Shown: positions 1 through 43,158 of the stretch, in pieces | How the letters are laid out: each line of letters opens with the position of its first letter | How positions within the stretch are numbered: position 1 is the first letter of the stretch | Notes under the pieces: model-generated | What the model was told of the DNA's origin: nothing | Seen by the model: only the letters and a program-made list of their open reading frames with translations | Databases searched by the model: none | From: Candidatus Cloacimonadota bacterium | Lineage (GTDB): Bacteria; Cloacimonadota; Cloacimonadia; Cloacimonadales; GCA-2742885 | Direction of reading: 5' to 3' | DNA: 43,158 nt | NCBI GenBank assembly: GCA_002742885.1 | Contig: PDOO01000008.1 | Location: 1-43,158, forward strand | Made by a program: the position numbers and the translations under genes

Positions 1-296
1 ATTTTTATTGCCTGATTTCAAGAATTGAAAAAATTCAAATCGAAAAGATCGTCAATTGAAATATTTGTAAAGTGTAAATACGTATTTATCTTAATGTAAA
101 ATTATGTTGTGGGGGGGGGATAAATATTAAATTATAATAAATTATGTATTTTTATATTATAAATATTAAATGTGTCTTAATTTAATAAAAATGTTTTTTT
201 ATTCTGCTGTACTGAAATCATTTTAGGAAAAAGGGAAATATAAAATATGCGTTTTTCTGCAATTTTTGCATTTATTTAAAACCCTCACCCCCAACC

Positions 297-425
297 CTCT
301 CCCTGAGGGCGAGGGAGATAAAAGGCAGACAGGAGACAGTCCCTGCAGGTGTTGCCGGAGCAATGAAGGGAGTTTATTGTAAATTTGCCGGCGCCCCTCC
401 TCAGGAAGGGAATTTTAGCCTTTTG
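297..425. repeat. 129-bp direct repeat, copy 1
   Basis: This copy aligns without gaps to 486-614 at a constant offset of 189 bases. A core of about 79 bases (311-389) differs at only two positions, while the outer parts have diverged. The left end has a C-rich/G-rich imperfect inverted repeat (CTCTCCC then GAGGGAG), and the right end carries CCTCAGGAAGGG. The core contains the palindrome CCTGCAGG. There is no open reading frame. It is likely a small interspersed repeat (REP- or MITE-like), which is inference. Confidence 0.8.
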
Positions 426-485
426 TCGTTGCTGAGCAGTTAATTTATTTTTCGGCTAAAATCTATAATTAAATGTTGTTTTTAA

Positions 486-614
486 CTCTCCCGGAGGCCG
501 AGGGAGATAAAAGGCAAACAGGAGGCAGTCCCTGCAGGTGTTGCCGGAGCAATGAAGGGAGTTTATTGTAAATTTGCCTTCATCTCTTCCCGGGACGGGA
601 ATTTTAACCTTTTG
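486..614. repeat. 129-bp direct repeat, copy 2
   Basis: Second copy of the element at 297-425, in the same orientation and the same length. It ends about 20 bases before the stop of the downstream minus-strand methyltransferase gene, so it sits in that gene's 3' region and could also act as a transcript-end structure. Confidence 0.8.
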
Positions 615-635
615 CAGTTCTCCGCAATCTTTTAA

Positions 636-1262
636 TTATTCGGATTTTTTACTTTTAATGACGATAAAGCTGCCTTTTCCGAATCCTTTCAGAGGTTTTT
701 CCGGCTCATTTGTCTCTAAATCAATAAGAGTTTGATAAATTTCCTCAACAACGAAATTACTTTTTTCCGTCATTTCTATTATTTCTTTTACGGAATAAAA
801 ATGCGCATGTTCATAAAATTTGCCGGGATTTTTTCTGTTTAAAATCATTTTACCCAAAAAACTTTCTCTATCTATAAATGCCGTAATCAAATTGCCGTTT
901 TTTTTAGTTATGCGATAAGCTTCTCGCAATGCAAGCAAAGGCTTGTCAATAAAGCAAAGAGAAGTAATAAAAACCGCAAAATCGAAACTGTCGTCCTCAT
1001 AAGGCAAAGATTCTGCTGAACCGAGAGTAACGCTTAAATTCCTTTCTTTTGCAATTTTCAGCATATTCTCGGCAGGATCAATACCGAATTTAATGTTTAA
1101 TTTTTCGGCAAAAATACCGCTTCCTATACCGATTTCAACGCCATTTTTATTTTTAGGAACCGCTTCTTTTAAAGCAAGCAATTCCGAGCGGAAAAGATTT
1201 TCGTTTTTTTTAAACCAATTTTCATATTCCCTTGTATATTCGTTAAAAGGATTATTTTTCAT
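636..1262 (-). CDS. Class I SAM-dependent methyltransferase
   Basis: A 208-residue soluble protein of the Methyltransf_11/UbiE-like class I family. The SAM-binding motif VEIGIGSG lies at about residues 42-49. The acidic residue of motif II is in GIDPAENML (about 60-68). GSAESLPYEDDSFD (about 81-94) is the usual motif III/IV stretch. The substrate cannot be told; relatives methylate small molecules, quinones or lipids. The start is supported by GAGGAG about 9 bases upstream of the ATG. It has no close operon partner, since the tRNA-Asn gene lies just upstream on the same strand with its own terminator. Length is normal for a minimal methyltransferase. Confidence 0.85.
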   Translation of the reverse strand: MKNNPFNEYTREYENWFKKNENLFRSELLALKEAVPKNKNGVEIGIGSGIFAEKLNIKFGIDPAENMLKIAKERNLSVTLGSAESLPYEDDSFDFAVFITSLCFIDKPLLALREAYRITKKNGNLITAFIDRESFLGKMILNRKNPGKFYEHAHFYSVKEIIEMTEKSNFVVEEIYQTLIDLETNEPEKPLKGFGKGSFIVIKSKKSE

Positions 1263-1440
1263 TTAACTGCTCTCCTCAATTGCTGTGATATGTATTACGG
1301 CAATTTTAATTTTACGATATAAACGAAAACACTTTGCAGAATAAAAAAAAAGAGATGTTTCTTTGTCAAATGAAGAAGAATTGCGTATCTTTATAAAAAG
1401 TTGCAGAGCTTATAAGAAAGCAATAACCCGAAGTTTTTGC

Positions 1441-1468
1441 AAAAAAAAGACTCCCGATGAAGGGAGTC
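1441..1468 (-). terminator. Intrinsic terminator of tRNA-Asn
   Basis: On the minus strand, a GACTCCC/GGGAGTC stem (1462-1468 with 1449-1455) is followed directly by eight T (A run at 1441-1448). It lies a few bases past the encoded CCA end of the tRNA. Confidence 0.85.
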
Positions 1469-1475
1469 TGATATA

Positions 1476-1550
1476 TGGCTCCGGAAGAGGGATTTGAACC
1501 CCCGACCTAGTGGTTAACAGCCACCCGCTCTACCGCTGAGCCATTCCGGA
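1476..1550 (-). tRNA. tRNA-Asn (anticodon GTT)
   Basis: A 75-base minus-strand cloverleaf. The acceptor stem is TCCGGAA/TTCCGGA, the discriminator is G and the 3' CCA is genome-encoded. The D arm is GCTC/GAGC. The anticodon loop is CTGTTAA, with GTT at 1516-1518. The T loop is TTCAAAT in a G/C-rich stem. It ends just before a strong terminator. No clear promoter boxes were seen in the 78 bases between it and serA. Confidence 0.97.
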
Positions 1551-1628
1551 TAAGCAACAAATATAAGTTATGTCGTCTTTTTTATGAAAGACCGTTTTCG
1601 TGTCAATTAAAAAAAAACTTTCTTTTGA

Positions 1629-2555
1629 TTATTTATTTACTTTGAAAGTTAAGTCGCCTTTTTCAAAGAAATTAACAATCTGATTAGCGGCGGCTGTTCC
1701 GGCATTTATATTAGCTTCAGCCGTTTGCGCTCCCATTTTTTTAGGCGTAAAATATACTCGATTTCCGAATAATTCTTTCATTTTTTCAGCTTCATTCGGA
1801 GCAACATCGGAAGCATATTTCAAATCCTTGCGTTCTTCGAATAATTTTATCATGCTTTCTTCGCAAACAACTTCTTTTCTGGCTGTATTGATTAAAGCGG
1901 CGTTTTCTTTCATTTCTTTCATCAAATCGTAATTAACAAATTTTCGGGTTGCCGGCACAGAAGGCAAATGCAAAGAAATATAATCGGATTTTCGATAAAG
2001 TTCTTCAACGGTTTTGACGGGATTAACTCCGTCTTTTTTCATGATTTCGTCATCAACAAAAGGATCAAAAGCAATAACATCCATATTGAAACCTTTGGCT
2101 ATGCGAGCGACATTTTTCCCGACATTTCCGTAAGCATGAATTCCGACCGTTTTACCGAATAATTCGGTTCCGGCTTTGCCGTTAAACTGATTTCTTGCCG
2201 TATAAAGCATCATTCCGAAAGCCAATTCGGCAACGGCATTGGAATTTTGTCCGGGCGTATTCATCACGGTAATTCCTTTTTTGCTGCATGCTTCCAAATC
2301 AACATTATCGTATCCGGCGCCTGCGCGAACAACTATTTTAAGATTTTCGGCATTTTCCGCAACATCAGCCGTTACTTTATCGCTTCTCACAATTAAAGCA
2401 TCGACATTTTTAACGGCTTCGATAAGTTCCTCTTTTTCTTTGTAGTTTTCCAAAGCAACGAATTCATAGCCGGCATTTTCACAGGCTTTTTTGATATTGT
2501 TCACGGCTGCCGCCGCAAAAGGTTTTTCGGTTGCTACCAATAATTTTTTAGCCAT
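1629..2555 (-). CDS. serA: D-3-phosphoglycerate dehydrogenase, Lys-type
   Basis: A 308-residue D-2-hydroxyacid dehydrogenase, most likely oxidising 3-phosphoglycerate with NAD+ in the first step of serine synthesis. The substrate-domain motif VRAGAGYDNVD, the nucleotide-binding motif HAYGNVGKNVARIAKGF and the catalytic Arg in NTARKEVV are all visible. The usual catalytic His (TPHxGAST in most SerA) is replaced: the sequence reads FTPKKMGAQTAEANINAG. As I recall, this Lys form is typical of Bacteroidota-type and Entamoeba-type PGDH, so the change is a subfamily mark rather than damage. There is no ACT regulatory domain. The ATG is preceded by GGAGGT at good spacing. No serC neighbour is present. 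Confidence 0.9.
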   Translation of the reverse strand: MAKKLLVATEKPFAAAAVNNIKKACENAGYEFVALENYKEKEELIEAVKNVDALIVRSDKVTADVAENAENLKIVVRAGAGYDNVDLEACSKKGITVMNTPGQNSNAVAELAFGMMLYTARNQFNGKAGTELFGKTVGIHAYGNVGKNVARIAKGFNMDVIAFDPFVDDEIMKKDGVNPVKTVEELYRKSDYISLHLPSVPATRKFVNYDLMKEMKENAALINTARKEVVCEESMIKLFEERKDLKYASDVAPNEAEKMKELFGNRVYFTPKKMGAQTAEANINAGTAAANQIVNFFEKGDLTFKVNK

Positions 2556-2659
2556 TGAGACCTCCGAATATTTATTGAGAAAATAAAATTTTTACAGTCG
2601 AATAAAGGTCAAGTAAAAGAGAAGAATTTTATATTTATTTTTTTAAGACAATATCCCGG

Positions 2660-2687
2660 AAAAATCGCAGATAAAACAAGCTGTGAT
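2660..2687 (-). terminator. Probable terminator of the 2689-4191 gene
   Basis: Immediately after the stop codon on the minus strand, arms ATCACAG and CTGCGAT (one mismatch) enclose an AT-rich loop and are followed by TTTTT. The stem is weak, so confidence is moderate. Confidence 0.4.
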
Positions 2688-2688
2688 T

Positions 2689-4191
2689 TCAGCGAGATTT
2701 TACATCGGGATATAAGATCATCATCGCCAGATCAATCTTGTTTTCAGAGTTCAGACGAAATCTTATTTCTCCGAAATCATGCAGATTTTGTTTGGTATTC
2801 CAAGCTATGAGATGAGCAGATATTTCAATATCTCCGTCAACTTTTCTTAATTTATCTATTTCGAAATAGACAGTTTTATTTTTCCAGTAGCGATGCAAGA
2901 TAAAGAGTAAATTAGAATAAGAACCCATTTCAATCAATTCTCGCTCATCGCCTGCTTTTATAAGTACGGAAGCGGAAGCGACATTCGGCGCCGCCAAAAT
3001 ATCAAAAACCGGAGATCCCAAACTGCGATGTTCCTGAATAAGCCTGTTAAGAAAAGGCGCAATCCGTTCCTGTTCCGGCAAAGTAAGGGATTCTGATTTT
3101 ACGCAAATCCCGGAAGAAAGCATAATATCGTTATTTTTTATTTCGTAATCGGAAGAAACTTTAAAAACTTCATCTTTATCGGGAATAAGAGAAATATCCG
3201 CCGACATTTCATTCGGTCCGGAAACGGTTTGCGCCGAGTAAACGTTGTTTTTGTTTTCAACCCGATGACGGGGCAAAGAGTTCACCATAAAATCAAAAAT
3301 ATTTTCTATTTCATTTTGATAAAGTCTTCTGCCTCTGTATTTATTTTTATTTTCAATCAAAAATTTATACACTTCCGACTTTTGAATCGAAGTTGAAGTT
3401 TTATCGGCGGCTTCTTTTTTCAAATCCTCTATCGATTCCGTTTTTTTATTTGTTTTTTCGGATAAATTTTCATGCGTTGAACTTACCTTGTCTTCAAAAT
3501 AAAGTCGCGGAATTTCGTAATTTATATTTTCTGTTTTTTGTTTTAAGAAATCGTCAAAGTTTTCAACCGAATTTTTAAGATAAAACTCAAAATCAAGTTT
3601 ATTTTTTTTTATTTTAATTTGATCCGAAATCTCTTTGCTGACCGGAATCTCCAGACTGAAAATTTCGCCTTCGGCAAGTTTCATAATAAGTTTTACGCTG
3701 TTGTTTAATAATTTATAATCCGTAAATTCCGGAAAAATTCTCTTTCGGGAATTAATTAAAAGTTTTATCGCCTGAACATTTTTTTTGCCGCCGAAGTTAA
3801 GGTTTATTCCTTCCGCCGTTAAAAAATTTTTCACAAATAATTCATTATCGGAATTAGCCGTAAAAACAAATTGCTCCGCTTTCTTTATTAAATCATCCGG
3901 AATTGCTTTGCCGAAGTTTTCCGGATAAATCAAAACTTCTCTTATTGTCGCTATTTTCATATTAACAAGGTCAAAATTCACTAAAACGGTATCTTGATTA
4001 TTTGAGGAATAAACAGATTGAATTTCATTTTGAGACAAAAAAGCGGGAACCGTTTGTTTCATGCGACAATTTTTTTCCCAGGACAGATATATGCTAAATG
4101 TTTCGGAAGAAATAAAATTGTAATCTTTGGGCTGAAAAGCAAACCCGAGAGATATAAAAAGCATGAACAAAAGAATAAATTTAAGTTTCAC
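2689..4191 (-). CDS. Secreted protein of unknown function
   Basis: A 500-residue protein I do not recognise. It has a clear Sec signal peptide: a short K-rich start, then a hydrophobic stretch at about residues 4-18 ending near GFAFQ. There is no lipobox Cys, so it is probably periplasmic or secreted. Residues about 237-277 form a Lys/Glu/Ser-rich, probably disordered linker between an N-terminal part and a C-terminal part of about 220 residues. No transmembrane helix follows the signal peptide and no T9SS-type tail is present. The start is supported by GGAGG about 10 bases upstream. The 5' leader contains a terminator-like hairpin, so expression may be attenuated. It is divergent from the pgs operon. 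Confidence 0.75.
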   Translation of the reverse strand: MKLKFILLFMLFISLGFAFQPKDYNFISSETFSIYLSWEKNCRMKQTVPAFLSQNEIQSVYSSNNQDTVLVNFDLVNMKIATIREVLIYPENFGKAIPDDLIKKAEQFVFTANSDNELFVKNFLTAEGINLNFGGKKNVQAIKLLINSRKRIFPEFTDYKLLNNSVKLIMKLAEGEIFSLEIPVSKEISDQIKIKKNKLDFEFYLKNSVENFDDFLKQKTENINYEIPRLYFEDKVSSTHENLSEKTNKKTESIEDLKKEAADKTSTSIQKSEVYKFLIENKNKYRGRRLYQNEIENIFDFMVNSLPRHRVENKNNVYSAQTVSGPNEMSADISLIPDKDEVFKVSSDYEIKNNDIMLSSGICVKSESLTLPEQERIAPFLNRLIQEHRSLGSPVFDILAAPNVASASVLIKAGDERELIEMGSYSNLLFILHRYWKNKTVYFEIDKLRKVDGDIEISAHLIAWNTKQNLHDFGEIRFRLNSENKIDLAMMILYPDVKSR

Positions 4192-4671
4192 CGCGCCTCC
4201 GATTATCAGAAAATACTTACCGGGAATATCATTCTTCCCTCCCGAAACAAAAAGTTAAAGAGCAGTTTAAAGATTTGCTCCTTAACAGACTGCAACATTC
4301 AGTCTAAACACAATCTATAAATTTCGGATGAGCAAAAATTGTCAAATTGAATAAGAGGAGATTTACTTTTATTCTTTTTTGAAATGCCGAAACTGATCTT
4401 TAAACAGTATCATTTTACTTTACAATAAATTTTAAAAAGTTTACAATTAAACAAACAATAACATTCAAGAAAAAGAAAGAAATTTTGCCAAACAGACCTA
4501 TCTTTCGCAAAATAAACGGATTATCTTAATCTTACTTATCGGGAGGCAATCAAGAACATATCCGGAATATAAATTGCTTAATTACCGGTATTTTTTATGA
4601 TAAAAAGAATATGTCATTTCCGGTTTTACCGTTAAAACAGCTAAAAAATTTAAAATAAAAATGAGGATTTC
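4192..4671. other. Divergent intergenic region, 480 bp
   Basis: Lies between the secreted-protein gene (minus) and pgsB (plus). The left part holds two hairpins (4254-4286 and 4287-4305), described separately. The rest is AT-rich, with no ORF and no promoter boxes that I would defend. Confidence 0.6.
4242..4305 (-). promoter_or_regulatory. Leader hairpins ending in a terminator (attenuator or sRNA end)
   Basis: Read on the minus strand, a 6-bp hairpin (AGACTG...CAGTCT, 4287-4305) is followed at once by an 11-bp stem (GTTAAGGAGCA...TGCTCTTTAAC, one G-U pair, 4254-4286) and then TTTTTGTTT. This has the form of an intrinsic terminator. It ends about 55 bases before the start codon at 4191. No minus-strand gene lies upstream, because pgsB is divergent. 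Either the leader is attenuated or a short RNA from 4305-4670 ends here. No known riboswitch class was recognised. Confidence 0.6.
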
Positions 4672-5847
4672 ATGAGTATTTTAATTCTTTCCGCTTTTCT
4701 TTTGATTATTTTCTGGATATTTGAATATTACAGGCATGTAAGGAATGTTAAATCCATTCCCGTCCGAATTCACGTAAACGGAACTCGCGGCAAATCAAGC
4801 GTAACCCGTTTAATAATTGCCGGACTGAGAGCCGGAGGGAAAAGAACCGTAGGAAAAACTACCGGAACAATGCCTCGCCTTATTCTTGAAGACGGAAGAG
4901 AAGCATCCATCGAAAGGCTTTTCGGCGCCAATATCATGGAACAAAAATATGTTTTTCGTCATGCCGCCGAGAGAAAACCCGAGATAATGGTCATCGAATG
5001 CATGGCAGTAAATCCCGTATTCCAATGGATAACGGAACGTAAATTCGTTCAATCCACCATTTCCGTGATCACAAATTCGCGCATGGATCATACCGATTTA
5101 ATGGGAAATACGATAGAAAGCATTACCCGATGTTTGTCAAACACCATTCCGGAAAACGGTTATTGCTGCACTTCCGAGAAAGAACAGTTCGGTATTTTTA
5201 AAGAAATTGCCGAAAAAAGGAATACCGAAATAGTTTGCGTTCCGTCTGATCACATTACGCCGGAAGACATGAAAGGATTCAATTATCTGGAACACGAAGA
5301 CAATGTCGCATTGGCTTTAAATGTTTGCGAGCGTTGCGGAGTAAAAAAAGAAGTCGCTTTAAAAGGAATGCATACAGCCGTCCCTGATCCCGGAGCATTG
5401 ACTATTTATCGCTCCGAACAAAACGGGAAATCCTTAAATTTTTATAACGTTTTTGCCGCCAACGACCCGGACTCGACAAAATTCATCTATCATAAAATAA
5501 CGGATAATCTGGAAAATGCGGATAAAATAATTATTTTGAACAGCAGAGCCGATCGCTATTTCAGAACAGTTCAATTGTTGGAGGTCTGTAAAAATCTGGA
5601 GTTTGATTACTTAATTCTGAGCGGAGAAAGAAACGAACAAGCTCTTGACTTCGCCCAAAAAACGGGAATAGACAAAAATAAAATTGAAGTTGTAAACGAA
5701 ATGGATCCGGAAAAATTATACGATAAGATTTGTAACATGACTCATAAAGAAAGTCATATTATCGGCATAGGAAACATTGCCGGTAAAATAAAGTACGGGG
5801 CGAGCATTGTTCGCTGTTTTATGAATAAGTCAAAAGGAGGAAAATAA
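4672..5847 (+). CDS. pgsB: Poly-gamma-glutamate synthase subunit PgsB/CapB
   Basis: A 391-residue ATP-dependent amide ligase of the Mur-ligase-like PgsB/CapB family. It joins glutamates through their gamma-carboxyl groups at the inner membrane. An N-terminal membrane anchor (about residues 3-20) precedes the family signature HVNGTRGKSSVTRLI (about 34-48), which is the ATP-binding loop. GKTTGTMPRLILEDG and TNSRMDHTDLMG are further family motifs. Length matches the family. GAGGATTTC precedes the ATG. It is the first gene of a three-gene operon; pgsC follows after one base. Confidence 0.96.
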   Translation: MSILILSAFLLIIFWIFEYYRHVRNVKSIPVRIHVNGTRGKSSVTRLIIAGLRAGGKRTVGKTTGTMPRLILEDGREASIERLFGANIMEQKYVFRHAAERKPEIMVIECMAVNPVFQWITERKFVQSTISVITNSRMDHTDLMGNTIESITRCLSNTIPENGYCCTSEKEQFGIFKEIAEKRNTEIVCVPSDHITPEDMKGFNYLEHEDNVALALNVCERCGVKKEVALKGMHTAVPDPGALTIYRSEQNGKSLNFYNVFAANDPDSTKFIYHKITDNLENADKIIILNSRADRYFRTVQLLEVCKNLEFDYLILSGERNEQALDFAQKTGIDKNKIEVVNEMDPEKLYDKICNMTHKESHIIGIGNIAGKIKYGASIVRCFMNKSKGGK

Positions 5848-5848
5848 C

Positions 5849-6304
5849 GTGATAGAAGCAGCTGTCGGGATAGGAGTAATTATAAGTCTTGTTTTTGCCG
5901 AAATTTTGGGAGCATCTGCCGGCGGAATAGTTGTCCCGGGCTATATTGCCTTATATTTGGACAGACCGTTGCAGGTTTTGGGAACGTTACTGGTCAGCTT
6001 CATAACCTTGTTAACAATAAAACTTGTTTCTAAGTTTACCTTGCTTTACGGAAAACGCCGCATGGTTCTCAGTATATTATTGGGATTTATTTTCGGTTGG
6101 CTTTCCAGAAATCTCAATTTCGGAGATATTACCGTATTTGATTTGGGAATTAACTCTATCGGTTACATCGTTCCGGGATTGATAGCCAACTGGATGGAAC
6201 GCCAAGGCGTAATAAAAACCTTATCCGTTATGATTCTTGCCGCTATCTTAGTGCGGTTATTATTAATTGTTATTTCGGGAGGGGAGGTATTAACCCATGT
6301 TTAG
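5849..6304 (+). CDS. pgsC: Poly-gamma-glutamate synthase membrane subunit PgsC/CapC
   Basis: A 151-residue integral membrane protein with about four to five hydrophobic helices and the family features GASAGGIVVPGYIALYLDRP near the N terminus and GYIVPGLIANWMERQG at about residues 106-121. PgsC forms the membrane part of the PGA synthase with PgsB. The start is GTG, one base after the pgsB stop, with AAGGAGG at 5834-5840. The 3' end overlaps pgsW by 8 bases, indicating translational coupling. Confidence 0.94.
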   Translation: MIEAAVGIGVIISLVFAEILGASAGGIVVPGYIALYLDRPLQVLGTLLVSFITLLTIKLVSKFTLLYGKRRMVLSILLGFIFGWLSRNLNFGDITVFDLGINSIGYIVPGLIANWMERQGVIKTLSVMILAAILVRLLLIVISGGEVLTHV

Positions 6305-7418
6305 ACCATCATTAAGAACCAATAAATCATTGGTTGCTCTTGCCTTATCAGCTTTTATTCTTTTTTATATTGCCGATCACAGTCGCAAGCAGGTTGAATC
6401 CCGTTGGTATGATTTAAAAATAGAAGCGGCAAAAGAAATGGCTTCCTGCATGAAAGTATTAAAAGAGGAAGCTGCAAAACGAGGTTACGAAATCGATAAA
6501 ATGAACGATCCGCACGGAACCGGCTTAATCGGAGTCGATGTCTCTACAATAACCACAAGCCGAGGTTCTCTCGATGACAGAATAAATTGTCTTAATCCCA
6601 ACTTAGCTGCCGGATTTGTAGATCAATTGAAATCAGCCGGTTTAAAACCCGGAAACTATGTCGCCGCCGGCATCACCGGAGCTAATCCCGGTTTAAATCT
6701 TGCCCTTTACGCTGCGATGAAAACATTGAAATTAAAACCTGTTATCATCACATCAATCGGTTCGGCAATGTACGGAGCAAACAGAGAAGACTTTACCTGG
6801 CTTGACATGGAAAAAGTATTATACGATAAAAAATTAATTCCTTTTATGTCGAGTTTTGCTTCTTACGGAGGCGGAAAAGATATAGGACGAGGTCTTTCCA
6901 AAGACGGACGCTCGGCAATGGACGCAGCCATAAAAAGAACCAATACCGTTTTAATAAACGTAAACGGCTTGGAAGAAAATATCAATGCTCGCCGAAAAGC
7001 TTATCAAAGCAGCCTTAAAGACGGAAAAAGCTTTAAACTTTTCATTAATTTGGGCGCCGGTTACGCAAACGTGGGAAGTTCTATAAATGCCAAACTTATG
7101 AAAACCGGAATTAACAAAAATCTGGCAGACAAAGATTTTCAGAATCCGGGAATTTTTTATACTTTCGCTCAAAAGAACATACCGGTTTTAAATCTTTATA
7201 AGACTGACGTATTTTTAAATAAATATTCTCTTCCGGAAGAATTTGAAAAAACACCTGAGCCGGGAGAAGGAAAAGTATTTGAAACAACTATTTATAATAT
7301 TACGATTGCTTGGATTTGCCTCATTGTTTTATTGGCGGAAATCGTCGCAGTTGTTTACTTTGATCGACAAGAAAGACATTTTACCGGAAATATCGTTGAT
7401 CCCGACAAACATATTTAA
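6297..7418 (+). CDS. pgsW: Poly-gamma-glutamate system protein (PgsW family)
   Basis: A 373-residue protein of the poly-gamma-glutamate system family that accompanies PgsB and PgsC in lineages lacking the Bacillus PgsA/CapA. It has an N-terminal membrane segment (about residues 11-27), a large extracytoplasmic part with GAYxNVGSS-like and GITGANPGLNLALYAAM stretches, and a C-terminal membrane helix (about 335-360) followed by a short charged tail. Its biochemical role is not established to my knowledge; export or anchoring of the polymer is inferred from the company it keeps. The ATG lies inside the end of pgsC. A strong terminator follows. Confidence 0.9.
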   Translation: MFRPSLRTNKSLVALALSAFILFYIADHSRKQVESRWYDLKIEAAKEMASCMKVLKEEAAKRGYEIDKMNDPHGTGLIGVDVSTITTSRGSLDDRINCLNPNLAAGFVDQLKSAGLKPGNYVAAGITGANPGLNLALYAAMKTLKLKPVIITSIGSAMYGANREDFTWLDMEKVLYDKKLIPFMSSFASYGGGKDIGRGLSKDGRSAMDAAIKRTNTVLINVNGLEENINARRKAYQSSLKDGKSFKLFINLGAGYANVGSSINAKLMKTGINKNLADKDFQNPGIFYTFAQKNIPVLNLYKTDVFLNKYSLPEEFEKTPEPGEGKVFETTIYNITIAWICLIVLLAEIVAVVYFDRQERHFTGNIVDPDKHI

Positions 7419-7427
7419 AAAATATCC

Positions 7428-7453
7428 AAGCCCCTTAATCGGGGCTTTTTTTA
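7428..7453 (+). terminator. Terminator of the pgs operon
   Basis: A perfect AAGCCCC/GGGGCTT stem with a six-base loop (7428-7434, 7441-7447) is followed by a T run. It lies 10 bases after the pgsW stop. Confidence 0.92.
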
Positions 7454-7474
7454 TAAAATAAAAAAGGCGAGAAT

Positions 7475-8395
7475 ATGACTTTTGAAGAAAAATTAATTAA
7501 AATTGCTCAAGTTTGGGACAAGAAAATCAATCGTACGGAAAAAAATATAAATATTCAGGGGAGTCCCGCAAGGTCGGACTTCAGGATAGCCGTATCTTCT
7601 CCGGAACAAATATATATTCTGGAAAAATACGGAAAAGAAAAAGAGAAAACAAAAAATAAGATTTATCTTGCAACTGATTATCTGCATAAAAAAATAAAAG
7701 AGATAATTACCTATGAAAGAAATCAAAAAGGAGAATTTGCCCTGATCGAAAACGGAGCGTACTGGCATTTGATAAAATACATAAAAGGAACGGATTTGCC
7801 GCGTCCCGATTATGCTTACGATTCAAGATACGCAAAAGCGTTAATCGATTTTCAAAACAGATTTAATGCCGTTCCGAAAGAAGAAATCAGGAAATTTTGC
7901 AAAGAAAAATTCCATCTAGGCAAATTCTGCCTTAATTTACTGGAAAAACTGAAGAAAAACGATCCTGACATCTATCAAAAAATAACTTTTTCTCATGCTT
8001 ATGCGGAAAGAACAGAAGAGCAAGAACAGAAAGCAGAATTTAATTTTTCGCACGGAGATTTCCATCCCTTGAATATAATTTGGGATAATTTTCAAATAAA
8101 AACGCTTATCGACTGGGAATTTTGCAATTGGAAAATTAAAGGTTATGATTACGGACTGCTGGTCGGGTGCCTCGGGATGGAAAATCCGACAGCTTTGCTG
8201 GGCGATTTAGCAAAAAAATTAACGGCAGAGAATTACGACATCAAAAAATATTTTTTCGATTTGATTTTATGTATTCGACTTCTTTGGTTGTCCAACTGGT
8301 TACATATAGGCGACAAAGGAATGACAGACTTGGAAATTTCTTATTTGAAACTTTTAAATTTAAACAGAGAAAAAATTGAAAACGCCATGTTTTAG
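7475..8395 (+). CDS. APH/choline-kinase-fold phosphotransferase
   Basis: A 306-residue cytosolic kinase of the aminoglycoside phosphotransferase (APH) superfamily. The catalytic Brenner motif is HGDFHPLNIIW (about residues 193-203), and the metal-binding Asp is in LIDWEFCN (about 213-220). The N-lobe Lys is probably in YILEKYGKE. The substrate is unknown: family members phosphorylate choline, homoserine, sugars or antibiotics. Nothing in the context singles out one, and resistance should not be assumed. The start is weakly supported by GGCGAG. The 3' end overlaps the convergent HDOD gene by 4 bases. Confidence 0.85.
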   Translation: MTFEEKLIKIAQVWDKKINRTEKNINIQGSPARSDFRIAVSSPEQIYILEKYGKEKEKTKNKIYLATDYLHKKIKEIITYERNQKGEFALIENGAYWHLIKYIKGTDLPRPDYAYDSRYAKALIDFQNRFNAVPKEEIRKFCKEKFHLGKFCLNLLEKLKKNDPDIYQKITFSHAYAERTEEQEQKAEFNFSHGDFHPLNIIWDNFQIKTLIDWEFCNWKIKGYDYGLLVGCLGMENPTALLGDLAKKLTAENYDIKKYFFDLILCIRLLWLSNWLHIGDKGMTDLEISYLKLLNLNREKIENAMF

Positions 8396-9267
8396 GATCT
8401 GAGTTTTTCCAATAAATCTTTTGCTATAACAATTTCCTGTTGCAAAGATTTGTTGAATTCCTCCAAATCAAGATTTTTTATATGAGGAGACAGTATTTTC
8501 CATGCCGAAGAATATTTAATCTTAAATCCCACGTCTGCCTCATGGACAAGATTAACGCCGTTTACTTTGGCAAAAAGATTGCTCAAACAAACAATAGCCG
8601 TAAGTTTAGGATTTATGACAGCTTTTTCAACTTTATGATGATAATGGATGGATTCGCTGATATATTCCGGGATTTTCCATTTTTTGGCAAGCCATGCTCC
8701 GATCTCGCAATGATTTGTTTTCAACACTGATTGTTCCACTTCGATTAAAGCTTCTCCGGAATCATTTGCCTTTTCCAAGACTCGATTAAATTCATCATGA
8801 AAAAATTGATCCAAAATCATTTTTCCGATATCATGCAAAAGTCCGCAGGTAAATTCTTCGCCGTGCATTCTTATGCCCAGCTTCTTTGCCAAATAACGAC
8901 AAATATGCCCGGTTACAACCGAATGTTCCCAAAATCGTTCTTGCGTAAAAACAGCTCCCTCATTACCTTCGGGAAAAACTTTGAAAAGAGAAATGCCGAG
9001 AATAATATTGCTTACTTCGTTTACCCCCAGAACAACCAAAGCCATGCGCAAAGTATCTATTTTTTTTCTCAATCCGTAATAAGCAGAATTGGCTATCTTC
9101 AATACTTTTGCGGTAATGGACGGATCCACTGTCATAAGTTTGCTTATTTCGTTCATGGAAACATCCGTCTTGCCGAGAAGCTCCAATAATCTGGCTGCCA
9201 GCACAGGTAAAGTCGGCAGATTTTCTATACTGTCCAACTTTTTTTCTATATCGTAACGTTCGGTCAT
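8392..9267 (-). CDS. HDOD domain signalling protein
   Basis: A 291-residue protein that is almost entirely one HDOD domain (a noncatalytic relative of HD-GYP phosphodiesterases). LPTLPVLAARLLELL near residues 17-31 and the helix KVLKIANSAYYG (about 54-65) are hallmarks. An HD pair is kept in CGLLHDIGKMIL (H145, D146) and a second His cluster occurs in SIHYHHKVEKAV. HDOD proteins usually link c-di-GMP or stress signals to motility and gene control. No output domain is attached. GAGGGG precedes the ATG. Confidence 0.92.
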   Translation of the reverse strand: MTERYDIEKKLDSIENLPTLPVLAARLLELLGKTDVSMNEISKLMTVDPSITAKVLKIANSAYYGLRKKIDTLRMALVVLGVNEVSNIILGISLFKVFPEGNEGAVFTQERFWEHSVVTGHICRYLAKKLGIRMHGEEFTCGLLHDIGKMILDQFFHDEFNRVLEKANDSGEALIEVEQSVLKTNHCEIGAWLAKKWKIPEYISESIHYHHKVEKAVINPKLTAIVCLSNLFAKVNGVNLVHEADVGFKIKYSSAWKILSPHIKNLDLEEFNKSLQQEIVIAKDLLEKLRS

Positions 9268-9589
9268 TTATCCCCTCTTTTAGATAATAATCTAAATTTT
9301 AATTTTTAAGATATTTTGTCAAAATGAAAATATTTTATATGCCAATTTTAATAAAATGAAAAAATTTATGCGCTCTTCTTTGCATTCAAAAATTATTGCT
9401 CGGAAAAAATAAATTACGCTCCTCATAAATCCGATAATCAGAGATATAAATATAAATTATTAAGATAAAACAAAATAAGATAATTCAGCATGCTTTTTCA
9501 GAGGAATAAAAGATAAAAAAATAAATTTATTATTGACATTAAGCCCTGATTTGTTTGAGAGATATAAAGCTTAACAGGCAGGAATTATT
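9268..9589. other. Divergent intergenic region, 322 bp
   Basis: Very AT-rich region between the HDOD gene (minus) and the helicase gene (plus). It contains a TTGACA at 9533-9538 upstream of the helicase gene, but no standard -10 at 16-18 bases. No ORF, hairpin or RNA gene was recognised. Confidence 0.5.
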
Positions 9590-12500
9590 ATGGCTCGTTT
9601 ATTTGGGAAAGATTATCACGAACATTCAAACACATGGTATTTTAAAAATTTGGTAAAACATTCCTCGCGCAATGATTTTACATATTCCGCTTACAGAGAC
9701 CAAGAAAAAATGTTGGTTTTTGAGTTTAAACCGACGGAAAATTACGTCAGTCATTTTCCGGCATCCTTAAATATAGTTTATAATCCTGATTCCGAAAAAA
9801 TAATAAACATAAAATGTCCTTATTGTCCAAAAGACGATACATGCAAACATTATTTAAATGTTCTGAACTATGCTTATCAATATATTTCCACTGCCCATTT
9901 AAACATAGAAAAAGATATTCAAACATTCCAAACAGATTTATTCAGATATAATGAATTTTGGCAAAGAATCTACTTAAACAGTCGTATTTTGATTTCTGAT
10001 ATTTATTCGGAATCAGATAAAATAAGATTCTATTTTAAAGGTTATGACGGAATCAATATAAAAGTTTGCGCATTGTTGATTGCCGACAGCGAAATTCCCG
10101 AAAAAGATTTGCCCTGTTTGAAAAATGCCGAAAAAGAAATACATATTTTTTCAAGCGAAGAAAAAGAATTGTTGAAACGTATTCAAAAAAAGAAATGCTC
10201 TTTCAGCAAATCCGGACAATTTTTTACCGTTTACAAAAAGGATTTTTTCAGTTTCATTCCGCTTTTGTTTCCTTTGCGCGACAAAATTTACATAAAAGAA
10301 ACCGGAGAAAAAATAGTTTATTCCGAGAACCCGTATCAATTGAATCTCAAAATAACGGAAAAAGACAAAGACCATTACATAATGGGATTGCCGGGAAATG
10401 AAGTAATCTCTGCTTCTTACATTGACTCCACATCTTATATTTTCCGAGAAAACGTTGTTTACCGAGTAAGGCTTCCCCTGAAACCGGAAATTATCCGGCA
10501 AATATTAAAATCAGGTTATGTTTTCCCTAAATCGCAAATTGTTTATTTTGCTGCAGTGGCGGCTCGTCAAATGAGCTTGGCAAAATGTTTTATAGACATT
10601 GACGATAATATTCCCATTCCTTCTTATTTTGACAATGAACCGATTTTAGTTTTTGATTTCAGCAAAAAAGGCGAAAAAATAGAAATGAGAGGTTCTCTGA
10701 AATATTCGGAAAAAACCGTTATTCCCATGTCGGTTTTGCATTATCCGGCTTACCTGATAAGATTCGATCTCTGGGAAGAAGAAACCTGGTTCTATATTCC
10801 GCCTCAGATTAAATACGAAATCATAAATTTCATAAGCTATTTTCCGGAACAAATTATCTTCAGAATGGGTAAAGAGTCCGTAATGAGTTTTGAGACGGAA
10901 GATGAAATTAATTTGCTTAAAGAAATTGTTTTCAGAAAAATGCATCCTGAATGGGAAATCAATTTTTCAGAAGAATTAAAAAATGACTTTATTTACAAAG
11001 TTAAATTAAAGCCCGTAATCGAAACACGTACTTCCGAAGAAATAAATTGGTTTGAGTATGACGTAAAATACAGTTTTAAAGACATTGAATTTTCTCATAA
11101 AGAATTAAAAAAGTTTTTCAATTCCAAAGAAAGATACCTCAAACTTGACGACGGACGTTTGCTTTTCGTATCCAATAAAGATGCTTTTGACGAAGTGGAA
11201 AGTCTTTTGAAAAAAAGCGAGAAAACAGCTGATGAAAGCTATCGCCTTTCGGTTTACAATATTCCTTTTCTCTATCGTATGACAAGTCTTAACGAGGGCA
11301 TTTCCGTAAAAGGAGATTCTTTCGCCCGAACTATGTATAACGATATTTTGCAACGCAAGCTGAAAGAAAAATCAGTTTTACCCGCCGAAACTCAATCAAT
11401 AATGCGTTCCTATCAAAAATCGGGATTCCAATGGATGGAAATGCTGAGATATTATAAACTGGGCGGGATTCTTGCCGACGATATGGGTTTGGGAAAGACA
11501 ATTCAATCTCTCGCCGTTCTGGCAAACGAAAATAAAAATACCAAATCATTTGTAATTTGCCCCAAAACGTTGATGTTTAACTGGGCGGCGGAAATAGATA
11601 AATTTTTCCCGAATATGACTTACGCCTTATACGAAGGCAATAAAGAAGAACGGCTCAAAACCTTGCAAGAAAAGAATATAAGCGTATATATAGCGTCTTA
11701 TTCAATCATTCAAAACGATTTGGATGAACTGATTAAATATAACTTCAATTATGTTATTTTGGACGAAGCTCAACATATAAAAAACTCATCGGCTTTGCGA
11801 ACAAAGGCAATAAAAAAATTAAAATGCTCTTATAAATTAGCTTTAAGCGGAACCCCCATGGAAAATAATCCGGCAGAACTTTGGTCAATTTTTGATTTCA
11901 TTTTACCCGGATATTTGCCCTCTTTGAAAGAAGTAAAAAACAGTATTTCCGGTAAGGGGAAAAATCAAAAAAACGATTCTAAACGAATTGCCGCTATGGT
12001 CTCTCCTTTTATTCTGAGAAGAAAGAAAAAAGAAGTTTTGATAGAACTGCCGGATAAACAGGAACAAATTGTATTCTGCAAAATGTCAAGCGCTCAGGAA
12101 AAACTTTATCTTCAATTGATTGAACAGGTTAAAAAAACTCTTCAAGGACAATTTTCGTTTTCGGACGGGAAAAAATACATGCACATTCTTTCCGCTTTGA
12201 CAAAATTGCGACAAACCTGCAATCATCCTTTCTTGGTAGATAATTCCTTTGTGCAAGACCCGTATATTTCAGGTAAAATAGAACTTTTAATGGAGATAAT
12301 CAGGGAAGCATTGGAAAACGGCAGAAAAATACTTGTCTTTTCTCAATTTGTGGAAATGCTGAAAATTTTAAAGAAAACTTTCAGCCGAGAAAATATCTCT
12401 TTCGAATATATGGACGGGACAACCAAAAACAGAAGCAGACACATCAATAATTTCAACAATAACGAAAATATAAGAACATTTTTAATAAGTTTGAAAACAG

Positions 12501-12784
12501 GCGGTTACGGAATAAATCTGACTTCCGCCGACACAGTAATAATTGTTGATCCGTGGTGGAATCCTATGGGGGAAAATCAAGCAATAGACAGAGCTCACAG
12601 ATTGGGACAGTCCAAAAAAGTAATGGTCTATAAAATGATAACCAAAGGTTCCGTTGAAGAAAAAATTCTCTCCCTGCAAAAAAATAAAATAAAATTATTC
12701 GAAAATCTTATTGAAGACGGTCAGCATCTCTTTAAAACGATGGATGCCGAAGACATGAAACAATTATTCGAATATGAAGGATAA
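9590..12784 (+). CDS. SWIM-type SNF2 family DNA translocase/helicase
   Basis: A 1064-residue SNF2/RapA-like ATPase. A SWIM-like zinc motif (C76, C79, C85, H87) starts the protein, followed by a long poorly conserved region. The SNF2 ATPase core begins at about residue 600: RSYQKSGFQWM, then Walker A DDMGLGKTIQS (about 628-638), Walker B LDEAQHIKN (about 724-732) and motif III LSGTPMENN. The C-terminal helicase lobe includes FSQFVEML, SLKTGGYGINLTSADTVI and QAIDRAHRLGQ. Such proteins translocate on DNA and remodel protein-DNA contacts. No methylase or nuclease lies nearby, so it reads as a housekeeping or accessory helicase. It ends abutting the convergent gene at 12785. Confidence 0.93.
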   Translation: MARLFGKDYHEHSNTWYFKNLVKHSSRNDFTYSAYRDQEKMLVFEFKPTENYVSHFPASLNIVYNPDSEKIINIKCPYCPKDDTCKHYLNVLNYAYQYISTAHLNIEKDIQTFQTDLFRYNEFWQRIYLNSRILISDIYSESDKIRFYFKGYDGINIKVCALLIADSEIPEKDLPCLKNAEKEIHIFSSEEKELLKRIQKKKCSFSKSGQFFTVYKKDFFSFIPLLFPLRDKIYIKETGEKIVYSENPYQLNLKITEKDKDHYIMGLPGNEVISASYIDSTSYIFRENVVYRVRLPLKPEIIRQILKSGYVFPKSQIVYFAAVAARQMSLAKCFIDIDDNIPIPSYFDNEPILVFDFSKKGEKIEMRGSLKYSEKTVIPMSVLHYPAYLIRFDLWEEETWFYIPPQIKYEIINFISYFPEQIIFRMGKESVMSFETEDEINLLKEIVFRKMHPEWEINFSEELKNDFIYKVKLKPVIETRTSEEINWFEYDVKYSFKDIEFSHKELKKFFNSKERYLKLDDGRLLFVSNKDAFDEVESLLKKSEKTADESYRLSVYNIPFLYRMTSLNEGISVKGDSFARTMYNDILQRKLKEKSVLPAETQSIMRSYQKSGFQWMEMLRYYKLGGILADDMGLGKTIQSLAVLANENKNTKSFVICPKTLMFNWAAEIDKFFPNMTYALYEGNKEERLKTLQEKNISVYIASYSIIQNDLDELIKYNFNYVILDEAQHIKNSSALRTKAIKKLKCSYKLALSGTPMENNPAELWSIFDFILPGYLPSLKEVKNSISGKGKNQKNDSKRIAAMVSPFILRRKKKEVLIELPDKQEQIVFCKMSSAQEKLYLQLIEQVKKTLQGQFSFSDGKKYMHILSALTKLRQTCNHPFLVDNSFVQDPYISGKIELLMEIIREALENGRKILVFSQFVEMLKILKKTFSRENISFEYMDGTTKNRSRHINNFNNNENIRTFLISLKTGGYGINLTSADTVIIVDPWWNPMGENQAIDRAHRLGQSKKVMVYKMITKGSVEEKILSLQKNKIKLFENLIEDGQHLFKTMDAEDMKQLFEYEG

Positions 12785-14272
12785 TTATTTTTCCCCGGAA
12801 GAGATCATCTGTCTCGCATTATCTTTAGCCCCGAAAATTTCTTGCGTCTCTTTTCGCCTGGTCCAAAAAGTATAAAGTTGATCGGATGATAATACCCGTC
12901 CGTTGTCTTTTTGCGTAAATTTTAAAAATTTCCAATAAATTTGTTGCCATTTTTCCAGATTTACCGAATCAAACATTCTCATATTCCAAAGTAAAGAAAG
13001 ATGACCGTTTAAAATTTTTGCGTTTTTACTCATTTCTTTCAAAAATTCAAAACCGTTGCGAGCATTAAGATCAAGAAAATTACCTGAAAATAAAGGCAAA
13101 TCCATAACGGAAACAGGTATTTCCAAAAAATTAAAATGCCTGTTTTCTTCGTGATTATAAGGATAAAAAGGAAAAGAAACTCCCGCTCTGAATCCGGTAA
13201 CTTCTCTGAATCCCGACAAAGAAGAATATTTTATGCCTGTCTTCTCAAGCAAATCATAAGTCTTTTGATACCGGGACGACAGTCTGAAAGAACGATAGCC
13301 GTTGGGATTTTTTGCAAATGAGGCAAGTTTTTTATATTCCGATTCGGCAACCGAAATATCAACAGCGGAATCGGGACTTCCGTAGAAGTTAAATTTTAAA
13401 TCTCCGGATAAACTGCTTATCTTTTGTCTTATTTCCTCATCTTCGAAATAATTCATGCGCTTATCGGAATTATTATGTCCGGAAAGAATAAAGACCGACG
13501 GTTTAACGCCGTAATGCGAGGAATATTCAATCAAACTTTTAATCTTTTTTTCCCGATAATTAACCGCATTATGTTTATTTCGGTAAATCCAAATATTTCT
13601 GACAGCTCTGAGCGGATGCTTTTTGAAATGCCTGAAAAAGTTCTTTTTATATTTTTGATACAATTCATCCGTCCAAAAATTCCAATAAGTCAAGTTATGA
13701 GAAACAGATACGACATAATCATAGCGTCCCCAAAGATTTTTCCCCGGATGCCCGGTCTCTGTATTCTTAAGAGCTGTTTTCAGTATATCCGCATAAAAAT
13801 CAACCACGGGGATATTATTGAAATCATGTTCAATCTGCAAAAAATCTTCTTTTTTATATTCGTCCGGATAGACTTTATCGTAAACATATTCTTGCCAACA
13901 GCTTAAAAAATAAAATGCCGAAGCGACAATATCTTTTTGAATTAAACAATGCTTTTCGTAAAAAGAAAAAATTTCGCCTTGCCCGGAAAAAAGAAAAGGA
14001 ATATTTATGCCTTTGTATTTAACAAAATTAAGAAATTTGCTCTCAATAACATTTTTCTGTTTAAAAAAATCGGCGCTGCTCTTATTGTAAGCTATTTTTA
14101 CCGGATAACGGTGAACAGAGGGGATACCGTAATAAATATCAACATTTGCCGGTCCGAAGGTATTGTAAAATATTGGTTTAAAACCGATAATGGAAAAAAA
14201 TGTCCGGAAAACGTATTTTGCTTTCGGAATAAACGTTTTATCAATGTTTAAAAGGATATTTATTTTTTTCAT
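12785..14272 (-). CDS. Degenerate polysaccharide-deacetylase-like protein
   Basis: A 495-residue protein that I assign to the polysaccharide deacetylase (NodB-like) superfamily of the long FCB type from several collinear motifs. These are HPLRAVRNIW (about 212-221), the GYRSFRLSSRYQKTYDLLEKTGIKY stretch, GFREVTGFRAGVSFPF and LEIPVSVMDLPLF. The metal-binding residues appear lost. The usual THDVD segment reads VSHNLTYW (Asp replaced by Asn), and the usual GLHxSY segment reads FNFYGSPDS (His replaced by Tyr). It may be a pseudoenzyme in glycan binding or surface assembly. GGGAGATT precedes the ATG. It lies 89 bases downstream of lon on the same strand. Confidence 0.7.
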   Translation of the reverse strand: MKKINILLNIDKTFIPKAKYVFRTFFSIIGFKPIFYNTFGPANVDIYYGIPSVHRYPVKIAYNKSSADFFKQKNVIESKFLNFVKYKGINIPFLFSGQGEIFSFYEKHCLIQKDIVASAFYFLSCWQEYVYDKVYPDEYKKEDFLQIEHDFNNIPVVDFYADILKTALKNTETGHPGKNLWGRYDYVVSVSHNLTYWNFWTDELYQKYKKNFFRHFKKHPLRAVRNIWIYRNKHNAVNYREKKIKSLIEYSSHYGVKPSVFILSGHNNSDKRMNYFEDEEIRQKISSLSGDLKFNFYGSPDSAVDISVAESEYKKLASFAKNPNGYRSFRLSSRYQKTYDLLEKTGIKYSSLSGFREVTGFRAGVSFPFYPYNHEENRHFNFLEIPVSVMDLPLFSGNFLDLNARNGFEFLKEMSKNAKILNGHLSLLWNMRMFDSVNLEKWQQIYWKFLKFTQKDNGRVLSSDQLYTFWTRRKETQEIFGAKDNARQMISSGEK

Positions 14273-14361
14273 TTATAAATAATCTCCCTCTTTAAGGCTT
14301 TAATCCGATCAATTGCGCAACATGACAGGCAGCATAGACCGGGGAAATCTTTCCAGATTAA

Positions 14362-16698
14362 TTAATCTCCTGATTTTTCCAGCATAAGCTCAATCGCTTC
14401 TTCTGCCGTTTCAACAAAGTTTACCTTCATGTCTTCTTTGATATAATCTTCCAGATCATCGTAAGAATCTTTGTTTTCTTCCGGTAAAATAACCTTAAAA
14501 ATACCGGCTCTTTTAGCTCCGAGGATTTTTTCTTTAACGCCTCCTACAGGCAAAATTTTACCTTGCAGAGTAACCTCTCCGGTCAAAGCCCGATCATTAT
14601 AAACTTTTCGTTTGCTCAAAAGAGAAGCCAAACAAACGGTTAAAGTTATACCTGCCGACGGTCCGTCTTTAGGCACTGCTCCCGCAGGGAAATGAATATG
14701 AATGTCTTTTTCCGTAAAATCTTTTAAATCCAACTTATATTTCTTATAATTGCTCTTCAGGTAACTCATGGCAATGCGAGCCGATTCTTTCATCACTTCT
14801 CCCAAAGAACCCGTTAAAATAAGATTTCCTTTTCCCGGCATTTCGGAAGCTTCGCAAAACATTATTTCTCCTCCTGCCGCTGTCCAAGCCAATCCGGTAA
14901 CAACCGCAATTTCAGGTTTTTGTTTTGCCATGTCATGAGAAAACTTTCTGCTGCCGAGATAATCTTTCACATTTTTTGAAGTAATTATATATTTTTCATC
15001 GGAACCTTCCGCTGCTTTACGGGCAACTTTACGCATGATTGTTCCGATTTGACGCTGAAGATTTCGCACGCCTGCTTCTCGGACATAAAATCTTACGATT
15101 TCTTCCAAAGCTGATTTTTTTATGACAATATTCTTACCGGTAATTCCGTTATTTTCGGCTTCCTTAGGCACAAGATATTTACGAGCAATATTGATTTTTT
15201 CCGATTCGGTGTAACTTGAAAATTCAATAATTTCCATTCTGTCTCTTAAAGGCGGCGGTATGGTATGCAAAGAATTTGCCGTGGTGATAAACATAATTTC
15301 CGACAAATCAAAAGGCAGATTAAGATAATTATCCGTAAAGGAATGATTTTGTTCGGGATCTAAAACTTCAAGCAGAGCGGAAGACGGATCACCTCGAAAA
15401 TCTTTGCAAACTTTATCTATTTCATCCAGCATAAAAACAGGATTTTTGGTTCCGCAACGTTTAATTTCATTTATAATTTTACCGGGCATAGCTCCGACAT
15501 AAGTTCTTCTGTGTCCTCGAATTTCAGATTCATCGTTTATTCCTCCCAAAGCAAACCTGATAAATTTTCTTCCCATTGAACGGGCAATTGATTTTCCGAG
15601 AGAAGTTTTTCCCACGCCGGGAGGTCCGGCAAAACATAAAATAGGACCTTTCAATTTTTTCCTTAATTTTTTAACGGCAATAAATTCCATTATCCTTTCT
15701 TTGGGCTTTTCCAATCCGAAATGATCTTTGGTTAAAATCCGATCTATTTTTTTTAAATCCAATACGTCTTCCGAAGATATGCTCCAAGGAATTTTGACAA
15801 GCCAATCCAAATAATTTAAAATTAAAGCGTAATCGCTTGAGGCAGGATTCATGGAAATCAAACGTTTAAGTTCCTCTTGAGCAACTTCCGCCGCTTGTTC
15901 GGGAAGGTTGGCTTTTTTGAATTTTTCTTCCCACCTTTTTACTTCTTCCATACCGAGTCCGTCATCGTCTTCGCCCAACTCTTCTTTGATGGCATGAAGC
16001 TGCTCAGTCAAATAATATCGTCTTTGTTCTTCTTCCATCTCATTTTGAATGCGGTCTCTGATCTCATTTTCAAGACTGATTCTTTGGCTTAAATCAGATA
16101 AAAATTTATTTAAAAGTTCATATCTCTCTTTCAGGTTGACCGTTTCCAGCAAAGATTGTTTTTCTTCGACGCTCACAGGAGAATTTCCGGCAATAATATC
16201 TGCTACCCGACTGAAATCATCCATTTCTTCCAATGCTTTTATAAGATCTAAAACACGTTCGTTATTCTTGCCCAGTACGGTTTTAAAAAATCCTATAGCC
16301 ACCATTTTATAAGCAGCCAGCATTTTCTCGTTCCCGGTTTCTTCCGGCAAGGGATTTACCTCAACTTTTATAAAAGGTTCTTTTTGCAAGACTTTATCTA
16401 TTTTTATTCTGGAAATTCCTTGCAATAAAAGACTTATGCTGCCGTCAGGATTCCTGAACATTTTTAATATCGTAACGGCTGTTCCGTATTTGTAAACAGG
16501 CAAATCCTCAACTTCCGTATCAATATTTTCGCGAGAGAGAAAAAATCCCAAAAATCTGTCGTTTGCCAACGCATAATCAATGACTTTGATCATATCCTCT
16601 TCCGAAACGATAAGAGGAATAATCAAATTCGGATACATTACCAGATTATTAACTGTAAGAACTGCCAGAGAACGAGGGATTCTGTTATTGGATTCCAT
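14362..16698 (-). CDS. lon: ATP-dependent Lon protease
   Basis: A 778-residue cytosolic protease of normal LonA length that degrades misfolded and regulatory proteins. The N-terminal LON substrate domain spans about residues 8-200 and a coiled region about 205-250. The AAA+ module has Walker A GPPGVGKT (358-365) and Walker B FMLDEIDKV (about 422-430). The C-terminal protease domain has the catalytic Ser in PKDGPSAGI (about 681) and Lys in GGVKEKILGAKRAG (about 722). AGGAGT lies 8 bases before the ATG. No heat-shock operator such as CIRCE was seen. Confidence 0.98.
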   Translation of the reverse strand: MESNNRIPRSLAVLTVNNLVMYPNLIIPLIVSEEDMIKVIDYALANDRFLGFFLSRENIDTEVEDLPVYKYGTAVTILKMFRNPDGSISLLLQGISRIKIDKVLQKEPFIKVEVNPLPEETGNEKMLAAYKMVAIGFFKTVLGKNNERVLDLIKALEEMDDFSRVADIIAGNSPVSVEEKQSLLETVNLKERYELLNKFLSDLSQRISLENEIRDRIQNEMEEEQRRYYLTEQLHAIKEELGEDDDGLGMEEVKRWEEKFKKANLPEQAAEVAQEELKRLISMNPASSDYALILNYLDWLVKIPWSISSEDVLDLKKIDRILTKDHFGLEKPKERIMEFIAVKKLRKKLKGPILCFAGPPGVGKTSLGKSIARSMGRKFIRFALGGINDESEIRGHRRTYVGAMPGKIINEIKRCGTKNPVFMLDEIDKVCKDFRGDPSSALLEVLDPEQNHSFTDNYLNLPFDLSEIMFITTANSLHTIPPPLRDRMEIIEFSSYTESEKINIARKYLVPKEAENNGITGKNIVIKKSALEEIVRFYVREAGVRNLQRQIGTIMRKVARKAAEGSDEKYIITSKNVKDYLGSRKFSHDMAKQKPEIAVVTGLAWTAAGGEIMFCEASEMPGKGNLILTGSLGEVMKESARIAMSYLKSNYKKYKLDLKDFTEKDIHIHFPAGAVPKDGPSAGITLTVCLASLLSKRKVYNDRALTGEVTLQGKILPVGGVKEKILGAKRAGIFKVILPEENKDSYDDLEDYIKEDMKVNFVETAEEAIELMLEKSGD

Positions 16699-16894
16699 GA
16701 ATTACTCCTAAAAATAAATTTATTAAATAACGTAATTTATTAACTTAAAGCTCCGATAATATTAATTTTTCGGATTTTTTCAATTATATTTTTAAAAATT
16801 TTTCTGCGATAAACGGTAAAATTTAAATAAAAAAAATCGATGTCAATACAATAATGAGAAATAAACGGGTTTATTCGATTTTTAAGACGAAAAA

Positions 16895-16926
16895 CAAAAA
16901 AAGACCCTAGGCAAAAGCTTCGGGTC
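16895..16926 (-). terminator. Terminator of the acyl-CoA dehydrogenase gene
   Basis: On the minus strand, a GACCC/GGGTC stem with further inner pairing (two mismatches, TTTT loop) is followed by seven T. It is located 22 bases after the stop codon. Confidence 0.8.
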
Positions 16927-16947
16927 AGTGAAATATATTTAATTAAC

Positions 16948-18093
16948 TTAGAACTCTTTAAGAAGATTAGATGCAATAATAGTACGCTGAATTTGATTGG
17001 TGCCTTCGTAAATTTGAGTAATTTTGGCATCGCGCATCATTTTTTCGACAGGATATTCTTTCATATAGCCGTAACCTCCGAGAACCTGAACAGCGTCCAC
17101 GGTTACTTTCATGGCAACATCGGAAGCGAAAACTTTACACATTGCTGATTCTTTGGCATATTTCTTTGCTCCGCTGTCAATCATTTTAGAGGTTTGGTAA
17201 ACAAGAGAACGAGCTGCTTCAATATTCATTGCCATATCAGCCAGCATGAATTGAATTGCTTGGAAAGATGAAATAGGTTTTCCGAACTGATAACGTTCTT
17301 TCGAATATTTTGCCGCTTCCTCATAAGCTCCCTGAGCAATTCCCAAAGCTTGCGCGCCGACCATCGGACGAGATTTATCGAAAGTTTTCATGGCAATACT
17401 GAATCCGATTCCTTCTTTTCCTATTAAATTTGCAGCGGGTACTCGACAATCTTCAAATATTAATTCTCTTGTGGCAGAAGCTCTTATTCCCATTTTATCT
17501 TCTTTTTTGCCGAAAGAAAATCCGGGAGTTCCTTTTTCAACTATAAAACAAGAACATCCTCTGGCTCCTTTATTTTTGTCGGTCATGGCAAAAACAGTAT
17601 AAATTTCAGCTTCTCCCCCGTTGGTAATCCATTGTTTGGTGCCGTTAAGCACGTAGTAATCACCGTCTCTTACCGCAGTTGTTTCCACCGCTCCCGCATC
17701 GGAACCGGCATTTGCTTCGGTAAGAGCGAATGCGGCAAGTTTTTCGCCTGAAGCTATTTGAGGCAAATATTTTTTCTTTTGTTCTTCGGAACCGGAAATT
17801 AAAATAGGATACAAACCTAATCCTGTGGCGCCGAAAGCAAGTCCGATACCGGCATCAACTCTGCTTATTTCTTCCGTTACCAAAGCCAAATCTATTACCT
17901 TTCCGCTGATCCCGTCATATTCTTCGGGAATCAATACGGCAAAAAGATCCGTCTGAGCCATAACTTTTACAATATCCCAAGGGAAAATGCCTTCTTCATC
18001 GTATTTTTGTCGTAACGGCTTGATTTTTTCTTCAGCTATCTTGTGAGCAATTTCTTTTATTTCCAATTGTTCTTCCGTTAAAAAATAATTCAT
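16948..18093 (-). CDS. Acyl-CoA dehydrogenase (short-chain/butyryl type)
   Basis: A 381-residue FAD-dependent acyl-CoA dehydrogenase that introduces a trans-2 double bond (or runs in reverse in fermentation), passing electrons to ETF. FAD/substrate motifs FALTEANAGSDAG (about 127-139) and QWITNGG are present. The catalytic base is Glu363 in IYEGTNQIQR, the position used by short-chain enzymes. Length is typical. There is no etfBA, crotonase or thiolase beside it, so the substrate is open. GGAGG lies 4 bases upstream of the ATG. It is 122 bases downstream of rsmI on the same strand. Confidence 0.93.
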   Translation of the reverse strand: MNYFLTEEQLEIKEIAHKIAEEKIKPLRQKYDEEGIFPWDIVKVMAQTDLFAVLIPEEYDGISGKVIDLALVTEEISRVDAGIGLAFGATGLGLYPILISGSEEQKKKYLPQIASGEKLAAFALTEANAGSDAGAVETTAVRDGDYYVLNGTKQWITNGGEAEIYTVFAMTDKNKGARGCSCFIVEKGTPGFSFGKKEDKMGIRASATRELIFEDCRVPAANLIGKEGIGFSIAMKTFDKSRPMVGAQALGIAQGAYEEAAKYSKERYQFGKPISSFQAIQFMLADMAMNIEAARSLVYQTSKMIDSGAKKYAKESAMCKVFASDVAMKVTVDAVQVLGGYGYMKEYPVEKMMRDAKITQIYEGTNQIQRTIIASNLLKEF

Positions 18094-18215
18094 ATATCCT
18101 CCATATTTATCTTATTTTATTAAAATTTTTTCGACATCCGAGATAATTGATTCAAAAAAAAGAATATCCCCTGATTTTATCAACTTATTTATAAGCAGAA
18201 AGAGAATCAGACTTT

Positions 18216-18926
18216 TCAATAACGGAAAATTTTCTTCTTTTTTTTGTATTTTTTCAAAAGAATAACAAACTCTCCTTTGGGAAGTTCCGATGTCATAAAA
18301 CACATTTCTTCCAAATTTCCCCAAAGAATTTTTTCTTCCGGCATAGTTAATTTATAACAAACAATGACCTCCCTGTTTTTCCCGAGAACGGTTTTCATAT
18401 CATTCAAAACCTGCTTTAAACGATAAGGAGTATCCAAAAATATCAAATCATAAGGGGTATAAGCTATTTTTTTTAATGCTTCCTGACGATCTTCTTTTTT
18501 GGCAGGCAAAAATCCGTAATAAAGAAAATTTTGCATGTGCAGTCCGCTTGCCATTAAAGCGGTCATAATGCTTGACGGTCCAGGTACGGGAATAACCTGA
18601 ATCCCGTTTTGGTTACAAACATGCACCAGGTTATTTCCCGGATCAGCCAGCAGCGGCGTGCCGGCATCACTGATTAAAGCCGCCGAAATATTTCCGTATA
18701 AAAGTTTTTGAAATAAGGCGTAAGTTTGTTCTTTCTCGTTATGTTCGTTTAAAAGTTCAAAATCTTTTTTTATCCCGAGATGCCTCAACAATCTGTGTCC
18801 TGATTTTCTTTCTTCCATTATGATCAGGTCTGCTTCTTTCAAAACATTTACAGCGCGCAAGGTTATATCATCGTAATTTCCTATCGGAGTTGCAACGACA
18901 TACAGTTTACTTTTCGAGTTACTCAT
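18216..18926 (-). CDS. rsmI: 16S rRNA (cytidine-1402) 2'-O-methyltransferase RsmI
   Basis: A 236-residue tetrapyrrole-methylase-fold enzyme that methylates the 2'-OH of C1402 in the ribosomal decoding centre. Signatures are LYVVATPIGNYDDITLRAV at the N terminus, ISDAGTPLLADPGN (about 84-97) and VIPVPGPSSIMTALMASG (about 111-128). The usual EDTR motif is replaced by EERKSGHRLLRH. It lacks the C-terminal helical domain of longer RsmI proteins and ends in a Lys run encoded next to an A8 tract. One alternative frame past that run is open to 18112 but does not resemble the usual RsmI tail. AAAGGA precedes the ATG. Confidence 0.85.
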   Translation of the reverse strand: MSNSKSKLYVVATPIGNYDDITLRAVNVLKEADLIIMEERKSGHRLLRHLGIKKDFELLNEHNEKEQTYALFQKLLYGNISAALISDAGTPLLADPGNNLVHVCNQNGIQVIPVPGPSSIMTALMASGLHMQNFLYYGFLPAKKEDRQEALKKIAYTPYDLIFLDTPYRLKQVLNDMKTVLGKNREVIVCYKLTMPEEKILWGNLEEMCFMTSELPKGEFVILLKKYKKKKKIFRY

Positions 18927-18937
18927 TTTTTATCCTT

Positions 18938-18953
18938 TAACCTCAACAGGTTA
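18938..18953. promoter_or_regulatory. Inverted repeat next to the rsmI ribosome-binding site
   Basis: Perfect six-base arms TAACCT and AGGTTA with a four-base spacer. On the minus strand the repeat is directly 5' of AAAGGA, so it could be an operator or a hairpin that modulates rsmI translation. The half-site is shared with the palindrome at 26959-26978. Confidence 0.35.
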
Positions 18954-19313
18954 TATTTGTTAAATTTTATTTATGACGACAAAAATTCTTTTATTTCAGA
19001 TAATACAAGATTTTAAAAAGTCTTCTTTAATGCAAGTTTTTTTAAAGGAGCGGTTTTAAGAAAAGTCAAATTCAGAGTATTTATTTATCCCGGCTTGATG
19101 ATTCAGAGATAACTTCGCTCTAATCAACAATATTTCAATCTTAAAGTTACGATCACGGAAAATACTGAATTTTCCCGTTTCTGTCTTTGACAAATATAAA
19201 AATAAGGTTCTTTTGTTTATGCGGGATTGCCAAAGCAAAAGACAATAAATTTAAATTTTACGATAATATTTTCAAGCGGAGCATAAACTTACGAAAAATC
19301 ATTCGCCGATAAA

Positions 19314-19344
19314 TAAAAAACCCGACCTGTAAACAAAGCCGGGT
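19314..19344 (-). terminator. Terminator of the lamin-tail protein gene
   Basis: A minus-strand ACCCG/CGGGT stem with one further inner pair and a loop of about 13 bases is followed by six T. It begins about 20 bases after the stop codon. Confidence 0.8.
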
Positions 19345-19365
19345 ATTTTAATTTTGACTTCTTAT

Positions 19366-20970
19366 CTATTTCAATTTGATTGATTTCTTGAAAGACTGAT
19401 GCGAACCGGCGGTTAATTTCACGAAGTAAATTCCGCTTCCGCATTCTTTTCCCTCTTTATCGTTTCCGTTCCAGCTTATTGTATAAATGCCTGAATTTGA
19501 TTTTACGCCCAAATTTCTTTTATGGACAGACTGTCCTTTTACATTGTAAATTTCAAGTCCTATTTCAGCATTTTCTTCAACTGTTTTTTCATCAATAAAG
19601 AAAGATATATTTACCGGCGGATTGAAAGGGTTAGGATAAACATTTTCTATTCCGGTCTCCTGTTCAAAGCCGGGAACTTCTTCTGCAGGGTCATTTTCTT
19701 TTTCTATAACAATTGATTGTGAAGCGGTAAAAGAAGAAGTTTCATTGAAGGTTGCAGCTTCAATCCAATACCAATAAGTTTGACCCGGCGTTACAAATTT
19801 ATCTTCATAAAAATATTCCTCTGCCGAAACAGAATTTGTTGCGAGTATCAAACTTGAAATGTTATTTGCATCTTCCAAGTTTCCGGTTTCGCTCTTAAGC
19901 ACATAAAAACCGCGAAGATCGCTTTCGGTTTGAGTTGTCCATCTTACGAATACGTCATTTTCAGATTGCGCAAGACTGAAAGTCGAAAATTCAACCGGCA
20001 AACTGCTGTCTTTCCCTTCCTTTAAAGTCCAAATTCCGGAATATCCCAATCCTTGAGTTTCCACCCAATTATCAACAGTATCTCGTTGAGTTACAGGATA
20101 TTCATGCCAAGTTTCGTCCCAATAAGAGAAGATATTAAATTTATCCTCATCCAAACCGTTAACTTCGGATTGTTTGTAGTAAAATCTCATGAGAAGAGGA
20201 ACCGCCGGGTGATTGTCGGCTTCGGCTTCAATCCAACGTTTGATTGACTGCTTATCGCCGGACTCCGGAGCTTCCTGACCTCTGTTTATTTTAACGGAAA
20301 GATTCATAATTGAAACGGAACCGTTATTTGTTAAGCTTATAACCGGCAAAGTATCTTCATTTAAGCCGAAGTTTTCGGTTGTTCCGGGAGCAAAATCAGC
20401 AACATCGTCAGGATTATCTGAAATATTTTTTGCTTTGGGAGTTCCGTTCTTATTTTGTCCGCAATTTCTCCAGTCATCAGTTAAAGATTTACCTTCTGCC
20501 AAGAAATCGGTTCTTTCCCAAAGAGTTTCGTCAGCCCAATCAGAAGGATTATTTCCGGCATCATTAAAATAATCTATAACAACTCCGTCAGAAACTAACT
20601 TTAAAGCATCATTATCGCCGTTTAAATAAACAAATCCATGGGAATAATCAGCTGTTATCCCCGGGTATGCGCTTTCAAAGGAACTTCTTTTCTTTGTTAC
20701 GATAATATATTCTCCTGAAGAAATACTTCCTGAAAAATTAATAGAAGGTCTCGGATCAGAAGAACCGTTGTTATAATATTCCAACACAACATTATTCAAA
20801 GATAAATCAAAATATGTATTGTTATAAATTTCAATATAACTTGATTCATGATCTACAGTACTGTTTACTTCGGTAATAACCAATTCTCCTTTTTCAGGAT
20901 TTTCAGCATCTGCATAAAGCGCTAAAGCAAAGATTGTAATCATGATGACCGATAATATTTTTTTATACAT
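19366..20970 (-). CDS. Secreted lamin-tail-domain protein with T9SS type A-like tail
   Basis: A 534-residue surface or extracellular protein. A Sec signal peptide covers about residues 1-21. A lamin-tail domain (LTD) follows at about 25-165, recognised from GELVITEVNS, YIEIYNNT and GTPKAKN near its end. A middle region has a sheet-rich domain and a segment with fibronectin-like character (LPVEFSTFSLAQSENDVFVRWTTQTESDLRGFYVL). The C-terminal 90 or so residues start YPNPFNPPVNISF and end GIYFVKLTAGSHQSFKKSIKLK. This tail is the Por-secretion/FlgD-like sorting domain of FCB bacteria. It likely exits through a type IX-like system, which is not encoded in this window. AGGAG precedes the ATG. Confidence 0.87.
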   Translation of the reverse strand: MYKKILSVIMITIFALALYADAENPEKGELVITEVNSTVDHESSYIEIYNNTYFDLSLNNVVLEYYNNGSSDPRPSINFSGSISSGEYIIVTKKRSSFESAYPGITADYSHGFVYLNGDNDALKLVSDGVVIDYFNDAGNNPSDWADETLWERTDFLAEGKSLTDDWRNCGQNKNGTPKAKNISDNPDDVADFAPGTTENFGLNEDTLPVISLTNNGSVSIMNLSVKINRGQEAPESGDKQSIKRWIEAEADNHPAVPLLMRFYYKQSEVNGLDEDKFNIFSYWDETWHEYPVTQRDTVDNWVETQGLGYSGIWTLKEGKDSSLPVEFSTFSLAQSENDVFVRWTTQTESDLRGFYVLKSETGNLEDANNISSLILATNSVSAEEYFYEDKFVTPGQTYWYWIEAATFNETSSFTASQSIVIEKENDPAEEVPGFEQETGIENVYPNPFNPPVNISFFIDEKTVEENAEIGLEIYNVKGQSVHKRNLGVKSNSGIYTISWNGNDKEGKECGSGIYFVKLTAGSHQSFKKSIKLK

Positions 20971-21020
20971 ATAATCTCCTAATAATTCATCCCTCTTAAA
21001 CAGGGATCATTTTTTATTGT

Positions 21021-21048
21021 AAAAAAACAAATCGTCTGCAAAAACGAT
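21021..21048 (-). terminator. Terminator of the 21072-22640 gene
   Basis: Minus-strand ATCGT/ACGAT stem (five pairs, eight-base loop) followed by TTGTTTTTTT, about 25 bases after the stop codon. The stem is short. Confidence 0.5.
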
Positions 21049-21071
21049 ACATAATACTCTAATTTATAAAA

Positions 21072-22640
21072 TTAATGAATCGACTTGGCAATTATACGGT
21101 AAAACAAGACATTAACTCGGCGGTCTGTTTTCCACGCAATATTGCTCAATTCATGCGAATACTCGGTTTCCTCAAGATCGTCGTTGAGCAGAGTCCATTC
21201 GTCTCCCCGGTCTAAACGGTAATAAATTTCATATTTGTCTGCTCCTTCAACGGCATGCCAAGAGACGTAAGAAACCTCATCCTCAATATTAAAAGTCAAA
21301 TTTCCGGGAGTTTGCAAGTTTATAAAAAAACTGAAAAAAGAATTTTCATTTTCCGGAAGCCTGCTTAAATTTCCGGCAATATCAGTCGCCGTAATATAAT
21401 AAGCGACGGAATCTCCGAAATTTATATTTGTAAAATTGTATTCATAACTTCCGTTATCGGCAGTCATAAAATCATCTTCGACAATATCTTCTCCGTTAAG
21501 AGAATAACTGAGTTTTACGGAAGCAACCTCCTGATTATCCGAAACTTCGGCAAACAATACGGGATTAACGCCGTCAACGCCGCCCTCGACGGCAGAATGC
21601 ATGATCATCGGCGGAACCGTGTCATCTTGCAAAACAAAAGTAATCTTTTTCATATCATTAAGCAAAGGCGCATTAAAAACAACCTCGATCCCGTCTGTAC
21701 CGTCAGCATTCTCAATTCCTGCAGTAACCGAATTGGGATTAAATAAATCCAGATACAAAAAATCAATTTGTCCTGACGGATGCAAAACAGCCTCAAAAGT
21801 TTCTGTATGCTCCGGCAAAAAAGAATAAGGATGCTTTACATGATCATACATGACAACCCAGACATTTTCTCCGCCGTAAACGGCAGATCCGGCATAAACT
21901 TCGCCCCAAGTTCCTCCCGTCGGTTTTAAGTCATCCCAAAAAGGAGCAATAAAATTATCAGGAGCGCCGAGATAAGGAATGCGTTGATTCATGTGAGTCG
22001 GAACATCAGTCGGAGAAAAAGAAAGCAAACCGTCCGCTCCGACATAAATTTCAGAATAATTTCCGCTGTAAAAGGGAAAGTCAAACGGTAATTCCAACGG
22101 CTCCGAAAATCCGCCGTCACTCAATGTCAAGGGTTCAGTATCAGAAATATCAATCCATTCTTCCGCCGTAAAATCTGAAATTTCGGCAATATAACCGAAA
22201 TCATCAGCTAAATCATTCTCGTCTCGATTATCGGCAACAAGTTCCAATAAAACGGATTCGATTTGATATATTTCATTTTCTTCTTCAATAATCGGAAAGA
22301 CATAGAGATATTTTTTCCCGTTTAAATATTCTGCGGTATAACTTCTATCCGGTAATTTTAAGCCCTGAGTTTCTGAAAGAATTATTTTTTTCTTTTTCAA
22401 GTCTTTTACCCTGATGTCCTCAATGCCGTTTTCCAATTCAATTTTGTAAAGCGGAATACCTTTGTACATTTCATCATCAACAATGTATCCGTCTTCTTTA
22501 AAAACGGTTTTGCCGTTTAAGGAAACAAAATTTAAGGTTTCCGTTTTCACAAGGATTCCGTTATCTTTTTCTGTTATTTTATTTTCAGCTTGCAACAACA
22601 TAATTAACACAAGAAAAGCTGCAATTAAAATTTTTTTCAT
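21072..22640 (-). CDS. Secreted multi-domain surface protein
   Basis: A 522-residue exported protein with a signal peptide at about residues 1-18 (MKKILIAAFLVLIMLLQAE). The N-terminal part to about 145 is unassigned. Residues about 150-330 form a sheet domain (FDFPFYSGNYSEIYVGADGL, then IAPFWDDLKPTGG) like the one placed after subtilase domains in other FCB surface proteins. Then come an Ig-like module (PVLFAEVSDNQEVASVKLSYSLNG) and a C-terminal fibronectin type III-like module (about 440-522, SYVSWHAVEGADKYEIYYRL). No catalytic triad and no T9SS tail are visible. Adhesion or a structural role is inference. The ATG follows GGAGGAAGT. The gene lies between two other envelope genes. Confidence 0.8.
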   Translation of the reverse strand: MKKILIAAFLVLIMLLQAENKITEKDNGILVKTETLNFVSLNGKTVFKEDGYIVDDEMYKGIPLYKIELENGIEDIRVKDLKKKKIILSETQGLKLPDRSYTAEYLNGKKYLYVFPIIEEENEIYQIESVLLELVADNRDENDLADDFGYIAEISDFTAEEWIDISDTEPLTLSDGGFSEPLELPFDFPFYSGNYSEIYVGADGLLSFSPTDVPTHMNQRIPYLGAPDNFIAPFWDDLKPTGGTWGEVYAGSAVYGGENVWVVMYDHVKHPYSFLPEHTETFEAVLHPSGQIDFLYLDLFNPNSVTAGIENADGTDGIEVVFNAPLLNDMKKITFVLQDDTVPPMIMHSAVEGGVDGVNPVLFAEVSDNQEVASVKLSYSLNGEDIVEDDFMTADNGSYEYNFTNINFGDSVAYYITATDIAGNLSRLPENENSFFSFFINLQTPGNLTFNIEDEVSYVSWHAVEGADKYEIYYRLDRGDEWTLLNDDLEETEYSHELSNIAWKTDRRVNVLFYRIIAKSIH

Positions 22641-22685
22641 ACTTCCTCCGCCAAAAAATACTTTTCCGTTTATTTTCGTCTTAAA

Positions 22686-22714
22686 ATCAAAGATTTTTAG
22701 GATATTTTTGTCAA
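22686..22714 (-). promoter_or_regulatory. Candidate promoter of the 21072-22640 gene
   Basis: A perfect TTGACA (22709-22714) is followed after 17 bases by TTTGAT (22686-22691). This would give a leader of about 38 bases to the start codon at 22640. The -10 box is a poor sigma-70 match, so this stays tentative. Confidence 0.4.
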
Positions 22715-22753
22715 TAACTCATTTTTCAATTTATAAAGTCAGTTCTCAACTCT

Positions 22754-23695
22754 TTAATCACGGGTAAAATTAATCTTCTTCTCAATAGAAACAATAGAAT
22801 CTTTATTTAATTTTCTGTTTTGATTTACAATCAATTCTCCGATTAATCCTATGGAAAAAAATTGAATGCCGGCAATAATCAGCAACATTGCCAAAAAAAG
22901 CAGAGGACGATTCGACAAAGGATAATGGAAGAAGTATTTTAAAACAGTAAGATAGAGACCTGCAAGAAACCCTGTTCCGCTGAATATTGCCCCTATCCCT
23001 CCGAAAAGATAAAGAGGACTCCTGATGTATTGCGTAACCAGCTTTACCGTCAATAAATCCAAGAATCCGCGCAAATAACGTTCAAAGCCGTATTTTGATT
23101 TACCGAAACTTCTTTCCCGATGCCTTACCGGAATTTCTGCGACTTTAAAACCTTTAGCATTGGCAAGAGCCGGAATATAACGATGCATTTCTCCGTAAAT
23201 GTCTATTTCTATAATAAGCTCTTTTCGATAAGCTTTGAATCCGCAATTGTAGTCATGAAGTTTCAGATTAAACATTTCGGATGTAACAGAATTGAATAAT
23301 TTTGAAGGTAAAGTTTTATTAAGAGGATCATTGCGTTTTTTCTTCCATCCCGTAACCAAATCGAAACCTTCGTTTATTTTATGCAAAAAAGAAGGAATTT
23401 CAGCCGGATTGTCCTGAAGGTCGGCATCCATGGTAAAAACAATGTCTCCGGAAGCATATTTAAAACCTGAATTAAGTCCTGCCGCTTTACCGAAATTTTT
23501 CCTGAATTTTATAATTTTAACATTCTTGTCTTTTCGGGAAATAGCTTCAATAACATCGTAACTTCTGTCTGTACTTCCGTCGTCTATAAATAAAATTTCG
23601 TATGAATTGCCGGATAAATTTTCCAGAATTTCGCGGTATAAAATATCTAAACTTTCTTCTTCGTTGAACACAGGTATAACAAAACTTAAAAGCAT
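22754..23695 (-). CDS. Polyprenyl-phosphate glycosyltransferase, GT2 (DPM1/GtrB-like)
   Basis: A 313-residue membrane-bound GT2 enzyme expected to move a sugar from a nucleotide sugar to a polyprenyl phosphate on the cytoplasmic face. The catalytic domain begins at residue 1 with SFVIPVFNEEESL; LFIDDGSTDRS (about 35-45) and the metal-binding DADLQD (about 90-95) follow. GWKKKRND and RHRERSFGKSKYG are typical of the DPM1/GtrB/ArnC group. Two C-terminal membrane helices lie at about 230-255 and 265-290. GAGGAG precedes the ATG. It starts 9 bases after the kinase-like gene and is the last gene of the isoprenoid operon. The sugar cannot be told. Confidence 0.9.
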   Translation of the reverse strand: MLLSFVIPVFNEEESLDILYREILENLSGNSYEILFIDDGSTDRSYDVIEAISRKDKNVKIIKFRKNFGKAAGLNSGFKYASGDIVFTMDADLQDNPAEIPSFLHKINEGFDLVTGWKKKRNDPLNKTLPSKLFNSVTSEMFNLKLHDYNCGFKAYRKELIIEIDIYGEMHRYIPALANAKGFKVAEIPVRHRERSFGKSKYGFERYLRGFLDLLTVKLVTQYIRSPLYLFGGIGAIFSGTGFLAGLYLTVLKYFFHYPLSNRPLLFLAMLLIIAGIQFFSIGLIGELIVNQNRKLNKDSIVSIEKKINFTRD

Positions 23696-23704
23696 GAAAA
23701 CTCC

Positions 23705-24343
23705 TCAGGTCAAAATCAAATAAGCTATTGTCATGACTATACCGGAAAAAACCGGAATCTTGAAATTATCGTCAATATTTATATCGGAAAACTCCGCAAC
23801 TGTAGCCGAAAAAGCTCCGACCAGAGAAATGACTAAAGCATCAAAACCGTACAAACAGACATTGCCCTGCGGCCAGGGAACATGGAAAAAAAACAGACTG
23901 AACACAAAAGTTGAAATAAAACAAGCCAACGTTCCTTCCAAACTTTTTTTTGTGCCGAATAATTTTCTCTTGCCGAAAGGGATCCCGATAAGAGCGGCAA
24001 AAGTGTCTCCCACAGATAAAAAAGATAATGCCGTAAAAGCAATGATGCCCGGGAAAAAAGAAATGCAAAGCACGGAAGAAGTCATAAGAAAAGTCGCTCC
24101 CGTCAAAAATTTATCCTCGTGTTTACGCAGCATGAAACCGAAAATACGATGAAATTTCTTTTTGAAAGTCTTGGATTCCAGTCTGGAGACATCAATAAAA
24201 AGAGCAATTAAAACTAACGGAATGAGAGCCGTAACGGCAATTTTTTTATTTCCGCCGGCAATAAAACGATAAGCAAAAGGTATTAATATTGAACTGACAT
24301 GAATAGATTTTCTGTAAAATTCCGTTTTCTGCTTTCGACTCAT
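23705..24343 (-). CDS. SEC59/DGK1-family polyprenol or lipid kinase
   Basis: A 212-residue membrane protein of the dolichol kinase/diacylglycerol kinase/phytol kinase family (related to CTP-using phosphatidate cytidylyltransferases). The conserved cytoplasmic loop is seen as SVGDTFAALIGIPFGKRKLFGTKKSLEGTLACF (about residues 116-148). RKSIHVSSILIP near the N terminus is also a family mark. About six hydrophobic helices are visible. It should phosphorylate an isoprenol or other lipid alcohol, probably with CTP. It starts 5 bases after the stop of the geranylgeranyl-reductase-like gene with a weak ribosome-binding site, so translational coupling is likely. With the reductase upstream and the glycosyltransferase downstream, a polyprenol substrate is the most economical reading. 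Confidence 0.87.
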   Translation of the reverse strand: MSRKQKTEFYRKSIHVSSILIPFAYRFIAGGNKKIAVTALIPLVLIALFIDVSRLESKTFKKKFHRIFGFMLRKHEDKFLTGATFLMTSSVLCISFFPGIIAFTALSFLSVGDTFAALIGIPFGKRKLFGTKKSLEGTLACFISTFVFSLFFFHVPWPQGNVCLYGFDALVISLVGAFSATVAEFSDINIDDNFKIPVFSGIVMTIAYLILT

Positions 24344-24348
24344 TTTGC

Positions 24349-25533
24349 TTATTTAAATCTGCTTATAACAAAAGATGTCGCCATTTGAGCCAACAACAGA
24401 GGATGACCTTTAACCGCTTGATAGAAAAGCTCTTTTATCGTCATTTTTTCTTTCGGTATTTTTTTGCAGGCGGCAATCAAATCATCAAATTTGTGTCCTT
24501 GCATAGCAAAGAAATCTTCTTTTATGTTATACATGAATTTTTGATTTTTACCGAGAATTTTAGCCCATTCTTTAGCATAGTTTTTCAACATGCCGGCAGA
24601 GAAATCATTCTTTTTAACCGCTTCCGCCGCCGTCTTTCCGGCAATAGCTCCGGCTATCATAACCTGCACTATTCCGCCCCCCGTAATCGGGTTCACCTGA
24701 CGAGCGGAATCTCCGACAATCATAATGTTGTCTGCATAAGGTTTTTTGAGCATGGTGGCTGTCGGAACGCCTCCGCAAACCGTGCAGGTAATCGCAGCAT
24801 CGGGAAACTTATCGGCAACAAATTCATCAAGATAAGCTTTGGCATTTTTTTCTCCGGAAAGATGCCCGGCTATTCCTATTCCGACGTTGGCGGTTGATTT
24901 TGATTTCGGGAAAATCCAGATATATCCTCCCGGAACATGAAAATAAAATTGTCCTCTGTCATCCGGCACGTCAATCCCGGACAACGTATATTGAACGCAG
25001 GTTTCCAAATCACGCATAGGAAGCAAAGTGTCTATTCCCGCCCATCTGCCGACTCGCGATTCAACTCCGTCAGCTCCGACAACAATATTGCAGCGGATAT
25101 TATATTCTTTGCCGTTCATAATAAATTTTACGCCGGAAATCTTTTTGCCTTCGAAAATTAAACCGACAGCATTGGCTTTAGTCAATATTTTAGCTCCGAA
25201 AGAACATGCTTTATCGACCAATGCATTGTCAAATATTCTTCTTTCCAAAATATAACCTTTAGGCATATTCTCGATATCAAGATATTCGCCCTTAGAATCA
25301 AAAAGACGAGCCGCCGTAATGGTTGAAGCTATAAATCGGTCTTCTATTTCTATAAACGGTTCTATGCCTGCATGCGAAACGCCTTCCCCGCATCTTACCG
25401 GAATTCCGACTTCTCTGTCTCTTTCAAGGATAAGAACCGATGCTCCGTTTTCTGCGGCATATCTTGCCGTTACCGATCCGGCAGGACCGCCTCCGATAAC
25501 GATTAAGTCGTAAAAATCATTTATATTAATCAT
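24349..25533 (-). CDS. Geranylgeranyl-reductase-family FAD oxidoreductase
   Basis: A 394-residue flavoprotein that saturates isoprenoid double bonds in characterised relatives (archaeal lipid GGR, plant/bacterial ChlP). The FAD Rossmann motif is IVIGGGPAGS (about 11-20). The family motif RCGEGVS (Cys48) sits near the flavin. GADGVESRVGRWAG and IVGDSARQVNPITGGG are the later FAD contacts. A longer frame to 25566 exists, but the ATG at 25533 is preferred: it overlaps the ferredoxin stop as ATGA, has AGAGGAC upstream, and the extra 11 residues lie inside the ferredoxin gene. The tightly coupled ferredoxin is a plausible electron donor, as for archaeal GGR. Related enzymes also act on quinones. 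Confidence 0.9.
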   Translation of the reverse strand: MININDFYDLIVIGGGPAGSVTARYAAENGASVLILERDREVGIPVRCGEGVSHAGIEPFIEIEDRFIASTITAARLFDSKGEYLDIENMPKGYILERRIFDNALVDKACSFGAKILTKANAVGLIFEGKKISGVKFIMNGKEYNIRCNIVVGADGVESRVGRWAGIDTLLPMRDLETCVQYTLSGIDVPDDRGQFYFHVPGGYIWIFPKSKSTANVGIGIAGHLSGEKNAKAYLDEFVADKFPDAAITCTVCGGVPTATMLKKPYADNIMIVGDSARQVNPITGGGIVQVMIAGAIAGKTAAEAVKKNDFSAGMLKNYAKEWAKILGKNQKFMYNIKEDFFAMQGHKFDDLIAACKKIPKEKMTIKELFYQAVKGHPLLLAQMATSFVISRFK

Positions 25534-25703
25534 AAAGCAATGTCCTCTAAAGCGCTCACCGGACATACCTTAACGCAGTTTCCGCAATGAACGCATTTTT
25601 CGTCGTCAATCTTTATTTCAAATTCAAAGACCTCAATAGCATCGGCGGGACATACGGATACACAGGTTCCGCAAATATCACATAAATTTTTATCTGTTTT
25701 CAT
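25530..25703 (-). CDS. 2[4Fe-4S] ferredoxin, 57 residues
   Basis: A very small bacterial-type ferredoxin. The first cluster set is CDICGTCVSVCP (Cys at about 8, 11, 14, 18). The second set is CVHCGNCVKVCP (Cys at about 37, 40, 43, 47). Both follow CxxCxxCxxxCP, so all eight ligands are present. The ATG is preceded by GGGAGG. The stop TGA overlaps the start of the reductase gene (ATGA), and the outer-membrane protein gene ends 15 bases upstream. It is most likely the dedicated electron carrier of the reductase. Confidence 0.95.
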   Translation of the reverse strand: MKTDKNLCDICGTCVSVCPADAIEVFEFEIKIDDEKCVHCGNCVKVCPVSALEDIAL

Positions 25704-25718
25704 GTTTCCTCCCGACTT

Positions 25719-26936
25719 TTACAGATCGGCTTTGGGAATATCTCTGTGTCCGGTTCTTTTCAAACGTTTTTTGAAGAAATCAAATCCGGTAACTCCCATT
25801 GTAAACAAAGTATCGGTATCTTTCGAGTCCGTGTCTCGACCATTGCGGACAGCGTATTTAAATCCTAAGTGTATTTGCTTGTCGGGCGTGGAAAGCGGTA
25901 TAGAAATACCGCAGGTAAAAGCTTTTTCAAATAACTTGTTGTTGTCAGTTTTAAAATAATTATTTTTGTAATAACCGCCTATTCTCAACGGAATCCTTTC
26001 GTACCATTTATATCCGTAACCCCATTTAGGATCGTAAGCCAGTCCGCCTCGCAAAGAATAAACATCTTCAAAATCTTGAGCAACATTTGAATCTTTCCAC
26101 ATTTCATAAGAAAAATCCGTATTTATTTTAAGTTGCGGAGTTATCTTATAAGTTGTTCCGAAAGTAAATCCGTGAGGCAATTCAAAATCATTGATTTTTT
26201 GAGTTGTTTGATGGGTTACGGTGATATGCTTTTGTTCGGCGGATAATTTTGCGTAAGAATCATAAACAAAGCCGAAAGCAATTTTTTCCCATTCTTTGGT
26301 AAGCCCTATCGTAAATCCGCCTCCGTGAAAATCGGTATCAAGTTCTTCCCTGTTGTCAACATAAGAAGCATCTTTAAAATCAAGACGATAAAACTGCATC
26401 CTGTTTCCGACGTAATAATCAGCTGCCAAGCCTATTTTAATCGAGTTAAAATCATAAGCGTAAAGAACAGATGCTTTATAAATATTTGCATGCAATTTAT
26501 TGATGACCGTCGCCTTCAAGACACCTTCCGGATTAGACTCATTAGGAAAATCAACAGATTTTCTAGAATCAAAATTCCCGGATAAATAAGGCGAAAAAGA
26601 AAACCCTATTTTGTGATTATTTAAAGGAACCCCGATTGAAAAATAGGGAGAATAAGAACCTTCTTCCGAGAAAGTTGAAATCCCGTCATCAAACCGGTAA
26701 TATCCGAATGTTAAAGAAGTAGAAAAAAGAACCCTGCCGATATTACCCAAAACAGCCGGATTTTCATAACCGGCATTTAAACGATAAACATCAGCAACTG
26801 AAGCATTTCCTGCTCCTCCGGAATAAGCGTCGACAGCATAATGTCTTTCGGGGAAACCGTCTAAAGAAAAGACGGAATCAGCCGTTAAACTTCCTGTCAG
26901 GGAAAAAATTATTAATATTAACGATAAAAAACGCAT
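25719..26936 (-). CDS. Outer-membrane beta-barrel protein (FadL/PorV-like)
   Basis: A 405-residue exported protein with a signal peptide (about residues 1-19). The N-terminal segment DAYSGGAGNASVADVYRLNAGYENPAVLG is the usual opening of FadL/PorV-type barrels (a Gly-rich start followed by NPA). The rest alternates aromatic and polar residues in about 12-14 amphipathic strands (for example FSTSLTFGYYRFD, IGFSFSPYLSG, IGLAADYYVG). It may pass hydrophobic compounds or serve as a T9SS shuttle-like component; neither is shown. It is the first gene of the ferredoxin-reductase-kinase-glycosyltransferase operon. GAGG precedes the ATG. Confidence 0.82.
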   Translation of the reverse strand: MRFLSLILIIFSLTGSLTADSVFSLDGFPERHYAVDAYSGGAGNASVADVYRLNAGYENPAVLGNIGRVLFSTSLTFGYYRFDDGISTFSEEGSYSPYFSIGVPLNNHKIGFSFSPYLSGNFDSRKSVDFPNESNPEGVLKATVINKLHANIYKASVLYAYDFNSIKIGLAADYYVGNRMQFYRLDFKDASYVDNREELDTDFHGGGFTIGLTKEWEKIAFGFVYDSYAKLSAEQKHITVTHQTTQKINDFELPHGFTFGTTYKITPQLKINTDFSYEMWKDSNVAQDFEDVYSLRGGLAYDPKWGYGYKWYERIPLRIGGYYKNNYFKTDNNKLFEKAFTCGISIPLSTPDKQIHLGFKYAVRNGRDTDSKDTDTLFTMGVTGFDFFKKRLKRTGHRDIPKADL

Positions 26937-26958
26937 TAAAACCTCATTATTGTTTAAT

Positions 26959-26978
26959 TTCAGGTTAAGTAACCTGAA
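26959..26978. promoter_or_regulatory. Perfect palindrome in the isoprenoid operon leader
   Basis: Arms TTCAGGTTA and TAACCTGAA are exact reverse complements with only a two-base spacer, ending 23 bases upstream of the start codon at 26936. The tiny loop favours a protein-binding operator over an RNA hairpin. No T run follows, so it is not a terminator. Confidence 0.55.
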
Positions 26979-27024
26979 TCATCTTTTATTCAACGATACC
27001 AAAAGCGTTTCGTTTCAGAAATAC

Positions 27025-27053
27025 CTCAAAATGCAATTCAGACAAGATGTCAA
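27025..27053 (-). promoter_or_regulatory. Candidate promoter of the isoprenoid operon
   Basis: A perfect TTGACA (27048-27053) is followed after 17 bases by TTTGAG (27025-27030). A start near 27017 would put the palindrome at 26959-26978 inside the leader. The -10 is a weak match to the sigma-70 consensus. Confidence 0.35.
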
Positions 27054-27151
27054 TCATTAAACTTGCATAAGCGCATTAAACAACTTCTTGCGGTTCGGAA
27101 AAGCCCCGGCTATACCGTAATTAAAACTTTTTTCATATTTATTTTAAATTT

Positions 27152-28171
27152 TTAATCGGGATTATTCTTTACTCTTAATTTTACGCCTTCTCCGCAATTC
27201 CGACAAATTTCCAGAGATTTTCTGTTTTTGAGAATAATATTTCTTATTTTGTTAAATTTTTCGGATTTAAACAATTCCCCGACACTTTTTTCTTTTACGT
27301 TTCCGATTTTGAAGTCAACGTCTTTGTCAAAACAGCAAACGGACATTTCTCCGTCCCAATTTATCACTGCCGTAGTCCAAATTCTTCTGCATTTGTTTTG
27401 AATGCCGAATTTTAATTCAAAATTATTTCCGGTAATTTTATAACGCCTGTATTTAGGATTTTCCGGCAAATAATTAAAAACATCCTCTTTACTGTAAATT
27501 TGGGCGGTTTTCAATTCGAGTTTATCGACTCCGCTTTTTTTTGCCATGGCTTTTATTTCTTCTATTTCGTGTTCGTTATGTTTCATTACGATAAATTGCC
27601 AACGCAAATAAGGCGTAACCGAGTTAAGTTTCTTTTTGGCTGAAACCAAATTTTGCACATTTTCTTTTACCTTTTGCAAATTTCCGTTAATTCTGTATTT
27701 ATTGTAAGTCTCCTGTTCCGCTCCGTCCAAAGAGACAATCAACGAGTCCAAACCGGAACGCACCAATTTTTCGGGGTCGGGCATAACATTGACGTTAGTG
27801 GAAAGAAGAACAAACAAACCGGCATCGGAAGCGTATTTTATCATCTCCAAAATATCTTTATGCAAAAAAGGTTCTCCCTGATTCCAAAGCACTGCTTCCA
27901 CGGCATAATCCTTAACGTCATCAATAATTTTTTTGTAAAGATCAAGATCCATATATCCCTTGGCTCGTTTCAAAGTTCCGTTTCCCGAGGGACAGAGAGG
28001 ACACCGTAAATTACATATATTGGTCGGCTCAATCATTATAACCGGCGCATTACCCCAAACAACAGCTCGGTGAAAGACATTGCTTAAAAGCAACGACATT
28101 TGGTTTTTCGCCGCATTTACGATTCTCTTAAGATTCACTGATTTTTTTAAAAATAAATTTATTTGATTCAT
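27152..28171 (-). CDS. Radical SAM/SPASM domain protein
   Basis: A 339-residue radical SAM enzyme. The SAM-cluster motif CNLRCPLCPSG (CxxxCxxC, about residues 53-60) follows the beta strand IMIEPTN. A C-terminal SPASM-type region binds extra Fe-S clusters through Cys in NKCRRIW, SVCCFD and EICRNCGEG. SPASM proteins modify peptides, sugars or tRNA and include anaerobic sulfatase maturases. No precursor peptide was found beside it, so the substrate is open. The FGE-like lipoprotein at 31358 is several genes away and not clearly linked. GAGG precedes the ATG. Confidence 0.9.
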   Translation of the reverse strand: MNQINLFLKKSVNLKRIVNAAKNQMSLLLSNVFHRAVVWGNAPVIMIEPTNICNLRCPLCPSGNGTLKRAKGYMDLDLYKKIIDDVKDYAVEAVLWNQGEPFLHKDILEMIKYASDAGLFVLLSTNVNVMPDPEKLVRSGLDSLIVSLDGAEQETYNKYRINGNLQKVKENVQNLVSAKKKLNSVTPYLRWQFIVMKHNEHEIEEIKAMAKKSGVDKLELKTAQIYSKEDVFNYLPENPKYRRYKITGNNFELKFGIQNKCRRIWTTAVINWDGEMSVCCFDKDVDFKIGNVKEKSVGELFKSEKFNKIRNIILKNRKSLEICRNCGEGVKLRVKNNPD

Positions 28172-28259
28172 AAATCAAAACCTCTGTCTGCTTTTTTTTA
28201 TTTGCCTTTTTTTGAGTCAATTTATTTTCCTGTTTTATAAAAGATAAAGGGAGGACATT

Positions 28260-28886
28260 ATGAAATATGCGGAAGAAAGAAAATTAATTTGCGAAATAGG
28301 GAAACGAATGTACGAACGAGGATTTGTCGCCTCCAACGACGGTAACATAAGTCTGTCTCCGTCCGAAAACATCATGCTGATAACGCCGTCGGGAGTCAGC
28401 AAGGGATTTATGAAACCGGAAGAAATAGTCGTAATGGATTGGGACGGAAATATTATGGCGGGACAAAATCCTTCCTCGGAATATCCGATGCACTCAATTG
28501 TTTATAAAACAAGAAAAAACATTAAATCGGTCTGCCATGCTCATCCGGTCTGCGCCACGGCATTTGCCGTTTGCGACTATGACTTGAACAAACCCGTTTT
28601 ACAGGAAGTTCTTCTGTCTTTGGGAAAAATAATTACCGTTCCTTACGCCGTTACGGGAAGCGAAAAACTGGCAAAAAATCTCGGAAAAAGTTTGGGGGAC
28701 AATCACGCTTTTTTACTGAAAAATCACGGAGCCTTAACCTTAGGTAAAGAGATTATTGATGCCTGGCATAAAATGGAGACATTGGAACATTTTGCAAAAA
28801 TAATGACAATTTCACTGCAAATCGGCAATCCGACTTTATTAAATAAAGCAGATATTGAAAAACTTAACGCCAAAAAAATCAAATAA
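28260..28886 (+). CDS. Class II aldolase/adducin-family aldolase (fuculose-phosphate type)
   Basis: A 208-residue cytosolic zinc aldolase. Substrate-phosphate residues lie in ASNDGNISL (about 24-32) and TPSGVSKG (about 42-49). The catalytic Glu is E74 in SSEYPMH. Zinc is bound by His93 and His95 in VCHAHPVC and by His156 in KNHGALT. Relatives cleave L-fuculose-1-phosphate, L-ribulose-5-phosphate-type or 5-deoxyribulose-1-phosphate sugars to dihydroxyacetone phosphate plus an aldehyde. Full length for the family. No sugar kinase or isomerase is adjacent, so the substrate is undetermined; salvage of 5-deoxy sugars is one possibility. AAGGGAGG lies 6 bases upstream of the ATG. Confidence 0.9.
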   Translation: MKYAEERKLICEIGKRMYERGFVASNDGNISLSPSENIMLITPSGVSKGFMKPEEIVVMDWDGNIMAGQNPSSEYPMHSIVYKTRKNIKSVCHAHPVCATAFAVCDYDLNKPVLQEVLLSLGKIITVPYAVTGSEKLAKNLGKSLGDNHAFLLKNHGALTLGKEIIDAWHKMETLEHFAKIMTISLQIGNPTLLNKADIEKLNAKKIK

Positions 28887-29197
28887 TTAGAATAAATTAA
28901 TTATCTCTGTCAAATATTTCATAAAAAAATTTGCTTAATTTCGTTTAACAGGTATCTTCACTTACAATGAATGTTTAATCGGCAAAAATTATCCGGTTTA
29001 AGAAGATATTACGTTTTTCTCTGAAATTAACTTTTCGGGCAAGATATAAACCTTTAAAAAAGTTATTCCGATATAACTCTATCGAAGAAACATTTATTGA
29101 TAATCATGATGACAGCGATATTCCCCATGCCTTTGAAGCATGCGACAGGTGTAAAATGTTGCTCAATACGGTAAACAATAAAGGAAAGGAATGAAAA
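28887..29197. other. Intergenic region, 311 bp, with an ORF remnant
   Basis: Between the aldolase and DUF438 genes. The left 90 bases are AT-rich without a clear terminator. The right two thirds are covered by an open frame without a normal start, described separately. Confidence 0.5.
28979..29194 (+). other. Start-less open frame, possible gene remnant
   Basis: A frame of about 71 codons, open from a stop at 28976 to TGA at 29192. Its end reads FIDNHDDSDIPHAFEACD, then RCKMLLNTV. The acidic/His-rich segment with a CxxC and the tight 3-base gap to the DUF438 start look gene-like. However, there is no ATG, GTG or usable start near its beginning, and the first half is basic and low in complexity. 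It may be the 3' end of a decayed gene or chance. I do not recognise it. Confidence 0.2.
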
Positions 29198-29749
29198 ATG
29201 AACGAAAAAAAAGAAATGATTAAGAAAATTATGAAATTTTTGGCAAAAAACGAAGAGGCGAAAGCCGATGAATTATGTAAGCTCTTTTTGGAAAAAACAA
29301 AAGAAGTTACTCCGGAAGAATTGACCGATGTTGCACAACAATTGGAAGATGAAAACATCTTTGCCGATGCTGAACAACATATAAACATCGAAAAACGTAT
29401 TTTTGAAATTATTCGCAACAAAATTCCGCAAAGAAAATTAAGCGAATTCGGAAAAGGGCATCCGATAAAAACATTTTTGGATGAAAATATCATCATAAAA
29501 AATCTTAACAAACGCGCCGAAGAATTACTTCAAGAAAAAAACAGTTTTACCGACTTATATTCCGATTGGGCATTGCTCGCCAAGCAATATTTGAAACTTC
29601 ATATTCACTATCTGCGCAAAGAAAATCAACTCTTCCCTTATCTTGAACGCAGAGGATTCAGTCATCCGAGTTCGATAATGTGGAGTCTACACGACCAAAT
29701 TCGTAAATCGGCAAAAGATTTTAATGTCTCCGTCAATGAAAAAAAATGA
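29198..29749 (+). CDS. DUF438/hemerythrin protein, N-terminal part (before frameshift)
   Basis: A 183-residue N-terminal piece of what should be one protein of about 665 residues reaching 31196. It holds a first DUF438 module (about 1-65) and most of a hemerythrin-like helical domain with iron-ligand-type motifs HIHYLRKENQLFPYLERRG and SSIMWSLHDQIR. It stops at TGA (29747-29749) right after an A8 run (29739-29746). The missing fourth helix of the hemerythrin domain continues in the frame of the next ORF. Such proteins are thought to sense or bind O2 or NO. AAAGGA precedes the ATG. Confidence 0.8.
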   Translation: MNEKKEMIKKIMKFLAKNEEAKADELCKLFLEKTKEVTPEELTDVAQQLEDENIFADAEQHINIEKRIFEIIRNKIPQRKLSEFGKGHPIKTFLDENIIIKNLNKRAEELLQEKNSFTDLYSDWALLAKQYLKLHIHYLRKENQLFPYLERRGFSHPSSIMWSLHDQIRKSAKDFNVSVNEKK

Positions 29750-31196
29750 AGACTCAGCCAAAAAAATTCTGACAGATCTCATCAAACAATCAAACGAAAT
29801 GATTGTAAAAGAAGAAAAAGTTTTATTGCCGACATCCGCTCGTTTACTTACCAAAGACGATTGGCTTGAACTGAGAAAAGGCGAAGATGAAATCGGCTGG
29901 ATAATCCCCGAACCTCCGAAAGTCTGGAATATAAAAATCAGTATGGACAAACATTTGAAATCCGATCCGGAACGCATTACCGCCATACTTGAAATAGTGA
30001 ATCAATTCTTCCAAGGCGCAACAATAGAAGATTTGCAAAAGAAATTTAACGAAAAACTTAACGGTACAATTACTCCCGGAGAATTTGCTCTTGCCGAACA
30101 AAAAATGGAAGATTTGGGTGTGGGAAACGATAAATTTGAAGCCGAAATCGATAAATTGTTAAAAGTTTTCAAAAAATCTTTGGAAAAAGTAACTATTGAT
30201 AATTTGGAAGAAGGACATCCCTTGGATACTTTCATCAAAGAAAATAAAGCAATCAATAAATTTGTATCCGAACTCAAAGAAGCGGCAAAAAACACGGATT
30301 TGCAGCAAGTTGACCACGAGTTTTGGCAAAATGCTTACGACAAACTCCAACAGGTAAATACTCATTACGTTCGTAAAGAAAATCAACTCTTCCCTTATTT
30401 GGAATCAAAAGGATTCGATAAACCTTCCACCGTGATGTGGGCATTACACGATGATGTAAGAAAAATAATAAAAGAATGCCGTAACCTTCTGAACGAAAAA
30501 AATTACGAAAATTTCTTCCGGGAACAGGAAAAAGTATTCCAAGGATTACAGAGAATGATATTCAAAGAAGAAAAAATTCTTTGGCCGACAAGCCTTGAAT
30601 TGTTGGAAACTTCCGAATGGATTGCCGTAAGACAAGGCGAAGAAGAAGTCGGATATTGCCTTATAGATACTCCGCCGATGTGGAATCCGGCTTGGAAACA
30701 TCCGTCTGAAGCGGATACTAAAAGTCTTCCCGCCGGTAATGTCTCTCCGGTTCCGTTTACCTCTTCTTCCAAATCCGCTTCCAATGTGGGCGGAATAAAT
30801 TTGGAAGTAGGCTCCGTTACTCCGGAACAGATAAATCTCATTTTCAAACATTTGCCCTTTGACGTTACATATGTTGATGAAAACGACGAAGTTCGCTACT
30901 ATAATAAAGGCGAAGGTCGAGTCTTCCCCAGAAGTCCCGGCATTATCGGTCGTCAGGTAAGGTACTGCCATCCGCCCAAAAGCGTACATATTGTGGAAGA
31001 TATTGTGGCAGCTTTCAAATCAGGCAAAAAATCCGAAGCAGAATTTTGGATTACCATTCAAGATAAATTTGTTCACATTCAATACTTTGCGGTTCGAGAC
31101 GTAAACGGCAATTATAAAGGCGTTCTGGAAATCACCTACGATGCCAAGCATGTCAGAGAATTGGAAGGTCAACAAAGACTTTTGGATTGGAAATAA
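29724..31196 (+). CDS. DUF438-hemerythrin-PAS protein, C-terminal part (after frameshift)
   Basis: A 490-residue frame continuing the protein above. Residues about 6-70 complete the first hemerythrin domain (KEEKVLLPTSARLLTKDDW). A second DUF438 module (about 73-140) and second hemerythrin domain (about 150-320, with HYVRKENQLFPYLESKG and HDDVRK) follow, then a linker rich in Ser/Pro, then a PAS domain (about 365-490, LPFDVTYVDENDEVRYYNKGEG). The nominal ATG has no ribosome-binding site and lies inside the upstream ORF, so it is probably not a real start. Two full DUF438-hemerythrin units in one chain is unusual. Confidence 0.8.
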   Translation: MSPSMKKNEDSAKKILTDLIKQSNEMIVKEEKVLLPTSARLLTKDDWLELRKGEDEIGWIIPEPPKVWNIKISMDKHLKSDPERITAILEIVNQFFQGATIEDLQKKFNEKLNGTITPGEFALAEQKMEDLGVGNDKFEAEIDKLLKVFKKSLEKVTIDNLEEGHPLDTFIKENKAINKFVSELKEAAKNTDLQQVDHEFWQNAYDKLQQVNTHYVRKENQLFPYLESKGFDKPSTVMWALHDDVRKIIKECRNLLNEKNYENFFREQEKVFQGLQRMIFKEEKILWPTSLELLETSEWIAVRQGEEEVGYCLIDTPPMWNPAWKHPSEADTKSLPAGNVSPVPFTSSSKSASNVGGINLEVGSVTPEQINLIFKHLPFDVTYVDENDEVRYYNKGEGRVFPRSPGIIGRQVRYCHPPKSVHIVEDIVAAFKSGKKSEAEFWITIQDKFVHIQYFAVRDVNGNYKGVLEITYDAKHVRELEGQQRLLDWK

Positions 31197-31208
31197 TTAA
31201 AGTATAAA

Positions 31209-31235
31209 AGAGGCTGTCCAAAAAGGGCAACCTCT
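31209..31235 (+). terminator. Hairpin after the DUF438 gene
   Basis: AGAGGCTGTCC and GGGCAACCTCT form a stem of about ten pairs with one mismatch and one wobble, with an AAAAA loop, 12 bases after the stop codon. No T run follows directly, so it may be a factor-dependent end or a transcript-stabilising hairpin. Confidence 0.5.
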
Positions 31236-31357
31236 GTAAATATATCTGTCTTTTCCAGAATAGTTGAGCTCTCTAAAAAGCAAGAAATAAAAATATTGAC
31301 ATAATTTATTCCCTTTTATGCATAGGAAATTTTAAGATAAAATAAGGAGAAAAAGTT

Positions 31358-33091
31358 ATGAAAAAAATCAAAATTTTATCACTGGTTTTGCCGGGTTTAA
31401 TTGCCGTGATGTTATTTGCCGGTTGCGGTAAAGACAGCAGTACAGGTCCTGAAAATATTAATAATGCGCCGATTCCGAACTTTACGGTAACTCCTGATTC
31501 CGGAACAGTAAATACGGAATTCATCTTCGACGCTTCTTCTTCCTCTGATGCTGAAGACAGCCTCAGCGCATTAAAAGTTCGTTTTGATTTTGACGGAGAC
31601 GGAAATTTCGATACAGATTGGAATGCCGAAAAAACTGCAACTCACAAATATGAATCGGCAGGAACTTACAACGCTAAGCTTGAAGTAAAAGACAGCGGTG
31701 ATTCAGTTTCCGAAAAAATTAAAGCTGTTGTCGTTAATGAAACTTCAAATATCGCTCCGACAGCAGATTTTACGGTTAATCCTGAATCGGGAGACATAAA
31801 CACAGAATTTACCTTCGACGCTTCTTCTTCCTCTGATGTTGAAGACAGTCTCAGCGCATTGAAAGTTCGTTTTGATTTTGACGGAGACGGAAATTTCGAT
31901 ACAGATTGGACTGCCGAAAAAACTGCAACTCACAAATATGATTCGGCAGGAACTTACAACGCTAAGCTTGAAGTAAAAGACAGCGGTGATTCAATTTCCG
32001 AAAAAATTAAAGCTGTTGTCGTTAATGAAATTTCAAATACTGCGCCTACAGCAGATTTCACCGTCAATCCTGAATCGGGAAACGTAAACACAGAATTTAC
32101 CTTCGATGCTTCTTCTTCCTTTGATGCTGAAGATGAAACTGATGATCTACAGGTTCGTTTTGACTTTGACGGAGACGGTAACTTTGATACAGATTGGACT
32201 GCAGATAAAATTTTTAACCATAATTACAGTTCTCCGGCAACTTACAGCGTTAAACTTGAAGTAAAAGACAGCGGTGATTTAGTATCCGAAACGGTAAAAG
32301 AAGTTCCGGTAAGCGAGAATAATACTCCTGAAAACATGATTTTTGTTGAGGGCGGATCGTTTGAAATGGGCTTTGCCGGATTCAGCTTTGATGAAGAGCC
32401 GGTACATACAGTTAATCTTCAAGATTTTTACATCGGCAAATATGAAGTAACGAATGCAGAATATGTAGTCTTTTTGAATGATCAAGGCAATCAAGTGAAC
32501 GGTCAATATTGTTTGAATACAGAAGATGACAGATGCCATATCTACGAAGAAAACGGTCAATTTACTGTAAAAGAAGGCAAAGAAAATTACCCTGTTATAT
32601 TTGTCAGTTGGTACGGAGCAAAAGCTTATGCTGAGTGGATAGGCGGCAGATTGCCCAGTGAATCTGAGTGGGAATATGCAGCAAGAGGCGGCAGCCAGAG
32701 CCAAGGATATACATATAGCGGAAGCAATAATCTGACAGATGTTGCCTGGTATTACGATAACTCGTTTAATTCCGACAATAATCTGGAAGATGGCAGAGGC
32801 ACTCATCCTGTAGGCGAGTTAGCAGAAAACGAACTCGGCATATGCGATATGAGCGGTAATGTATGGGAATGGTGCGAAGATAAATGGCATAACGATTATA
32901 ACGGAGCTCCCTCGGACGGAAGCGCTTGGATAGAAGGCGGCAGCGATCCTCGTATTATTCGCGGCGGAAGTTGGGGCGCATTCAGCTCAATGTGCAGAGT
33001 CTTTTACCGCGCAGGTTTCTATCCTGAAGTTAATCCTGATGCAAACAGCTTCCACGATTACGGTTTTCGTATAGTTATTGACATTGACTAA
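31358..33091 (+). CDS. Lipoprotein with three PKD domains and an FGE-like domain
   Basis: A 577-residue surface lipoprotein. A lipoprotein signal peptide ends in the lipobox FAGC (Cys about 23), followed by a Ser/Gly spacer. Three PKD domains of 96 residues each follow (about 37-324), with APTADFTVNPESG starts and FDFDGDGNFDTDW cores. The C-terminal part (about 326-577) is a formylglycine-generating-enzyme/sulfatase-modifying-factor fold: MIFVEGGSFEMG, YEVTNAEYVVFL, GGRLPSESEWEYAARGG, GNVWEWCEDKW, RGGSW. Only one Cys is seen near the FGE active-site segment (SSMCRVFYR), not the usual pair, so sulfatase activation is unlikely and a binding role is more probable. AAGGAG precedes the ATG. Confidence 0.92.
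   Translation: MKKIKILSLVLPGLIAVMLFAGCGKDSSTGPENINNAPIPNFTVTPDSGTVNTEFIFDASSSSDAEDSLSALKVRFDFDGDGNFDTDWNAEKTATHKYESAGTYNAKLEVKDSGDSVSEKIKAVVVNETSNIAPTADFTVNPESGDINTEFTFDASSSSDVEDSLSALKVRFDFDGDGNFDTDWTAEKTATHKYDSAGTYNAKLEVKDSGDSISEKIKAVVVNEISNTAPTADFTVNPESGNVNTEFTFDASSSFDAEDETDDLQVRFDFDGDGNFDTDWTADKIFNHNYSSPATYSVKLEVKDSGDLVSETVKEVPVSENNTPENMIFVEGGSFEMGFAGFSFDEEPVHTVNLQDFYIGKYEVTNAEYVVFLNDQGNQVNGQYCLNTEDDRCHIYEENGQFTVKEGKENYPVIFVSWYGAKAYAEWIGGRLPSESEWEYAARGGSQSQGYTYSGSNNLTDVAWYYDNSFNSDNNLEDGRGTHPVGELAENELGICDMSGNVWEWCEDKWHNDYNGAPSDGSAWIEGGSDPRIIRGGSWGAFSSMCRVFYRAGFYPEVNPDANSFHDYGFRIVIDID
31466..32329 (+). repeat. Three tandem 288-bp PKD-coding repeats
   Basis: Units start at about 31466, 31754 and 32042, exactly 288 bases (96 codons) apart. 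The first two are nearly identical at the DNA level over long stretches, and the third is more diverged, which suggests a recent duplication of one PKD domain. Confidence 0.85.
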
Positions 33092-33180
33092 AATCTTTAA
33101 TTCAACGGTTTCCGAGACCAGACAATCGATATACTTTGCAGCGAGCACAACGTAAACGTAAATAATTAAAGTAAAATATC

Positions 33181-33214
33181 ACGAGGCATAATATTAAATT
33201 ATGCCTCGTTTTTT
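33181..33214 (+). terminator. Terminator of the PKD/FGE-like lipoprotein gene
   Basis: A perfect stem of about 11-12 pairs (ACGAGGCATAA with TTATGCCTCGT) with a short AT loop is followed by six T. Confidence 0.92.
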
Positions 33215-33230
33215 ATGTAAAAATATGCTC

Positions 33231-33258
33231 AAAAAAAATCCCCGATCTGAATCGAGGA
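33231..33258 (-). terminator. Terminator of the DUF805 gene
   Basis: Minus-strand TCCTCGAT/ATCGGGGA stem (eight pairs including one wobble, four-base loop) followed by eight T, 17 bases after the stop codon. Confidence 0.9.
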
Positions 33259-33275
33259 CTTATTTACCTTTTCGT

Positions 33276-33650
33276 TTATTCTTCAATTTCTTTGGGAGCC
33301 GGACCGAACCTGTTCGGTCCCTGAGTTCCGGGAATTACAGTAAGGATGAAAAGCCAAATTCCTCCGATAAGAGGAATTAAACCTATAAACCACATCAAAC
33401 CGCTTTTATCAATATCATGTAAACGTCTGATCGTAACTGCCAACCCGGGAATAAGGACTGCTAAAGCGTAAATAAGAGATAAAATACCCATGCTTGATCC
33501 TTCCATAAAACCTGATCCGACGGCATTATCGATGATGAAAATAATAATTCCGAAGATAGAATTAAAAAGCGTAAACATCCAATATTCTTTTCTTCTTGCT
33601 CTTCCGTTAAAATTCGCATAGTTCTTAAAACATTTAACATACCAATTCAT
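33276..33650 (-). CDS. DUF805 inner-membrane protein
   Basis: A 124-residue membrane protein of the DUF805 family (YhaH/YhaI-like). The N terminus has the family pattern WYVKCFKNYANFNGRARRKEYW, followed by three to four hydrophobic helices and the conserved ...VTIRRLHDIDKSG motif (about residues 82-94). The function of the family is unknown. It ends in a charged, proline-rich tail. GGAGG precedes the ATG. It stands alone between two terminators and a long upstream region. Confidence 0.93.
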   Translation of the reverse strand: MNWYVKCFKNYANFNGRARRKEYWMFTLFNSIFGIIIFIIDNAVGSGFMEGSSMGILSLIYALAVLIPGLAVTIRRLHDIDKSGLMWFIGLIPLIGGIWLFILTVIPGTQGPNRFGPAPKEIEE

Positions 33651-34078
33651 AATTCCTCCGTTTTTTTATTTTCAGATTAAACTAATCTTTTGAAATTTAT
33701 TATTTTACAGTCAACATATTTTTAATAAAAGAATCAGGTATATTTAATTTTATATAAAAAAAACAGCAAAGATAAAATCCTGCAATAATAAAAGTACCCT
33801 AAGACAACTTATTTTCAATCTTACTCAAATTTTTCTTTTGGCTGTCAAGCATGTTCATTATATATTTTACAGACGGCATTAAACATCTTTACCCGAACAG
33901 AAAAAACTGTAATTAAGATGAAATTTAGAATCCAAACTGAGCTTAATTTCATCTTATTTATAAAAAAAATTGACACTTAAGCAAAATAATTTAATTTTAA
34001 AAGATATGCTTCCTGCAATTGCAAATTATTTATTTTCAGTATAGAGAGAAGGATATAATTTTTTACCGAGGAATTTTT
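33651..34078. other. Divergent intergenic region, 428 bp
   Basis: Between the DUF805 gene (minus) and the FHA-protein gene (plus). It contains a 12-bp-arm inverted repeat (33914-33956) followed by TTGACA at 33970-33975, without a convincing -10. The remainder is AT-rich with no ORF. Confidence 0.5.
33914..33956. promoter_or_regulatory. 12-bp-arm inverted repeat upstream of the FHA-protein gene
   Basis: TAAGATGAAATT and AATTTCATCTTA are exact reverse complements separated by 19 bases. The repeat lies 14 bases before a TTGACA. There is no T run on the plus strand directly after it. It could be an operator pair, a minus-strand hairpin or chance in AT-rich DNA. Confidence 0.4.
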
Positions 34079-35677
34079 ATGAACAGATTTGTTTTAACAT
34101 CAACTTTAAAAGCAAAAGCCCAAAGAGAAGCAAAAAAAAATATTGCGGAGTGGAGTAAATCTCAACGCATGGTTAATCAGTTTACGGGAGCTTCGACTCT
34201 CAAAAAAAATCATTTTAGAGATGCCGAGAGAAAATTTAAAGCATCTTCAGGCATTTCTGACTTGCGAAAAGCCGAATATCTTATTTCAGCTCTCTATGAT
34301 ATTTATATATCCTATTTTATGATGAAAAACAATCGTTTTACGGATACAAAAGTTTCTGAATTGCTGAAAAGAATAAAAACTTCTTACTTCAATACTGTTT
34401 TAAATTATATAGAACAAAATATCTATCAACCCGGTTACAGCGAAAAAATTTACTTAGAATTGAAACAAGCTCTGCAAGTATTGTCGGAAGAAAACAGACA
34501 ATTGGCAAACGGTTATAAAAAAATTCTGGTTCAATACAATAATCGGGAAAGCTTTTTGGTAAAAACGGAAAATATTTTACAAATTCCTCCCATAGAATTT
34601 ACAAGCTCTTTTTCCGATAAAATTGCCGCCTTATGGAGAAGAAACGAATCTGTCCTGAAAAAAAACAATTCTTTTATGAAAGAAGTCCAAGATAAAATAT
34701 CAGACAAGATGAATCTTATTTTTGAATATTTTTGGGATGAGTTGCAGGAAGAGCTGAACAAAACCTCTCCCCATTTGGAAAAAGCAGTCGCATCAGCTGA
34801 AAAAATCCTGAATATCCATAAACCTCTAAAACTTATCGTCAATTGCAAATACTATACTCGTTTGAAAGAAATGACAGATAAATATGCCGATTATAAAAAA
34901 TTTTTGGACATTAAATATCCCGAATTTTTAAAACTTTACCAATATCTTCAAATTCCCAAAAATAAAGAACCCTTAAAACAAATATACGATGCATTTACAG
35001 AATTAGAAGAAACCAAAGAACTTTGGGCAAATAACTTTTACGAATTTTCTCGCTTGGATCCCGGTCCGGGGATTATATTTAAATTCTTAGACGATAAACT
35101 TTACAATACCCATAAATCAGAAATAATAAGTTATTATAAACATTACAATAAAATCCTGAGCGAACCCGATATTGCATTAAAACTCAAAGAAATGATTCGC
35201 TATTCCGAACATCTGCAAAACAAAATGATCAAAGTATTGCAAAATCCTTTTTTAGCATCAAAATTAAAAGAATTAATCGGTTCAATAACCGAAGACGTTC
35301 GTAAAACGGTTTATACCTATTTGGAAGATAAATTGAAGTATTCGAATTCTTACGAAGAAAAAATCGGCTTTTACGATGAAGCGGTCGCCTCGTTTATAGC
35401 CCTGAAATCCTTAGATGACGTAGAAAACGTACAAAAACAAAAACAAAAATTTATTCATAACGAATTGTCTTTTGCTCCCGAAAATATCAATGAAGATTTT
35501 GAAGACGAAACCGAAACAATAAAGATAGAAAATATTCCGACAAAATTGATCATACTTGATAATTACACGTTGAAAAACTATATTATTTTCTCCGGATATC
35601 AAATAGAAATGGGCAGATCGGAAGACAATGATATAATTTTGCAATGTCCGTGGATTTCTCAAAAACATGCCAATTAG
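34079..35677 (+). CDS. FHA-domain protein, N-terminal part (before frameshift)
   Basis: A 532-residue piece of a protein of about 682 residues that should extend to 36126. A longer frame can be read from a TTG at 34019, but the ATG at 34079 has GAGGA at good spacing and is preferred. Residues 1 to about 470 are mostly helical and Lys/Glu-rich with no domain that I recognise. The end enters an FHA domain: IEMGRSEDNDIIL, then WISQKHAN, which contain the phosphothreonine-binding Gly-Arg and Ser-xx-His. The frame stops at TAG (35675-35677) in the middle of that domain. Confidence 0.75.
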   Translation: MNRFVLTSTLKAKAQREAKKNIAEWSKSQRMVNQFTGASTLKKNHFRDAERKFKASSGISDLRKAEYLISALYDIYISYFMMKNNRFTDTKVSELLKRIKTSYFNTVLNYIEQNIYQPGYSEKIYLELKQALQVLSEENRQLANGYKKILVQYNNRESFLVKTENILQIPPIEFTSSFSDKIAALWRRNESVLKKNNSFMKEVQDKISDKMNLIFEYFWDELQEELNKTSPHLEKAVASAEKILNIHKPLKLIVNCKYYTRLKEMTDKYADYKKFLDIKYPEFLKLYQYLQIPKNKEPLKQIYDAFTELEETKELWANNFYEFSRLDPGPGIIFKFLDDKLYNTHKSEIISYYKHYNKILSEPDIALKLKEMIRYSEHLQNKMIKVLQNPFLASKLKELIGSITEDVRKTVYTYLEDKLKYSNSYEEKIGFYDEAVASFIALKSLDDVENVQKQKQKFIHNELSFAPENINEDFEDETETIKIENIPTKLIILDNYTLKNYIIFSGYQIEMGRSEDNDIILQCPWISQKHAN

Positions 35678-36126
35678 ATTTTGAAAAAAATTTGATTACA
35701 GATACGAAAAGCACAAACGGCACCGTATTTAACAACGGAATAAAAAGAAAAAAAGACAAAGAAAATATTTCTGATTTGAAAAGCTTTTGTCTTGCCGATG
35801 TTTTTAAATTTGAAGTATCGCGCTTCATGAACAGCATATCATTCAAACTTGTTGAAATCATGAATAAACAATATGAAAATAAACCTGAAAATAAGGATTA
35901 TCTCACTTCCTTAAAAAATACCTCATTTGTTTATTTGGCGGAAAACGATACCATGACTTTAAACAAGAAAAATGCAAAATTAAACGAATCAGATAAAATT
36001 CAGGAAGAGATTATCGAAATAAAACGAATCAACAACGCTTTCTATGTTTCAGACTTTGCCAAAGGACTCAAAGAAATACATCCGGAGCATATTTTTTCGG
36101 AAAGATTTACTTTCAAAGCAGATTAA
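35644..36126 (+). CDS. FHA-domain protein, C-terminal part (after frameshift)
   Basis: This frame carries the second half of the FHA domain started in the previous ORF: LDFEKNLITDTKSTNGTVFNNG contains the STNGT..NG signature. It is followed by a tail of about 80 residues. Joining WISQKHAN to LDFEKN restores a normal FHA sequence, which requires a -1 shift at about 35668-35675. The nominal ATG at 35644 has no ribosome-binding site, so independent translation is doubtful. Confidence 0.7.
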   Translation: MSVDFSKTCQLDFEKNLITDTKSTNGTVFNNGIKRKKDKENISDLKSFCLADVFKFEVSRFMNSISFKLVEIMNKQYENKPENKDYLTSLKNTSFVYLAENDTMTLNKKNAKLNESDKIQEEIIEIKRINNAFYVSDFAKGLKEIHPEHIFSERFTFKAD

Positions 36127-36173
36127 TGAAAAGTTATCAATAAAAAAGCAAAAATTTACGTCAATCTCTCTAT

Positions 36174-36203
36174 AAAAAAAGCCGTTCATTCCGAACGGCT
36201 TTT
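36174..36203. terminator. Bidirectional terminator between the FHA gene and ridA
   Basis: A GCCGTTC/GAACGGC stem (36181-36187, 36193-36199) with a five-base loop is flanked by an A run on the left and TTTT on the right. It can serve both convergent genes. Confidence 0.9.
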
Positions 36204-36225
36204 AACTGTTTGACAAGAAAAATTA

Positions 36226-36606
36226 TTAGCCCTTATAAGCAACGGCTTCAATTTCAACTCGGGCTCCCAAAGGAAGATTGGCAACCTGAAAAGCTGCTCT
36301 GGCAGGAAAATTTTCGGTGAAAAACTTGGCATAAACTTCATTCATGGCAACAAAATCTTTTATGTCAGCCAGAAGAACAGTAGTTTTAACGACATTGTCA
36401 TAATTCATGCCGGCTTCTTTAAGAATTTCTCCCATATTTTTAAGGCATTGTTCAGTTTGTTCCGCAACATCTTCCGAAACGAATTTTGAGGTTGCGGGAT
36501 CTATAGGCAATTGACCGGAAATAAACAAATTTTCCCCGGCGATAACTGCTTGAGAATAAGGTCCTACTGCTTTAGGCGCTTTTTCGGTTGCTATAATTTT
36601 TTTCAT
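36226..36606 (-). CDS. ridA: RidA/Rid family imine/enamine deaminase
   Basis: A 126-residue RidA protein (YjgF/YER057c/UK114 family) that hydrolyses reactive enamines and imines such as 2-aminoacrylate. Motifs KAPKAVGPYSQAV, ISGQLPIDP and the active-site Arg103 in FPARAAFQVANLPLGARVEIEAVA are intact, with the Glu near 118-120. GGAGTAAT precedes the ATG. It lies 12 bases downstream of the cysteine desulfidase gene, an enzyme expected to release 2-aminoacrylate, so the two probably work as a unit. Confidence 0.97.
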   Translation of the reverse strand: MKKIIATEKAPKAVGPYSQAVIAGENLFISGQLPIDPATSKFVSEDVAEQTEQCLKNMGEILKEAGMNYDNVVKTTVLLADIKDFVAMNEVYAKFFTENFPARAAFQVANLPLGARVEIEAVAYKG

Positions 36607-36618
36607 TTTATTACTCCT

Positions 36619-37896
36619 TTACTTCATTCTGTCGGTTATTATTTTCAGCATAGAATCATCTACCGTATTCATGCTTTTAGTACAAATAAATTCCAAGTTT
36701 TGAATTGATTTTTCCAAAGAATCATCCACTATTCCCTGATCTCCGTCTATTGCCACATTTTCCAAAGCCAGATAAGAATAAATAACAGCTTCTCCGGCTG
36801 CGGTTTCAAGTTTGTAAGCGCAAGTGCCTTTAGCGCCGTCGCAGAACATTCCGCTTAAACTTGCCAACATACTTTTCATGGCGGCAAAAGATTGATTCAT
36901 TGTTCCGCCGATAAGATAAGTTATCCCTGCCGCGCATCCTAATCCGGCAGAAACCGCGCAACCGCAAACAGGCGATAATTTTCCCATGTAAGATTTAACG
37001 TAAGCATTGATAAGATGGCTTATGGCAACAGCTCGAGCTTTCTTTTCAAGCGGAGCATTTATTTCTTCCGCAACCAAAGCAGGAGGCAAAATAACCGTAA
37101 TACCCTGATTGCCGCTTCCGCAACTTGTCATTACCGGTAAAGGAGCGCCGCCCATGCGAGAATCGCTTCCGGCAGCAACGTAAGCTTTTACGCGATTAAC
37201 AATATCATTGCCCAAAATATTTTTTTTCAAAAGAGCCGTCATCCCCAAACCTATACCGATACCTGTTTTATTATTCAAACCGTATTCGGCAACCTTACGA
37301 TTCATTTCTACCCCGTCGAGAAGAAACTTCAATTCGTCATAGGGCATATTTTCAACTTCTTCCAAGATATACTTAATTTTATATTTTTTTAAAGAATCTC
37401 CCGGAACAGGAACTGTATCTTTAACTTCATCTTGGATTAAAATTTTATCATTAACTCTCAAATAAGAAATATTTGTATGGCTTCCGGTAATGATTGCCAT
37501 TGCCTCGCCGTTTTCGGAAACAACTTTCGCTTCAACCAAAACAGCTCTGGGAGAATCTTTGTAAGATGCTGTAACACAATTATTATCAATTAAATCTCTA
37601 ACCGTTTTCAAGTCTTCTTCGGTTACGGTTTTAAAAATTTCCAATTCCAATGCAGGATCTCCGGCAACTGCTCCCAAACCGGCTGAAAATAAAATTCCTT
37701 TTTCACCGGTATTAGGTATCGAAACGGATCCGGCATTTTTGAAGAAAGGTTTACTTAAACATACATCTACTTTTCTCACCTTTCCGCCTAATTCGCGCGC
37801 AGCTTTGGCGCATGCAATAGCTATGGCAACCGGTTCCGTACATCCCATTGCAGGTTTAACCTGTTCCTGTAAAATACTCAATAAAACATTTTTCAT
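36619..37896 (-). CDS. cyuA: L-cysteine desulfidase (CyuA/YhaM, UPF0597 family)
   Basis: A 425-residue [4Fe-4S] enzyme related to the serine dehydratase alpha chain that breaks L-cysteine into sulfide, ammonia and pyruvate. The N-terminal PAMGCTEPVAIA (Cys19) is the substrate/cluster motif. SCGSGNQG (Cys259), CGC (311-313) and CDGAKGTC (352, 359) supply cluster ligands; the seven-residue spacing of the last pair fits the family. Length is normal. It is the first gene of a two-gene operon with ridA. The region upstream shows GGGAG at a usable distance from the ATG. It could supply sulfide or carbon and energy from cysteine. Confidence 0.95.
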   Translation of the reverse strand: MKNVLLSILQEQVKPAMGCTEPVAIAIACAKAARELGGKVRKVDVCLSKPFFKNAGSVSIPNTGEKGILFSAGLGAVAGDPALELEIFKTVTEEDLKTVRDLIDNNCVTASYKDSPRAVLVEAKVVSENGEAMAIITGSHTNISYLRVNDKILIQDEVKDTVPVPGDSLKKYKIKYILEEVENMPYDELKFLLDGVEMNRKVAEYGLNNKTGIGIGLGMTALLKKNILGNDIVNRVKAYVAAGSDSRMGGAPLPVMTSCGSGNQGITVILPPALVAEEINAPLEKKARAVAISHLINAYVKSYMGKLSPVCGCAVSAGLGCAAGITYLIGGTMNQSFAAMKSMLASLSGMFCDGAKGTCAYKLETAAGEAVIYSYLALENVAIDGDQGIVDDSLEKSIQNLEFICTKSMNTVDDSMLKIITDRMK

Positions 37897-38076
37897 AAAT
37901 TAAATCACTCCCTTAAAACCGCAGATTGAAACTGACCGTAAAAAAACAGCTCCAAAAAAAAATACCCGGATAAATTCGCAAGTTTTTTTAACCAGCCTGC
38001 CGAAAAGCGCGCCGACTTTACGATAAAGAGTTTCGGAAAACCCAAAAATACCGCCTTGAAATCATCTAAAATACAA

Positions 38077-38111
38077 ATAAAAAAAACCGACCTTATAAAG
38101 ATCGGTTTTTT
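38077..38111 (-). terminator. Terminator of the LysM-barrel gene
   Basis: Minus-strand ACCGATC/GGTCGGT stem (one wobble, seven-base loop) followed by a long T run, with A/T tracts on both sides so it may work in both directions. It begins about 20 bases after the stop codon. Confidence 0.85.
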
Positions 38112-38125
38112 ATTTAATTTACAGA

Positions 38126-39739
38126 CTATTTAACGATAAACAGTTTAAAGCTTATCTTTTGTCCGGGTTGAATAATATCAGGTCTTTTCATTGTTTCTTT
38201 ATTGGCCATAATCAAAATATCTCGATCTTTAATATCCTTAACCATTTCATGAGAAAGATCCCAAATATTATCGCCTTTTTTAACCGTTTTTTCAACAAAA
38301 TCATCATAAACGGAATTATTTTCAATATAGATTATTTGACCCGGGTATATAAGATCAGGATTCTTAATAACCAATCCGTTTTTCAAATCAAGTTGAACCC
38401 ATTTAAAAGGATTGCCGAAGACATTCTTTTTCTTTGCAATATTCCATAAATTATCGCCTTTTTTAACGGTATAAAGATAAGGAACATTTCCGTTTTTGCG
38501 ATATGATTTCGGAATACTTATAATAACAATATCCGTAATAACCGGTTCCTGGTGAATAACTTCAGGCTTAACTTTTACAACCTCGACGCTGTCTTCAATA
38601 ACCGACGCAACAATTTCTTCGGTTTCGACCGTATCTTGAATAACAGGCTCAGGTTCGGAAACAATCGCTAAACTGCTCAAATCAATGTCAATTATTTCGG
38701 AGCAGGTTTCTCCGTTTACCGAAACGGCAGATATCTCTATCTGATTATTGGTTGCAGTTAACTTAATCGGAATATCAAATTTCTTGCAGTCATCATCCCA
38801 AAGATATTGTTTGAGAAATACTTCTTCATCATTCAATTTAACATTAATATTTCTGTAACGAGAAGCTCCCGTAACTTCAAAAGACAGATTTTGTTCTTCC
38901 GTATCATTGTTGAGCTCAGAAACTTTGATCACAGGGGTTTCGCTTCCGGGATATTCATATATTATATCCAATTCAAGATTCTGGTTTCCCAAATTACTGT
39001 CATAATAGATATCATATCCCAAACCGACTTGCCAATAATTAAAGAAAGAGAAGACCGGATTGTAAGTAACCTTTTCCGAACTTGCAGAAATTCTGTGTTT
39101 TAATTCAGGGTAAGGAAATCTTGCTTCAAAATTAAGTTTGAAATAATCCTGTCTGTCTTCATTTTTATATGACAATCCGACTGAATAAAGCTTATTTATT
39201 TTCCAATCCAGACCTGTCATCAAATAAACATCTTCTTTCTCATCGCTTCCCAAAAAACTTAATTTGGGTTGGTTCAAGTACATTGTGTTCATTTTAAAAG
39301 AAATATTCTTCCAAATATCAGCGTGCATACTCAAACCGACCGAAGCTTTTGTTACGCTTTCGGATTCTATCGATTCCTCTTCTCCGAATATTAAGTCGGA
39401 TGCTCCGATACTTTTATTAATAAATCCGAACGAAGCGGCAATCACATACTTATCGTAAAAAGTGTAAGCCGGACTTATATTCCAATTAAACTTCTGGTAT
39501 ATATCATCCCCGAAAAATTTAAAATCAGTTGAAAGAGACCAATTTTTGTAAAATTTCGGTTTTGCGACAGAAAATGCTATACGGTTAAATCCATCATCAA
39601 ATTCGTTAAAACTTCTTTCATTGAAAGATGAAAAACGCAAGTATTTACCACTCATTTCAAAAGCCGGATTTATCTCTTCAAAGGCAAATGAATATACGCA
39701 AATAAGACCAAGTATTATTATTAATATTAACTTTTTCAT
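38126..39739 (-). CDS. PorP/SprF-like outer-membrane barrel fused to two LysM motifs
   Basis: A 537-residue exported protein. A signal peptide spans about residues 1-19. Residues about 20-270 resemble a PorP/SprF-type beta-barrel, with alternating aromatic strands and the segment MYLNQPKLSFLG that matches the family's HLNQP hallmark. A middle region (about 275-410) has an Ig-like part and an acidic/Val-Pro-rich linker. The C-terminal 115 residues hold two LysM motifs (YTVKKGDNLWNIAKKK and KTVKKGDNIWDLSHEM, each ending LIYPGQ/IIQPGQ), which bind peptidoglycan. It lies 10 bases downstream of a CHU_C-tailed adhesin, the usual place of a SprF partner. The PorP assignment rests on pattern and position; the LysM part is certain. 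Confidence 0.8.
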   Translation of the reverse strand: MKKLILIIILGLICVYSFAFEEINPAFEMSGKYLRFSSFNERSFNEFDDGFNRIAFSVAKPKFYKNWSLSTDFKFFGDDIYQKFNWNISPAYTFYDKYVIAASFGFINKSIGASDLIFGEEESIESESVTKASVGLSMHADIWKNISFKMNTMYLNQPKLSFLGSDEKEDVYLMTGLDWKINKLYSVGLSYKNEDRQDYFKLNFEARFPYPELKHRISASSEKVTYNPVFSFFNYWQVGLGYDIYYDSNLGNQNLELDIIYEYPGSETPVIKVSELNNDTEEQNLSFEVTGASRYRNINVKLNDEEVFLKQYLWDDDCKKFDIPIKLTATNNQIEISAVSVNGETCSEIIDIDLSSLAIVSEPEPVIQDTVETEEIVASVIEDSVEVVKVKPEVIHQEPVITDIVIISIPKSYRKNGNVPYLYTVKKGDNLWNIAKKKNVFGNPFKWVQLDLKNGLVIKNPDLIYPGQIIYIENNSVYDDFVEKTVKKGDNIWDLSHEMVKDIKDRDILIMANKETMKRPDIIQPGQKISFKLFIVK

Positions 39740-39749
39740 GATTACCTCC

Positions 39750-42700
39750 CTATTTCAACAGATAAACTTTGCCGCGCATAATCCGAGACCCGTCTTTTTC
39801 AATATAGTAGAGATAAGGAGAAGATTTACATTTTCGGTTATCTTCGTCTTTACCGTCCCAACTGACGGTTGAAGAGTTTAGAGCCGAAATTTCTTTAATC
39901 TTTTTACCTCCGGAATTATAAATATACATTTTAAGGTTTCCGATTAAGTTATTGCCCGCTGAAACGGTAAACAAGTCATTTTTGCCGTCTCCGTTAGGAG
40001 TAAACGCATTCGGTACGGGATTTCTTGTGGAACCTTTCAAACTTACGTCAACAGAAGGATTATTTACCGCATTTGAATTAACAGTTATATTTGCAGAATA
40101 ATCAACTTGCTTTGACGGAGTAAAGATAACTTCAATTTCTTTAACGGATTGAGGATCAATGGTAAAGCCGGATAATGAACTGTTCCATTCCTCATCTCCT
40201 TTAAATCTTATCATAAAATCAGGCGGAGAAACGATCTTTTCCGTTATTACCGGTTCAATACTGATATTCTCAATTGCCAGTGTTTTGATATCCGAAGTAT
40301 GATCAACGAAGACAGTTCCGAAATCTATGGCTGTAATATTTAATGAAACCTCAGGATTCGTATAGACGTTTGAAATTGTAATGGTGAAAGTAGCAAAAGC
40401 CATATTATTTTCATCTTCTCCGTCGTTGGCAGAGACAATAACTCTTGTTACTCCGTACCAGCCGTTAACGGTTTGCAATTTCAATACGCTTCCGTCTATT
40501 GAAGCAGATATTTCATCTTCATTGAAACCTCTTCTTCTCGGTTCTTTAAATCCGAAAATAAGGTCGTTACCTTCATTATCGCTGAAGATTTCATTCAAAT
40601 CAATGAAATCAATGTCATCCAAATTCATTTCACGGTTCAGTTCAGTCGAATTGATATTTACATCGGGAGCATCATTCACGTTGTTAATCGTTATCATGAC
40701 ATCATCGCTTACCGACGCATTGTTTTGATCGGTTGCGGTAAATACGATTGTCTCAACTCCAAACCAGTTTTCATTCGGAATAAGCGTTACGTCTCCTGTT
40801 TGTTGATCAATGTTCACAACAATATGAATATTGGAGGAAACGCTGAATTCCAATTCATCGCCTTCGTCAATGTCGATAAATGTTTGCTTCAGATTAATGC
40901 TTTTGTCTTCAGTATCTTCGTTCATAACAATGTCAACTAAAGGTTCGGCAACTTTAGGAGCATCATTTATCGCCGCAAAGATTACTTCCGTCTCAGCAGA
41001 AACCGAAGCTCTTCTTGCATTATCGTTTACCGTAAAAGTAATAATTTCCGAGCCGTTCCAATCAGAAGGCGCGCTGAATGTTACTGAAAGATTATTTATC
41101 TCGACAATAATATCATTATTTCCTTCGGCAGTTAAAGTAAGATCATCAGGATCAATATCTGAAATATAAGCTCCGAAATCTTCCGTTAAAGTTTCATCTT
41201 CATTAACGGTAAAGCTTTCGGGAAGATTTACGATCGGATCATCATTAACATTGTTAACCGTTACTATAACATTATCGCTGATCGATGCATTGTTTTGATC
41301 AGTTGCGGTAAACATAATTGCTTCTGATCCAAACCAATTTGCATCCGGAGTAAGAGTTACAACAGAAGTAACTGCATCAATTGAAATCTGGATATGAGTA
41401 TTACCCGAATAAGAATAAGTTAATTCGTCTCCGTAAGCGAGGTCGGCATCGGTAAATACTTGATTCAATACAATGCTGTTATCCGTCGTATCTTCATCCA
41501 TGCTGAAATCAACCAAAGGAGAAACAACAACAGGAGTATCTGCAATGCCGGTAACAGTTACATCAGTATCTGAGGAAACAATTGTTTTTCCTCTTCCGTC
41601 ATTTACGCTAAAAGTAAGAGTTTCCGTTCCGTTCCAATTTTCGGAAGCTGTAAAAGTTACCGATAAATCATCTATTGCAACGTGAACTTCAGTATTACCG
41701 GAAACGCTTAAAGTAAGATCATCAGGATCAATATCGGAAACATAAGCTCCAAAATACTCAAACAATGATGTATCTTCCTCAAAAGTAAAGTTTGCCGGAA
41801 GATTCAGGACAGGATCATCATTAATATTATTAACGGTTACGACAACATCATCGCTTGCCGAAGCATTATTTTGATCAGTTGCAGTAAATACGATTGTTTC
41901 GCTTCCGAACCAATTCTCATCAGGAGTAACAGTTACAACAGAAGTAACTGCATCAATTGAAACCTGAATATGAGTATTTCCGGAATAAGAATAAGTTAAC
42001 TCATCTCCGTAAGGAAAATCAAAATCAGTAAATACATTATTCAAAACAATACTGTTATCCGTCGTATCTTCATCCATGCTGAAATCAACTAAAGGAACAG
42101 CAACAACAGGAGCATCATTGACAGGAGTAACCGTTACGTCTGTATCAGAAGAAGCAATCGCTTTTCCTCTGTTATCGTTTACGGTAAAGGTAAGAGTTTC
42201 CGTTCCGTTCCAATTATTTAAGGCTGATAATATTACCGATAAACCGTTTATGGCAACTTGAATTTCCGTATTGCCGGAAACGCTTAAACTAAGGTCGTCC
42301 GCATCATTATCGGACATATAAACACCTAAATATTCAATCAATGATGTATCTTCAGCAAAGCTAAAGTTTGCAGGAAGATTTATAACAGGCGTATCATTAA
42401 CGCTGTTAACAGTTATTATAACATCATCGCTTGCCTGGGCATTATTTTGATCGGTTGCAGTAAATACGATTGTCTCGCTTCCGAACCAATTCTCATCGGG
42501 AGTAACAGTTACAACAGAAGTAACTGCATCAATTGAAAACTGAATATGAGTATTTCCGGAATAAGAATAAGTTAACTCATCTCCGTAAGGAAGATCCGCA
42601 TCAGTAAATACATTATTCAGAATAATACTGTTATCCGTCGTATCTTCATCCATGCTGAAATCAACCAAAGGAGAAACAACAACAGGAGCATCATTGACAG

Positions 42701-43158
42701 GGGTAACCGTTACGTCTGCATCAGAAGAAGCAATCGCCCTTCCCGAATTATCGTTCACGGTAAAGGTAAGCGTTTCTGTTCCGTTCCAATTTTCGGAAGC
42801 TGTAAAGGTTACCGAGAGATCTTCTATTGAAACTTGAATTTCCGTATTGCCGGAAATGATTAAACTGAGATTGTCCGCATCATTATCAGAAATATAAGCT
42901 CCAAAATCTTCAATCAATGATGTATCTTCAGCAAAACTAAAGTTTGCAGGAAGATTTATGACCGGCGTATCATTAACGCTGTTAACAGTTACGACAACAT
43001 CATCGCTTGCCTGGGCATTATTTTGGTCGGTTGCGGTAAATACAATTGTTTCGCTTCCGAACCAATTTGCATCGGGAGTAAAGGTTACAACAGAAGTAAC
43101 TGCATCGATTGAAACCTGAATATTCGTATTTCCCGAATAAGTATATGTTAACTCATCT
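39750..43158 (-). CDS. Giant tandem cadherin-like adhesin with CHU_C tail (5' end outside window)
   Basis: At least 1135 residues; the frame runs open to the right edge, so the N terminus is missing. An apparent TTG start at 42917 is internal. It is built of alternating cadherin-like modules of about 96 residues: type A (VDFSMDEDTTDNSIVLNN...WFGSETIVFTATDQNN) and type B (LPANFTFEEDTSL...NWNGTETLTFTVND). Acidic DxDxD-like stretches are suited to calcium binding. A diverged module, an ASH/choice-of-anchor-type domain (VSLNITAIDFGTVFVDHTSD) and a CHU_C-type sorting tail (PNAFTPNGDGKNDLF ... GKVYLLK) end the protein. It is a likely type IX-like secreted, surface-anchored adhesin, comparable in plan to SprB. 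Confidence 0.92.
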   Translation of the reverse strand, partial: DELTYTYSGNTNIQVSIDAVTSVVTFTPDANWFGSETIVFTATDQNNAQASDDVVVTVNSVNDTPVINLPANFSFAEDTSLIEDFGAYISDNDADNLSLIISGNTEIQVSIEDLSVTFTASENWNGTETLTFTVNDNSGRAIASSDADVTVTPVNDAPVVVSPLVDFSMDEDTTDNSIILNNVFTDADLPYGDELTYSYSGNTHIQFSIDAVTSVVTVTPDENWFGSETIVFTATDQNNAQASDDVIITVNSVNDTPVINLPANFSFAEDTSLIEYLGVYMSDNDADDLSLSVSGNTEIQVAINGLSVILSALNNWNGTETLTFTVNDNRGKAIASSDTDVTVTPVNDAPVVAVPLVDFSMDEDTTDNSIVLNNVFTDFDFPYGDELTYSYSGNTHIQVSIDAVTSVVTVTPDENWFGSETIVFTATDQNNASASDDVVVTVNNINDDPVLNLPANFTFEEDTSLFEYFGAYVSDIDPDDLTLSVSGNTEVHVAIDDLSVTFTASENWNGTETLTFSVNDGRGKTIVSSDTDVTVTGIADTPVVVSPLVDFSMDEDTTDNSIVLNQVFTDADLAYGDELTYSYSGNTHIQISIDAVTSVVTLTPDANWFGSEAIMFTATDQNNASISDNVIVTVNNVNDDPIVNLPESFTVNEDETLTEDFGAYISDIDPDDLTLTAEGNNDIIVEINNLSVTFSAPSDWNGSEIITFTVNDNARRASVSAETEVIFAAINDAPKVAEPLVDIVMNEDTEDKSINLKQTFIDIDEGDELEFSVSSNIHIVVNIDQQTGDVTLIPNENWFGVETIVFTATDQNNASVSDDVMITINNVNDAPDVNINSTELNREMNLDDIDFIDLNEIFSDNEGNDLIFGFKEPRRRGFNEDEISASIDGSVLKLQTVNGWYGVTRVIVSANDGEDENNMAFATFTITISNVYTNPEVSLNITAIDFGTVFVDHTSDIKTLAIENISIEPVITEKIVSPPDFMIRFKGDEEWNSSLSGFTIDPQSVKEIEVIFTPSKQVDYSANITVNSNAVNNPSVDVSLKGSTRNPVPNAFTPNGDGKNDLFTVSAGNNLIGNLKMYIYNSGGKKIKEISALNSSTVSWDGKDEDNRKCKSSPYLYYIEKDGSRIMRGKVYLLK
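40960..43158 (-). repeat. 576-bp higher-order tandem repeats in the adhesin gene
   Basis: Corresponding positions recur every 576 bases (192 codons, one A plus one B module), for example the DFSMDEDTT segment near 42655, 42079 and 41503. Copies nearer the window edge are almost identical in DNA, while those toward the 3' end of the gene are more diverged. Confidence 0.9.

Follow-up and report, generated by a model that had tools for sequence, protein, structure and literature searches.

Archaeal-type lipid synthesis in FCB bacteria was proposed from the activity of GGGP and DGGGP synthases (GGGPS and DGGGPS), those of Cloacimonetes having given unsaturated archaeol in E. coli (Villanueva et al., PMC7852524). 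The pathway described there, in the phylum that also holds the present locus, comprises co-localised GGGPS and DGGGPS, prenyl synthases and an archaeal-type geranylgeranyl reductase (GGR), and no G1P dehydrogenase was identified for it; egsA and araM are reported missing in published MAGs. In the main text of that paper, as available, the terms kinase, glycosyltransferase, operon and gene cluster are absent, and ferredoxin is found once, in the reference list. Among reductases of this kind, the GGR of M. acetivorans requires a ferredoxin of its own locus for the reduction of DGGGP, and the mycobacterial HepR reduces heptaprenyl diphosphate (PMC10821996), while the substrates of archaeal GGRs include dolichol phosphate or its precursors, units of which they reduce (PMC5088576). 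The PxxYxWxFP cavity motif and an FAD-proximal Cys, Cys47 in S. acidocaldarius, are hallmarks of the GGRs (PMC10821996). The accessible portion of PMC11868695 does not mention a geranylgeranyl reductase, and that of PMC11542857 gives no motif.

The locus presented here lies on contig PDOO01000008.1 of a Candidatus Cloacimonadota bacterium (GCA_002742885.1), of which positions 1 to 43,158 constitute the analysed window and supply all coordinates. The open reading frame calls bore out the five minus-strand genes of the initial annotation, with their coordinates and junctions, as follows.

25719-26936, minus strand: OMP, an outer-membrane barrel, BamG/FadL-like (sub-cut-off NF053685 match, weak Toluene_X match, recurrent position)
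25530-25703, minus strand: FDX, a 57-aa 2[4Fe-4S] ferredoxin, proposed electron donor of GGR (Cys pattern, Pfam Fer4, linkage and fusion)
24349-25533, minus strand: GGR, an FAD geranylgeranyl reductase of archaeal-lipid type (TIGR02032, PF22578, 3oz2, motifs)
23705-24343, minus strand: KIN, a SEC59/VTE5/DGK1-like membrane lipid kinase, proposed substrate a polyprenol or related alcohol (motifs)
22754-23695, minus strand: GT2, an ArnC/GtrB-like polyprenyl-phosphate sugar synthase (PF00535, ArnC 9bhc, hydropathy)

By ORF coordinates, the junctions are 15 (OMP/FDX), -4 (FDX/GGR), 5 (GGR/KIN) and 9 bases (KIN/GT2), and the genes are presumably co-transcribed. The GGR frame is open to 25566, and its ATG at 25533 shares four bases with the ferredoxin stop (ATGA). 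The gene order is not a matter of chance, as it recurs across the phylum.

In the explanation that we favor, the ferredoxin and the GGR probably serve mainly to saturate archaeal-type ether lipids and are placed within a putative operon for a polyprenyl-phosphate-sugar. The 2[4Fe-4S] ferredoxin would supply electrons to the GGR at its FAD, and the GGR would reduce the double bonds of isoprenoid chains to yield saturated archaeal-type ether lipids. Those chains would be joined to glycerol phosphate by the products of a gene cluster elsewhere in the genome, namely a prenyl synthase, GGGPS and a UbiA enzyme resembling DGGGPS. In the other module, which would need no saturation, the kinase would phosphorylate a polyprenol or a lipid alcohol related to it, and the GT2 would load onto the product the sugar of a nucleotide-sugar, making a polyprenyl-phosphate-sugar for the envelope. 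So read, the locus proposes a saturation step and its electron donor for archaeal-type lipid synthesis in FCB bacteria. Beyond what the available text of PMC7852524 describes, the GGR is here found in a locus with a dedicated ferredoxin, which is fused to it in four instances, and is absent jointly with GGGPS from the large family f2. The likeness to M. acetivorans lies in a locus-encoded ferredoxin as the donor for DGGGP reduction, a role that is proposed here; the present system differs in being bacterial, in the 57-residue size of its ferredoxin and the four fusions, and in its adjoining kinase and GT2.

The archaeal affinity of the GGR is suggested by profile and PDB scores together with a published statement. 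The window protein scored 208.9 bits on TIGR02032, over the curated cut-off of 158.8, and all 17 aligned GGR members matched this model at E<=1e-10. It carries GGR_cat (PF22578), and its closest solved relative is 3oz2, the digeranylgeranylglycerophospholipid reductase of Thermoplasma acidophilum (2.8e-65, query residues 7-352), which differs in that NADP is reported as its reducer (PMC10821996). The hallmark motifs appear as PGGYIWIFP and RCGEG; the cavity motif was present in 65 of 66 GGR sequences and the FAD-proximal Cys, as RC.EG, in 64, and this residue lines up with the Cys of solved archaeal GGRs. Scores on the digeranylgeranylglycerophospholipid reductase (DGGGPL) equivalog models fell short of the cut-offs (245.8 of 780, 159.2 of 580 and 93.7 of 700), and the GGR was therefore filed at superfamily level only. 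It is the one GGR detected in its genome, the sole further match covering 41 residues (3e-5). The best 80 of 562 matches from a scan of genome contigs were all bacterial records. In a tree of 27 chosen Cloacimonadota loci, the window and 55 loci of other phyla, a branch (99) set the 55 apart from the rest; the placement of the long rows G009, G050, G047 and G048 is unsure. The tiny 2[4Fe-4S] ferredoxin of the initial annotation was corroborated by Cys residues at 8, 11, 14, 18, 37, 40, 43 and 47, which make two CxxCxxCxxxC motifs, and by a match of Pfam Fer4. In 60 of 65 Cloacimonadota relatives a ferredoxin was either no more than 700 bases upstream of the GGR or fused to it, fusions accounting for four of the 65 loci.

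A GGGPS gene and a candidate DGGGPS gene, the search for which had been recommended along with that for a cis-prenyltransferase, were found. Away from the locus, the window's genome has a prenyl synthase-UbiA-GGGPS cluster, in which GGGPS (G000:C26:8635-9309) scored 209.1 bits on TIGR01769, above the cut-off of 161.55; it is to be noted that PF01884 alone also matches in the control B. subtilis. The clustered UbiA protein, the only UbiA-family match in this 93.6% complete genome, is DGGGPS-like, its best model being PRK12882 (GGGP geranylgeranyltransferase; 194.1 against a cut-off of 296). For the prenyl synthase of the cluster, the score on the farnesyl diphosphate synthase model is over the threshold (292.7 against a cut-off of 275) and that on the GGPP synthase CrtE is under it (248.2 of 460), a point against the favored explanation. 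G1P dehydrogenase PF13685 gave two partial matches of about 41 bits, over the cut-off of 28; the model is unspecific, since E. coli and 12 more of the 14 controls match it too, and a specific G1P dehydrogenase was not identified. The cis-prenyltransferase is present in this genome and in 115 of 124 genomes overall.

Across these 124 Cloacimonadota genomes, GGR and GGGPS were both found in 61 and both missing in 55, with GGR only in two and GGGPS only in six; in the 70 genomes of at least 90% completeness and at most 5% contamination, the corresponding numbers were 36 (both), 32 (neither), 1 (GGR only) and 1 (GGGPS only). In 60 of the 67 Cloacimonadota genomes with GGGPS, a UbiA match has its start no more than 1.5 kb from that gene. 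On the GT2 tree, four changes are required for GGR and five for GGGPS; a single independent pair falls on well-supported branches, and there are four when all branches are counted. Thus, the co-occurrence rests on few events, and Fisher P values, which ignore kinship, were not counted as evidence. Outside the phylum, 48 of the 50 genomes that carry this GGR also have GGGPS. In Neomarinimicrobiota it accompanied a strong GGR in 86 of 100 genomes, a weak one in 34 of 43, and no GGR in 10 of 56, where strong and weak were divided by eye at about 1e-60 with fragments included; the remaining 14 of the 100 strong-GGR genomes had no GGGPS match. Exceptions in Cloacimonadota were G085 (96% complete; GGR without GGGPS) and G064 (98%; GGGPS without a GGR match), as well as G050 (99%) and G009 (74%), which retain at the same locus a ferredoxin along with a GGR that is divergent and intact in its catalytic motifs, adjoining GT2 in both and KIN also in G009, and which gave no match to GGGPS or UbiA.

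The kinase label of KIN is suggested by its motifs, RKxxH, DTFAALIGIPFGKRKLFGTKKSLEG and E..DDN..P. The CTP motif D..A...G...G x8 K[ST]xEG is a hallmark of the SEC59/VTE5/DGK1 CTP-dependent kinases, and KIN has it in common with them along with RKxxH and E..DDN..P. With the spacer allowed to vary from 5 to 10, all 76 KIN sequences carry the CTP motif, the spacer being exactly 8 in 75, and R11, K12 and H15 are invariant in 18 of 18 aligned members. Arg-Lys-x-x-His has been modelled as a putative CTP clamp for a prenol kinase (PMC10849223). KIN differs from the known kinases in that it is about 200 amino acids long and that for the window protein Pfam gave no match up to an E-value of 10, and NCBIfam no relevant model; PF01148 was reached at E<=1 by 11 of the 18 alignment members (best 1.3e-6), the window protein not among them. 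The SEC59/DGK1-family assignment of the initial annotation thus holds on motifs, without a curated model. CdsA was considered as another identity, since the nearest solved relative of the KIN profile is a CdsA (5.9e-4 over 54 positions) and CdsA alone appears among solved relatives under E 0.01. CdsA proteins bear the C-terminal signature S-x-x-K-R...K-D...HGG-x-D-R. It was missing from all 76 KIN sequences, and a separate CdsA adjoins UppS in the window's genome (G000:C53:110496-111266); this identity was therefore rejected, and the grouping with CDP-diacylglycerol synthases, which the initial annotation had named as fatal to its proposal, did not materialize.

The GT2 passes PF00535, and its nearest solved relatives are ArnC (9bhc, 1.1e-50, residues 3-289), then GtrB (sll0501, 4e-30), then DPMS (1.7e-23). 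Because of this order, the ArnC/GtrB-like label fits better than the DPM1 part of the label in the initial annotation. With ArnC and GtrB the protein shares the GT2 domain and two C-terminal TM-like stretches (from 234 and 259, by hydropathy), although it scored 191 bits on the ArnC equivalog, below the cut-off of 529. In many f10 relatives the gene next after GT2 is a UDPGP-family uridylyltransferase, which suggests UDP-glucose as a possible donor; the corresponding gene of the window (21072-22640) gave no UDPGP-family match.

The ferredoxin-GGR-kinase-GT2 order, which on the earlier view should not be confined to this one place, turned out to be phylum-wide: of the 65 further loci in Cloacimonadota that carry a GGR ortholog, 57 have the kinase downstream and 55 the GT2. 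The locus nonetheless consists of two separable modules, ferredoxin-GGR and kinase-GT2. None of the 49 genomes of family f2 has an orthologous GGR, none has GGGPS, and 45 have the kinase; all 15 f2 kinase loci read have the order OMP-DHH-KIN-GT2 and lack both the ferredoxin and the GGR. In other phyla, the ferredoxin is directly upstream of GGR in 42 of 55 loci, and the kinase was near it in none of the 55 within the flanking stretch examined. The genomes of those phyla with this GGR do possess kinase homologues (48 of 50, 46 of them strong), around which no GGR, GT2 or ferredoxin match was seen in the 20 regions read.

Since ferredoxin-GGR and kinase-GT2 thus occur apart, and the GGR follows GGGPS, the single route of reduction, phosphorylation and glycosylation envisaged in the initial annotation is not favored, even though its gene identities and conserved order stand; the archaeal-type ether lipid that it had offered as an alternative fits better. 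A dolichol-type carrier, in which the GGR would mainly reduce a polyprenol or polyprenyl phosphate, to be phosphorylated by the kinase and glycosylated by the GT2, would be consistent with the tight phylum-wide linkage of the two modules, the widespread cis-prenyltransferase, the uridylyltransferase of f10 relatives, and the precedents of HepR and of archaeal GGRs on dolichol phosphate. Joint inheritance of reductase and kinase as one route was not found over the 124 genomes (both genes in 59, neither in 12, GGR without the kinase in 4 and the kinase without GGR in 49; phi 0.20), yet in the 75 genomes outside f2 the GGR-kinase phi of 0.60, due in part to the two genes sharing a contig, was at least as high as that of GGR and GGGPS (0.56), and in the 39 better genomes there it was 0.69 against 0.47. 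Against such a carrier are the 49 genomes that keep the kinase without an orthologous GGR, the intact kinase-GT2 of the f2 loci read, the 55 kinase-free flanks in other phyla, the agreement of GGR with GGGPS in three sets of genomes, and a GT2 nearer to ArnC than to DPMS. This reading is weakened, and we consider it unlikely, G050 and G009 being the two genomes that keep a motif-intact GGR beside GT2 with no detected GGGPS. A dual role is also rather unlikely; in it, a single ferredoxin-driven GGR would act on the ether lipids as well as on a polyprenyl carrier phosphorylated and glycosylated by the adjacent kinase and GT2, and its place in the operon would matter for both. The one detected GGR is tied to GGGPS by co-occurrence and to kinase-GT2 by position, and GGRs are reported to be active on varied polyprenyl substrates (PMC6309074); however, f2 has kinase-GT2 without GGR, GGR occurs elsewhere without a nearby kinase-GT2, and linkage by itself is not function. 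If true, such bacteria would combine an archaeal membrane-lipid trait with a dolichol-like carrier, and in G009 and G050 the reductase would persist for the carrier alone. Outside f2 the GGR correlates with the kinase no less than with GGGPS, and for this reason saturation mainly of ether lipids is held as no firmer than probable and a dual role of the GGR is given some weight.

Two further readings concern other products. Prenol salvage, in which KIN would phosphorylate geranylgeraniol or phytol in the manner of VTE5 and the GGR would make phytyl diphosphate from GGPP for another product, agrees with the resemblance of the invariant RKxxH to the prenol-kinase CTP clamp (PMC10849223), but is very unlikely, as the genome has no second UbiA-family match, the neighboring GT2 is of the polyprenyl-phosphate sugar synthase type, and KIN is kept without GGR. 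A MenJ-like reduction of quinone tails, in line with the modified quinone once suggested as an alternative, has superfamily membership in its favor and is extremely improbable. The window GGR scored 51.9 bits on MenJ against a cut-off of 700, far behind the archaeal-lipid reductase models, and over the 17 members MenJ trails the DGGGPL models in best E-value; these scores do not point to the grouping with quinone-reducing clades that would have counted against the initial annotation. No MenA-type gene was seen in the 93.6% complete genome, and the quinone role was rejected because of the low score on MenJ and because the genome has no UbiA-family match other than the DGGGPS-like one.

Separable functions do not account for the position of the ferredoxin-GGR pair, which in most of the phylum's families lies next to genes for the carrier, and this counts against the favored explanation. 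The locus allows a clear test for a saturated, dolichol-like sugar carrier in such bacteria, for which f2, having neither GGR, ferredoxin nor GGGPS, is a natural comparison group within the phylum. No part in isoprenoid chemistry is assigned to the OMP, which scored 107.5 bits on the BamG model NF053685 (cut-off 250) and matched Toluene_X weakly (0.0037); it is a recurrent upstream gene at the loci of relatives.

The five minus-strand genes of the initial annotation, with junctions of 15, -4, 5 and 9 bases, were borne out at 22754-26936:
25719-26936 (-), OMP
25530-25703 (-), ferredoxin
24349-25533 (-), geranylgeranyl reductase (GGR)
23705-24343 (-), kinase
22754-23695 (-), GT2

Their genome (2.17 Mb, 93.6% complete) was one of 124 Cloacimonadota genomes compared, and among the best 80 of 562 matches the named records closest to GGR (60-62%) were Candidatus Cloacimonadota or Candidatus Tenebribacter. 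At 1e-20, 67 of the 124 genomes have a GGR match; those of G009, G047, G048 and G050, at 30-37% identity, were classed as divergent and counted apart from orthologous GGR. The regions around all 69 GGR matches outside the window's own genome were read, and among the 65 loci carrying an orthologous GGR the ferredoxin-GGR-kinase-GT2 order, which had been marked for checking in relatives, was indeed found to recur: a two-cluster ferredoxin in 60 (56 at most 700 bases upstream, 4 fused) and, downstream on the same strand, the kinase in 57 (within 200 bases of GGR in 45) and GT2 in 55, several of the missing neighbours falling at contig ends. GGR and kinase lay about 4 kb apart, with other genes between, in many loci of family f13. 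Many relatives carry a DHH-family gene between OMP and ferredoxin; this DHH/DHHA1 (RecJ-like) gene recurs after OMP in loci L032-L100 and L175-L193 and is absent at that spot in the window. Upstream in the window, 27152-28171 encodes a radical SAM/SPASM protein, the best model for which, TIGR04317 (a tungsten cofactor oxidoreductase maturase), reached 123 bits, far short of its cut-off of 380.

For the window GGR the Thermoplasmatales DGGGPL model gave 245.8 bits (and also the best E-value over 17 GGR members), TIGR02032 208.9 (above cut-off), BchP/ChlP 104 and MenJ 52; since no equivalog cut-off was reached, membership is claimed at the superfamily level. Among solved structures it lies closest to 3oz2, a digeranylgeranylglycerophospholipid reductase. 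The ferredoxin is likely the dedicated electron donor of GGR, because four natural fusions of 469-487 amino acids, with the ferredoxin N-terminal in a single reading frame, occur in three genomes:
L070, 2678-4093, ferredoxin-GGR fusion
L074, 4486-5895, ferredoxin-GGR fusion
L075, 5680-7143, ferredoxin-GGR fusion
L077, 6038-7465, ferredoxin-GGR fusion
(G060, G061 twice, and G105). The Methanosarcina acetivorans GGR is reported, in the available text of PMC10821996, to require the ferredoxin from its own locus. No discussion of bacterial ferredoxin-GGR pairs or fusions was found in the literature consulted, including the accessible parts of PMC7852524 and PMC10821996, and one may be published elsewhere.

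As for the other half of the operon, the CTP-type and E..DDN..P motifs were each present in 76 of 76 kinases and the CdsA signature in none, though the nearest solved relative of the kinase profile is a CdsA. No curated model naming the kinase was found. Its invariant RKxxH resembles the putative clamp in a model of a Plasmodium prenol kinase (available text of PMC10849223). GT2 is nearest to ArnC, and in many loci of family f10 it is directly followed by a UDPGP-family uridylyltransferase (e.g. L060, 8734-10086), a hint of UDP-glucose as sugar donor.

The window's genome has a single GGR, the sole other match being 41 residues at 3e-5. Elsewhere, on contig C26, genes for a prenyl synthase, a UbiA-family protein and a GGGP synthase (GGGPS) are clustered. 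Of the two ether-lipid synthases sought, GGGPS was identified (it passes TIGR01769), while the UbiA product is nearest to GGGP geranylgeranyltransferase, below cut-off. The prenyl synthase passes a farnesyl diphosphate synthase model but no geranylgeranyl diphosphate synthase model. At E<=0.001, PF01040 has no match in the genome other than the UbiA gene, and therefore no enzyme of MenA or chlorophyll-synthase type came to light. The cis-prenyltransferase also looked for was found as UppS on contig C53, with CdsA alongside. No specific G1P dehydrogenase was identified in this genome, since its two PF13685 matches are partial and the model hits 13 of 14 controls as well; this enzyme is reported missing in published MAGs (available text of PMC7852524).

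The initial annotation had suggested that GGR, kinase and GT2 could form one dolichol-like carrier route, with an archaeal-type ether lipid or a modified quinone as alternatives. GGGPS (PF01884) was present in 67 of the 124 genomes, 60 of which have a UbiA match that begins no more than 1.5 kb away, and the kinase in 108.

Co-occurrence of GGR with GGGPS or kinase (both; GGR only; partner only; neither)
GGGPS, 124 genomes: 61; 2; 6; 55
GGGPS, 70 better genomes (>=90% completeness, <=5% contamination): 36; 1; 1; 32
GGGPS, 75 genomes outside family f2: 61; 2; 6; 6 (phi 0.56)
Kinase, 124 genomes: 59; 4; 49; 12
Kinase, 75 genomes outside f2: 59; 4; 4; 8 (phi 0.60)

The GGR-GGGPS co-occurrence is mostly one deep split, orthologous GGR and GGGPS each being found in 0 of 49 f2 genomes. 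The GT2 tree (74 rows) requires 4 changes of the GGR label and 5 of GGGPS; well-supported branches gave one independent pair, GGR and GGGPS agreeing in direction in nearly every one of 200 random pairings, and all branches gave four. Two further sets point the same way. In other phyla, 50 of 55 genomes with this GGR were searched and 48 of the 50 have GGGPS. For 199 Neomarinimicrobiota genomes, sorted by eye at about 1e-60 with fragments included, the GGGPS count was 86 for the 100 strong GGR carriers, 34 for the 43 weak carriers and 10 for the 56 that have no GGR match. Of the 14 strong carriers lacking a GGGPS match, six (G189, G194, G206, G225, G229, G242) have GGR scores that are lower and close to one another (1e-114 to 1e-120), and are perhaps a subgroup with another GGR substrate.

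The two halves of the operon also separate. Kinase regions were read in 18 genomes without orthologous GGR, picked from those with a kinase match (15 of the 49 in f2, three in f3, f4 and f8): none held a GGR or ferredoxin match, 17 had no GGR match anywhere (G047 has a divergent one elsewhere), and 17 kept the OMP-DHH-kinase-GT2 order, OMP and DHH not being recognised in G059. Conversely, among 55 GGR loci of other phyla (best 80 of 562 matches; records named Neomarinimicrobiota, Ignavibacteria, KSB1, Caldithrix and others), ferredoxin lay directly upstream in 42 and a kinase nearby in none, up to 6 kb being read on each side, while 48 of the 50 genomes have kinase homologues (46 strong). None of 20 kinase regions read there had a GGR, ferredoxin or GT2 match. 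The kinase is thus kept without GGR, and GGR without a linked kinase. On these sequence comparisons, the most economical account is that the ferredoxin-GGR pair would finish archaeal-type ether lipids, inside an operon whose kinase-GT2 half would make a polyprenyl-phosphate sugar. There is room left for a second use of GGR on the carrier, because the neighbourhood persists in the phylum, the kinase correlation is equal outside f2, and divergent GGRs occur without GGGPS.

Such GGRs, motif-intact and with a ferredoxin in the locus, are found in G050 (99% complete) and G009 (74%, the f2 exception, where the pair is retained at this place), neither having a GGGPS or UbiA match; they form long branches in the GGR tree:
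L094, 1721-3088, divergent ferredoxin-GGR pair (G009)
L095, 5884-7252, divergent ferredoxin-GGR pair (G050)

G050 has no kinase match, and its GT2 falls among f10 rows of the GT2 tree with weak support. Also counting against the GGR-GGGPS association, G085 (96%) has GGR without GGGPS, and G064 (98%) GGGPS without GGR, as do the 14 strong-GGR Neomarinimicrobiota genomes with no GGGPS match. G047 (L097, 6057-7277) and G048 (L099, 716-1936) each have, outside the locus, a highly dissimilar GGR homologue that sits on a very long branch.

In other phyla, the neighbours of the kinase (L294-L313) are recurrent but different, which suggests an old housekeeping role; in Ignavibacteria, for example, it follows what we take to be an FtsH-like gene. 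Elsewhere in the window, 4672-7418 holds three genes that presumably resemble a poly-gamma-glutamate synthase set, CapB/CapC-like. A 2026 paper reportedly links Cloacimonadota with poly-gamma-glutamate (PMC13082233).
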